Below are positions 1 to 38,057 of a stretch of 38,057 nt of DNA, in pieces. The stretch comes from Acidobacteriota bacterium (GTDB lineage: Bacteria > Acidobacteriota > Vicinamibacteria > Vicinamibacterales > JAKQTR01). Position 1 is the stretch's first letter; each line of letters starts with the position of its first letter. The position numbers and the translations under genes were made by a program. The stretch lies in assembly GCA_026393755.1 (NCBI GenBank), contig JAPKZO010000016.1, positions 34,757 to 72,813 of the forward strand, written 5' to 3'. Under the pieces are notes generated by a model. The model did no database searches, was not told where the DNA came from, and saw only the letters and a program-made list of their open reading frames with translations.

Positions 1-18
1 TTGGCGGATATCACATGA
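1..18 (+). CDS. C-terminal end of an upstream gene (partial)
   Basis: The first 18 bases read in frame as LADIT followed by TGA. The TGA overlaps the ATG of the HMG-CoA lyase gene as ATGA, an arrangement typical of translationally coupled genes in an operon. Only five residues are visible, so the product cannot be named. Genes of leucine or branched-chain acyl-CoA catabolism often precede HMG-CoA lyase, but that is context only. The call rests on the stop/start overlap. Confidence 0.35.
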   Translation: MADIT

Positions 19-920
19 GACTGCCCGCACAGGTCACCGTCGTCGACGTCGCGCCCCGAGACGGTCTGCAGAACGAGCGCGCGCGAACAACGACGGCGCA
101 GAAGGTCACCCTCGTCAATCTGCTCAGCGAGGCGGGGGTTCCCGTCATCGAGGCCGGGGCCTTTGTCAGCTTGAAATGGGTGCCCCAGATGGCTGACACG
201 GCCGGGGTCATGGCGCTGATCGAGCGCCGGCCCGGCACGCGCTATCCCGTGCTCGTCCCGAACCTGCGAGGGCTCGAGCGGGCGCTGGCCGCCGGCTCGC
301 GCGACATTGCCGTCCTGGCGGCTTCGTCAGAAACGTTCAGCCGCCGCAATATCAACCAGTCGATTGAGGAGTCGTTCGTCACGATCGCGGCCGTGTGCGG
401 GCGGGCCAACCAGGCAGGTGTCAGCGTCCGCGGCTACCTGTCCACGTGCTTCGGCTGTCCCTACGAAGGGGAGGTGTCCCCGGAACGCGTGGGTGAACTG
501 GCCAGGGACCTGTTCGCACTCGGCGTCTCCGAGGTCGCCATCAGTGACACGATTGGCGTCGCCCATCCCGGGCAGGTCTGGCAGGTGCTCGACGCGGTGG
601 CGAAGCACGCCTCGCTCTCGACGATCGCGCTGCATTTCCATGACACGCGGGGCACCGCGCTCGCCAACGTCCTCGCCGGTCTCCAGGCGGATGTGACGAC
701 CTACTACGCCTCGTGCGGTGGCCTGGGCGGCTGTCCCTACGCTCCCGGCGCGTCGGGCAATCTGGCCACCGAGGACCTGGTCTACATGCTCAACGGACTC
801 GGAATCGACACCGGCATCGATCTGGACCGATTGCTCGCGGCATCGACGTTTGCGTCAACCCGGATCGATCATCCACTGCCCTCGCGCTACTTCCAGGCCT
901 CGCGCGCCGTCCGCCGGTAG
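15..920 (+). CDS. mvaB: Hydroxymethylglutaryl-CoA lyase
   Basis: Cleaves 3-hydroxy-3-methylglutaryl-CoA to acetoacetate and acetyl-CoA at the end of leucine degradation; cytoplasmic TIM-barrel enzyme of the DRE-TIM family. At 301 residues it has normal length. Visible active-site features are APRDGLQNE (R15, D16), the metal-binding HFH (H207, H209), and GGLGGCPYAPGASGN with catalytic C240 and metal ligand N249. An oddity is YYASCGGLGGC: well-characterised members have Asp (as in FDSSV or VDSSV) where Y231 stands here, and there is an extra cysteine at 234. The start codon overlaps the stop of the upstream gene (ATGA), suggesting an operon entering from the left. The gene converges on the M28 peptidase gene with only four bases between the stops. 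Confidence 0.92.
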   Translation: MRLPAQVTVVDVAPRDGLQNERARTTTAQKVTLVNLLSEAGVPVIEAGAFVSLKWVPQMADTAGVMALIERRPGTRYPVLVPNLRGLERALAAGSRDIAVLAASSETFSRRNINQSIEESFVTIAAVCGRANQAGVSVRGYLSTCFGCPYEGEVSPERVGELARDLFALGVSEVAISDTIGVAHPGQVWQVLDAVAKHASLSTIALHFHDTRGTALANVLAGLQADVTTYYASCGGLGGCPYAPGASGNLATEDLVYMLNGLGIDTGIDLDRLLAASTFASTRIDHPLPSRYFQASRAVRR

Positions 921-924
921 CCCG

Positions 925-3105
925 TTACTTCTTTCTTGTCACGACGGGCGGCGCCTTTACGATCTCAACCTGTCCGCTCGTTTCGAGCGTCTTCACGGCC
1001 GCCGCCACCAACTCCAGATCGATGTCCGGATACTGAGGCGACACGGCCCATGCAAACTTGAAGTCGTTGTTGCTGGTGGTCACCTGGCCGTACTCAGCGC
1101 GCACGGCGTTGTAGATGTCGAGGATGCTGCGCGTGCCGTCGATGAAACCCGACACCTCCGACTGCGCGAGCGACGGCAGTCCGGCGGCGCGCTCGCCCGT
1201 CCGACCGCCACCAGCCGCCTCTCCGCGTCCGCCCCGCCCGCCGGCCGGCCGATCCGTCAACTTGCGGATGTCTTCGGAGAACGGCCTGAACTTCTTCTTC
1301 GGAATGAGCGTCGAGAGTTCGAGCGCCCTGGGACCGGGTGTCGGCATCACCGGCTTGATCCCGAAGGCCGCCGCCTGCGTTCTGAACACCGCTTCCAGCT
1401 TGGTGGCTTGCAGCGCGCGCGCCGTGTCAAGCCCTGCCACGAGCGTCTTCACGACGCTCTGAAGGCCGGCGTCAGCGCCGAGCGTCATCGTCGATTCCAC
1501 GCCGCCCTTGCTGCGGTTCGCCGCCCACGTCACCTTGTTGGCCGCGGCGGCGTACTGGTCGGGCAACTTCGCCCCGTCCCCTGTCATCAGGCGAATACTC
1601 TGCCTCGCCACCTCCGAGATCCACTTCTCACCGTACGCCGCCGATTCCCACGCCAGCGCCTTGGCCTCCGGCACCCCGGCCATGGCCAGGTAATAGAACG
1701 ACGCCGCCCCCACAAATCCGATGCGCTTGGTTTCGGTCGGATCGGTCATCCCGACCGTGTCCGCGCTCGAATGATAGAAGTTGTCGGGCCAGTGATTGAA
1801 CTGCATCGCGGGAATGCCGGCGCCCAGAAACACCGCATGGTCGCTGGCGGCAATAAACGGCACGAGCCGGTAGTTGAACGGCCCGTTGTTGCCGGTCTGT
1901 GTGCGGATCTCGGTCTGATCGACGAACTGCAGCAGGTTGGCGATGAGGTCATTCAGATACGACGGCACTGAATCCGGCGTCATCTTCATGCGCAGGTAGG
2001 TATCCGTCTTCTTCAGATCCGACCCCGGCATGTCGTAGTTCATCGCCGCGATGAGCGTGTCGGCCAACTCCGGGTGCTTGAACATGTACGCCCTGGTGCC
2101 CGAGATCTCGGGGACCCAGAGGAAGTGGATCGTTCGTTTCGGCCTCGGCAGCACACGGTCGCGAATCAGCCGCGCAAGCGTCCGCGCGATCTCCAGCGTC
2201 GTGCCCACACCGGAACAGTTGTCGTTGGCGCCGGGCGTGGCGATGGTCTCGAAGGCATGGGCGACAATCATCAGATCGCCCCCCTTGGGATCGGCGCCTG
2301 GAATCGAGGCCGACACGACGTTCATCTTCGAGGGGTACCGCTTCGTCTTCACGTGCGATCGCACGACGACTCGCTGCCCGCGCTCAATGTAGGACTGCAG
2401 TTCCATGACCTGCCGCAGCGACAGCACCCAGCCGAATCCCCCCTTGTCCGTCCTCGGCGTGATCGATGTCCACCCCAACTGGTCGAGCGTGTAACCGGCG
2501 GAGTTGGCGCTCACGCCGGCGCTGCCCGTGCCGAGCGCGCCAGCCGCGCTCTTCTGCGTCACCGCGACGTCGAACACCTGCCTGACGCCAGTGTCCCCGA
2601 AGACGATCTTGCCCGCGACGTCCTTGCCGGTGTAGTCCGCCTCACGGCCCGCACCGACATACACGACTTCGGCCTCGACGTCTCCGCTCAGACTGCCCTT
2701 GGCCAGCGCCGTGGGCACCTGGTTGATGCTCGCCATCTTCTTGAGCACCGGCTGCACGAGCCACAGGTCGGCTTCCTCGGCATCCCACTCGTCACCGGCC
2801 GGAAAGTACTCAACCTGAACGTCGGACAGGCCGAACCGGGTCGCCTCACGGCTGATGTAATCGGACTCGAAGTACGGGCCCGCATATTCTTCGGGCGTGC
2901 GATGGCGGTTCGCCGAGAGCATCTGCACGTGCAACAGCGCCTGCTCTCCCGAGTACTCGTTGAGGATGGCATCGCGGATGACCGGCGGCACGAGGCACCG
3001 ATCGGGCGGCGCCTGTCCAGACATCGTGACTGCGCCAGCCAGGGCGGTCGCGGCGAGCACGATCCAAGCTGACGTCTTGCGCGGAATCTGTCTCTGAGTA
3101 GTCAT
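925..3105 (-). CDS. Secreted M28-family metallopeptidase
   Basis: 726-residue exported protein with an N-terminal hydrophobic segment (about residues 12-30). The start was chosen at MTTQRQ because GGAGG lies seven bases upstream; an open frame continues far upstream without support. The M28 zinc aminopeptidase core is visible: H283 in VAHAFET, D295 in PGANDNCSG, E333 in WVPEISGT, D358 in NYDMPG and H445 in FYHSSADT. Residues about 130-250 look like an inserted PA-type domain. A Gly/Arg-rich linker (about 622-642) leads to a C-terminal stretch (650-720) resembling a small winged helix. Two positions differ from classical M28: the usual HxD aspartate is Phe (HAF), and the usual Glu-Glu pair is Pro-Glu. 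Substrate is unknown. M28 fold is near certain; activity is less so. Confidence 0.85.
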   Translation of the reverse strand: MTTQRQIPRKTSAWIVLAATALAGAVTMSGQAPPDRCLVPPVIRDAILNEYSGEQALLHVQMLSANRHRTPEEYAGPYFESDYISREATRFGLSDVQVEYFPAGDEWDAEEADLWLVQPVLKKMASINQVPTALAKGSLSGDVEAEVVYVGAGREADYTGKDVAGKIVFGDTGVRQVFDVAVTQKSAAGALGTGSAGVSANSAGYTLDQLGWTSITPRTDKGGFGWVLSLRQVMELQSYIERGQRVVVRSHVKTKRYPSKMNVVSASIPGADPKGGDLMIVAHAFETIATPGANDNCSGVGTTLEIARTLARLIRDRVLPRPKRTIHFLWVPEISGTRAYMFKHPELADTLIAAMNYDMPGSDLKKTDTYLRMKMTPDSVPSYLNDLIANLLQFVDQTEIRTQTGNNGPFNYRLVPFIAASDHAVFLGAGIPAMQFNHWPDNFYHSSADTVGMTDPTETKRIGFVGAASFYYLAMAGVPEAKALAWESAAYGEKWISEVARQSIRLMTGDGAKLPDQYAAAANKVTWAANRSKGGVESTMTLGADAGLQSVVKTLVAGLDTARALQATKLEAVFRTQAAAFGIKPVMPTPGPRALELSTLIPKKKFRPFSEDIRKLTDRPAGGRGGRGEAAGGGRTGERAAGLPSLAQSEVSGFIDGTRSILDIYNAVRAEYGQVTTSNNDFKFAWAVSPQYPDIDLELVAAAVKTLETSGQVEIVKAPPVVTRKK

Positions 3106-3150
3106 CCACTCCTCCATCCGAAACGACTGAAGCACCTGCTCGGGTGCGGC

Positions 3151-3156
3151 AGCATA
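3151..3156 (-). promoter_or_regulatory. Possible extended -10 for the M28 peptidase gene
   Basis: On the minus strand the sequence reads TGCTATGCT, an extended -10 (TGn followed by TATGCT), about 46 bases before the chosen ATG. No good -35 box accompanies it. Confidence 0.35.
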
Positions 3157-3202
3157 GCACACGCGAGAATGGCCGGGGTGATGCGGTTGAGAGGTGGCGC
3201 GG

Positions 3203-3216
3203 CGCTTCGCGAAGCG
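3203..3216. repeat. 14-bp perfect palindrome between divergent genes
   Basis: CGCTTCGCGAAGCG is its own reverse complement. It lies in the 255-bp gap between the divergently transcribed M28 peptidase and OsmC genes. A second short inverted repeat, CCCGC-tgg-GCGGG, lies near 3268-3280. It could be an operator or simply a member of the palindromic repeats that are common in this window; nothing decides between these. Confidence 0.5.
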
Positions 3217-3360
3217 GCCCCTCGAACCAAGAGAAGAAGAAGGGCGGGGACGCGGAGGAGCCGTCGTCCCGCTGGGCGGGAACTGCGCGAGAGAAGCAGG
3301 AAGCGTGATGGTATGCTGGACGTCTCGATGGATTCCTGCTCCCCGGAGGTAACTGACACC

Positions 3361-3780
3361 ATGACGATCAGCAATTCGACGGCGGTCTGGAAGGGCAATC
3401 TCACCGATGGCGCTGGCACGATGAAGCTCGGGAAAGGCGCCTACGAAGGCCCCTTCACGTGGGCGTCCCGATTCGCCACCGGGGCGGGCACGAATCCAGA
3501 GGAGCTGATCGGTGCGGCCCACGCGGGCTGCTACTCCATGTTCCTCTCGGCCATCCTGTCGAAAAGCGGCTTCCCTCCGGCGGAAATCCGGACATCGGCG
3601 AGCGTGCACCTGGGTGATGGCCCGGCGATTACGCTCATCGAACTGACAACCGACGCGCGGGTGCCCGGATGTGACGAGGCCACGTTCCAGCGGCATGCCG
3701 AACAGGCCAAAGCCGGCTGTCCCGTGTCAAAGGCTCTGGCGGCGGTCACGATCAAGTTGACCGCGCGGCTGGTCGCGTAG
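3361..3780 (+). CDS. osmC: OsmC family peroxiredoxin
   Basis: Thiol-dependent organic hydroperoxide reductase, cytoplasmic, 139 residues as usual for the OsmC/Ohr family. The two redox cysteines are in their conserved settings: C57 in HAGCYSMFLS and C120 in KAGCPVSKAL. The start ATG at 3361 is preceded by GGAGGT ten bases upstream, and the upstream open frame does not resemble OsmC. The N-terminal pattern AVWKGNL..GAGTMKLG is characteristic of the OsmC rather than the Ohr branch. The PfkB-type kinase starts 24 bases after the stop, so the two may be cotranscribed, although there is no obvious functional link. A weak -10 (TATGCT at 3312-3317) lies upstream. Confidence 0.9.
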   Translation: MTISNSTAVWKGNLTDGAGTMKLGKGAYEGPFTWASRFATGAGTNPEELIGAAHAGCYSMFLSAILSKSGFPPAEIRTSASVHLGDGPAITLIELTTDARVPGCDEATFQRHAEQAKAGCPVSKALAAVTIKLTARLVA

Positions 3781-3803
3781 CGCGCGGGGTCGTCGGCAGC
3801 GCG

Positions 3804-4763
3804 ATGCTCACCCACCCGGTGCGTCTGCTCGTCATCGGCGATATCGCGTGGGACATCCTTGTTCGCCCCGAGCGCGAGCTCGTCTGGGGATCGGACGTGT
3901 TCGGCCGCGTCGAATTGCTGCCGGGGGGCGCCGCCGCGAATGTCGCGGTCTGGGCGCGGCGGCTCGGCGCCGACGTCACGCTGGTCGGCAAGGTTGGCGA
4001 TGACACCCTGGGCGAGCTGATGCTCAGGCATCTGCGCGCGGAGGGCCTCTCGACCGAGATCCCGGTCGTCCCAGGCAAGCCGACGATGCGCATCGGGATT
4101 GTGATCGATCCGAAAGGCGAGCACGGATTCGTCACCGACCATTCGAACCCGATGTCGTTCTCGCCCGCTGATCTTCCGCCGACGCTGCTCGATCACACGG
4201 ACTGCGTGTTCTTCAACGGCTACGGGATCTTTACGTCACGGACCACGGAATTCCTGAGGCCGCTCCTCGCTGAGGCGCGCAGACGAGGTATCCCCACCGC
4301 ATTCGATCCCTCGTCATTCACGCTGATTGACGGCTATGGACCGCAGCGGCTGCTGGCCGAACTCGGATCGCTCGACCTGCTGCTGGCCAACCGGGAGGAG
4401 GCTCGAGCGCTCTGCGCTGGCGCCGATCTGTCGCGTCTGAGCGCGACCGCCCGTGTCGTTGTCGTGAAACAGGGAGCCGATGGCGCGTCGGCGTCTACCT
4501 CCACCGACACATGGCGCGCCGCAGCCGCCCCCGCGGTGGTCGTCGATACGACCGGTGCAGGCGACGCGTTCGACGCCGCCTATCTGGTGGAGTACCTGTC
4601 GAGCGGGAACGTCGATGCGTCGCTCGAGGCGGGAAACACGCTCGGCGCCCACGTGGCCAGCCATGTCGGCGCCCAGCCGGAACCCGCATCGCGCCCGGCT
4701 ACTCCGCCAGACACACCCATCGCCTCGGTACGAGAGCCCAACCGAGGTGCGGGTTGGGATTGA
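3804..4763 (+). CDS. PfkB-family carbohydrate kinase
   Basis: 319-residue cytoplasmic sugar or nucleoside kinase of the ribokinase fold. PfkB signature 1 is seen around residues 47-75 (GGAAANVAVWARRLGADV, then VGKVGDDTLGE). Signature 2 is VDTTGAGDAFDAAYL near residue 250, with the catalytic Asp in GAGD. The residues that decide substrate cannot be read by eye, so fructose, ribose, adenosine and tagatose-6-phosphate remain possible. The last 30 residues after the kinase core are Pro/Ala-rich and probably disordered. It starts 24 bases after osmC. Confidence 0.85.
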   Translation: MLTHPVRLLVIGDIAWDILVRPERELVWGSDVFGRVELLPGGAAANVAVWARRLGADVTLVGKVGDDTLGELMLRHLRAEGLSTEIPVVPGKPTMRIGIVIDPKGEHGFVTDHSNPMSFSPADLPPTLLDHTDCVFFNGYGIFTSRTTEFLRPLLAEARRRGIPTAFDPSSFTLIDGYGPQRLLAELGSLDLLLANREEARALCAGADLSRLSATARVVVVKQGADGASASTSTDTWRAAAAPAVVVDTTGAGDAFDAAYLVEYLSSGNVDASLEAGNTLGAHVASHVGAQPEPASRPATPPDTPIASVREPNRGAGWD

Positions 4764-4820
4764 GGATGTTGACCAGAGCCGCTTGAAACAGCGTGCCTGC
4801 ACAGGCGCGTCAATCGGCCG

Positions 4821-5216
4821 CTACCAGACTGTGACAACGATGGACGAATCGGTGATGTTGGCGTCCTTGGTCACGAGCGGCAATCGATGGACCTTTGCGG
4901 TCGCCGTGATGATCCGGTCGAACTGGTCGCCATGGGGCAGCTCCAGCGCCGGTGCCACTATGGCGATGTCCAGCGTGATCGGGAGCACGGTGACGTAGTT
5001 GAGCAGGTTGCCGAGGACGGTCGCCGGTGATCCGTCGAACGAGATCCGCCGCAAGTGTCGCAGCAGCCCGATCTCCTGCAACGTGACATCGGCAATGGCC
5101 AACTGCTCGTACGGGGTGGTGCTGATGGCCCGGGCCGCCTTGGTGCCCAACCGGTCATCGTCGGTGGCCGCCCACAAAAACGCGTGCGTATCGAGCAGGT
5201 ACTTGAGGCGGGCCAT
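4821..5216 (-). CDS. vapC: PIN-domain toxin, VapC type
   Basis: 131-residue PIN-domain RNase, toxin of a type II toxin-antitoxin pair. The acidic metal-binding residues are in place: D9 in YLLDTHAFLWAATDD, E48 in LQEIG, D97 in HGDQFDRIITATA and D118 in VTKDANI. The LLDTHAFLW start and the HGDxFDR motif are typical of the VapC branch that pairs with Phd/YefM-like antitoxins. The start ATG overlaps the antitoxin stop as ATGA (5214-5218), which implies translational coupling with the antitoxin made first. The two genes form an isolated module between the sugar kinase and the FAD dehydrogenase. Confidence 0.88.
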   Translation of the reverse strand: MARLKYLLDTHAFLWAATDDDRLGTKAARAISTTPYEQLAIADVTLQEIGLLRHLRRISFDGSPATVLGNLLNYVTVLPITLDIAIVAPALELPHGDQFDRIITATAKVHRLPLVTKDANITDSSIVVTVW

Positions 5217-5437
5217 CAGAGCGATGGTTTCCAGCCGTGGCCGGGAAGCGTCGGCTTGGACAGATCGTCGTGGAAGACAATCTTGCCTTTGGCTGCGCCG
5301 AGCAGGGACTTCCGGGCCGCACCGGCGGTGAACAGGAACTCCCCTTCTCTATCTCGCACGCGAACCGCCTCGCCTTTGCGGGCCTTCGCTTTGAAGGTCG
5401 CAAAGTCGCGCAAGAACGTGCGGGTGTTTGTAACCAT
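5216..5437 (-). CDS. Phd/YefM-like antitoxin partner of VapC
   Basis: 73-residue antitoxin read from MVTNTRTFLRDF. The pattern of an N-terminal DNA-binding half followed by KARKGEAVRVRDREGEFLF is the familiar Phd/YefM-like form. A longer open frame to 5491 exists, but the extra 18 residues are unlike the family. A modest GGA lies just before the chosen start. Such antitoxins bind their own promoter and neutralise the PIN RNase through the C-terminal half. The stop overlaps the vapC start. Confidence 0.78.
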   Translation of the reverse strand: MVTNTRTFLRDFATFKAKARKGEAVRVRDREGEFLFTAGAARKSLLGAAKGKIVFHDDLSKPTLPGHGWKPSL

Positions 5438-5444
5438 GCTGTCC

Positions 5445-5473
5445 AGAGTGTCTGACGTACTATCATTTGTCAA
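5445..5473 (-). promoter_or_regulatory. Possible promoter of the toxin-antitoxin operon
   Basis: A perfect -35 hexamer TTGACA (minus strand, 5473-5468) is followed after 17 bases by a poor -10, CACTCT. The resulting transcript would have a very short leader before the antitoxin ATG at 5437. TGAC and GTCA half-sites flank the spacer and could belong to an autoregulatory operator, but the symmetry is weak. Confidence 0.3.
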
Positions 5474-5542
5474 GCATCCGATCCAGGGCATCCGGTCACG
5501 TGGCGGCGTGGCGCGACGATGGTGTGGAACCCGGAGTCGCTG

Positions 5543-8398
5543 CTATCGCCCCAAGCCCTTACGCAGCAACTCGGCAATGTGCCATACGCGGCGACCGGTC
5601 GCCTGCGTCACCTGCTCGCGACAGCTGAACCCGTTCGATACGATGTACGTGTCGTCCGAGGCGGCGCGCACCGCGGGCAGCAGCCCCCGTTCCCCTGCCT
5701 GGATCGAGACGTCGTAGTGACTGCGCTCGAACCCAAACGCGCCGGCCATGCCGCAGCAGCCCGCATCGAGCAGCGTGAAGTCGAGCCCCAGCTTCTTCAG
5801 CACGGCGATTTCGTCGTCTATCCGGAGCGACGCCTTGTGGTGGCAGTGCGCCTGCACAACGGCTCGGCCCGAGAGCGTCGCAGGCACGGTCTTGCCTTCC
5901 TTCTCCAGGAATTCCGTGAGAAAGAACGTCTGCTCGCTCAGCTTCCGGGCGAGCGCGTCGTCGGGGAAAAAGCGCAACAGCTCGTCCCTGAACACAGACA
6001 CGCAGCTTGGCTCGAGTCCGACGATGGGGACGCCGGCGTCGATGTCGGCGCGCAGGCTCTCGAGAATATCGGCCAGTTGACGGCGGGCTGCGTCGAGCAG
6101 GCCGTGATCGTAGAGCGGACGGCCGCAACAGAGACGCTTTCGTGGAATGTCCACGCGGTAGCCGACCGCCTCGAGTACGTCGGCGGCCGCCCTGGCCACT
6201 TCGGGATGGAAGTAGTTGTTGGACGTATCAGCCCACAGCAGCACTCGCGGACGCGAGTCGCCCCGGCCCGAGGCCGGCGAAAACGAACGCCTGAAACTGC
6301 GCGCGGCAAACGCCGGCAGGCGCCGCTCTGGCGCGACATCAAGCGCCCATTTCACCATCGTGCTGAACGGCGGCACCTGCGTGAAGAGGTTGGCCAGCCA
6401 CGGCAGATACTCCGCCATCGCGGCCCACCGATGAATGTACCCGAATGCAAAGGCGCGCAGCGGCCGCCGCCGTCCCTCGTAGTAGTGCGAGAGAAACTCC
6501 GCCTTGTAGGCGGCCATGTCGACGCCCACCGGACATTCGCTCTTGCAGCTCTTACATGACAGGCAGAGGTCCAGCGCCTCGCGCACCGCCTCGCTGTGGA
6601 AGCCGTCCTTGACGACGTCGCCCTGGAGCATCTCGAACAACAGATGCGCCCGGCCGCGCGTCGAGTGCTGCTCATCCCGCGTCACCATGTACGAGGGGCA
6701 CATGGACCCGATGTCGGTCTTGCGGCACTTCCCCACGCCGACACAGCGCACGGCCGCTTCGCTAAAGCTGCCTTCGATCGGATACGCGAATCGGCTCGCC
6801 ACCTGCGGCGGGCGGTATTGCGGCATCCGCAGGTTCTCGTCGAGGCGGTAAGGGTTGACGACCTTGCCCGGGTTCATGCAATTGTCCGGATCCCAGATCG
6901 CCTTGAACTCGCGAAAGGCTTGAACCAGTTCCTCCCCGAACATCCGCGGCAGCAGTTCTGCCCGGGACTGCCCGTCGCCGTGCTCACCCGAGAGCGATCC
7001 GCCGTAGCCGACCACCAGGTCGGCGGCTTGTTCGACAAATCGGCGGTACGCAGCGATGCCCTCAGTCGACTTGAGGTCGAAGTTGATCCGCGTATGCACG
7101 CAGCCCTGTCCGAAATGCCCATACAGCGCGCCATGCAGGCCAAACGCCGCCATGAGCTTTCGGAAGTCCCGCAGGTAGTCGCCAAGCCGCTCCGGCGGCA
7201 CCGCGGCGTCTTCCCACCCCTCCCAGTTATGACCCTCGCCGGGTACGAAGGAGGTCGCACCGAGCGCCGACTCCCTGACGCTCCACGCATGCTGACTCTC
7301 CAGCGCATCGCGGAACAGCCGCATCGCCGGGGCATCTGGACGGGAGCCGAATCCCTCCATCAACGCCTCGGCCTTCGCCTCCGCTTCGGCGGCGGTCTCA
7401 CCGCCAAACTCGGCGTACAGCCACCCGCCGCCTGGCGGCAGCAGCGCCAGCCCCTTGGTGTTCAGCTTCTTCTTCCGCGTGTGCTCGACCAGCAGCGCAT
7501 CGATCCCTTCGAGACCGATCGGGCCGTAGCGGGTGACAAACGGAACGGCGTCGGCCGCGCGACACACGTCCTCGAATCCAAGCAGCAGCAGCGCCCGCGC
7601 CGGCGGACTCGGCACCAGACGAACCGTCGCTTCGAGAATCGTGACGCACGTCCCCTCGGTTCCGACCAGCGCCCGCGCAACATGAAACCCGTTCTCGGGC
7701 AGCAGGTAGTCGAGGTTATAGCCGGACACGCGGCGTGGGATTCGCGGAAACCGGGCCCTGACCAGATCGCCGTACCTGTCGCGCAAGGCGCGAAGCCCGC
7801 TGTAGATCTCGCCCCGTCTTCCGCCCTGGCCGATGATGCGCTCGATCTCGTCGTTCGAGGTGGCCCCGACCTTCAGCCGCAGGCCGTCGTACGTCACCAC
7901 ATCCAGTTCGTCGACGTTGTCATCCGTCTTGCCGGCCATCACCGAATGGGGCCCGCACGAGTTGTTGCCGATCATCCCGCCGACCGTGCACCACCGATGT
8001 GTTGCGGGATCGGGGGCAAACGTCAGGTGGTGTGTCTCGGCCTGCTCGCGCAGCCGATCCAGCACGACGCCAGGCTGAATGCGCGCCTGCCGGAGCGCCG
8101 GATCCACCGACAGGATCCGGTCGAGGTACCGGGACATGTCGAAGACGACGGCCACGTTGCAGCATTGGCCAGCGAGACTGGTGCCCGCACCGCGCGACAG
8201 AATCGGAGCGCCCGCACTGCGGCAGACCGCGACGGCGGAGACGATGTCGTCGACGTCGCGCGGCATGATTGCGCCGATCGGCACCTGTCGATAGTTGGAT
8301 GCGTCGGTGGCATAGAGCGCCCGGCTCGGGGGATCGAAGTGGACGTCGCCCTTGATCGTCGCGCGCAGCTGCGCCGCGAGTGCGCGTGCGTCACGCAT
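5543..8398 (-). CDS. YdiJ-like FAD-binding and 4Fe-4S dehydrogenase
   Basis: 951-residue fusion of a D-2-hydroxyacid dehydrogenase flavoprotein with an iron-sulfur subunit, as in YdiJ-type D-2-hydroxyglutarate or D-lactate dehydrogenases. The N-terminal half is an FAD-binding PCMH domain (ILSRGAGTSLAGQ, then GGMIGNNSCGPHS) followed by the FAD-oxidase C-terminal domain (SGEHGDGQSRAELL, FKAIWDPDNCMNPGKV). The C-terminal half carries two cysteine clusters (CVGVGKCRK with a following MCPSY, and CLSCKSCKSECPVGV) and two CCG-type motifs (LCCGRPLYDHG and DAGCCGMAGAFGFE), as in GlpC and the heterodisulfide reductase family. The start at MRDARALAAQ was preferred because GGGGAG lies eight bases upstream; a start at 8452 is also possible. 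The probable electron acceptor is a quinone. Exact substrate is not readable. Confidence 0.88.
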   Translation of the reverse strand: MRDARALAAQLRATIKGDVHFDPPSRALYATDASNYRQVPIGAIMPRDVDDIVSAVAVCRSAGAPILSRGAGTSLAGQCCNVAVVFDMSRYLDRILSVDPALRQARIQPGVVLDRLREQAETHHLTFAPDPATHRWCTVGGMIGNNSCGPHSVMAGKTDDNVDELDVVTYDGLRLKVGATSNDEIERIIGQGGRRGEIYSGLRALRDRYGDLVRARFPRIPRRVSGYNLDYLLPENGFHVARALVGTEGTCVTILEATVRLVPSPPARALLLLGFEDVCRAADAVPFVTRYGPIGLEGIDALLVEHTRKKKLNTKGLALLPPGGGWLYAEFGGETAAEAEAKAEALMEGFGSRPDAPAMRLFRDALESQHAWSVRESALGATSFVPGEGHNWEGWEDAAVPPERLGDYLRDFRKLMAAFGLHGALYGHFGQGCVHTRINFDLKSTEGIAAYRRFVEQAADLVVGYGGSLSGEHGDGQSRAELLPRMFGEELVQAFREFKAIWDPDNCMNPGKVVNPYRLDENLRMPQYRPPQVASRFAYPIEGSFSEAAVRCVGVGKCRKTDIGSMCPSYMVTRDEQHSTRGRAHLLFEMLQGDVVKDGFHSEAVREALDLCLSCKSCKSECPVGVDMAAYKAEFLSHYYEGRRRPLRAFAFGYIHRWAAMAEYLPWLANLFTQVPPFSTMVKWALDVAPERRLPAFAARSFRRSFSPASGRGDSRPRVLLWADTSNNYFHPEVARAAADVLEAVGYRVDIPRKRLCCGRPLYDHGLLDAARRQLADILESLRADIDAGVPIVGLEPSCVSVFRDELLRFFPDDALARKLSEQTFFLTEFLEKEGKTVPATLSGRAVVQAHCHHKASLRIDDEIAVLKKLGLDFTLLDAGCCGMAGAFGFERSHYDVSIQAGERGLLPAVRAASDDTYIVSNGFSCREQVTQATGRRVWHIAELLRKGLGR

Positions 8399-8481
8399 GT
8401 CAGGGGCTCCCCAGGTTCGACGAGCGGGCGTGGCAGCGGGCAGAGTGACCATGGCGCGGCCTTCAGCATACCAGAGGGCTG

Positions 8482-8487
8482 TATACT
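8482..8487 (+). promoter_or_regulatory. Possible -10 element for dedA
   Basis: TATACT matches five of six positions of a sigma-70 -10 box. The region 17 bases upstream (gccttc) is a poor -35. A transcript from here would carry a leader of about 105 bases containing the hairpins described next. Confidence 0.35.
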
Positions 8488-8513
8488 GGCTCGGTTGCCC
8501 ACGGCCACAAGAG

Positions 8514-8580
8514 GCGGAAACCGGGTTCGAAACCCGTTCCCGCGGCCGCAGAGAGGGCCGCCCACGCAGGTTTTGAAACC
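8514..8580 (+). repeat. Three consecutive inverted repeats in the dedA leader
   Basis: Three hairpins lie back to back between the possible -10 and the dedA start. The first is centred on CGGGT-tcgaa-ACCCG (8522-8536). The second is GCGGCC with GGCCGC (8542-8561). The third is GGTTT-tg-AAACC (8569-8580). The last ends seven bases before the AGAAAGGG ribosome-binding region. They could be a structured leader or a cluster of palindromic repeats. No known riboswitch class is recognised. Confidence 0.4.
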
Positions 8581-8599
8581 GTCTCCAGAAAGGGTTCGC

Positions 8600-9226
8600 G
8601 TGCTCGACTTGATTCAGGATTTCTTCCGTTTCGTCTATAACGTCCCGAAGCTCATCGAGGTCGGCGGGCTCGTCGGGCTGATGTTCGTGATCTTCTCGGA
8701 GACTGGCCTGATGGTCGGCTTCTTCCTGCCGGGTGATTCCCTGCTGGTCACAGCGGGTGTCGTCGCCTCGAGCGGGTTATTGAACATTTATACGCTGATC
8801 CCGGCACTCATTCTTGCGGCCGTCTGCGGCAATGCCACCGGGTACTACATCGGCAAGCGTGCCGGGCAGGCGCTGTACAGCCGGCCCGATTCGTTGTTCT
8901 TCCGCCGCCAGCACCTGATACGCACGCACGAGTTCTACGAACGGCACGGCGGCAAGACCATCATCCTCGCGCAGTTCGTCCCGATCGTGCGGACGTTCGC
9001 CCCGGTGGTCGCGGGTGCGGCGAACATGACCTACCGCCGCTTTGCCTCGTTTAACGTGGTTGGCGCCATCGTATGGATTACGACCATGACGCTCACCGGG
9101 TACGTACTCGGCAGCGTCATTCCCAACATCGACAAGAATATCCACATCGTCGTCGCGATCGTGATCGCGCTGTCGCTGATGCCGGCAGTCATCGCGTGGT
9201 TCCGCTCGAGGACCGCGAAGAACTAA
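8600..9226 (+). CDS. DedA family inner-membrane protein
   Basis: 208-residue polytopic membrane protein of the DedA/SNARE-associated family, now regarded as lipid-handling (flippase-like, undecaprenyl phosphate) proteins. Family hallmarks are SETGLMVGFFLPGDSLL near residue 35, GNATGYYIGKRAG near residue 78 and the conserved arginine motif FVPIVRTFAPVVAGAANM near residue 133. Four to five hydrophobic segments are visible. The GTG start at 8600 was chosen because AGAAAGGG precedes it at suitable spacing; the long open frame upstream is antisense to the dehydrogenase gene. The 3' end overlaps the converging msrQ gene by 38 bases. Confidence 0.9.
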   Translation: MLDLIQDFFRFVYNVPKLIEVGGLVGLMFVIFSETGLMVGFFLPGDSLLVTAGVVASSGLLNIYTLIPALILAAVCGNATGYYIGKRAGQALYSRPDSLFFRRQHLIRTHEFYERHGGKTIILAQFVPIVRTFAPVVAGAANMTYRRFASFNVVGAIVWITTMTLTGYVLGSVIPNIDKNIHIVVAIVIALSLMPAVIAWFRSRTAKN

Positions 9227-9791
9227 TCCCAGACCAGACGCGCGACGCGAGCAGGACGCCAAGGATGATCGCGTAATTGCGGGGCGGGCGGATGTCGGCT
9301 TTCACGAGCCACCAGTAGTGCACGACACCGATGGCCGCCGAGCCGTAGGCGAGGCGGTGAAGGCGCCTCCACCGCTTCCCGCCCAGGCGGCGAATCATGC
9401 CGGCCGTTGACGTCACAGCAAGGGGCAGCATCAGCGTGTAGGCCGTTACGCCGGCCGTAATGAACGGCCGCTTGTAGATGTCCTTGATGATCGCGGCGCC
9501 GTCGAAGAACTGATCCAGCCAGAGATAAGTCATCAGGTGGAGCGAGCCGTAGAAGAAGGCGAACAGCCCGAGCATTCGCCGGAACCTGATTGCATCGTTC
9601 CAGCCCGTCCATCGCCGCAGCGGCGTCGCCGCGAGCGCCAGCAGCAGGAACCGGAGCGTCCAGACGCCGGTTTCCCGCGTGATGGTCTCGATGGGATTCG
9701 CGCCGAGTGCGTGGGCCCACGCCCCCCAGCCGAGATAGGCGACGGGACCGAGCGCGGCGACGAAGACGAGGAACTTGGCTGCACGGATCAC
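9189..9791 (-). CDS. msrQ: MsrQ, haem-binding membrane subunit of the MsrPQ system
   Basis: 200-residue integral membrane protein of the ferric-reductase-like family. It passes electrons from the quinone pool or flavin to MsrP, which repairs oxidised methionine in periplasmic proteins. Family features are LRFLLLALAATPLRRW, FYGSLHLMTYLWLDQ, and RRLGGKRWRRLHRLAYGSA followed by GVVHYWWLVKAD, which include the likely haem-ligand histidines. The GTG start overlaps the msrP stop by one base (TAGTG), so translation is coupled. The C-terminal residues after SRVW overlap the end of dedA on the other strand. Confidence 0.88.
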   Translation of the reverse strand: MIRAAKFLVFVAALGPVAYLGWGAWAHALGANPIETITRETGVWTLRFLLLALAATPLRRWTGWNDAIRFRRMLGLFAFFYGSLHLMTYLWLDQFFDGAAIIKDIYKRPFITAGVTAYTLMLPLAVTSTAGMIRRLGGKRWRRLHRLAYGSAAIGVVHYWWLVKADIRPPRNYAIILGVLLASRVWSGISSSRSSSGTTR

Positions 9792-10738
9792 TAATAATTC
9801 TTCCGCAGATCCATCCCCGTATACAGTCCGGCCACCTGGTCGCCGTAGCCGTTGAAGATGAGCGTCTTGCGCTTGAAGAACTCGCCAATGCGCCGCTCGC
9901 TTCCCTGGCTCCAGCGCGGATGGTCGACCTCTGGATTCACGTTGGAGTAGAACCCGTATTCCTGCGGCGCGTACGCGGACCACGCCGTGGTCGGCTGCCT
10001 GTCGACGAGCCTGATGCGCACAATCGACTTGATGCTCTTGAAGCCGTACTTCCACGGCACCACGAGCCGGATTGGCGCGCCGTCCTGGTTTGGCAGCATC
10101 CGCCCGTAGAGCCCGACGGCGAGGATGGTCAGCGGATGCATGGCTTCGTCGAGCCGCAGGCCTTCGACGTACGGCCAGTTCAGGATCGCCGAGCGCAGAC
10201 CCGGCATCTGATTCCTGTCGGCCAAGGTCGTGAACTCTACGAACTTCGCCTGTGGGGCGGGCTCGACGCGTCTGAGCAGATCTCCCAGCGGGAAACCAAC
10301 CCACGGAATCACCATCGACCAGGCTTCCACGCACCGGAGACGATAGACGCGCTCCTCGAGCGTGTGGGGCTTGAGCAGGTCCTCCAGCTGGTAGTCGGCC
10401 GGTTTGTTCACCAGACCGTCGATCTTGACCGTCCAGGGATTGACCCTGAAGTTCTTTGCGTTTCCCGCCGGGTCGGCCTTGTCGGTGCCGAACTCATAGA
10501 AGTTGTTGTACGACGTGATGTCGCCGTACGTGTTCCATTCCTCGCTGACCGTGTAGGCGCTCTTGCGGACGTTGGGAATCTGGTCCTGCGCGGCATCGAG
10601 GGTGGCAAAGCGCGAAAACCCCGCGGCGGCAGCCAGCGCGGGAACAGCAGACGCCAGGATGAACTCCCGACGACGCAGGTAGACACCTTCGTCGGTAATC
10701 TCGGACGATCGAATGTCCGACTTCGGTCGTATGAGCAT
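9791..10738 (-). CDS. msrP: MsrP, periplasmic molybdopterin methionine-sulfoxide reductase
   Basis: 315-residue catalytic subunit of the MsrPQ repair system. A Tat signal is evident: LRRREFI at residues 21-27 followed by a hydrophobic Ala-rich run, so the folded molybdoenzyme would be exported by Tat. The molybdenum-coordinating cysteine is C136 in [15 protein letters not shown]. Typical family stretches such as [15 protein letters not shown] and [18 protein letters not shown] are present. The start at 10738 is preceded by GAGGG. It is cotranscribed with msrQ. Confidence 0.93.
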
Positions 10739-10759
10739 GGGGCCCTCACCCCCAGCCTA

Positions 10760-10773
10760 CCCCCAAGCGGGGG
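10760..10773. repeat. CCCCC-aagc-GGGGG hairpin between msrP and the DUF2461 gene
   Basis: Five-base-pair perfect inverted repeat with a four-base loop in the divergent intergenic region, between the msrP start and the promoter of the neighbouring gene. No T-run follows, so it is not a standard terminator. A regulatory role is possible but unsupported. Confidence 0.4.
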
Positions 10774-10797
10774 CGCGCTGCCACCTGCGCCACTGGA

Positions 10798-10826
10798 TTG
10801 GCATTCTCTGGCAGCCGCTGTACACT
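10798..10826 (+). promoter_or_regulatory. Sigma-70-type promoter for the DUF2461 gene
   Basis: TTGGCA (10798-10803) and TACACT (10821-10826) are separated by exactly 17 bases and lie 30 bases before the ATG at 10856. This is the best-formed promoter I can see in the window. Confidence 0.55.
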
Positions 10827-10855
10827 TCGAAGCAGGCCTCACGGAGATTCCTCTT

Positions 10856-11632
10856 ATGCCACTGGATCGCTTGAAGGCACGCCCCGCACGCCCCGCGGCC
10901 GGATCGGCCACTGGTTTCACCCCGCAGACGCTCGCGTTTCTCCGGGCCCTCGCGCGCAACAACCGCCGCGAGTGGTTTCACGAGCGGAAGGATCGCTATG
11001 AGGAAGTGGTGCGAGCGCCGATGGCCGCGTTGATCGAGAGGTTCGCGGTCGATTTCCGCGACTTTGCACCGGACATGGTGGCGACACCGCGTGCATCCAT
11101 GTACCGGATCTACCGGGACACGCGGTTCAGCGCAGACAAGACGCCGCTCAAGACGCATGTCGCCGCCGTGTTTCCCCACCGGCTGCTGCCCAAGCACGAG
11201 GGTGCGGGTTTATATTTGGAGGTTGCGGCGCAGCATGTGTGGTACGGAGGCGGCATGTACCTGCCGTCGACGTCGCAGCTGCACCTGGTGCGCGAACACA
11301 TCGCGGCCCATCATCGGCGCCTGCGATCGATTGTCGAATCGCCGGCCTTCCGCCGCGTCTTTGGCGAACTGGGCGGCGAACAGCTGAAGCGCGTGCCGCT
11401 GGGCTTTCCAAAGGACCATCCGGCCGCCGAGTACTTGAAGTTCCGGCAGTTCCTGGCGGGATGTGAAGCGCCTGCCGCGTTCGCGACATCTCCACGGTTC
11501 TACCGGACCGTGCTCTCGGCGTTCCGCGTCCTCGCCCCTCTGATCGCGTTCCTCGACGAGCCGCTCATCGCCGATCCGGGGCGGGGCTCGCATCCATCAA
11601 CGTGGTTGTCGAGCGAGCGGTCGCGCGCATGA
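10856..11632 (+). CDS. DUF2461 (TIGR02453) family protein
   Basis: 258-residue protein of a widespread family of unknown function. Family hallmarks are FLRALARNNRREWFHERKDRYE near residue 24, YRIYRDTRFSADKTPLKTH near residue 83 and GAGLYLEV..GGGMYLPS near residue 118. The chosen ATG gives the normal length; the open frame upstream is antisense to msrP. A good promoter lies 30 bases upstream. No signal peptide or membrane segment is seen. The biochemical role is not known for the family. Confidence 0.85.
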   Translation: MPLDRLKARPARPAAGSATGFTPQTLAFLRALARNNRREWFHERKDRYEEVVRAPMAALIERFAVDFRDFAPDMVATPRASMYRIYRDTRFSADKTPLKTHVAAVFPHRLLPKHEGAGLYLEVAAQHVWYGGGMYLPSTSQLHLVREHIAAHHRRLRSIVESPAFRRVFGELGGEQLKRVPLGFPKDHPAAEYLKFRQFLAGCEAPAAFATSPRFYRTVLSAFRVLAPLIAFLDEPLIADPGRGSHPSTWLSSERSRA

Positions 11633-11871
11633 TCGACGGGGCGGCTGGGTGACTGGCGGCCGGCCTGATTTGTCTGCTATGGACTGGGCGCATCTCTCGC
11701 GCTCACGCTGTTTGTCACGCTGCTGCGAACCGGCATTCGCGGTGACGAAACTCTCGCTGCTTTACCTCGTTGCGAACGGAGCGTGGACAGCCGTCATTCG
11801 AATGGTCGCACGGGAGGCAGGCGTTCCCGCCCCGCGCACGTAACAGGCCCGCGGTCCAAGAAGAGGCGCCG

Positions 11872-13158
11872 CTAGAGATCCTTCCGGCGGTGATAGATCA
11901 GCCCCGGCTTCTCCGAATGCGGACGGTAGTAGTCCACAAGCATGTCGATCGGGAGAATCACCCACGGCGCGACCCGTGACGTGCCGTTCTTCGTGAAGAC
12001 CAAGCCGTCGGCGATGTACGTGGCCGTATGGATGAGGTTGCCTCTCTCGTCCAGCAGCGCCACGATGTCGCCCAGTTCGAAGTTGTTCTCGACGACGAAG
12101 TAGTCCCGCTTCATGTGCTCGACGGCAAAGCCGACATCGAGATACCGATCGTCCGGGATCTGATTGAAGAAGTTCAGCGCCGTCCACAGACAGTTGGCGA
12201 GCAGTGGGCGGTCGAGATCCTGCGCGGTGACCTCCGGGTACCGATAGAGGCGCTCGCGCGCAAAGACCGGGAGCAGGTGCACGATGTCGAGCGAGTGGTC
12301 GACCCCCTCGCCGACGATCGACTCGAGAATCGGCCGGATGTCGGTGCGCCGTCCGCCGCGGCCCCAGTAGGCATCCAACCGGCCGAGGTCCGAGTTGTTT
12401 TGAATCGACAATCTGACCCTCACGGTCGACTGCCGCAACAGCGTCTTGACGAGCCGCCGCCGTTCCTGGACGTCCGTGATCGTCGACCTGACGAGCGCGG
12501 CATCTGCGAAGTACATGTGCTGGCCGTACCGGTAGATCAGCGGTTCGACGAGGCGCCGCGTGGCCGGGGATATCAGTGACGAACGCAGCCAGTCGTCGCT
12601 CGACCCGCTGGCAAACCGGAACGCGTGCAACTGATCGGCGTTGAGTTGGCTCTTCCCAAGTTGCACGTAGAGTCTGGCGCGGACCTCGGGTGCCAGGCCC
12701 CGCAGCAAATCCGCATCCGGGGTCATCACGACGCCGCTGATACTCGGTTCTGAACGGGCGGTCGAGAGCAGCCGGGATACCTGGGCCTGCGTCAGACCAG
12801 TCGACGACAGGAAGGCTCCAGCAACGTCCAGCCCCGTCCCGGGAAAGAACCAGTACTTTCCGGCGTCGGGCAACCGGGCCCAGTCGTCCGCGATCAATTC
12901 GATCGGCGGCGAGATCACGATCGGGGTGATGAGGAGCGTGCCCCAGGGATCGGAGGCCCGGGTCGTCTTGGAAGGTAGTTCCGCGAGGCCCGCAGCAGGG
13001 GTCGCCGTTTCGCCCGGACGCCACAGATACAGGGTGCCAGCGACGAGCCACGGCACGATGACGAGAATGGTCAACGCCGTCAGCCACACCCTGGGAACCA
13101 CGAAGGCGGGATGGTCGGGCGTCTGGTTGGAGGTTGCAGTTTTCCCGGGAGTCGACAT
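11872..13158 (-). CDS. Membrane-anchored protein with a possible NlpC/P60-like domain
   Basis: 428-residue protein I do not recognise as a named family. A single hydrophobic segment near residues 28-45 (LTALTILVIVPWLVAGTLYL) suggests an N-terminal membrane anchor with the rest outside the cytoplasm. The last 150 residues contain NCLWTALNFF, then GDIVALLDERGNLIHTATYIADGLVFTKNG. This spacing of Cys, GDIV and His resembles the papain-like NlpC/P60 fold, where Cys and His are catalytic. The match is judged by eye only. The first 250 residues are of no visible family. A TTG six bases upstream of the chosen ATG is an alternative start. Confidence 0.7.
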   Translation of the reverse strand: MSTPGKTATSNQTPDHPAFVVPRVWLTALTILVIVPWLVAGTLYLWRPGETATPAAGLAELPSKTTRASDPWGTLLITPIVISPPIELIADDWARLPDAGKYWFFPGTGLDVAGAFLSSTGLTQAQVSRLLSTARSEPSISGVVMTPDADLLRGLAPEVRARLYVQLGKSQLNADQLHAFRFASGSSDDWLRSSLISPATRRLVEPLIYRYGQHMYFADAALVRSTITDVQERRRLVKTLLRQSTVRVRLSIQNNSDLGRLDAYWGRGGRRTDIRPILESIVGEGVDHSLDIVHLLPVFARERLYRYPEVTAQDLDRPLLANCLWTALNFFNQIPDDRYLDVGFAVEHMKRDYFVVENNFELGDIVALLDERGNLIHTATYIADGLVFTKNGTSRVAPWVILPIDMLVDYYRPHSEKPGLIYHRRKDL

Positions 13159-13260
13159 TGGCAAGCTACTTTCCGACGTGCGGCGCGAGATTCAGACTCC
13201 AGACATCATAACGCGCAGGCAGGCCCGGCCGGAAATCCGAGATCAGTTGTCGTACTGCCG

Positions 13261-13674
13261 TCAGAGCCTGGTCTTGCAGCCGCGCCGGCACTGGCACGCG
13301 ATGCCCGCCGTGCCGCCAGTGTAGTACCGATACGACAATTCCTCGCCAGGCTTGATCGTCCGCGCCGCGCAGATCCAGATCGTGTCGCCGACGATCCGCG
13401 AATAGCAGTTCGGCGCGCAGTCATGGTTGATGTACCGCGCGACACTGCCGCGCACTTCGGCGTCCCGCACCCACCGGCGGTTGATGGCGAACAGCCAGAT
13501 GCGGCCGCGGGCCTGATGCGCCACTTCCCGAACGCGGCTCTCCCGCGTCGTGATCTTCTCTCCGGCATAATCGATGATGCGCGTGTTCTTGGGGATGGTG
13601 TCGAGCGCGAACACGCCCCAGCCGTGGAGACGGGAAGGTCGGCGGACAATACGGGGATGCGACGGCTTCTTCAT
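13261..13674 (-). CDS. SET-domain protein-lysine methyltransferase
   Basis: 137-residue stand-alone SET domain. The SAM-binding start HGWGVFA lies near residue 18, the pseudoknot motif ARYINHDCAPNC near residue 85, GEELSYRY near residue 115, and a post-SET cysteine cluster (CQCRRGC) at the end. It would transfer methyl groups from SAM to lysine side chains. Short SET proteins are scattered in bacteria and their substrates are mostly unknown. It sits divergently from the triple-RidA gene. An AAGAG lies upstream of the start. Confidence 0.87.
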   Translation of the reverse strand: MKKPSHPRIVRRPSRLHGWGVFALDTIPKNTRIIDYAGEKITTRESRVREVAHQARGRIWLFAINRRWVRDAEVRGSVARYINHDCAPNCYSRIVGDTIWICAARTIKPGEELSYRYYTGGTAGIACQCRRGCKTRL

Positions 13675-13867
13675 CTGCTCTTGACCCTGAGTTCATTCTA
13701 GTGGAGGACGGCGGATCAACGCTGGTGTCCCGGTCGCGGCTTCGGAGGACACTGCCGCCGGAACGCCAGAGCTCCGGTCGAAGGGTAAGATACACTGCGA
13801 GGGCCCCGGTGAGCGTCGCGGACTCGTGTCTGTGTTTGCCGGGCGAGAACCAGATTTGGAGCGCGAG

Positions 13868-15100
13868 ATGTCACACTCAGCAGGATGGCGCATCGTGCTG
13901 GTCCTGGTGGTCATCGGAGTGGCCGCCCAGTTCATCAGACCGGATCGCGCTGTCGCAGGCAAGGTCCGGCCGAGTCAGAAGGCGGCGATCCCCTTGATGC
14001 CGGCGTTCTCTCCGACGTCCACTCACGGAGGATTCGTCTACGTCTCCGGCATTCTGCCGGGCACCGCCGGCGCCCCGCCATCGGTGACCGAGGACATCGG
14101 CAGCCAGACGACGCGCGTGCTGGACGAGCTATCGGCTCGCCTCATTCGAGCAGGAACCAGTCTCGACCGCGTCGTCACGCTGTCGGTCTACCTGAAGCGC
14201 GCCGAGGATTTCGCGGCGATGAACCAGGTGTGGGCGAAGTACTGGCCGAAGGATCCGCCGTCGCGCACGACCGTCATTGCCGGCCTGCCGCACCCCGGCG
14301 CGCTGATCCAGGTCGCCGCCGTCGCTGCCGCGCCAGGGACGTCCCGGCAGACGATTCATCCGCGACAGTGGCTCACGTCGCCCAGCCCGTACAGCTACGC
14401 CGTCAAGAGCGGAGACACGCTGTTTCTGGCGGGCCTGGTTGCGCGGCGCGGCGCCGACAATACGACCGTCAAGGGCGACATCGCCGTGCAGACCCGGACG
14501 GTGATGGACAGCGCCAAGGCCATCCTCGCGGAAGCGGGTTTCGATTTCAGCGACGTCGTGAGTGCGAGGGTCTTTCTGACCGATGTCGCGAACTTCGCCG
14601 GGATGAACGAGACGTACCGGTCGGCGTGGGCCAAGGATCCCCCGGCGCGGGCGACGGTTGTCACCGGGCTGATGAGCCCTGACTACCTCGTTGAAGTCAC
14701 CTTTGTCGCCGTCAAGGGTGGCGCGCGGGTGGCCTACACGACACCGAACGCGGACGGCACGCCTGGCGCACCCAACCCGAGTTTGAGCGGCGCAATCGCC
14801 GCGGGCGGGCGCCTGTTCACGTCTGGCACGCTCGGCATCATCCCGGGCAGAACGACAGACGCCGGGGCGCAGAGCCGCGAGATCCTGGCGCGGCTCGGCC
14901 GGACGATGGCGCTCGGCAAGGCTCAGTGGTCGAACGTGATTGACTCGGTCGTCTACGTGACGAGCCTCGACGAGGCGCCGGCGGTGCTTGACGCCTTCCG
15001 CACGCAGACCGGTCGGGCGCTGCCAGTCGGAACGCTCGTGCTCTCCGGGTTGATGAACCGCGAGGGCGTGGCCGAGATCATGTTGACAACGGGAAAATGA
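13868..15100 (+). CDS. Exported protein with three tandem RidA (YjgF/YER057c) domains
   Basis: 410-residue protein that begins with a hydrophobic N-terminal segment (residues 8-22), so it is probably exported or anchored. Three RidA-like domains follow at about 45-155, 170-285 and 300-410. RidA deaminates reactive enamines and imines, and needs Arg105 and Glu120 (E. coli numbering). By alignment at fixed spacing, domain 1 has R133 but Q148, domain 2 has R261 and E276, and domain 3 has G388 but E403. Only the middle domain keeps both residues. Single-domain RidA proteins are normally cytoplasmic trimers, so this fusion may form a pseudo-trimer in one chain. The start has GGAGCGCGAG upstream. 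yajQ follows ten bases after the stop. Confidence 0.82.
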   Translation: MSHSAGWRIVLVLVVIGVAAQFIRPDRAVAGKVRPSQKAAIPLMPAFSPTSTHGGFVYVSGILPGTAGAPPSVTEDIGSQTTRVLDELSARLIRAGTSLDRVVTLSVYLKRAEDFAAMNQVWAKYWPKDPPSRTTVIAGLPHPGALIQVAAVAAAPGTSRQTIHPRQWLTSPSPYSYAVKSGDTLFLAGLVARRGADNTTVKGDIAVQTRTVMDSAKAILAEAGFDFSDVVSARVFLTDVANFAGMNETYRSAWAKDPPARATVVTGLMSPDYLVEVTFVAVKGGARVAYTTPNADGTPGAPNPSLSGAIAAGGRLFTSGTLGIIPGRTTDAGAQSREILARLGRTMALGKAQWSNVIDSVVYVTSLDEAPAVLDAFRTQTGRALPVGTLVLSGLMNREGVAEIMLTTGK

Positions 15101-15110
15101 GGCACCAACC

Positions 15111-15617
15111 ATGGCTGGCACGTGTTCGTTCGACGTAACGTCCACTGTCGATTTGCAGGAAGTGGACAACGCGCTCAATCAGGCCCGCAAGGAAGTGGTT
15201 CAGCGTTATGACTTCAAGGGCTCGAAGGCGGCGATCGAGTTCAGCCGCGCTGACAACACCATCACGCTGGTCGCCGATGACGAGTTCAAGATGGAGGCGC
15301 TGTGGGAAATCGTGCAGGGCCGGATGGTCAAGCGCAGCGTGCCGGTCAAGAACCTCACGCTCGGAGAGATCGAGCGCGGAGGCAACGACACCGTGCGGCG
15401 CGTCGTGACGCTACAGCAGGGCATTCCCAGCGACACGGCCAAGGCCATCGTCAAGTTCCTGAAGGACCGCAAGCTGAAGAAGGTGCAGGCCGCTATCCAG
15501 GCCGACCAGGTGCGTATCTCGTCTCCCTCGAAGGACGAACTGCAGACCGTGATGCAGTTGTTGCGCGCCGAGGATTTCGGGATCTCGCTGCAATTCGGCA
15601 ACCGCAGAGACCAGTGA
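15111..15617 (+). CDS. yajQ: YajQ family nucleotide/cyclic di-GMP-binding protein
   Basis: 168-residue cytoplasmic protein of normal family length. YajQ hallmarks are CSFDVTSTVDLQEVDNALNQ at the N-terminus, RYDFKGSKAAIEFS near residue 32 and FLKDRKLKKVQAAIQADQVR near residue 120. Family members bind nucleotides, and some bind cyclic di-GMP and act as transcriptional co-regulators. It starts ten bases after the RidA-fusion gene, so the two may be cotranscribed. Confidence 0.93.
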   Translation: MAGTCSFDVTSTVDLQEVDNALNQARKEVVQRYDFKGSKAAIEFSRADNTITLVADDEFKMEALWEIVQGRMVKRSVPVKNLTLGEIERGGNDTVRRVVTLQQGIPSDTAKAIVKFLKDRKLKKVQAAIQADQVRISSPSKDELQTVMQLLRAEDFGISLQFGNRRDQ

Positions 15618-15667
15618 CGGGCGGACGTTGAGGGCGGTGGCGGCCCTACCGCAGAACGGAAGGAACG

Positions 15668-16996
15668 CTATTTCGCGACGTACGCGGCGGCGGCGGCGCG
15701 GCCCCGCTGTTCGCGCACGAGCAGCGTCAGGAACAGGGCGACCAGGAAGAAGAGCGAGCAGAGCAGGATCGCGGAGCGCAGCCCCAGCCTCACCTGCAGC
15801 ACCCCGAGCGACAGCAGACCGAAGATTGCCGCGAGCTTCCCGAACAATCCCCAGAACCCGAAGAACTCGGCCGCCTTCGATTCCGGGCTGAATACCGCCA
15901 CCACGGTGCGGCTGGCCGACTGTGTCGCGCCCAGGCACAGGCCCGCCATCGCGCCCATGAACAGAAACACGTGTTCAACCCGCCACGCGGTGCCGAGCGC
16001 GCCGTTCAACCAGGCGGAGATTTGGGGCGTACCCCAGATGCCCAGAATGGCCGCCACCCAGATGCCGAGCGTCAGGTTGAACGTCCGCAGGTTGCCCCAG
16101 CGCTTCTGCAGAAACCCGAACCCGACGGCGCCGACACTGGCGGTCAGATTCGTGATGACGAACATCAGCATCTGGCTCCGCGGACTCCAGTGAATCACCT
16201 GGTCGCCGTAGATGAACGCGAACGCGATCACGATCGAGAGCCCGGCCATCGCGAAGAAGAAAGCGACGAAGAAGACGAGCAGGTCTCGGAACCCGCCAAG
16301 CGCGCGGGCCGTCTCGACCAGCCGCCGGAAGCCCATGCCGAGCAGCGTCTCGCCCGGCGGCAGCACCTTGGCGGTGCCTCGCTCGCGCAGGAACATGAAC
16401 GTGGGGATGGCCGCCGCGAGGAAGAAGACGGCGGTGATGGGCCCCACCAGCCTCACTCGATCGAAGTTCTCGAGGGTTTGATCGCCCACGACGCCGAGCA
16501 CGAGGGCCGTGCACGCGATCCCGCCGACGTACCCAAGACCCCACGCATATCCTGAAATCTTGCCGAGTTCTTCGGTCGGGCCGAGGTCGGGCAGGAAGCT
16601 CGACGTGAACGACTCACCGACGGCGAAGCCGTAGTTCGACACGATCACGAGCACCATGGCGAGCACGATGTGCCCGGGGCTGACGAAGTAGAGGAACGCC
16701 GTGGCCACCACGGTCAGGGCGTAGCTGTAGAACAGAAACCGCTTCTTCGCGGCGCGAAAGTCCATGATCGCGCCCAACACAGGGGCGGTCAGCACCACCA
16801 GCCCGTAACTCACCGACAGCGCCACACTCCACAGCAGGTTGCCCAGTTTGAAGTCGGGGCCGTCGCCGACGACCAGACGCGGAAAGATCACGCTGAAGAC
16901 GACGGTCACGATGACGGTGGTATAGCTGGAATTGGCGAAGTCGAACATGGCCCAGCCGAAGATCTCGCGCGCGGGCGCCCTGGGTGTCGTCGTCAC
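15668..16996 (-). CDS. UMF1-family (Atg22-like) MFS transporter
   Basis: 442-residue polytopic membrane protein with about twelve hydrophobic segments. The N-terminal EIFGWAMFDFANSSYTTVIV is the signature of the UMF1/Atg22-like branch of the major facilitator superfamily. The GTG start is supported by GGGAG eight bases upstream. Bacterial members have no settled substrate; the yeast homologue exports amino acids from the vacuole. It converges on yajQ. Confidence 0.88.
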   Translation of the reverse strand: MTTTPRAPAREIFGWAMFDFANSSYTTVIVTVVFSVIFPRLVVGDGPDFKLGNLLWSVALSVSYGLVVLTAPVLGAIMDFRAAKKRFLFYSYALTVVATAFLYFVSPGHIVLAMVLVIVSNYGFAVGESFTSSFLPDLGPTEELGKISGYAWGLGYVGGIACTALVLGVVGDQTLENFDRVRLVGPITAVFFLAAAIPTFMFLRERGTAKVLPPGETLLGMGFRRLVETARALGGFRDLLVFFVAFFFAMAGLSIVIAFAFIYGDQVIHWSPRSQMLMFVITNLTASVGAVGFGFLQKRWGNLRTFNLTLGIWVAAILGIWGTPQISAWLNGALGTAWRVEHVFLFMGAMAGLCLGATQSASRTVVAVFSPESKAAEFFGFWGLFGKLAAIFGLLSLGVLQVRLGLRSAILLCSLFFLVALFLTLLVREQRGRAAAAAYVAK

Positions 16997-17159
16997 AGTC
17001 GTTCTCCCGCCGGGAAGCGGATCGGCGTGTTCGGGATGCGCATGATGCGAGCGCGAGTGTAACAGACCCGGCAGCGCCGGGAACGGCAGAAATCGATCCG
17101 CGACGCTCGCGGGACCGTTAGAAGGACATTTCGCGTGATCGCCGTGAACGACGCCGGGC

Positions 17160-18392
17160 CTACCGCTTCGTGAAGACCACGATCCGGTTGGTATTGGTCC
17201 CGATCGTGTTGTTGTTGACTCCCCAGATGTTGGCGGTTTTCGTGAACTGCTGAGCGTTGATCAAGACGCACGCCGGGTCGAGGCCGGCCTCAATTCCGGC
17301 CGGCACGACGTTCTCTTCGAGCTTGATGGAGCCACCCCGGACTTCTCCCACCTCGAAGGCCACCCATCCGCCGACCTTCAGCAGCCGATGCAGTTCCCGG
17401 AACACGAGCGTCATCTGACGCTGCCACTCGGAGAGGCCGGCTCCGTTGGTAAGGAGGACGGCCTCCGGGTCGATGCCACAGAACCAGCATCGCAGCCAGT
17501 TGTCCATCTTGTAGTTGACCACGTTCAGGAAGGGCGGCGATGTGACGACCAGGTCGACCGAGGCCGACGCAATGTCTGGCGTGGAGTGCGCGGCCCCGGT
17601 AACCAGATGTCTGGTGGTGCGTGTGCTGCCCAACGTCGCGCGCGTCTCGGCGTCGCAGTCTTTCAGCAGGGCCTTCGTCTTTCGCAGGATCAACGCCGGC
17701 ACGTCACGGCGGGGCGGCACCCGTGAGCGGGCCGCGTTGATCTTGCGCCGCGCCTGCACCCAGGTCGCCTGGTTGGGGGGGAGCGGATAGACCGAGAAGA
17801 ACCCGGGCGAGTGTCCGGTCAGCCGGTTCACCGCCACCATCCGGATCCACCGATCCACGTCGTCGAGCGTGTGATTGCGCTCGCGGGCCAACAGGTACTC
17901 CCGCAACGCGCAGATCTCCTGCAGCGTGTCGTGGTGATAGAACACGAGAAGATCGTCCGGAAGATCGGTACGCTGATGGAAGTCAATGTCTGCCAGCCGC
18001 CGTTGAACATCGGGCAGGTCCGGCGGCGCCAGACGCGGGGCCAGCAGGACCGCGGTCAGCGGATTGATGTCGCACGCGACCGGCACACGCCCGGCCAGCG
18101 CCGCTTCGAGCGGCGTGGTGCCGCGTCCGGTGAACGGATCGTAGACGACCGCACCGGGTGTGGTGAGCCGATCGATGAAGAAGCGCGGCAGTTGCGGCTT
18201 GAAGCACGCGCGGTACGAGATCTCGTGCAGGCTGTGCGCGGCGCGTTGGCGGGACGTCCAGAACTCGTTGATGAACGTCGGCACCTCGACACGGCCGCCG
18301 TCGGCCAGCGCTGCCGAGGTGATTGTCTCGGCGGTCACTGTGTCGTGCCAGCGGAAGTCGCGGAGGTCGTGCAGCAGTTCGTCAGCGGTCAT
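17160..18392 (-). CDS. Orphan DNA methyltransferase (N4/N6 amino type)
   Basis: 410-residue SAM-dependent DNA methylase. The SAM-binding motif DPFTGRGTTPLEA lies near residues 85-97 and the catalytic motif TSPPFLN near residues 284-290. The (S/T)PPF form fits N4-cytosine or N6-adenine methylation. About 190 residues between the motifs, including LTGHSPGFFSVYPLPPNQA, may hold target recognition. The C-terminus IGTNTNRIVVFTKR is common in this class. No restriction endonuclease is adjacent. The start is uncertain: ATG at 18392 lacks a good ribosome-binding site and TTG at 18407 is an alternative. It lies 53 bases downstream of dnaE2 on the same strand. Confidence 0.85.
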   Translation of the reverse strand: MTADELLHDLRDFRWHDTVTAETITSAALADGGRVEVPTFINEFWTSRQRAAHSLHEISYRACFKPQLPRFFIDRLTTPGAVVYDPFTGRGTTPLEAALAGRVPVACDINPLTAVLLAPRLAPPDLPDVQRRLADIDFHQRTDLPDDLLVFYHHDTLQEICALREYLLARERNHTLDDVDRWIRMVAVNRLTGHSPGFFSVYPLPPNQATWVQARRKINAARSRVPPRRDVPALILRKTKALLKDCDAETRATLGSTRTTRHLVTGAAHSTPDIASASVDLVVTSPPFLNVVNYKMDNWLRCWFCGIDPEAVLLTNGAGLSEWQRQMTLVFRELHRLLKVGGWVAFEVGEVRGGSIKLEENVVPAGIEAGLDPACVLINAQQFTKTANIWGVNNNTIGTNTNRIVVFTKR

Positions 18393-18445
18393 CGGCACAA
18401 TCGTCAATCGTGGGCTGGCTGTCGCGGCGTGTCAAGCACGCGGGT

Positions 18446-21400
18446 TTAGTAGAAGTCGTGCGAATCGACGTCGATGGGCACGCCCGCGATGCCTTCCACG
18501 CGTTCGGCGCGCACCGACGTCACGCCTTCCTGGTTCTGGAGCCATCCCTCGATGAGCAGAAACGGCTCTTCCAGAATCGCCAGCCGATCCCGTGCGAACA
18601 GGTCTGGCCGCACAATGATGTTCGAGATGCCTGTTTCATCCTCGAGCGTGAGGAAGACGAATCCCTTCGCCGTTCCCGGCCGCTGCCGGGTGATGACCGT
18701 GCCGGCCACGCGGATGCGGCGGCCCTGGCGTTCGCGCGGCAGATCGACGGCGCGCAGGACGCCGCGCACCGCCAGTTCGCGACGCCGCAGAGCCATCGGA
18801 TGCGGGCCGATGGTCAGGCGCGTGCCGCCATAGTCGGCCACGAGGCGCTCGGTGAGGGACATGGGGAGAAGCGGGCATGGACCGTCTTCTTGCTCCGTGC
18901 TTCCTGCTTCCTGCTTCTGTTCGGGCGCGATGAATCGCGCCCCTACGTCACTCGCTCCTTGCTCAAGATCCTCCTCGTACAACTCCCCCGCCGGCCGCAC
19001 GGCCTTTTCGATCTGCCACAGCGCCTCGCGCCGGTGATAGCCGAATGCGTTGAGCGCCCCGATTTCGGCCAGCACGGCCAGTTCCTCCTTGTTCGCGCCC
19101 GTGCGCCTGACACAATCCTCGAGCGAGCGGAACCGCACCGAAGGCGGCGGGACCATCGCCCCCTCGATCGCCTCGCCCACGTGCCGGCGGAGCCCCGCGA
19201 CATACCGCAGTCCAATCCGGATGGTGCCGTCCTCTTCCACCTCGCACTCCCAGCGCGAATGCTGCACGTCCACCGGCGCAAACCGCACGCCGTGCCGCTG
19301 CGCATCTTTCACCAGCGTCGCCGGGTGGTAGAACCCCATCGGCTGATTGTTGAGCAGGGCCGCATAGAAGGCCGCCGGGAAGTGCGCCTTGAGGTACGCG
19401 CTCGCATATACGATCAGCGCGAAACTGGCCGCATGTGATTCGGGGAATCCGTACAACGCAAACGACGCGATCGATTTCACGATCCCATCGGCCGCTTCCC
19501 CCGTGATGCCCTGCCGCGCCATGCCCGCGCGAAGCTGCCCCTCGATGGCCTTCATCCGCTTCTCGGATCGCTTGAATCCCATGGCCCGCCGCAACTCTTC
19601 GGCCTGGCCGGCGGTGAACCCCGCCGCCACCATCGCGATCCGCAGCAACTGCTGCTGGAAGAGCGGCACGCCCAGCGTGCGCGCCAGGATGGGCTCGAGC
19701 GACGGATGCGGGTACACGACATCGGCCCGGCCCGCCCGCCTGTCGAGGTACGGATGCACCATCTGGCCGACGATCGGCCCGGGCCGGATGAGCGCCACCT
19801 CGACGACGAGGTCGTAGAATTTCGCCGGCTTGAGGCGCGGCAGCGTGGCCATCTGCGCGCGCGACTCCACCTGGAACACGCCCACCGTGTCGGCGCGCTG
19901 GAGCATCTCGTACACCCCCCGGTCGTCAGGCGGGATGTTCCACATCTCGAGCCGCTGGCCTGCCACGCCGTCCGCCTCCGCGCGTAGCGCTACGGCGAGA
20001 CCTCGACGAAGCTCAACGAGCGAAGTCGGGAAGCTATTGGATTCCGCCGAAGGCGAAGGCGGGACGGGCGAAGGCTGATTGATAATGCCGAACGCGTCCT
20101 GCAGCGCGGCCATCATGCCCAGCCCCAGCAGATCGATCTTGACGATCCCCATGTCGGCGCAGTCGTCCTTGTCCCACTGCACCACCACCCGCCCCGGCAT
20201 GCTTGCGTTCTCGAGCGGCACCACGTCATCGAGCCGGCCGCGCGCGATCACCATGCCTCCCGAGTGCTGGCCCAGGTGACGCGGCAGATCCTGGATGCGC
20301 CGCCACAGATCCACAAACAACGCGATCTTCGGCTGCGCGGGATCGAGGCCGGCGGCCCGCAGATCGCGCAGCAGCGCCGCGTGCTCATCCGTTTCGCTGA
20401 ACTCGAAGCGCCCGAGCAGTTTCGACAGGCGATCCAGTTGTGCCGGTTCGAACCCCAGCACCTTCCCCACTTCGCGCGTGGCGCTGCGATCGCGATACGT
20501 GATGACGTTGGCCGTCATGGCCGCGCCATGACGGCCGTACTTCTCGTAGACATGCTGGATGACGCGCTCGCGCCGATCGCCGCTTGGCAGATCCAGATCG
20601 ATATCCGGCCACTCGCCGCGCTCCTCCGACAGGAAGCGCTCGAACAGCAGGTCCATCCCCACCGGGTCCACCGCCGTAATGCCCAGGCTGTAGCAGACGG
20701 CGCTGTTGGCCGCCGAGCCGCGTCCCTGCACGAGAATCTGCTGCTCGCGACAGAAGTTGACGATGTCCCAGACGATCAGGAAGTAGCCGGCGAGATCGAG
20801 TTTCTCGATCAGATCGAGCTCGCGGTTGACTTGCGCGCGGGCCTTGTCGTCGAACGGCCGATAGCGCTCGCGAGCGCCCACCAGCGTGATGGCGCGCAGA
20901 AACGAACTGGCCGTCTCGCCCGCCGGCACCGGAAAATCAGGAAAATGATAACCAAGATCGGCCATCGAATACTGGAGGCGATCGGCCAGGGCGCACGTGG
21001 CGGCCAGTGCCGCGGGAGCGTCACCGAACAGCGCCGCCATCTCGGCCGGCGGCTTGAGATACCGCTCGGCATTCCGTGCCAGCTTCCGCCCCGCCTGTTC
21101 GATCGTCGTTTTGTGACGGATGCAGGTGAGCACGTCATAGAGCGGGCGCTCGACCGGATCGGCAAAGCGCACGCCGTTCGACACGATGAGCGGCACGTGA
21201 AACGCCGAGGCCAGCCCGCGCAACATCTGGTTGGCGGTCTCTTCGTCGCGCAGAAAATGACGCTGGAGCTCGACGGCCACGTTCGCACGCCCGAACAGGC
21301 CCGTGATCCGATCGACCAGACCGCCCACGCCATGACGACCGGCCGCCAGCGCCTCGCGGCCCACGATCGCCACCAGGCCGCCGGTGTGGCCGTCGAGGTC

Positions 21401-21835
21401 GTCGAGCGTGAGCGCGCCTTCGCCTTTTGGCGATCGGAGCTTCATCCGGGTGATCAGACGGCACAGGTGCTGATATCCCTCGCGGGTTTCGACCAGGACA
21501 GGCAGGCACCACCCGCCTTCGCCCGACTCCGCTCTTCGAGCGTCGTCGGGCTTCGGCGGGGCAAGCGGGGTTAGGGACCGGGGATTCGGAGGTCGGACGG
21601 CCTCCGCCTGCGGCTTCCGCGTGGCGGCGGTCATCGTCGACTCGCAGCCGATGATGGGCTTGATGCCGGCGGCACGGGCGGCTTTGTGGAAGCGCGGCGC
21701 ACCGTACACGCCATCGCGATCGATGAGCGCGAGCGCGGAATATCCCAGCGCCGCCGCCCGCTCGACGAGCGTCTCCGGCAGCGAGGCGGCTTCGAGAAAG
21801 CTGAAGGCGGAGGACGCGTGGAGTTCGGTGTACAT
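18446..21835 (-). CDS. dnaE2: Error-prone DNA polymerase DnaE2 (ImuC)
   Basis: 1129-residue C-family polymerase of the ImuABC mutasome, which performs translesion synthesis after DNA damage. The PHP domain starts at MYTELHASSAFSFLEAAS; the polymerase core has the catalytic aspartates D411 and D413 (PDIDLDL) and D568 (KIDLLGLG). Characteristic stretches are HLGQHSGGMVIARG, WNIPPDDRGVYEML and FALYGFPESHAASFALIVYAS. An OB fold lies at about 1040-1080, and the end is SHDFY. Start ATG overlaps the imuB stop (TGATG). Three segments are foreign to the family: about 80-108, 586-628 and 958-988. Each coincides with palindromic DNA and keeps the frame open. The polymerase residues are intact, so the protein could be functional. 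Confidence 0.93.
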   Translation of the reverse strand: MYTELHASSAFSFLEAASLPETLVERAAALGYSALALIDRDGVYGAPRFHKAARAAGIKPIIGCESTMTAATRKPQAEAVRPPNPRSLTPLAPPKPDDARRAESGEGGWCLPVLVETREGYQHLCRLITRMKLRSPKGEGALTLDDLDGHTGGLVAIVGREALAAGRHGVGGLVDRITGLFGRANVAVELQRHFLRDEETANQMLRGLASAFHVPLIVSNGVRFADPVERPLYDVLTCIRHKTTIEQAGRKLARNAERYLKPPAEMAALFGDAPAALAATCALADRLQYSMADLGYHFPDFPVPAGETASSFLRAITLVGARERYRPFDDKARAQVNRELDLIEKLDLAGYFLIVWDIVNFCREQQILVQGRGSAANSAVCYSLGITAVDPVGMDLLFERFLSEERGEWPDIDLDLPSGDRRERVIQHVYEKYGRHGAAMTANVITYRDRSATREVGKVLGFEPAQLDRLSKLLGRFEFSETDEHAALLRDLRAAGLDPAQPKIALFVDLWRRIQDLPRHLGQHSGGMVIARGRLDDVVPLENASMPGRVVVQWDKDDCADMGIVKIDLLGLGMMAALQDAFGIINQPSPVPPSPSAESNSFPTSLVELRRGLAVALRAEADGVAGQRLEMWNIPPDDRGVYEMLQRADTVGVFQVESRAQMATLPRLKPAKFYDLVVEVALIRPGPIVGQMVHPYLDRRAGRADVVYPHPSLEPILARTLGVPLFQQQLLRIAMVAAGFTAGQAEELRRAMGFKRSEKRMKAIEGQLRAGMARQGITGEAADGIVKSIASFALYGFPESHAASFALIVYASAYLKAHFPAAFYAALLNNQPMGFYHPATLVKDAQRHGVRFAPVDVQHSRWECEVEEDGTIRIGLRYVAGLRRHVGEAIEGAMVPPPSVRFRSLEDCVRRTGANKEELAVLAEIGALNAFGYHRREALWQIEKAVRPAGELYEEDLEQGASDVGARFIAPEQKQEAGSTEQEDGPCPLLPMSLTERLVADYGGTRLTIGPHPMALRRRELAVRGVLRAVDLPRERQGRRIRVAGTVITRQRPGTAKGFVFLTLEDETGISNIIVRPDLFARDRLAILEEPFLLIEGWLQNQEGVTSVRAERVEGIAGVPIDVDSHDFY
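18923..18942. repeat. Palindromic insert in dnaE2, third site
   Basis: A nine-base perfect stem (GGGCGCGAT with ATCGCGCCC, two-base loop) followed by CCTAC on the plus strand. Its GTAGGGGC-type end matches the edge of the 28-bp palindrome in imuB. It encodes part of the foreign segment at DnaE2 residues 958-988, between LYEEDLEQG and the family motif MSLTERLVADYGG. A run of CTTCCTGCTTCCTGCTTC-like short direct repeats lies beside it (18899-18918). Confidence 0.7.
19954..20080. repeat. Composite palindromic insert in dnaE2, second site
   Basis: About 127 bases encoding DnaE2 residues 586-628, which do not belong to the family pattern. It contains the 12-base perfect palindrome CGTAGCGCTACG (19983-19994), an imperfect hairpin CGACGAAGCTC / GAGCGAAGTCG (20004-20028) and CCGCC...GGCGG (20044-20062). 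The middle hairpin resembles the core of the 59-bp element at 21512 and 22877. The reading frame stays open through all of it. Confidence 0.65.
21512..21570. repeat. 59-bp palindromic element, copy A (in dnaE2)
   Basis: Differs from copy B at 22877-22935 at about six of 59 positions. The element is itself an imperfect palindrome: a CCCGCC..CGCCCGAC arm, GCTC-ttc-GAGC at the centre and a complementary GTCGGGC..GGCGGG arm. Here it encodes DnaE2 residues 89-108 (PLAPPKPDDARRAESGEGGW region), inside the PHP domain between GIKPIIGCES and PVLVETREGYQHL. Confidence 0.85.
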
Positions 21836-23349
21836 CAATCCACCACCGCCTCTACAAACCACCGTCCGCTGTCGCGGTCTTCGAAGATGCGGTAGAGGCC
21901 GCCGTCGCCGAGCGCCACGTCCCACTCATCACGGTTCCAGCCGGCCAGCCCGCGCAGCGCCTCCACACCTGAGGCGCCCTGCGTCTTCGTCGTCTTCCAC
22001 CACTCGCCCGACGTGCGCCAGGGTCCGGCGCAGGCGTGCACGCGGCCGCCAGACAATCCCGGCCGATCGGTGTTGACCACGATGGGGCGGTTGTGATCAA
22101 TCAGCACGCGCGCCGGAATGGGAAAGCGAAAGCGACGGAGGCAGGCGGTCGGGGGGCGTGGTGATCCCAGAGAACGCCGTAGGGGCACGGCATGCCGTGC
22201 CCCTACTTGCGGCGCGACGAGCGGGGTTCGAGTTTCAGGCACGCGGAACGGCACCATCGCAAACGCGCCGGGCCGATGGGAATCGACCAGCGCTGGCGAT
22301 CCGCATCGCGTGTCGCCCATCAGTGCGCCAAGACGCGCCAGCAGCGTCGATACCTGTTCGGGCGCCGGCAGCGCCCGCGTGAGCAGCGACTCCTGCACGA
22401 TGCGGCCGGGGGTCGGGTCGATGACCACCGTCACGCGGTCGACGCCGGCCGGTGGCTGGTGCGATTCGAGATCCAGCAGCAGCAGCGTGCGCAGCACCTT
22501 CGCGTCACGCATGGCGCCGGGCAACTGCAGGGTGCGGGTGTGCGTGTCTTTGGTGACGAGCCGCAGATGGAGGTGCAGCACGGCCGCTCCGCGATCGCGC
22601 CGTTCGAGCCGCTGGCAGAGCGGATCGAGCACGCCGCCAAGCACGAACGACAGCGGCTCGAGTCCCTCGATGGGCCATTCCAGTTCGGTCGTCGCGTCAA
22701 ACGACTCGTCTTCCCGCGTGGGCACCAGCGGGCCGATGTCTTCGCCGCGCGCCAGCGCGCGCCACCTCAGCCCTTCCTGCCCGATGCGCCCGGACAGTTC
22801 GATGGCGGGCAGCGCGGCGAGTTGACCAAGCGTGCGAACGCCCCAGCGGGACAGGACGGACAGGATGGAGGGATTCCCCGCCTTCGCCAGACTTCGCTCT
22901 TCGAGCGTCGCCGGGCTTCGGCGTGGCGAGCGGGATGCGGGGATTGGAAGAAACACCTCGAGCATGCGGAGCGGCAACGGCGCCAGGACCGCGGCTTCTT
23001 CGCCCGCCGGCACCACGGTCACACCAGCGCGGGCCGCGGCACACAGAATGGCCGTCGTGCGCGTCGCCGCAACACCCACGTGCACCGGGCCAAGCCCAGC
23101 GTCGGCCGCCGCGCGGCACAGTTGATCGGCAACCGCCTTGTCGTCACCGAACAATCGTGTGAGTCCATTCACCTCCAGCGTGATCACCGTCTCGGAGCGC
23201 GCGTCCACGCGCGGCGAAAACAGACGTGCCACATCCAGCAAGCGCGTTCCGGAAATGGGGTCTGACCCCGTTCTCTCTGCGTCGAGCGAACAATGAGGCC
23301 TGACCCTATTGCCGCAAGGTTGGTCCGGCTTGTAGAGACACGCAAACAT
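21835..23349 (-). CDS. imuB: ImuB, Y-family polymerase-like protein of the mutasome
   Basis: 504-residue non-catalytic Y-family-like protein that links DnaE2 to the beta clamp in the ImuABC mutasome. Recognisable parts are LLDVARLFSPRVDA..ITLEVNGLTRLFGDD (about 37-70), VGVAATRTTAILCAAARAG (91-109), WGVRTLGQLAALP helix-hairpin-helix (169-181) and the C-terminal part GDGGLYRIFEDRDSGRWF. The first 70-75 residues of a standard ImuB palm are absent: after MFACLYKPDQ a repeat-encoded stretch (residues 12-34) leads straight to LLDVA. Further foreign segments lie at about 136-160 and 373-405, each over a palindromic repeat. Starts 12 bases after imuA; no strong ribosome-binding site. Confidence 0.85.
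   Translation of the reverse strand: MFACLYKPDQPCGNRVRPHCSLDAERTGSDPISGTRLLDVARLFSPRVDARSETVITLEVNGLTRLFGDDKAVADQLCRAAADAGLGPVHVGVAATRTTAILCAAARAGVTVVPAGEEAAVLAPLPLRMLEVFLPIPASRSPRRSPATLEERSLAKAGNPSILSVLSRWGVRTLGQLAALPAIELSGRIGQEGLRWRALARGEDIGPLVPTREDESFDATTELEWPIEGLEPLSFVLGGVLDPLCQRLERRDRGAAVLHLHLRLVTKDTHTRTLQLPGAMRDAKVLRTLLLLDLESHQPPAGVDRVTVVIDPTPGRIVQESLLTRALPAPEQVSTLLARLGALMGDTRCGSPALVDSHRPGAFAMVPFRVPETRTPLVAPQVGARHAVPLRRSLGSPRPPTACLRRFRFPIPARVLIDHNRPIVVNTDRPGLSGGRVHACAGPWRTSGEWWKTTKTQGASGVEALRGLAGWNRDEWDVALGDGGLYRIFEDRDSGRWFVEAVVD
22179..22206. repeat. 28-bp perfect palindrome in imuB
   Basis: Left arm GTAGGGGCACGGCA and right arm TGCCGTGCCCCTAC are exact reverse complements without a loop. 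It encodes ImuB residues 382-391 (about VGARHAVPL) within a foreign segment that separates PFRVPETRTP from FRFPIPARVLIDHNRP. The GTAGGGGC edge is shared with the insert at 18923-18950 in dnaE2, which suggests one repeat family. Confidence 0.85.
22877..22935. repeat. 59-bp palindromic element, copy B (in imuB)
   Basis: Same element as copy A at 21512-21570 and in the same DNA orientation. In imuB it is read in another frame, giving about residues 139-158 (SRSPRRSPATLEERSLAKAG) instead of the PPKPDDARRAESGEGG-type peptide of DnaE2. Reading copy B in the DnaE2 frame returns PLATPKPGDARRAKSGEGG, which shows that the likeness is in DNA and not in protein. Confidence 0.85.
23253..23310. repeat. Tandem GGGGTC-type palindromes at the 5' end of imuB
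   Basis: Two direct copies of a roughly 19-base imperfect palindrome, AATGGGGTCTGACCCCGTT (23254-23272) and AATGAGGCCTGACCCTATT (23292-23310), 38 bases apart. They encode ImuB residues 14-33. GGGGTC..GACCCC palindromes of this kind are, to my recollection, common repeats near REP-associated (RayT-type) transposases in Acidobacteriota and deltaproteobacteria. No transposase is in this window. Confidence 0.75.
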
Positions 23350-23361
23350 GGGTGGTTCTTC

Positions 23362-24108
23362 TCAGGCGCTGGCCCGCAGGCGCACCGGCAAGGCGTCTGC
23401 GCCCGGAACCAGTCGCGCGCGTGCGGTCCGCACGTCGCTGTCGAGCCCGCGCAACACGCGCCCAAAGTCCCGAGGGTGCAGCGAGATACTCACCCCGCCC
23501 GCGCTCCGGCTCATCGGCGCACTGCCGACAATCACTCCCACGGTTTCCTGCCCTTCCAGCACGCGTTGGAATCGCAGCCACGTCGTCATGGGCACACGCC
23601 GCAGCGCTTGAGGAGGCGCATCGGCCAGATCCAGGGCCATCACGCCAAATACGCCTGATTGCAGGATCAGATTGGTGGCCTTCAACGCCCGCGTGATGGT
23701 GCGATCCGCTCCGGCTTGGCGGTTGGCCATGTGCGGAAAGGCCGGCGCCGACGGATCACCGCGCACCCAGAGCATTCGCTGCAAATCGACCCCGGCGGCC
23801 GCCGCCGACTCCGAATCGAACAAATCAAAGGCATCGACAAGCGCGACCATCTCGCCTCTGGATGTCGCCGCCGCTAGAATCGTCATCAGCAGGCTGGTGC
23901 GGCCCGAGGAACGCGATCCGACAATTTCGGACATCTGCCCCAACGGGAGGCCGCCTCCAAGTTGTTGATCCAGCTCGAATAAACCTGTTTTCGCCGTCTC
24001 CTGTAATCCGGCAGATGGCGTTCCGGCGCTGCCCATCGGCACCAGCGTCCGATCAAGTTTCTTGTTCCGCAGCAACGTTTCCACATCAGCACGGCAGGCA
24101 GCAGGCAT
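23362..24108 (-). CDS. imuA: ImuA, RecA-like mutasome protein
   Basis: 248-residue RecA-fold protein, first gene of the imuA-imuB-dnaE2 operon. The family's TGLFELDQQLGGGLPLGQMSEIVG leads to a Walker A-like GSRSSGRTS near residues 64-72. VALVDAFDLFD and VFGVMALDLAD correspond to the hydrophobic beta strands with acidic ends. ImuA is thought to control or recruit the other two proteins rather than to recombine DNA. The start at 24108 is well supported by GGAGGTCACA directly upstream. imuB follows after 12 bases. The operon is SOS-induced in other bacteria; I could not find a convincing LexA site upstream. Confidence 0.87.
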   Translation of the reverse strand: MPAACRADVETLLRNKKLDRTLVPMGSAGTPSAGLQETAKTGLFELDQQLGGGLPLGQMSEIVGSRSSGRTSLLMTILAAATSRGEMVALVDAFDLFDSESAAAAGVDLQRMLWVRGDPSAPAFPHMANRQAGADRTITRALKATNLILQSGVFGVMALDLADAPPQALRRVPMTTWLRFQRVLEGQETVGVIVGSAPMSRSAGGVSISLHPRDFGRVLRGLDSDVRTARARLVPGADALPVRLRASA

Positions 24109-24281
24109 TGTGACCTCCAGGCGCTCATCCCGCGTTTCGCTTTATGTTCGCCTTGCAGACTATAGCGCGCCCGACAAACCGGTGCAAGGGGGAGGATGCG
24201 GCTGGCGATCAGGAGACAAATTTGTTGCTGATCAGCGAACACCCTCACTGCTGTTTCGGAGACGATGTCGCTGCTCTTGAC
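24109..24281. other. Gap between imuA and the cassette region
   Basis: This stretch should contain the imuA promoter (minus strand). A GAAC half-site of a GAAC/GTTC type LexA box is seen near 24145, but the second half is absent. It also marks the left edge of the cassette array, where an integron would normally have its integrase gene and attI site. No integrase ORF or recognisable attI is present. Confidence 0.4.
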
Positions 24282-24479
24282 ATGACTGACCAACAACTTC
24301 AGCTGCCATCAGAACGTGCATTTGCCGTCGGCCAGCTAACCGCGGAAACCGAAGAAGTACTTGCTTCTCTCCGATGCGGTAAGGACAATCCCCCGAGGCA
24401 GCCGTCTATGGCAGACGGCGGAGACGGCGGGCACCGCGTGCGAAGGGCAAAAGGTCGCCTTCCGCCTATTGGATGTTAG
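24282..24479 (+). CDS. Small hypothetical protein or gene remnant
   Basis: 65 codons starting MTDQQLQLPSERAFAVGQLT and ending at a TAG that lies inside the GTTAG of the first attC-like core site. The first 35 residues look protein-like; the rest (PSMADGGDGGHRVRRAKG) covers an inverted repeat and looks like translated attC. It may be the truncated gene of an outermost cassette. No family is recognised. Confidence 0.3.
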   Translation: MTDQQLQLPSERAFAVGQLTAETEEVLASLRCGKDNPPRQPSMADGGDGGHRVRRAKGRLPPIGC

Positions 24480-24481
24480 CC
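24333..24481 (+). repeat. Possible left-most attC site (degenerate)
   Basis: CAGCTAAC at 24333 and GTTAGCC at 24475 are complementary core-like ends, and GCGGAA (left) pairs with TTCCGC (right) inside them. A strong internal hairpin GCCGTCT-atggc-AGACGGC lies at about 24402-24420. The length (about 149 bases) is at or just beyond the long end for attC sites, so this is only a suggestion. Confidence 0.35.
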
Positions 24482-24511
24482 GAACCGACACCGGGAATAG
24501 ACGGGATCGAA

Positions 24512-25012
24512 ATGAACGGACCGCGTCAAGTAGCGGCGAGAATACTCAGCACCGTCGTAAGTGATGGGCCATGGCAGGACTTGGGGTTTCCTAGGCGGCC
24601 GAGGCACGGCGAGATCATCCAACGTTTCCGTCCGCAATGGCGGGTGCATCTTGAGAAGACAGTCCTGAAGGAAATGTTGATCGTCTTGACGGCCGCGCAT
24701 GTTCACGCTGGCGTGATCGACGCGTCCAACGTCGATGAAGTCGTCAGCGTCTACGTTGCAGGGCCAGAAGGGACCCAGGACCTCTGGCGCAGTCTCGGGT
24801 ACAGCTCGCGATCGGAGGCACAGCTTCACCTGTCGTCGTCGATTCCACTGTACGCCAAGGCCGTCCCGACCGAGTGGTCCGGTCTGCTCAGTCGACGATT
24901 GGATGTCGCGCACGTCTCGGACCAGCGAATGGCAGCTGCTCTGTTCGTTGGCGTAGTGACGTTCACCCAGACCGCTCGAGAGATGGCCAATTACCTAGTC
25001 CCGGATGGATAG
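24512..25012 (+). CDS. Cassette 1: hypothetical protein
   Basis: 166 residues starting MNGPRQVAARILSTVVSDGP. I recognise no family and no catalytic motif. The protein is soluble in appearance, without signal peptide or long hydrophobic segment, and includes a helical stretch HLEKTVLKEMLIVLTAAHVHAG near residue 45. An alternative upstream start near 24473 overlaps the attC-like site and is less likely. The stop codon is followed at once by the next attC site, the usual compact layout of integron cassettes. Confidence 0.65.
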   Translation: MNGPRQVAARILSTVVSDGPWQDLGFPRRPRHGEIIQRFRPQWRVHLEKTVLKEMLIVLTAAHVHAGVIDASNVDEVVSVYVAGPEGTQDLWRSLGYSSRSEAQLHLSSSIPLYAKAVPTEWSGLLSRRLDVAHVSDQRMAAALFVGVVTFTQTAREMANYLVPDG

Positions 25013-25092
25013 CCGGTTAACAAGCGGCGACACCAGATGGCCGATGCACCCTGGCGCTACGCGGCCGCGCGTGAATCGCAGACGTTAGCCGG
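25013..25092 (+). repeat. attC site after cassette 1
   Basis: CCGGTTAAC at the left end pairs with GTTAGCCGG at the right end (25084-25092) with a single mismatch. Inner arms share GCGA, CAC and GGCCG when folded. It begins directly after the cassette 1 stop and ends 12 bases before the cassette 2 start. Core ends fit the attC pattern; the inner arms are only moderately complementary. Confidence 0.6.
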
Positions 25093-25104
25093 ACGGGCCG
25101 ACAG

Positions 25105-25854
25105 GTGAAGAAGAACGAAACACGGGAGTGCATGTTTTGCGATCGGCCAGCGTCGTCGAAGGAGGACGCCTGGCCGCTTTGGTTGGTCCGCATGTTTCCG
25201 GCCTCTGCTGGTGTCATGGTGGAGTCCCATCGCAAGGAGACGGGACATGCCGAGTGGCGACAATACGGTCACTTTGCGAAAGCTAGGTTCGCGTGCGAGT
25301 CGTGCAACAACGGTTGGATGAGCAATCTTGAGAATCAAGCGAAACCGATCATCCAAGCGCTGCTGTCGGACACTCCAGTCACGTTCAGCGGAAACCAGCG
25401 AGAAATAGCCGCCCGATGGACTCTCAAAACCGCAATGGTATTCGAAGCAGTGGGCGGCCGCGGATGGTTCTACACTCGTGAAGAACGGGCCGTCGTCCGC
25501 TCAGGACACATACCGGCTGGCTACACGGCTTTCTGGGCCTCGCGCTGCATGAACCTCCCCGGAGCGTACTCGGCAGCAAACAACATGTTCGAGAGTGCCG
25601 ATCTGTCTAGGTCAGGAGTACACGGCCACGTTACGACGCTGGCCATCGGCACACTCGCCCTGCAGGTGATTACAGTTCGTCCGTCGGTTGCAGTGCCTCT
25701 GAATGCCGTGATTACGATCGACGGCGGCAACCTGGAGCCCTGGCCTCGAACCGCCCTCCAATTGTGGCCGCCGACCATCGAGTTCGAGTGGCCACCAGCG
25801 ATGGGCCTGGATGGGGAGGGCGGTGTGGAATCCTTGGCCAGTCGATTCCGATAG
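25105..25854 (+). CDS. Cassette 2: HNH-like protein with a four-cysteine zinc site
   Basis: 249 residues from a GTG start. Two CxxC pairs frame the N-terminal region: C9/C12 in ECMFCDRP and C64/C67 in ACESCNNGWMSNLE. Proteins with CxxC, then an S-x-E-H-x-x-P-x-W-L motif and CxxCNxGWM are annotated as HNH-endonuclease-like. Here the histidine position of that motif is Asp (SSKEDAWPLWL), so nuclease activity is doubtful. The rest (about residues 100-249) has no recognised domain. The GTG start is preferred over the ATG at 25132 because the first cysteine lies before that ATG. Confidence 0.7.
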   Translation: MKKNETRECMFCDRPASSKEDAWPLWLVRMFPASAGVMVESHRKETGHAEWRQYGHFAKARFACESCNNGWMSNLENQAKPIIQALLSDTPVTFSGNQREIAARWTLKTAMVFEAVGGRGWFYTREERAVVRSGHIPAGYTAFWASRCMNLPGAYSAANNMFESADLSRSGVHGHVTTLAIGTLALQVITVRPSVAVPLNAVITIDGGNLEPWPRTALQLWPPTIEFEWPPAMGLDGEGGVESLASRFR

Positions 25855-25877
25855 CCCGGAACGCTTGGACTGAATGG

Positions 25878-25979
25878 TGCCCGGCTAACAGGCCGCTGCA
25901 GCCGACGAGCGGCGTGCATCGTTGAGACCGTGTGAGAATTGCGGACGCCGCTCGCGGCTGAGCGGCTGACGTTCGGGCA
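25878..25979 (+). repeat. attC site after cassette 2
   Basis: One of the clearest sites. The left arm TGCCCGGCTAAC, then AGGCCGCTGCAGCCGACG and AGCGGCGT, folds on the right arm ACGCCGCT, CGCGGCTGAGCGGCTGACG and GTTCGGGCA. The few unpaired bases in the arms are the extrahelical bases expected of attC. The length is about 102 bases. Confidence 0.85.
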
Positions 25980-25997
25980 GCATGAAGATGGAGAATC

Positions 25998-26522
25998 ATG
26001 TCTCTACTCGGTGAAGAAGTCGTGGAGGAGTGGCTGAACCGGAACGGTTACTTCACCATCCGGGGAATCAGGCTCGGAGTCGATGAAATCGACATACTGG
26101 CGATCCGGCCACTCCCCGACGGAAGTCACGAGTGCAGACATATCGAGGTGCAGCTTTCCATCAACCCCATCTCGTACATCACAAAGGTGCCTTCGGCCAT
26201 CAGGAAAGAGACGGGCATCGGCCCTCACAACGCGAAGAAGAGAGACGTGGAACAACTGACACTGGGCGTACGCGAATGGGCCGAGGCCAAGTTTAACCAG
26301 CCCCGCAAAGTTGAAGTGAGGAATTCGCTTTGTTCGGGTTCTTGGACAAAGGAACTTGTGGTCGGGATAGTCAAGCACGAAGACGAACTCGACCTGTTGA
26401 GACAAGCCGGCATCACGATCCACCGGCTGAAGGATGTTCTTTCAGAAATGGTCGAGAAGCGCACAGTGGTCAAGGCGGCCGCTGGCACCGATCTCTTTGA
26501 TCTCATGTTGCTGAGAAAATAG
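25998..26522 (+). CDS. Cassette 3: PD-(D/E)XK-like nuclease-fold protein
   Basis: 174 residues. The order EEVVEEWLNRNGYFTIRGIR, GVDEIDILAIRP and HIEVQLS matches the core of PD-(D/E)XK nucleases: an N-terminal helix with Glu, a beta strand with D32 and a next strand with E50-x-Q52. Gln replaces the usual Lys of the last motif. After the core, ISYITKVPSAIRKETGIG and a C-terminal helical part have no recognised counterpart. No signal peptide. The family call is by fold pattern, not by a named family. The gene begins 18 bases after the preceding attC site. Confidence 0.65.
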   Translation: MSLLGEEVVEEWLNRNGYFTIRGIRLGVDEIDILAIRPLPDGSHECRHIEVQLSINPISYITKVPSAIRKETGIGPHNAKKRDVEQLTLGVREWAEAKFNQPRKVEVRNSLCSGSWTKELVVGIVKHEDELDLLRQAGITIHRLKDVLSEMVEKRTVVKAAAGTDLFDLMLLRK

Positions 26523-26524
26523 AA

Positions 26525-26650
26525 GGCCCGAACCAGCGAATACACGGTACGGCTTCGTCGCCCGTGAATTGCGGCGTTCTGTGGAATAGACGACACGATT
26601 GCCACGAACAACAGGACGTGGCGCCGGGTAGCAGCTTCGGCGGTTAAAGA
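26525..26650 (+). repeat. Weak attC-like boundary after cassette 3
   Basis: The boundary between cassettes 3 and 4 should lie here. CCCGAACC near 26527 and GCGGTTAAAG near 26640 resemble core ends, but their complementarity is poor and no clear inner arms are visible. It may be a decayed site. No ORF is supported in the interval. Confidence 0.3.
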
Positions 26651-26670
26651 CATTGAAGACAGATCGTGAG

Positions 26671-27132
26671 ATGGTCGACGTCGCGGCGGAGTTCGCTGTC
26701 GCAAGCGAACTGTGCAGAAGGAACAGCTACGCCCAGCCGACGTTTGGCCACCTGAAGCGCACGGACCTACTGATCTTCGGAAGCAACGAGAGACCCATCC
26801 GGAGTGAGGCCAAAGGATAGCAGTCCAGACAATGGCCCAACTGCAAGGGGATTGGGGACCGCAATTCGATCCTGGTGCTCGTTGACTTCGCTGGCAAGGC
26901 AGAAACGGATCGGCCAGACTTCTACATCCTGACGGCGGATGACTGGATTGCTTTTGTCAAGAGGGAGATACAGAACCGACCAGATAAGAAGATCGAACTT
27001 GATTCGGACAACTGCCCGATCTGGACGACGCAGGTGAAAGGCGGGAGGCCATGCCGCGGGATCGGAGTCGAAGTGAAGGACGTTCTTCAGCACAGAGAGT
27101 CTTGGTCGAAGATCACTCAGGCATTAGCATGA
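26671..27132 (+). pseudogene. Cassette 4: nuclease-like gene with an in-frame amber codon
   Basis: From ATG 26671 the frame reads MVDVAAEFAVASELCRR...TFGHLKRTDLLIFG...IRSEAKG, then TAG at 26818-26820. It continues in the same frame as QSRQWPNCKGIGDRNSILVL, VDFAGK, RPDFYILTADDWIAFVK and GVEVKDVLQHRESWSKIT to a second stop. The two halves join into one known-looking family: AAEF..SELC, KxTDLL, ExKG..xxWPNCKGI and RPDFYIL, a PD-(D/E)XK type with D32, E46 and K48. The stop falls just after the ExK motif. A single base change from a sense codon explains it. A TTG at 26653 (reading LKTDREMV) may be the true start. Confidence 0.75.
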
Positions 27133-27138
27133 AATGAA

Positions 27139-27214
27139 CCGCCGAACACGGGCTTGCAGCCGACGGCAGCTGCCGCGGCGACGAGCCGCCGCGGCTAAAG
27201 CCGGGCTAGACCGA
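27139..27214 (+). repeat. attC site after cassette 4
   Basis: GCCGAAC (27141-27147) and GCTAGAC (27205-27211) are the core-like ends; the latter has C in place of the second T of GTTAGAC. Inner arms GGGCTTGCAGCCGACGGC and GCCGCCGCGGCTAAAGCC pair well with unpaired bases. Cassette 5 begins nine bases after the site. Confidence 0.7.
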
Positions 27215-27222
27215 CAAACCAC

Positions 27223-27789
27223 ATGCCTACATTCCAAGTGACAGGGCGCGGCAAGTCCACGAACCGAAAACGAAGCCGAACTGTGCGCGCACTCGATCGC
27301 GCCACCGTTCTCGAGATGATGGAGGCGGAGGCCACTGATGTGGACGAGTGCATCGAGTTACCGTACCCTTCAGCTGAGCAAGCCCTCGTCGATCAGGTCG
27401 CGCGCCTAGGCCTCTCCTTGCCGGACCGACCGTCTCAGCCCGAGTGCGTGTTGGAGGTTCTCAATTGGTGCATCCGGAATCTTCGGATTGCATCAATCAA
27501 GTACCTTACCGACGTGGAGGGGAATCCGTGGCGGACGAACGTCGAGCCATATGCATTTCGCCGGTCGAAGGAGGGTTTCCGCTTGCGGTGCTATCGACCT
27601 GTCGAACAGGACGAACCGGACGTCGTCAGCGACTTTCAGATTGACGGATGGCACCTCTACCTCATCGAGGACATCGAGTGGGCCGAGGCGACACCGGCGT
27701 CCTTTCAGCCTCGGCCGTACACTCGGAGTCGAGACGAGGTCTCGATCGACATTTCATTTCGAGCTCCAGGCGGTCTAACCCCGCAATGA
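27223..27789 (+). CDS. Cassette 5: WYL-like domain protein
   Basis: 188 residues. The C-terminal half has the order of a WYL domain: NVEPYAFRRSKEGFRLRCYRP near residue 106, FQIDGWHLYLIEDIEWAE near residue 144 and a closing FQPRPYTRS. WYL domains bind ligands or nucleic acids and occur in transcriptional regulators, many of them linked to CRISPR or other defence loci. The N-terminal half (FQVTGRGKSTNRKRSRTVRA...) has no helix-turn-helix that I can see. The stop codon lies within the following attC site. Confidence 0.65.
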   Translation: MPTFQVTGRGKSTNRKRSRTVRALDRATVLEMMEAEATDVDECIELPYPSAEQALVDQVARLGLSLPDRPSQPECVLEVLNWCIRNLRIASIKYLTDVEGNPWRTNVEPYAFRRSKEGFRLRCYRPVEQDEPDVVSDFQIDGWHLYLIEDIEWAEATPASFQPRPYTRSRDEVSIDISFRAPGGLTPQ

Positions 27790-27844
27790 AGCCGACACCG
27801 GCTGGGCATAGAATCGCTTGTGCCGGCGCGGCTTATTGCTAGAC
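27773..27844 (+). repeat. attC site after cassette 5
   Basis: Compact canonical form. GTCTAAC (27773-27779) pairs with GCTAGAC (27838-27844). The inner arms AATGAAGCCGACACCGGC and GCCGGCGCGGCTTATT pair with an extra base on one side. The left core overlaps the end of the cassette 5 ORF. Confidence 0.85.
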
Positions 27845-27865
27845 AGCCACTCTCGGAAGTTTCCT

Positions 27866-28525
27866 ATGGGCCTTGATCAAGCTCAACTCTCGGCGCTTGG
27901 AGTCGTTCTCAGCGCTTGTGCAGAAGAATGCCTTCGCAGCCCTTTGGGCAATCTACTCGAAGGACATCTCAAGGTCGTTGCCGCCGATGCACTCCTGCGG
28001 GCGGGCTACTCAATAATGGAATCGGCCAACGCGAAGGGGCAAGGTCGCGTCCTGTCGTTGAAGGACGGCCGCGTTGGTTCTGAAGTTGAATCTCGCCCAA
28101 CAATTCCCGCGCATTCTGACTCCACTCGCACCAGGATGTCGCCGGATCTTCGGATCTGGCGGCCTTGTCGCCTTGTCCTGGAGCTCCAAGTACGATCCAC
28201 CTTTGGTTCGCAGAGTGCCCTCTTCTCGGAGAATCTGTTCGACGACGTGAGGCGAGTCAGTATGTCGGCAGTGGACGCTTTCGTATTGGCCGCGGATCGA
28301 GAACTTTACGATGCGCTCCGTGGGATCAAACAAGATGCCCGTGGTCGAAAATCAAAACATGGCGATTTGTTCGTCCACCTATTGCCACCGTCAGCGTCGC
28401 TTGCCAGGTGTGCAGATTCACTCGCGTGGCCATGGAGCAAGCATGATCCTTTTGAGGTTAGTGGGGCACTTCTCGGCACGTCGTTTGGCCTTGAGCGATG
28501 TATCGTAGGTGTGCGGGCTGTCTAA
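27866..28525 (+). CDS. Cassette 6: PD-(D/E)XK-like hypothetical protein
   Basis: 219 residues starting MGLDQAQLSALGVVLSACAE. The central region reads SPDLRIWRP (P93, D94), then LVLELQVRS (E106-x-Q108), the spacing of a PD-(D/E)XK nuclease core with Gln in the Lys position, like cassette 3. An N-terminal helix EGHLKVVAADALLRAGYSI precedes it. The following FDDVRRVSMSAVDAFVLAADRELYDAL would form the next helix and strand. No named family is recognised. The stop codon overlaps the following attC core. Confidence 0.6.
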   Translation: MGLDQAQLSALGVVLSACAEECLRSPLGNLLEGHLKVVAADALLRAGYSIMESANAKGQGRVLSLKDGRVGSEVESRPTIPAHSDSTRTRMSPDLRIWRPCRLVLELQVRSTFGSQSALFSENLFDDVRRVSMSAVDAFVLAADRELYDALRGIKQDARGRKSKHGDLFVHLLPPSASLARCADSLAWPWSKHDPFEVSGALLGTSFGLERCIVGVRAV

Positions 28526-28615
28526 CAGCGGCTGCGCCCGACGGCGGCCGCGCGAGGATCGGGCTGGTTCGGAAGATCATGAGGGGCCGCCGCGGTTGAG
28601 CCGCAGGCGTTGGGC
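28520..28615 (+). repeat. attC site after cassette 6
   Basis: GTCTAAC (28520-28526) and GTTGGGC (28609-28615) form the core ends. The arms AGCGGCTGCGCCCGACGGCGG and CCGCCGCGGTTGAGCCGCAGG pair well. The length is about 96 bases. Confidence 0.85.
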
Positions 28616-28794
28616 GGAAGAAAAGCGAAGGACCGAAAGACCGGCATCTGTTCGGACGGCCGCCTGGGGGCGGGCCGTGGCGAACGACATGACGCGCCTC
28701 GATCAGTTCGGCGGGGCCGCGGACGTGGCGAATGCTCCGTCGGCGGCACGCGGCTGGAAGTTGTCGCCAGGGCCAGAACGGCCAGGACATCAAT
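28616..28794 (+). other. Cassette 7: short cassette without a convincing gene
   Basis: About 180 bases between two good attC sites. A short frame from ATG 28689 (MTRLDQFGGAADVANAPSAA...) runs into the next site but has no recognised relatives or good ribosome-binding site. Reading frames on the other strand are Pro/Arg-rich and look non-coding. Integron cassettes without ORFs are known, and some carry promoters or small RNAs; no such signal is visible here. Confidence 0.5.
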
Positions 28795-28867
28795 TCCGAA
28801 CAAGGTGCTCTACCCGACCGGCGTCGGTGATATCGTCAGCGCCAGCGGGCAAGCGCTCGCGTTAGGC
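28795..28867 (+). repeat. attC site after cassette 7
   Basis: TCCGAAC (28795-28801) and GTTAGGC (28861-28867), a perfect GTTRRRY core. The arms AAGGTGCTCTACCCGACCGGCG and CGCCAGCGGGCAAGCGCTCG, given here in separate parts, pair along most of their length with extrahelical bases. Confidence 0.75.
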
Positions 28868-28893
28868 CGTTTCATCGCAAGAGGAGAACTGGC

Positions 28894-29256
28894 ATGAAGC
28901 TGATTGCGGTTGCCTTGTTAGGGATCGCACTGGCCCAGGGACAGCCTGTGCAGTACTTCAAGACGGGCAATACAATCTTGAAGAATGTGGTGCAATGGGA
29001 GAAGTACGCCAGAGGCGATCGACCGGGCGACCTCTCGTCCATCTCGTACTTCCAGGGGTACGTCGCCGGTGTTCTAGATGCTGAAGGCCGACAGATTAGG
29101 ACACCGGACGCCCTGACCCATGACCAAGCGTGCGCGATCGTCGCGAAGTTTCTGAGAGACAATCCTCAATCGCTCAATCAGCCGGCGGCGGACCTTGTCA
29201 AGGCGGCCCTGCGAGCGGCTTATCCAGCTGGTGGCGTTTTGGTCCCGCAACGGTAA
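28894..29256 (+). CDS. Cassette 8: Rap1a/Tai-like immunity protein, exported
   Basis: 120 residues with a short N-terminal hydrophobic signal (MKLIAVALLGIALAQG). The body has the pattern of the Rap1a/Tai family: FKTGNTIL near residue 22, YFQGYVAGVLDAEG near residue 52, and ALTHDQACAIVAKFLRDNPQSLNQPAADLVKAAL (73 on, given as the family pattern) ending in RAAYP. Rap1a and Tai proteins protect cells in the periplasm against type VI secreted amidases. The family's usual cysteines near the glycine-rich centre are missing here. GAGGAG lies upstream of the ATG. No amidase effector is nearby, so it may be an orphan immunity gene. Confidence 0.72.
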   Translation: MKLIAVALLGIALAQGQPVQYFKTGNTILKNVVQWEKYARGDRPGDLSSISYFQGYVAGVLDAEGRQIRTPDALTHDQACAIVAKFLRDNPQSLNQPAADLVKAALRAAYPAGGVLVPQR

Positions 29257-29360
29257 GCCGACACGCGTGGTGTTCTGAACGAGATCGTCCATAGTCGTCG
29301 TTCGGAGAATGCTCGAATGACTTCGGTGACATGCACGATTCGCGAAGGCCGTGGCGCCAG
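29257..29360 (+). other. Cassette 8/9 junction with a partial attC
   Basis: CGCAAC followed by GGTAAGCCGACACG just at the end of cassette 8 looks like the left half of an attC site (compare the AGCCGACAC arm after cassette 5). No matching right arm with a GTTRRRY core is found. A separate inverted repeat, CTGAACGA with TCGTTCGG, lies at about 29276-29305. The site may be decayed, leaving two cassettes fused. Confidence 0.35.
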
Positions 29361-29852
29361 ATGAATACCTACGAGCTATGGTCGGTTTTGATCGCTGGGC
29401 TCACGCTGTTCGCCCTGTTAGGAAGTCTTTGGGTTCTCATTGGCTATGCCAAGGACACCGCAACGCTCGCGAAGTGTGCAGTCGATCAAACACCTCGGCC
29501 CTGCGTCTCGGTCCTTCAGTTGCCCGATCAATCGACGATGGCCCTGTTCGAATCAGTCTCCACATCAATCGACGGCCTGAACACCGTTGTCCTGGTGAAT
29601 ATCGGGACAACGCGCGCCATCAACGTGAGGTTTTGGATTGGGCCTGTCGCTTCTACTGAAGACCGCGACTTCACGACTGGCGCACCCATCGAGTGCGGCG
29701 GCCGCTTCGACACCGGTCATCCAGTGAAGGCTCTTCAAGACCCAGCCTTGGTCGTCGTCGAGTACGAGAGTGTGGGCGGCACAGGGTTTCGAAGCGAGAC
29801 GATGATTGAGGCGAGGAAGTGGGTCAGGAGTGCGCGGTTCTTACCGGCTTAA
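29361..29852 (+). CDS. Cassette 9: small membrane-anchored hypothetical protein
   Basis: 163 residues starting MNTYELWSVLIAG. One clear hydrophobic segment (about residues 5-28) would anchor the N-terminus in the membrane, followed by an acidic soluble domain of about 130 residues rich in beta-like stretches (LNTVVLVNIGTTRAINVRFWIG). Small proteins of this type are frequent in cassettes and have no assigned function. Not recognised further. The frame stays open upstream to 29331, but the start at MNTY gives the best membrane segment. The stop overlaps the next attC core. Confidence 0.65.
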   Translation: MNTYELWSVLIAGLTLFALLGSLWVLIGYAKDTATLAKCAVDQTPRPCVSVLQLPDQSTMALFESVSTSIDGLNTVVLVNIGTTRAINVRFWIGPVASTEDRDFTTGAPIECGGRFDTGHPVKALQDPALVVVEYESVGGTGFRSETMIEARKWVRSARFLPA

Positions 29853-29931
29853 CATTCAAATGGAGCCGACGCACCAATCGTCTTGTGCCACCATGTCGCC
29901 GAGTCGCGCGGCTCATTCGAAACCGTTAGGC
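29846..29931 (+). repeat. attC site after cassette 9
   Basis: GGCTTAAC (29846-29853) and GTTAGGC (29925-29931). The inner arms ATTCAAATGGAGCCGACGC and GCGCGGCTCATTCGAAA pair well. The length is about 86 bases, a standard attC. Confidence 0.85.
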
Positions 29932-29962
29932 GACAGAACCTGGCGTATCGTCTCGCACGGAT

Positions 29963-30298
29963 ATGAACCGAGAACACGAACCGCTCCTCGACGCGTGGCG
30001 CATCAACGACCGCGTCACGACCTTCCTTGTCGAGCAGATTCCTGCGGCGCTCTGGGGCGCCGCCCTTCCAGGCTCACCCCGCAGGACGGTGCGGAATATC
30101 GCGACGCACCTTCACAACTCGCGCTGTAGCTGGCTGAAGAGCCTCTCGGTCGGTACAGGCATCTCGATCCCACCGCGCGTCGATTCGAACAAGGCCACAG
30201 GTAGCGCCCAGAGACTCCCTCGCGAGGTGGTCGGTGGTCTCTGGCAATGGTCATCTCGTCTCAAAGAGATTCGTCCGAAGACCACACCTGGTGCTTGA
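29963..30298 (+). CDS. Cassette 10: DinB-like protein, shortened
   Basis: 111 residues. The first 75 match the start of DinB/YfiT-like four-helix metalloproteins: LLDAWRINDRVTTFLVEQIP, then RRTVRNIATHLHNSRCSWLKSL and the PPRVDSNKAT pattern. Such proteins usually have about 165 residues; here the last 35 are unlike the family and the frame ends early. This fits a frameshift or loss of the 3' end. The first metal-ligand region (HLHN) is kept, while the C-terminal HxxxH expected near residue 130 is missing. Probably not functional as an enzyme. Confidence 0.55.
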   Translation: MNREHEPLLDAWRINDRVTTFLVEQIPAALWGAALPGSPRRTVRNIATHLHNSRCSWLKSLSVGTGISIPPRVDSNKATGSAQRLPREVVGGLWQWSSRLKEIRPKTTPGA

Positions 30299-30302
30299 CC
30301 CG

Positions 30303-30359
30303 GGGTTGAACCGGAATCGCGGGCTCAGCCCGCTCGCCGGTCAGCCTCAACGGTAGACC
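30303..30359 (+). repeat. Short attC-like site after cassette 10
   Basis: GGTTGAAC at the left, GGTAGACC at the right, with CCGG/CCGG and CGGGCT-ca-GCCCG arms between them, about 57 bases. The fold is a good hairpin but the right core has GGTAG instead of GTTAG. Confidence 0.45.
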
Positions 30360-30383
30360 GTGCCACACGTCAGAGGAACCTCA

Positions 30384-30926
30384 GTGAATCCGGTGCTATC
30401 GGACAAGACGGTCGGCGTCATGGGTTCAAGCCGGAATCCACATGACTCGCTCGCCGGCGAGATCGGTCGACTCCTCGCCGATCTTCAGGTGAACCTGCTG
30501 ACCGGTGGTGGAGGCGGCGTCATGGAGGCGGTCAGCCGCGCGTTCGTTCAAGCCCGACGGGGTCGGGGTGTCTGCATCGGTATCATTCCCTGTAGCGAGG
30601 CGGATCCCGGCACACCGAAGGAAGGCTACCCCAACGAATTCATCGAGCTGCCGATCTTCACGCATCTCCCTCTCGGTGGCGAACGAGGCCAGGACAGCCT
30701 CTCGCGGAATCACATCAACGTGCTGTCCTGCGCGGCGATCGTGGTGTTGCCCGGTTCAAAGGGAACGCTCGCCGAAGCATCGCTGGCGCTCCGGTACCGA
30801 AAACCCGTGATCGCCTGTTTGGCAGACGACGCACTCGGAAGGAGTCTTCCGACGACAATTCGGCGGGCCGCACACGTCGAAGATGTCCGACACTTCCTAC
30901 GCGAGTGTCTTTCAGGTGTGGGTTAA
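30384..30926 (+). CDS. Cassette 11: SLOG/LOG-like Rossmann protein
   Basis: 180 residues from a GTG with AGAGGA upstream. It has the fold pattern of the SLOG superfamily: VGVMGSSRNP at the N-terminus, LLTGGGGGVMEAVSRAF near residue 38, and PGSKGTLAEASLALRYRKPV near residue 125. In LOG phosphoribohydrolases the last motif is PGGxGTxxE; here it is PGSKGTLAE, so the catalytic Glu region is altered. Members of SLOG bind nucleotides or NAD derivatives and several act as sensors or effectors in anti-phage systems. A single-enzyme role in nucleotide turnover is equally possible. A GTG at 30360 is an alternative start. Confidence 0.75.
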   Translation: MNPVLSDKTVGVMGSSRNPHDSLAGEIGRLLADLQVNLLTGGGGGVMEAVSRAFVQARRGRGVCIGIIPCSEADPGTPKEGYPNEFIELPIFTHLPLGGERGQDSLSRNHINVLSCAAIVVLPGSKGTLAEASLALRYRKPVIACLADDALGRSLPTTIRRAAHVEDVRHFLRECLSGVG

Positions 30927-30993
30927 CACGGTTTGCAGCCGGCGTCGGCCAATGCGATCGGGAGCCGCCGCCGGTGAAGCGCCGTCGTTGAGG
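30920..30993 (+). repeat. attC site after cassette 11 (right end of array)
   Basis: GGGTTAAC (30920-30927) and GTTGAGG (30987-30993). The inner arms ACGGTTTGCAGCCGGCG and CGCCGCCGGTGAAGCGCCGT pair with extrahelical bases. After it, the sequence returns to the permease gene with no further clear site. Confidence 0.75.
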
Positions 30994-31049
30994 ACCTATA
31001 CTTCCTTACAGCCAAGCCGGCCACCGAACAGTTAGAGTGAAGACACCGC

Positions 31050-32270
31050 ATGGGACCCATTCTCATCAGCCGGATCGCGCTGACCGCGCTCGGTCGAAAC
31101 AAGGCGCGCACGGCCCTGTCGATCCTCGGCATCGTCATCGGCGTCGCTGCGGTCATCTGCACGGTCGCCATCGGGGAGGGCGCGGCGGCCCGGGTGAAGG
31201 AGGCGACCAGTGCGATCGGCGTGAATCTCATCTGGGTCGAGGCCGGATCCGTCAATGTGCAGGGCGCGCGAACGGGAAGCGCCGGGACGCGGAGTCTCGT
31301 CAACGAGGACATGGTGGCTATCCGGGCGCTTTGTCCGCTGGTAACGTACGTGTCGCCCCAGGTCGACACGGGTCTCCAGGTGATACGCGGCAGCCTGAAC
31401 TGGCGCACTACTGTCCGCGGCGTCACGCCGGAGTACATGGGCATCCGGAACTGGAAGGTCGTGCAGGGCGCGATGTTCACCGACCTGGACGTCACGACGA
31501 TGGCGAACGTCTGCGTGCTCGGCCGAACGGTCATGGAGCGCCTGTTTCTCCCCGAGGAAGATCCGATCGGGCAGATCATCCGGGTGAAGGACAAACCCTG
31601 CAAGGTGATCGGCGTGCTTGCTCCCAAAGGCGCGACCGTGACCGGAGGTGACAACGATGACACGTTCCTGATGCCGTACTCGACGGTCCAGAGGCGGATC
31701 AAAGGCCAGTTCTGGCTCGACGATATTCTCTGTTCCGCGGCGTCCGGCGCCGTCGTCCGCGACGCCGAGAACCAGATCATCTCGATCGTCCGTATTCGTC
31801 ACCGCATCGCCGAGGGCCAGCCGGACGACTTCAATCTGCGTCATCCCACGGAGATCGCCGAACTGATCGCGGAACAAACGCGGACCATGGAGATGCTGCT
31901 GACCGGCATTGCGGCCGTCTCGCTGCTGGTCGGAAGTGTCGGGATCATGAACATCATGCTGGTCTCGGTCACTGAGCGCACGCGGGAAATCGGGATTCGG
32001 ATGGCCACCGGTGCAAGAGGACGGGACATTCGCTGGCAATTCTTGGTGGAGGCGTTGGTGCTGACCGTCGGCGGCGGCGGACTTGGAACGCTCGCCGGGT
32101 ACCTCGGGTCGCAAATGCTGGCCAGCTATCTTGGATGGCCCATGCACCTGTCGATGCAGGCCGTCGCGATCTCTATCGGCGTCTCAACGGCGATCGGCAT
32201 CTTTTTCGGCTTCTACCCGGCTCATCAGGCGGCCCGCCTCGATCCGATCTCGGCGCTCCAATCGGAGTGA
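31050..32270 (+). CDS. MacB-type ABC transporter permease
   Basis: 406-residue FtsX/MacB-fold permease. The first transmembrane helix follows ALTALGRNKARTALSILGIVIGVAAVI at the N-terminus. The large periplasmic domain (about 45-270) is followed by three helices, including GIAAVSLLVGSVGIMNIMLVSVTERTREIGIRMATGA, the FtsX signature, and GFYPAHQAARLDPISALQSE at the end. MacB-like systems move lipoproteins, peptides or antibiotics across the envelope as mechanotransmitters. No ATPase or membrane-fusion gene is beside it. Upstream bases lack a strong ribosome-binding site. Confidence 0.9.
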   Translation: MGPILISRIALTALGRNKARTALSILGIVIGVAAVICTVAIGEGAAARVKEATSAIGVNLIWVEAGSVNVQGARTGSAGTRSLVNEDMVAIRALCPLVTYVSPQVDTGLQVIRGSLNWRTTVRGVTPEYMGIRNWKVVQGAMFTDLDVTTMANVCVLGRTVMERLFLPEEDPIGQIIRVKDKPCKVIGVLAPKGATVTGGDNDDTFLMPYSTVQRRIKGQFWLDDILCSAASGAVVRDAENQIISIVRIRHRIAEGQPDDFNLRHPTEIAELIAEQTRTMEMLLTGIAAVSLLVGSVGIMNIMLVSVTERTREIGIRMATGARGRDIRWQFLVEALVLTVGGGGLGTLAGYLGSQMLASYLGWPMHLSMQAVAISIGVSTAIGIFFGFYPAHQAARLDPISALQSE

Positions 32271-32365
32271 TCGCTCCACGGGCGAGCCCGGACGCGCGTC
32301 GATCTTCGGGCTTCCTGACGCCCCTTCGAGCTGAAGGCGGCGGCGGATGTCGCATCTGTTGCACC

Positions 32366-32635
32366 ATGATCGATGTGTCGCGATTCGCGCTGCGGCTCAT
32401 CGCCGCGCCGAAGGGAACGCCGCCATCCGCCTACGGCATGAGCGCGCCGGTGAAATCGGGCCAGTGGAGCACGCTCCGCGTCGTTGCGAACGGCACGTTG
32501 TTCCCGATCTATTACAATAGTGAGCCGCTCTACGACGTCGAGGACGCCACCTTCGCCGGTGCCGGCACAATCGGGGTCTGGACCAAGGCTGATTCGGTGA
32601 CGTATTTCGACGACTTCCAGATTGCCGTCAAGTAG
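32366..32635 (+). pseudogene. 3' fragment of a LamG/DUF1080-like gene
   Basis: About 89 codons. KSGQWSTLRVVANGTLFPIYYNSEPLYDVEDATF and IGVWTKADSVTYFDDFQIAVK correspond to the last strands of concanavalin-like (LamG, DUF1080-type) domains, which end in exactly this FDDF pattern. The N-terminal two thirds of such a domain and any signal peptide are absent, and the 95 bases upstream hold no continuation. It is best read as a remnant. Its frame is open upstream to 32135 only as overlap with the permease gene. Confidence 0.6.
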
Positions 32636-32668
32636 GCGGCATCAACAATCGCCCCGGACCGTATTGTC

Positions 32669-34894
32669 GTGATAACGTGTTCGCCCTTTGTTCCGTCGTG
32701 TGGCCGATCGAGTCATTCGCGTCGGGTCCGCCTGAGCGGCCTCGCGCGAGTCGGGGCCGTCCTTCTCGCGGCCTGGGCCTGTGCCATGCCCGCACGCGCC
32801 CAGATACCGGATACTCCCCCGTCGCTTCGGGTCGGTGTGCTGCCGGCAGACCTCCACCTCGACGGGGTGTTGAACGAACCCGCGTGGACGAACGCGCCCG
32901 CCATCGACAACCTGACGATGACTGAGCCAAAGGAAGGGGCCACTCCCACGGGCCGCACGCGAGTGCAGGTGCTCGCCAGTCCCCGCGCCATCGTCTTTGG
33001 GATCGTCTGTGAGGATCCCGATCCTCGTGGGATCGTCAGCTACACCAGGCAGCGTGACGGCTCGATGAGCTCGGAGGACCACATCGAAATCGTCCTCGAC
33101 ACGTTTCGGGACGGCCGGTCTGGTTACACCTTCTGGGTCAATCCGAGCGGGGCGCGCTACGACGCGCTGATCAATCCAGGCGGCGGAGATGTCAACAGCA
33201 ACTGGGACGGGATCTGGGAGGCGGCGACGAGGAAAACCGAAACGGGGTGGACTGCGGAAATCAGGATTCCAATTCAGACGCTCGGCTTCAAGCCAGGGCT
33301 GACCGCCTGGAATTTCAACATCCAGCGCCGCGTTCAACGACTGCAGGAAACGGATCGATGGGCCAGTCCGGTCCGCGACTACAAGATCACGCAGATGAGT
33401 CGCGCAGGTCTGCTGACCAACCTGCCGAACTTCGATCTGGGGATGGGCCTGACCGTTCGGCCTTCCGTGGTCGCGGGCGGCGGCAAACCCACGCCTGACT
33501 CCGCGCTGTCCGGGGACGGGCACGCCAGCCTCGATGTGACCAAACGCGTCGGCGCCAATCTGCTCGCCTCAGCGTCTGTCAACACCGACTTCGCCGAAAC
33601 CGAGGCCGACACGCGCCAGACCAACCTCACGCGGTTCTCGCTCTACTTTCCGGAAAAGCGCGCGTTCTTTCTGGAAGGGGCCGATATCTTCCAGTTCGGT
33701 GCCGGGCTCGGCAGCGACGTGGTGCCGTTCTTCAGCCGGTCCATCGGGCTGGTCGACCATCAGCAAGTGCCCATCAGGATCGCCGGCAAGCTGAATGGGC
33801 GTGTCGGACAGACCAGCGCTGGCGCGGTGGTCGCCCGCACCGGGGCGGTGGATGGCGTGGCGCCAGGCTCGACGATGGGAGCGGTGCGGATCAAGCAGGA
33901 CATCTTCCGGGAATCCTCCGTTGGCGCCATCGCGACATTCGGCGATCCGACCGGAAGAAGCGGAAGCTGGCTGGCGGGCGGCGACTTCACGTATCAAACC
34001 TCGCACTTCCGCGGCGACAAGAACTTCCTGGTCGGGCTCTGGGGTCTGGCGACGGGCCAGGCCGGCGCGAAAGACGACCGCACGGCGGCGGGCGTCAAAC
34101 TCGCCTATCCGAATGATCTGTGGAACGTCTCGCTGACCTACATGCGGGTTGGCGACGCGTTTCAACCATCGCTGGGCTTCGTGCCTCGACCGGGCGTGCA
34201 TAGTTTCAGCCTCGTCGGTGAATACGATCCCCGTCCGAGCTTCTGGCACATCCGCCAGATGTTCAACGAGTTTGAAGTGGTCGCGGTGACGGACTTGCGC
34301 GGCGAGTGGGAAAGTTACCGTGTCTTTCTGGCCCCGGTGAACTGGCGTTTCGAGAGCGGCGACCGCGTTGAGATCAACATCCGGCCAACCGGCGAACAAC
34401 TCTCCACGCCGTTCGAGATCGCTGACGGCGTGGTGATTCCGGCCGGACCGTACCACTTCATGCGCTATCGGCTGGAAGCCGGATCGGCTGCCAAACGCAA
34501 GCTGAGCGGTCAGGCCACGTGGTGGTTCGGGAGCTTCTACGACGGGCAGCTGGATCAGATCCTGCTGACGGCTTCATGGAACCCGACGGCCCTGTTCACG
34601 TTCAGTCTCTCGGGCGAACACGACATCGGCCGATTGAGGGAGGGACGATTTGATCAGACCCTGGTCGGCGCGCGAACGCAAATCAACGTCTCGCCCAACC
34701 TGCAGGTCAGCAGCTTCGTGCAGTACGACACCGACAGCCGCACGATCGGCACAAACACGAGGCTGCGGTGGACGTTTCACCCGTTGGGCGATCTGTTTGT
34801 CATCTATAACCACAACCTGAACGACATCACCGATCGTTGGCGGCTCGACTCGAATCAGCTCCTCGTCAAGCTCCAGTGCTCCTGGCGGTACTGA
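32669..34894 (+). CDS. CBM9-like / DUF5916 outer-membrane-type protein
   Basis: 741 residues. A signal-like stretch (ARVGAVLLAAWACAMPARAQ) ends near residue 45. Residues about 50-235 form a carbohydrate-binding family 9-like domain (LHLDGVLNEPAWTNAPAI, DHIEIVLDTFRDGRSGYTFWVNP, NWDGIWEAATRKTETGW, IPIQTL). The rest is the DUF5916 part: NTDFAETEADTRQTNLTRFSLYFPEKRAFFLEGADIF, then alternating strands ending in an aromatic residue (CSWRY), as in outer-membrane beta barrels. Function is unknown; members are abundant in Acidobacteriota. GTG start at 32669; the signal begins late, so a start further downstream is possible. Confidence 0.85.
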   Translation: MITCSPFVPSCGRSSHSRRVRLSGLARVGAVLLAAWACAMPARAQIPDTPPSLRVGVLPADLHLDGVLNEPAWTNAPAIDNLTMTEPKEGATPTGRTRVQVLASPRAIVFGIVCEDPDPRGIVSYTRQRDGSMSSEDHIEIVLDTFRDGRSGYTFWVNPSGARYDALINPGGGDVNSNWDGIWEAATRKTETGWTAEIRIPIQTLGFKPGLTAWNFNIQRRVQRLQETDRWASPVRDYKITQMSRAGLLTNLPNFDLGMGLTVRPSVVAGGGKPTPDSALSGDGHASLDVTKRVGANLLASASVNTDFAETEADTRQTNLTRFSLYFPEKRAFFLEGADIFQFGAGLGSDVVPFFSRSIGLVDHQQVPIRIAGKLNGRVGQTSAGAVVARTGAVDGVAPGSTMGAVRIKQDIFRESSVGAIATFGDPTGRSGSWLAGGDFTYQTSHFRGDKNFLVGLWGLATGQAGAKDDRTAAGVKLAYPNDLWNVSLTYMRVGDAFQPSLGFVPRPGVHSFSLVGEYDPRPSFWHIRQMFNEFEVVAVTDLRGEWESYRVFLAPVNWRFESGDRVEINIRPTGEQLSTPFEIADGVVIPAGPYHFMRYRLEAGSAAKRKLSGQATWWFGSFYDGQLDQILLTASWNPTALFTFSLSGEHDIGRLREGRFDQTLVGARTQINVSPNLQVSSFVQYDTDSRTIGTNTRLRWTFHPLGDLFVIYNHNLNDITDRWRLDSNQLLVKLQCSWRY

Positions 34895-34944
34895 TCCGCC
34901 CGAACGGGGCGGCTTCGGCGCGGGAGCCCCGTGTTCTCTGGGGT

Positions 34945-35640
34945 TCAGAGCCAGAGATCTGGAACGATACGCACGGACTCAAGCAAATGGGTAAATGGGG
35001 CACGTTCGAGCGTCGCCCGATCGTGCGCTCCGGTCAGCACGCCGATTCGATACGCCACGCCAGCGTTGGCCCCGGCTTCCAGATCGAGACGCGTGTCCCC
35101 GACCACGGCCACCCGCCCGACGTCGGCGACGCCGGTCCGTTCCATCGCGCGAAAGATCATGAACGGCGCCGGACGCCCGGCAGGAACCTCGTCCCCGCAG
35201 GCGACCGCATCGACGAGGCCGTCGGGCCAGCCCGTCACGGCGAGGATCACGTCCACGATCGCCCGGTCGAATCCGGAGTTGAGCGCGACGCGGATTCCCG
35301 CATCATGCAGCCGCTCAAACGTCACTCGCGCATCGGGAAACGCCAGGTCCGGGGCGCGACTCAGTTGTTCGGTGAGTGTGGCGCAGAACCGACGATACAT
35401 GACGGCCACGAGTGCGTCGCGCTCGGTGTCGGTCAGGGCCGGCCGTTGATTGGCGACCAGGTGGTTGAGGACCTCTCGCTTGGAGGCACCCCGCCACGTC
35501 GCAACGGCGCCGGGATCGACTGTGAGGCCGGATGCCTCGAGTGCGCCGGCGAAGGCGGCGGGAACTTCCCCGCGATCTCTGATGGTGGTGCCGCCCAAAT
35601 CGAAGACGACAAGCGCAGGAAGCGAGAGAGAATCGATCAT
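34945..35640 (-). CDS. Phosphonatase-like HAD hydrolase
   Basis: 231-residue cytoplasmic haloacid dehalogenase-fold hydrolase. Motif I is VVFDLGGTT (D14), with the second Asp of standard phosphatases replaced by Gly, as in phosphonatase-type enzymes. RGASKREVLNHLV near residue 50 supplies a lysine. Motif II is ALNSGFDR, then GDEVPAGRPAPFMIFRAMERTGV and motif III/IV VVGDTRLDLEAGANAG. The order and spacing match the phosphonatase-like family TIGR03351. The substrate is unknown. It lies between two DUF5916 genes; the downstream gene on the same strand ends three bases from its start codon side. Confidence 0.85.
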   Translation of the reverse strand: MIDSLSLPALVVFDLGGTTIRDRGEVPAAFAGALEASGLTVDPGAVATWRGASKREVLNHLVANQRPALTDTERDALVAVMYRRFCATLTEQLSRAPDLAFPDARVTFERLHDAGIRVALNSGFDRAIVDVILAVTGWPDGLVDAVACGDEVPAGRPAPFMIFRAMERTGVADVGRVAVVGDTRLDLEAGANAGVAYRIGVLTGAHDRATLERAPFTHLLESVRIVPDLWL

Positions 35641-35643
35641 CGT

Positions 35644-37680
35644 CTAGAACACCGTCGTGGCCTTGAGGAAGAGGGTATGTCCCTGGGCTGACCGTTGGCC
35701 GAAGGCGGCCGTGCCACGCTGGTAGGCCACCTGGATCGTTCCGAACGGCGGCAGGTACCGCCACACGAAGACCGCCTGCAGGTTCCTGCGGTCGATGGCC
35801 GAATTGGTCTGGAAGAAGACGCGCAGAAAGAGATCCTTGGTAAAGGACTGGTTCGCGCGGATGACGTGGATCCAGGTGTTCTCGCCGCCGGGGTCCGGTG
35901 TGAGGATGAGACGTTCGAGCGAATACTCGGCCGACAGCTGGTCCGTAATCTTCCTGCGCACCCCGGCCGACCACAGCTGAAAGTCCGCATCGAAGTTGCG
36001 CCCGAACTCGACACCCCCGTGCAGGGAGTTGTATTCGCGGGTGTTGTAGCCGAGGTCCACCCCCACCCGGCGGTTCCGGAAGTCCTTCTCGAACCGTTTG
36101 AATTCCTCCGAGTAGCTGGCCTCAGGACTCAGCCGGTTCCGGAACTCCACCCCGACCGACTGATCGATCTCCCAACTCCGGAGGACTCCGGTCTGGCTCC
36201 AGTAGATGTTGTAGTTCGAGCCGTATTGAATCTGCTCAAACGTGCCGCTTCGCACCCAGAACGTCTTCTCGACCGCCGAGTCGATCTCGCGGCGGTCGTC
36301 ATCTGTGATCTGACCCACGGCATCCAGATTCTCGCGCAGCCGGTTGCCCAAGTGCGTATATCGGACGTGGAAGTGACCCGTCGGAGAATCGTACGACGGC
36401 CGGACGTAGAACGCCTCGGTGCCCTTGCGAAACGGGCCCCAACGCTGGACCACCTGGGCGGTCATGCCGAACAGCTTCGAGAAAAAGAGGTGCGTGTGGA
36501 AGCTGACCGACCCCTGGTCCAGGCCACCGAGGCGCCGGTTGCCCACCATCAGCGCCACCGATGACCGTCCGAAGACGTCGCGCTGAACCCTCCCAACGGC
36601 GACATTGGCTCGCCCCTGATCAGTGATCGGGTCGGTCCACGTCGTGAGGAACGTCGTGGTCCAGGGGCCCTGCTTGCCGAGGACCTTTCCACCGACGAGG
36701 ATGTCCTCGATCCGGCGCGAGTAGAAGGTCCGAATCCGCTGTTTGAACAGCTCCGAGCCTTCCAGAAAGAACTGCCGCTTCTCAGGCAGCGACACCTCGA
36801 AGCGGGTCAGGTTGACCTGCTCGACGTCCGCTTCGATCGTTGCGAAGTCCGGGTTGAGCGTGCCGTAGACCGAGGTCTGTGGGGTGACGCTGTACCGCGC
36901 GTCCAGGCCGGCTTGCCAGTCCGTCGTCGTGCGCTCCTGCAGGCGGGTGAAACCGTACGGGATGATCTGGTGAGCCCGTGGCGGCGCAGGCAGGTCCAGG
37001 CCTGCCCATTGACCGGCTTGCGACACGCGGGCCAGGCTGTCGAGCGGTCCGGCCCACGAACTGAACTCCAGGGTGCGTCGACGCTCACGACCAAGGTTGA
37101 GACCCCAGACGCGGTCCTTCCCCGCCGCGTATTTCACCGTCGAGAGGGGAATCGCGAACTCGGCCGACCACCCCACGTCGGTGCGTTTCGCAGCCGACCG
37201 CCACGGGCCATCCCAGGTGTTGTCGGTCTGCCGGCCATCGTCAATGATGCGGCCGTCCATCTGGGTGCCAAGCGGATTGGTGAAGAAGTAGTAACCGGTT
37301 TGCCGGTCATCGGCGGTGTCGAGTACGACCACGACCGAGTCGTCAGAGAGCAGATCCCCGTCGCGTTGCGTCAGTCTGGCGGTAAGCGGCTGATCGTCCC
37401 AACACCTGAACGCCACGTAAATGTAGCGGGTATCCAGAGCAATGAATACCACCGTCTTCGTCGAAGCACGCTGGCCGCGCTGAGGCTGAAACTGGATGAA
37501 ATCGGTGGCGATGGCCGCGCCCCGCCACTCGCCGTCATTCACGACTCCATCGATGACGGGCGGGGTGGTCAGCGTGGCGGCTCGCAATTGAAACGAACGG
37601 GGGGCTGACGATTGGGCCGACGCGCCGGCCGCCGAGGCGGCCAACGCGGTGATCGTGAGCAGCACGACACGGAATCGCAT
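35644..37680 (-). CDS. Second CBM9-like / DUF5916 outer-membrane-type protein
   Basis: 678 residues from MRFRVVLLTITALAASAAGASAQ, a classical signal peptide; a start six codons upstream is possible. The N-terminal CBM9-like domain has PPVIDGVVNDGEWRGAAIATDF, YIYVAFRCWDD and DDSVVVVLDTADDRQTGYYFFTNPLG. The DUF5916 part has LNPDFATIEADVEQVNLTRFE, LPEKRQFFLEGSELF and a long series of beta strands ending in TLFLKATTVF, with a terminal Phe typical of outer-membrane barrels. It is clearly a distant paralogue of the protein at 32669-34894. The HAD gene lies three bases downstream on the same strand. Confidence 0.87.
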   Translation of the reverse strand: MRFRVVLLTITALAASAAGASAQSSAPRSFQLRAATLTTPPVIDGVVNDGEWRGAAIATDFIQFQPQRGQRASTKTVVFIALDTRYIYVAFRCWDDQPLTARLTQRDGDLLSDDSVVVVLDTADDRQTGYYFFTNPLGTQMDGRIIDDGRQTDNTWDGPWRSAAKRTDVGWSAEFAIPLSTVKYAAGKDRVWGLNLGRERRRTLEFSSWAGPLDSLARVSQAGQWAGLDLPAPPRAHQIIPYGFTRLQERTTTDWQAGLDARYSVTPQTSVYGTLNPDFATIEADVEQVNLTRFEVSLPEKRQFFLEGSELFKQRIRTFYSRRIEDILVGGKVLGKQGPWTTTFLTTWTDPITDQGRANVAVGRVQRDVFGRSSVALMVGNRRLGGLDQGSVSFHTHLFFSKLFGMTAQVVQRWGPFRKGTEAFYVRPSYDSPTGHFHVRYTHLGNRLRENLDAVGQITDDDRREIDSAVEKTFWVRSGTFEQIQYGSNYNIYWSQTGVLRSWEIDQSVGVEFRNRLSPEASYSEEFKRFEKDFRNRRVGVDLGYNTREYNSLHGGVEFGRNFDADFQLWSAGVRRKITDQLSAEYSLERLILTPDPGGENTWIHVIRANQSFTKDLFLRVFFQTNSAIDRRNLQAVFVWRYLPPFGTIQVAYQRGTAAFGQRSAQGHTLFLKATTVF

Positions 37681-38009
37681 GACCCCGCATTGTTCCATGG
37701 GAGACCCGGGACTCCAAGCCCTGGTGGGAGGGACACCGGTTGATCATGCCCAAAGGCCGCCAAGAAACCGATCGATGTCAGGAACGCACAGCGTTGCGGG
37801 CACCCGGTCCGACATCTGGCGCCGGCCGACGTCGCGTCGCTCGGCGCTCCCCGAAACGACGAGGGCCAGGCGCGATGCCTGGCCCCTGATGACGCTAACG
37901 CGAGTGAAGAGCGAATCTAGACTGAAGTTCCATTGGTGAGTGCGCCTGATCTCCTGTCCGGTGAAGCAGATACGTGCTGCGCCGGGGATGCGATTCTGTC
38001 TACACGCCG
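37681..38009. other. Intergenic region at the right end
   Basis: No convincing gene in 329 bases. It should hold the promoter of the DUF5916 gene. The only structure I see is the hairpin at 37863-37885. Open frames are short and lack family likeness. Confidence 0.5.
37863..37885. repeat. 9-bp perfect hairpin
   Basis: GGGCCAGGC-gcgat-GCCTGGCCC, a perfect nine-base stem with a five-base loop. No T-run on either side, so it is not a standard intrinsic terminator. It could end transcription of the gene entering from the right by a factor-dependent route, or be a palindromic repeat. Confidence 0.5.
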
Positions 38010-38057
38010 TTACGCAATCGCTTTGAGCAGGTCGAGTGCACGCCGTTGGGCCTCGGT
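38010..38057 (-). CDS. C-terminal end of a gene entering from the right (partial)
   Basis: The last 48 bases read on the minus strand as TEAQRRALDLLKAIA followed by TAA, open to the window edge. The amphipathic, helix-like sequence looks coding. Too short to name. Confidence 0.35.
   Translation of the reverse strand, partial: TEAQRRALDLLKAIA

Follow-up and report, generated by a model that had tools for sequence, protein, structure and literature searches.

REPINs and MITEs are non-autonomous dispersed palindromes. The repeat family described here, from the genome of an Acidobacteriota bacterium (G000), likewise consists of dispersed palindromes, but no partner Y1 transposase was found for it in that genome. 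The classic case of palindromes carried in frame is that of the Rickettsia palindromic elements, which are compatible with the function of the host protein (PMC10969869). The present family is similar in that some of its palindromic repeats lie in frame in protein genes. By their description, the Rickettsia elements are set apart by a length of ~150 bp and a conserved peptide, whereas this family is found in several frames and in both orientations. By codon usage 12 copies were classed as in frame within genes, with an empty site for one of them, and these copies do not encode a conserved peptide. The parallel with the Rickettsia elements, drawn in an initial annotation of this DNA, holds for in-frame insertion, but the REPs published for DnaE2 and further repair genes are the closer parallel (PMC3733652).

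REPs located inside genes, many of them replication and repair genes with DnaE2 among those named, were described by Di Nocera et al. in 2013, whose suggestions included both flexible linkers and a mutator role (PMC3733652). The GTAG and CGTC REPs listed in their survey come from other phyla; among the passages located by a term search for Acidobacteria, the only mention concerns TIR-associated transposases (PMC3733652). The GTAG and CGTC REPs and the present family are all small hairpin repeats that are mostly extragenic, with some copies in frame within genes (PMC3733652). As is typical of REPs, the family is a short palindrome capable of forming a hairpin, with many dispersed copies that lie mostly between genes. 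It differs from the GTAG and CGTC REPs in its variable inner stem, in the lack of exact copies beside the sampled Y1 transposases, and in having a pair in imuB and dnaE2 that turns over from one species to the next. GTAG occurs in only 23 of 53 copies, within the stem and not at the hairpin end. Neither an end GTAG tag nor, in G000 and at the 24 sampled transposase loci of relatives, a repeat-flanked RAYT (Y1) transposase was found, the two features that characterise the GTAG REP superfamily.

The presence of REPs inside DnaE2 and repair genes has been known since 2013 (PMC3733652). The new detail consists of another lineage, a variable-stem hairpin, the use of four frames, paired linkers in adjacent genes and turnover between sister species. 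Literature searches returned no report for ImuB or for this lineage, which is not proof of absence.

The imuA-imuB-dnaE2 operon

The window, that is, the whole stretch of DNA that was analysed (38,057 nucleotides of contig JAPKZO010000016.1), contains an operon with the following genes, whose boundaries were taken from open frames and codon usage:

18446-21835, minus strand: dnaE2, encoding the error-prone alpha subunit of DNA polymerase III (1129 aa, counted from MYTELH)
21835-23349, minus strand: imuB, encoding the inactive mutasome polymerase of the Y family (504 aa; weak Pfam IMS_C match)
23362-24108, minus strand: imuA-like gene with a RecA-family domain, the upstream partner in the operon

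The dnaE2 open reading frame opens at 21925, and the conserved start MYTELHASS lies at 21835. Comparison of G000 with its sister species (G001) gave dN/dS values of 0.10 for dnaE2 and 0.21 for imuB. Because this indicates purifying selection, the two genes are not decaying.

The 59-bp palindromic pair

Each of these two genes carries one copy of a palindromic repeat:

21512-21570, minus strand: dnaE2 copy of the palindromic repeat (residues ~89-108 of DnaE2, PHP-domain region)
22877-22935, minus strand: imuB copy of the palindromic repeat (residues ~139-158 of ImuB, linker before RWGxRTLG)

The copies match at 53 of 59 bases and at 88% over 65 bp, in the same DNA orientation and both within minus-strand genes, in agreement with the near-identity (about six differences) noted in the initial annotation. 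The dnaE2 copy reads CCCGCTTGCCCCGCCGAAGC...GCGAAGGCGGG in minus-strand orientation. When this copy (63-bp query) was compared with the 4.43-Mb genome by BLAST, the imuB copy was recovered at E=2.3e-17, and the other matches were more distant. A hairpin is predicted for both copies, with folding-energy z values of -3.2 (dnaE2) and -2.4 (imuB) relative to shuffles. Rfam gave no match above the gathering score in the window.

The two copies are read in different frames, as had been proposed. The offset from the start of the open frame is (21925-21570) mod 3 = 1 in dnaE2 and (23349-22935) mod 3 = 0 in imuB, and the repeat accordingly gives the peptide LTPLAPPKPDDARRAESGEGG in DnaE2 but ASRSPRRSPATLEERSLAKAG in ImuB. 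Neither 59-mer contains a stop in any of the six frames, a property shared by ~12% of random 59-mers from the window. The element-coded residues 137-159 of ImuB have low confidence in the AlphaFold model, are flanked by two confident segments and are predicted to be disordered; the mean of this model is moderate (61), and it is usable locally. The DnaE2 model was unusable (mean pLDDT 33, five sequences). The element-coded peptide is probably without a dedicated function.

The dispersed hairpin family

The family consists of a left arm CGCCGWAGC, a variable middle stem and a right arm GCGAAGGCGG. The subgroup containing the 59-bp pair carries CTTGCC-type bases before the left arm. The exact family pattern has 53 copies in G000 versus 0 for a reversed control, and it is present in 48 of the 60 searched genomes of the order, with a maximum of 181 copies in one genome. 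The inner stem has a mean length of 2.70 bp over the 53 copies compared with 0.39 after shuffling (shuffle maximum 0.58), and 21 different triplets start it across the copies. Inner-stem complementarity is therefore kept despite sequence change, and the hairpin is what is kept. GAATCCC-like heptamers are present on both sides of one subgroup and may represent a target or an array.

The genome-wide count placed 41 of the 53 copies between or beside genes and 12 in frame within genes, a classification based on codon usage with a small training set. The intragenic copies use four of the six frames (S0, S1, S2 and O0), and the family is open in nearly all six; the earlier suggestion that the element tolerates at least two frames without stops agrees with this. 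The ten other host genes include those encoding molybdopterin dehydrogenase, sortilin/BNR proteins, M14 peptidase and O-antigen ligase. One or two of the intragenic assignments, such as that in a NuoL-like gene, may be chance matches.

Sequence comparisons support the interpretation of the 59-bp sequence as a dispersed DNA repeat and not a protein domain, because its copies are numerous, mostly intergenic and read in several frames, and its peptide is absent from orthologues. The initial annotation had named two observations that would speak against a mobile element, namely the same peptides in orthologues and a lack of other genomic copies. The orthologue alignments of ImuB and DnaE2 do not contain the peptides, and other copies are plentiful in G000. 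The claim of a mobile element stands as far as a dispersed repeat is concerned, with transposition itself a putative step. The copies have only their ends and stem in common, a core that may occur in several palindromes and does not prove a single mobile unit. Another candidate was a conserved protein motif common to ImuB and DnaE2, such as a clamp-binding peptide, since the same two partner proteins carry the sequence. This candidate was rejected, with practically no probability left to it: the frames and peptides differ, orthologues lack the sequence and the DNA copies are mostly intergenic.

Overall, the 59-bp sequence quite probably belongs to a family of REP-like (MITE-like) hairpins of Vicinamibacterales-type Acidobacteriota, copies of which would spread and survive in disordered linkers.

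Hypervariable linkers of ImuB and DnaE2

Alignment of ~30 ImuB and 18 DnaE2 orthologues revealed conserved domains and linkers that differ in almost every genome. In open-frame length, DnaE2 is much more variable (MAD 54 aa) than DnaE1 from the same set of genomes (MAD 14 aa; Levene P=0.0003). The linkers in the window contain four repeats, comprising the 59-bp pair and two others that were absent from the initial annotation:

22179-22206: perfect palindrome GTAGGGGCACGGCATGCCGTGCCCCTAC in imuB (second variable linker, aa 382-391)
19970-20030, plus strand: third dispersed repeat in dnaE2, in the linker that joins the NTPase domain (PF07733) to the finger domain (PF17657)

The 22-bp core of the imuB palindrome has 70 genomic copies at <=2 mismatches. 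The dnaE2 repeat has similar genomic copies at 84-90%, and its inner palindrome is related to the 59-bp pair.

Both linkers of the sister species carry a different repeat of 191 bp, which is 96% identical between dnaE2 and imuB and belongs to a family found at ~40 places in that genome. Repeats common to the imuB and dnaE2 linkers have also been detected in G025 and G005, and 4 of the 13 places of another palindrome in G039 are in imuB-dnaE2. The expected number of repeats in imuB-dnaE2 was 0.02-0.07 in three genomes, and 2, 2 and 4 were found (P 0.002, 0.002 and 1e-9, respectively), although these tests were chosen after seeing the data and the copies are non-independent if local copying occurred. 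In ImuB and DnaE2 it is the linkers that are hypervariable, holding dispersed repeats that differ between species, whereas purifying selection acts on the domains.

The REPs published for DnaE2 and further repair genes, together with the post hoc clustering in three genomes, are consistent with the mutator hypothesis of Di Nocera and colleagues, according to which REP insertions in dnaE2 and imuB were selected for changing mutasome activity. However, the other intragenic copies in G000 are in unrelated genes, the replaced linkers differ in every species and the element-coded part of ImuB is predicted to be disordered, and selection of this kind is very improbable. The same low probability applies to a model in which the disordered ImuB and DnaE2 linkers recurrently receive and exchange genome-specific repeats, stay alike within each genome through recombination between both genes, and tune mutasome spacing or activity and the induced mutation rate through their turnover.

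Other repeats were observed at these genes. A third, inverted part-copy (95%) of the dnaE2/imuB repeat of the sister species lies just upstream of its imuB gene (L091 6811-6870). Heptamer-type minisatellites (e.g., CCCAATC, CTCCCTG and CACTGCC) are translated in the ImuB and DnaE2 linkers of relatives (L085, L081, L094-L096 and L106).

An empty site in a dehydrogenase gene

No empty site was found for dnaE2 or imuB, as every relative compared has linker sequence of its own. Orthologue alignment, which was expected to confirm precise insertions, did not yield their boundaries in these two genes, because the linkers are hypervariable everywhere; a clean empty site was identified in another gene. 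An Ald_Xan_dh/MoCoBD gene of G000 (xanthine-dehydrogenase-like, molybdopterin dehydrogenase) contains a family element followed by a GTAGGGGCACGG palindrome in one loop. This loop, located between ...LEPESA(I/V)AVP and (L/V)EVFSQGQG, is composed of only 2-3 residues in four relatives (G004, G009, G016 and G006), and other repeats occupy it in G002 and G003. Different repeats have therefore entered one tolerant loop on several occasions.

Origin of the pair and candidate mobilisers

Within G000, the dnaE2 and imuB copies each have the other as their best match (83 bits versus 52.7 for the next match), and the same is true of those of the sister species (310 versus 163). The divergence within the pair is 0.11 in G000 and 0.04 in G001, compared with a dS of ~0.26-0.30 between the two species. 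Since the copies are mutual best matches and their divergence is below this silent divergence, local copying between the linkers appears likelier than two independent arrivals. At its left end the imuB element has 22 bp that do not differ between the two species. Because this end is common to both, an element was possibly already present in imuB before the split, and part of the current one may be older than that event.

Alternatively, both copies would have been transposed independently by a RAYT/IS200-like single-strand transposase, an enzyme that prefers hairpins or exposed single-stranded DNA, with the mobiliser lost from this genome or acting from elsewhere. For GTAG REPs, mobilisation by RAYT is the prevailing hypothesis (PMC3733652), and the hairpin form with its covarying inner stem agrees with such an origin. 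Y1 transposases are present in 40 of 60 relatives, and their presence correlates with element counts (rho 0.53, uncorrected for phylogeny and genome size). On the other hand, no Y1_Tnp (Y1/RAYT transposase) was detected in G000, seven genomes without a Y1 transposase still have >10 element copies and none of 24 sampled transposase loci of relatives had an exact copy nearby. Independent insertion also leaves the mutual best match of neighbours in two species unexplained, and this origin is considered unlikely. That mutual match, the 191-bp pair of the sister species and the other paired linkers (G025, G039 and G005) would be expected if the sequence had simply been duplicated locally from one linker to the other, without any mobile element. 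Such a duplication is nevertheless rather improbable, as members of the same families are found at tens of further places and a gene unrelated to the mutasome has insertions where relatives have empty sites.

According to the preferred interpretation of a dispersed REP-like repeat, the elements would have spread through the genome, and copies that arrive in disordered linkers and whose net length keeps the frame would survive because the protein tolerates them. The near-identical pair would have been produced by copying between linkers 1.3 kb apart, through either ectopic gene conversion or local re-insertion, and this copying would be more recent than the split from the sister species. No transposition or excision events were observed in the compared genomes.

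These results extend protein-coding palindromes to Vicinamibacterales-type Acidobacteriota and provide a testable case for the 2013 suggestion of non-random REP hits in repair genes. They also point to concrete sources (REPs and heptamer arrays) of fast linker evolution in otherwise conserved proteins. Strain collections would allow a test of the joint turnover in these two genes of a single operon.

Other palindromic repeats in the genomes

Long palindromic repeats (CCAGCCTTCGCT...GCTWCGGCTNGGCAAGCC) are located directly or shortly downstream of tRNA-Glu and tRNA-Arg genes (L047, ~1463-1560, and L058, ~1470-1520) and might resemble attachment-site-like elements. There is also a longer subfamily (CGCCGWAGCAAYGCGAGGA...GCRTTGCGAAGGCGG), with three copies in a 660-bp stretch (G000:C5:92085-92744, L146-L148) and others at C15:2251 and C40:59930 of the same genome. 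At L023 1501-1569 (G000:C28:422491-422559), the loop of one palindromic element apparently contains a second such element (CGCTTGTCCCGCCGTAGC-CCGCTTGCCTCGCCGCAGC...GGGCAGGGCGAAGGCGG).
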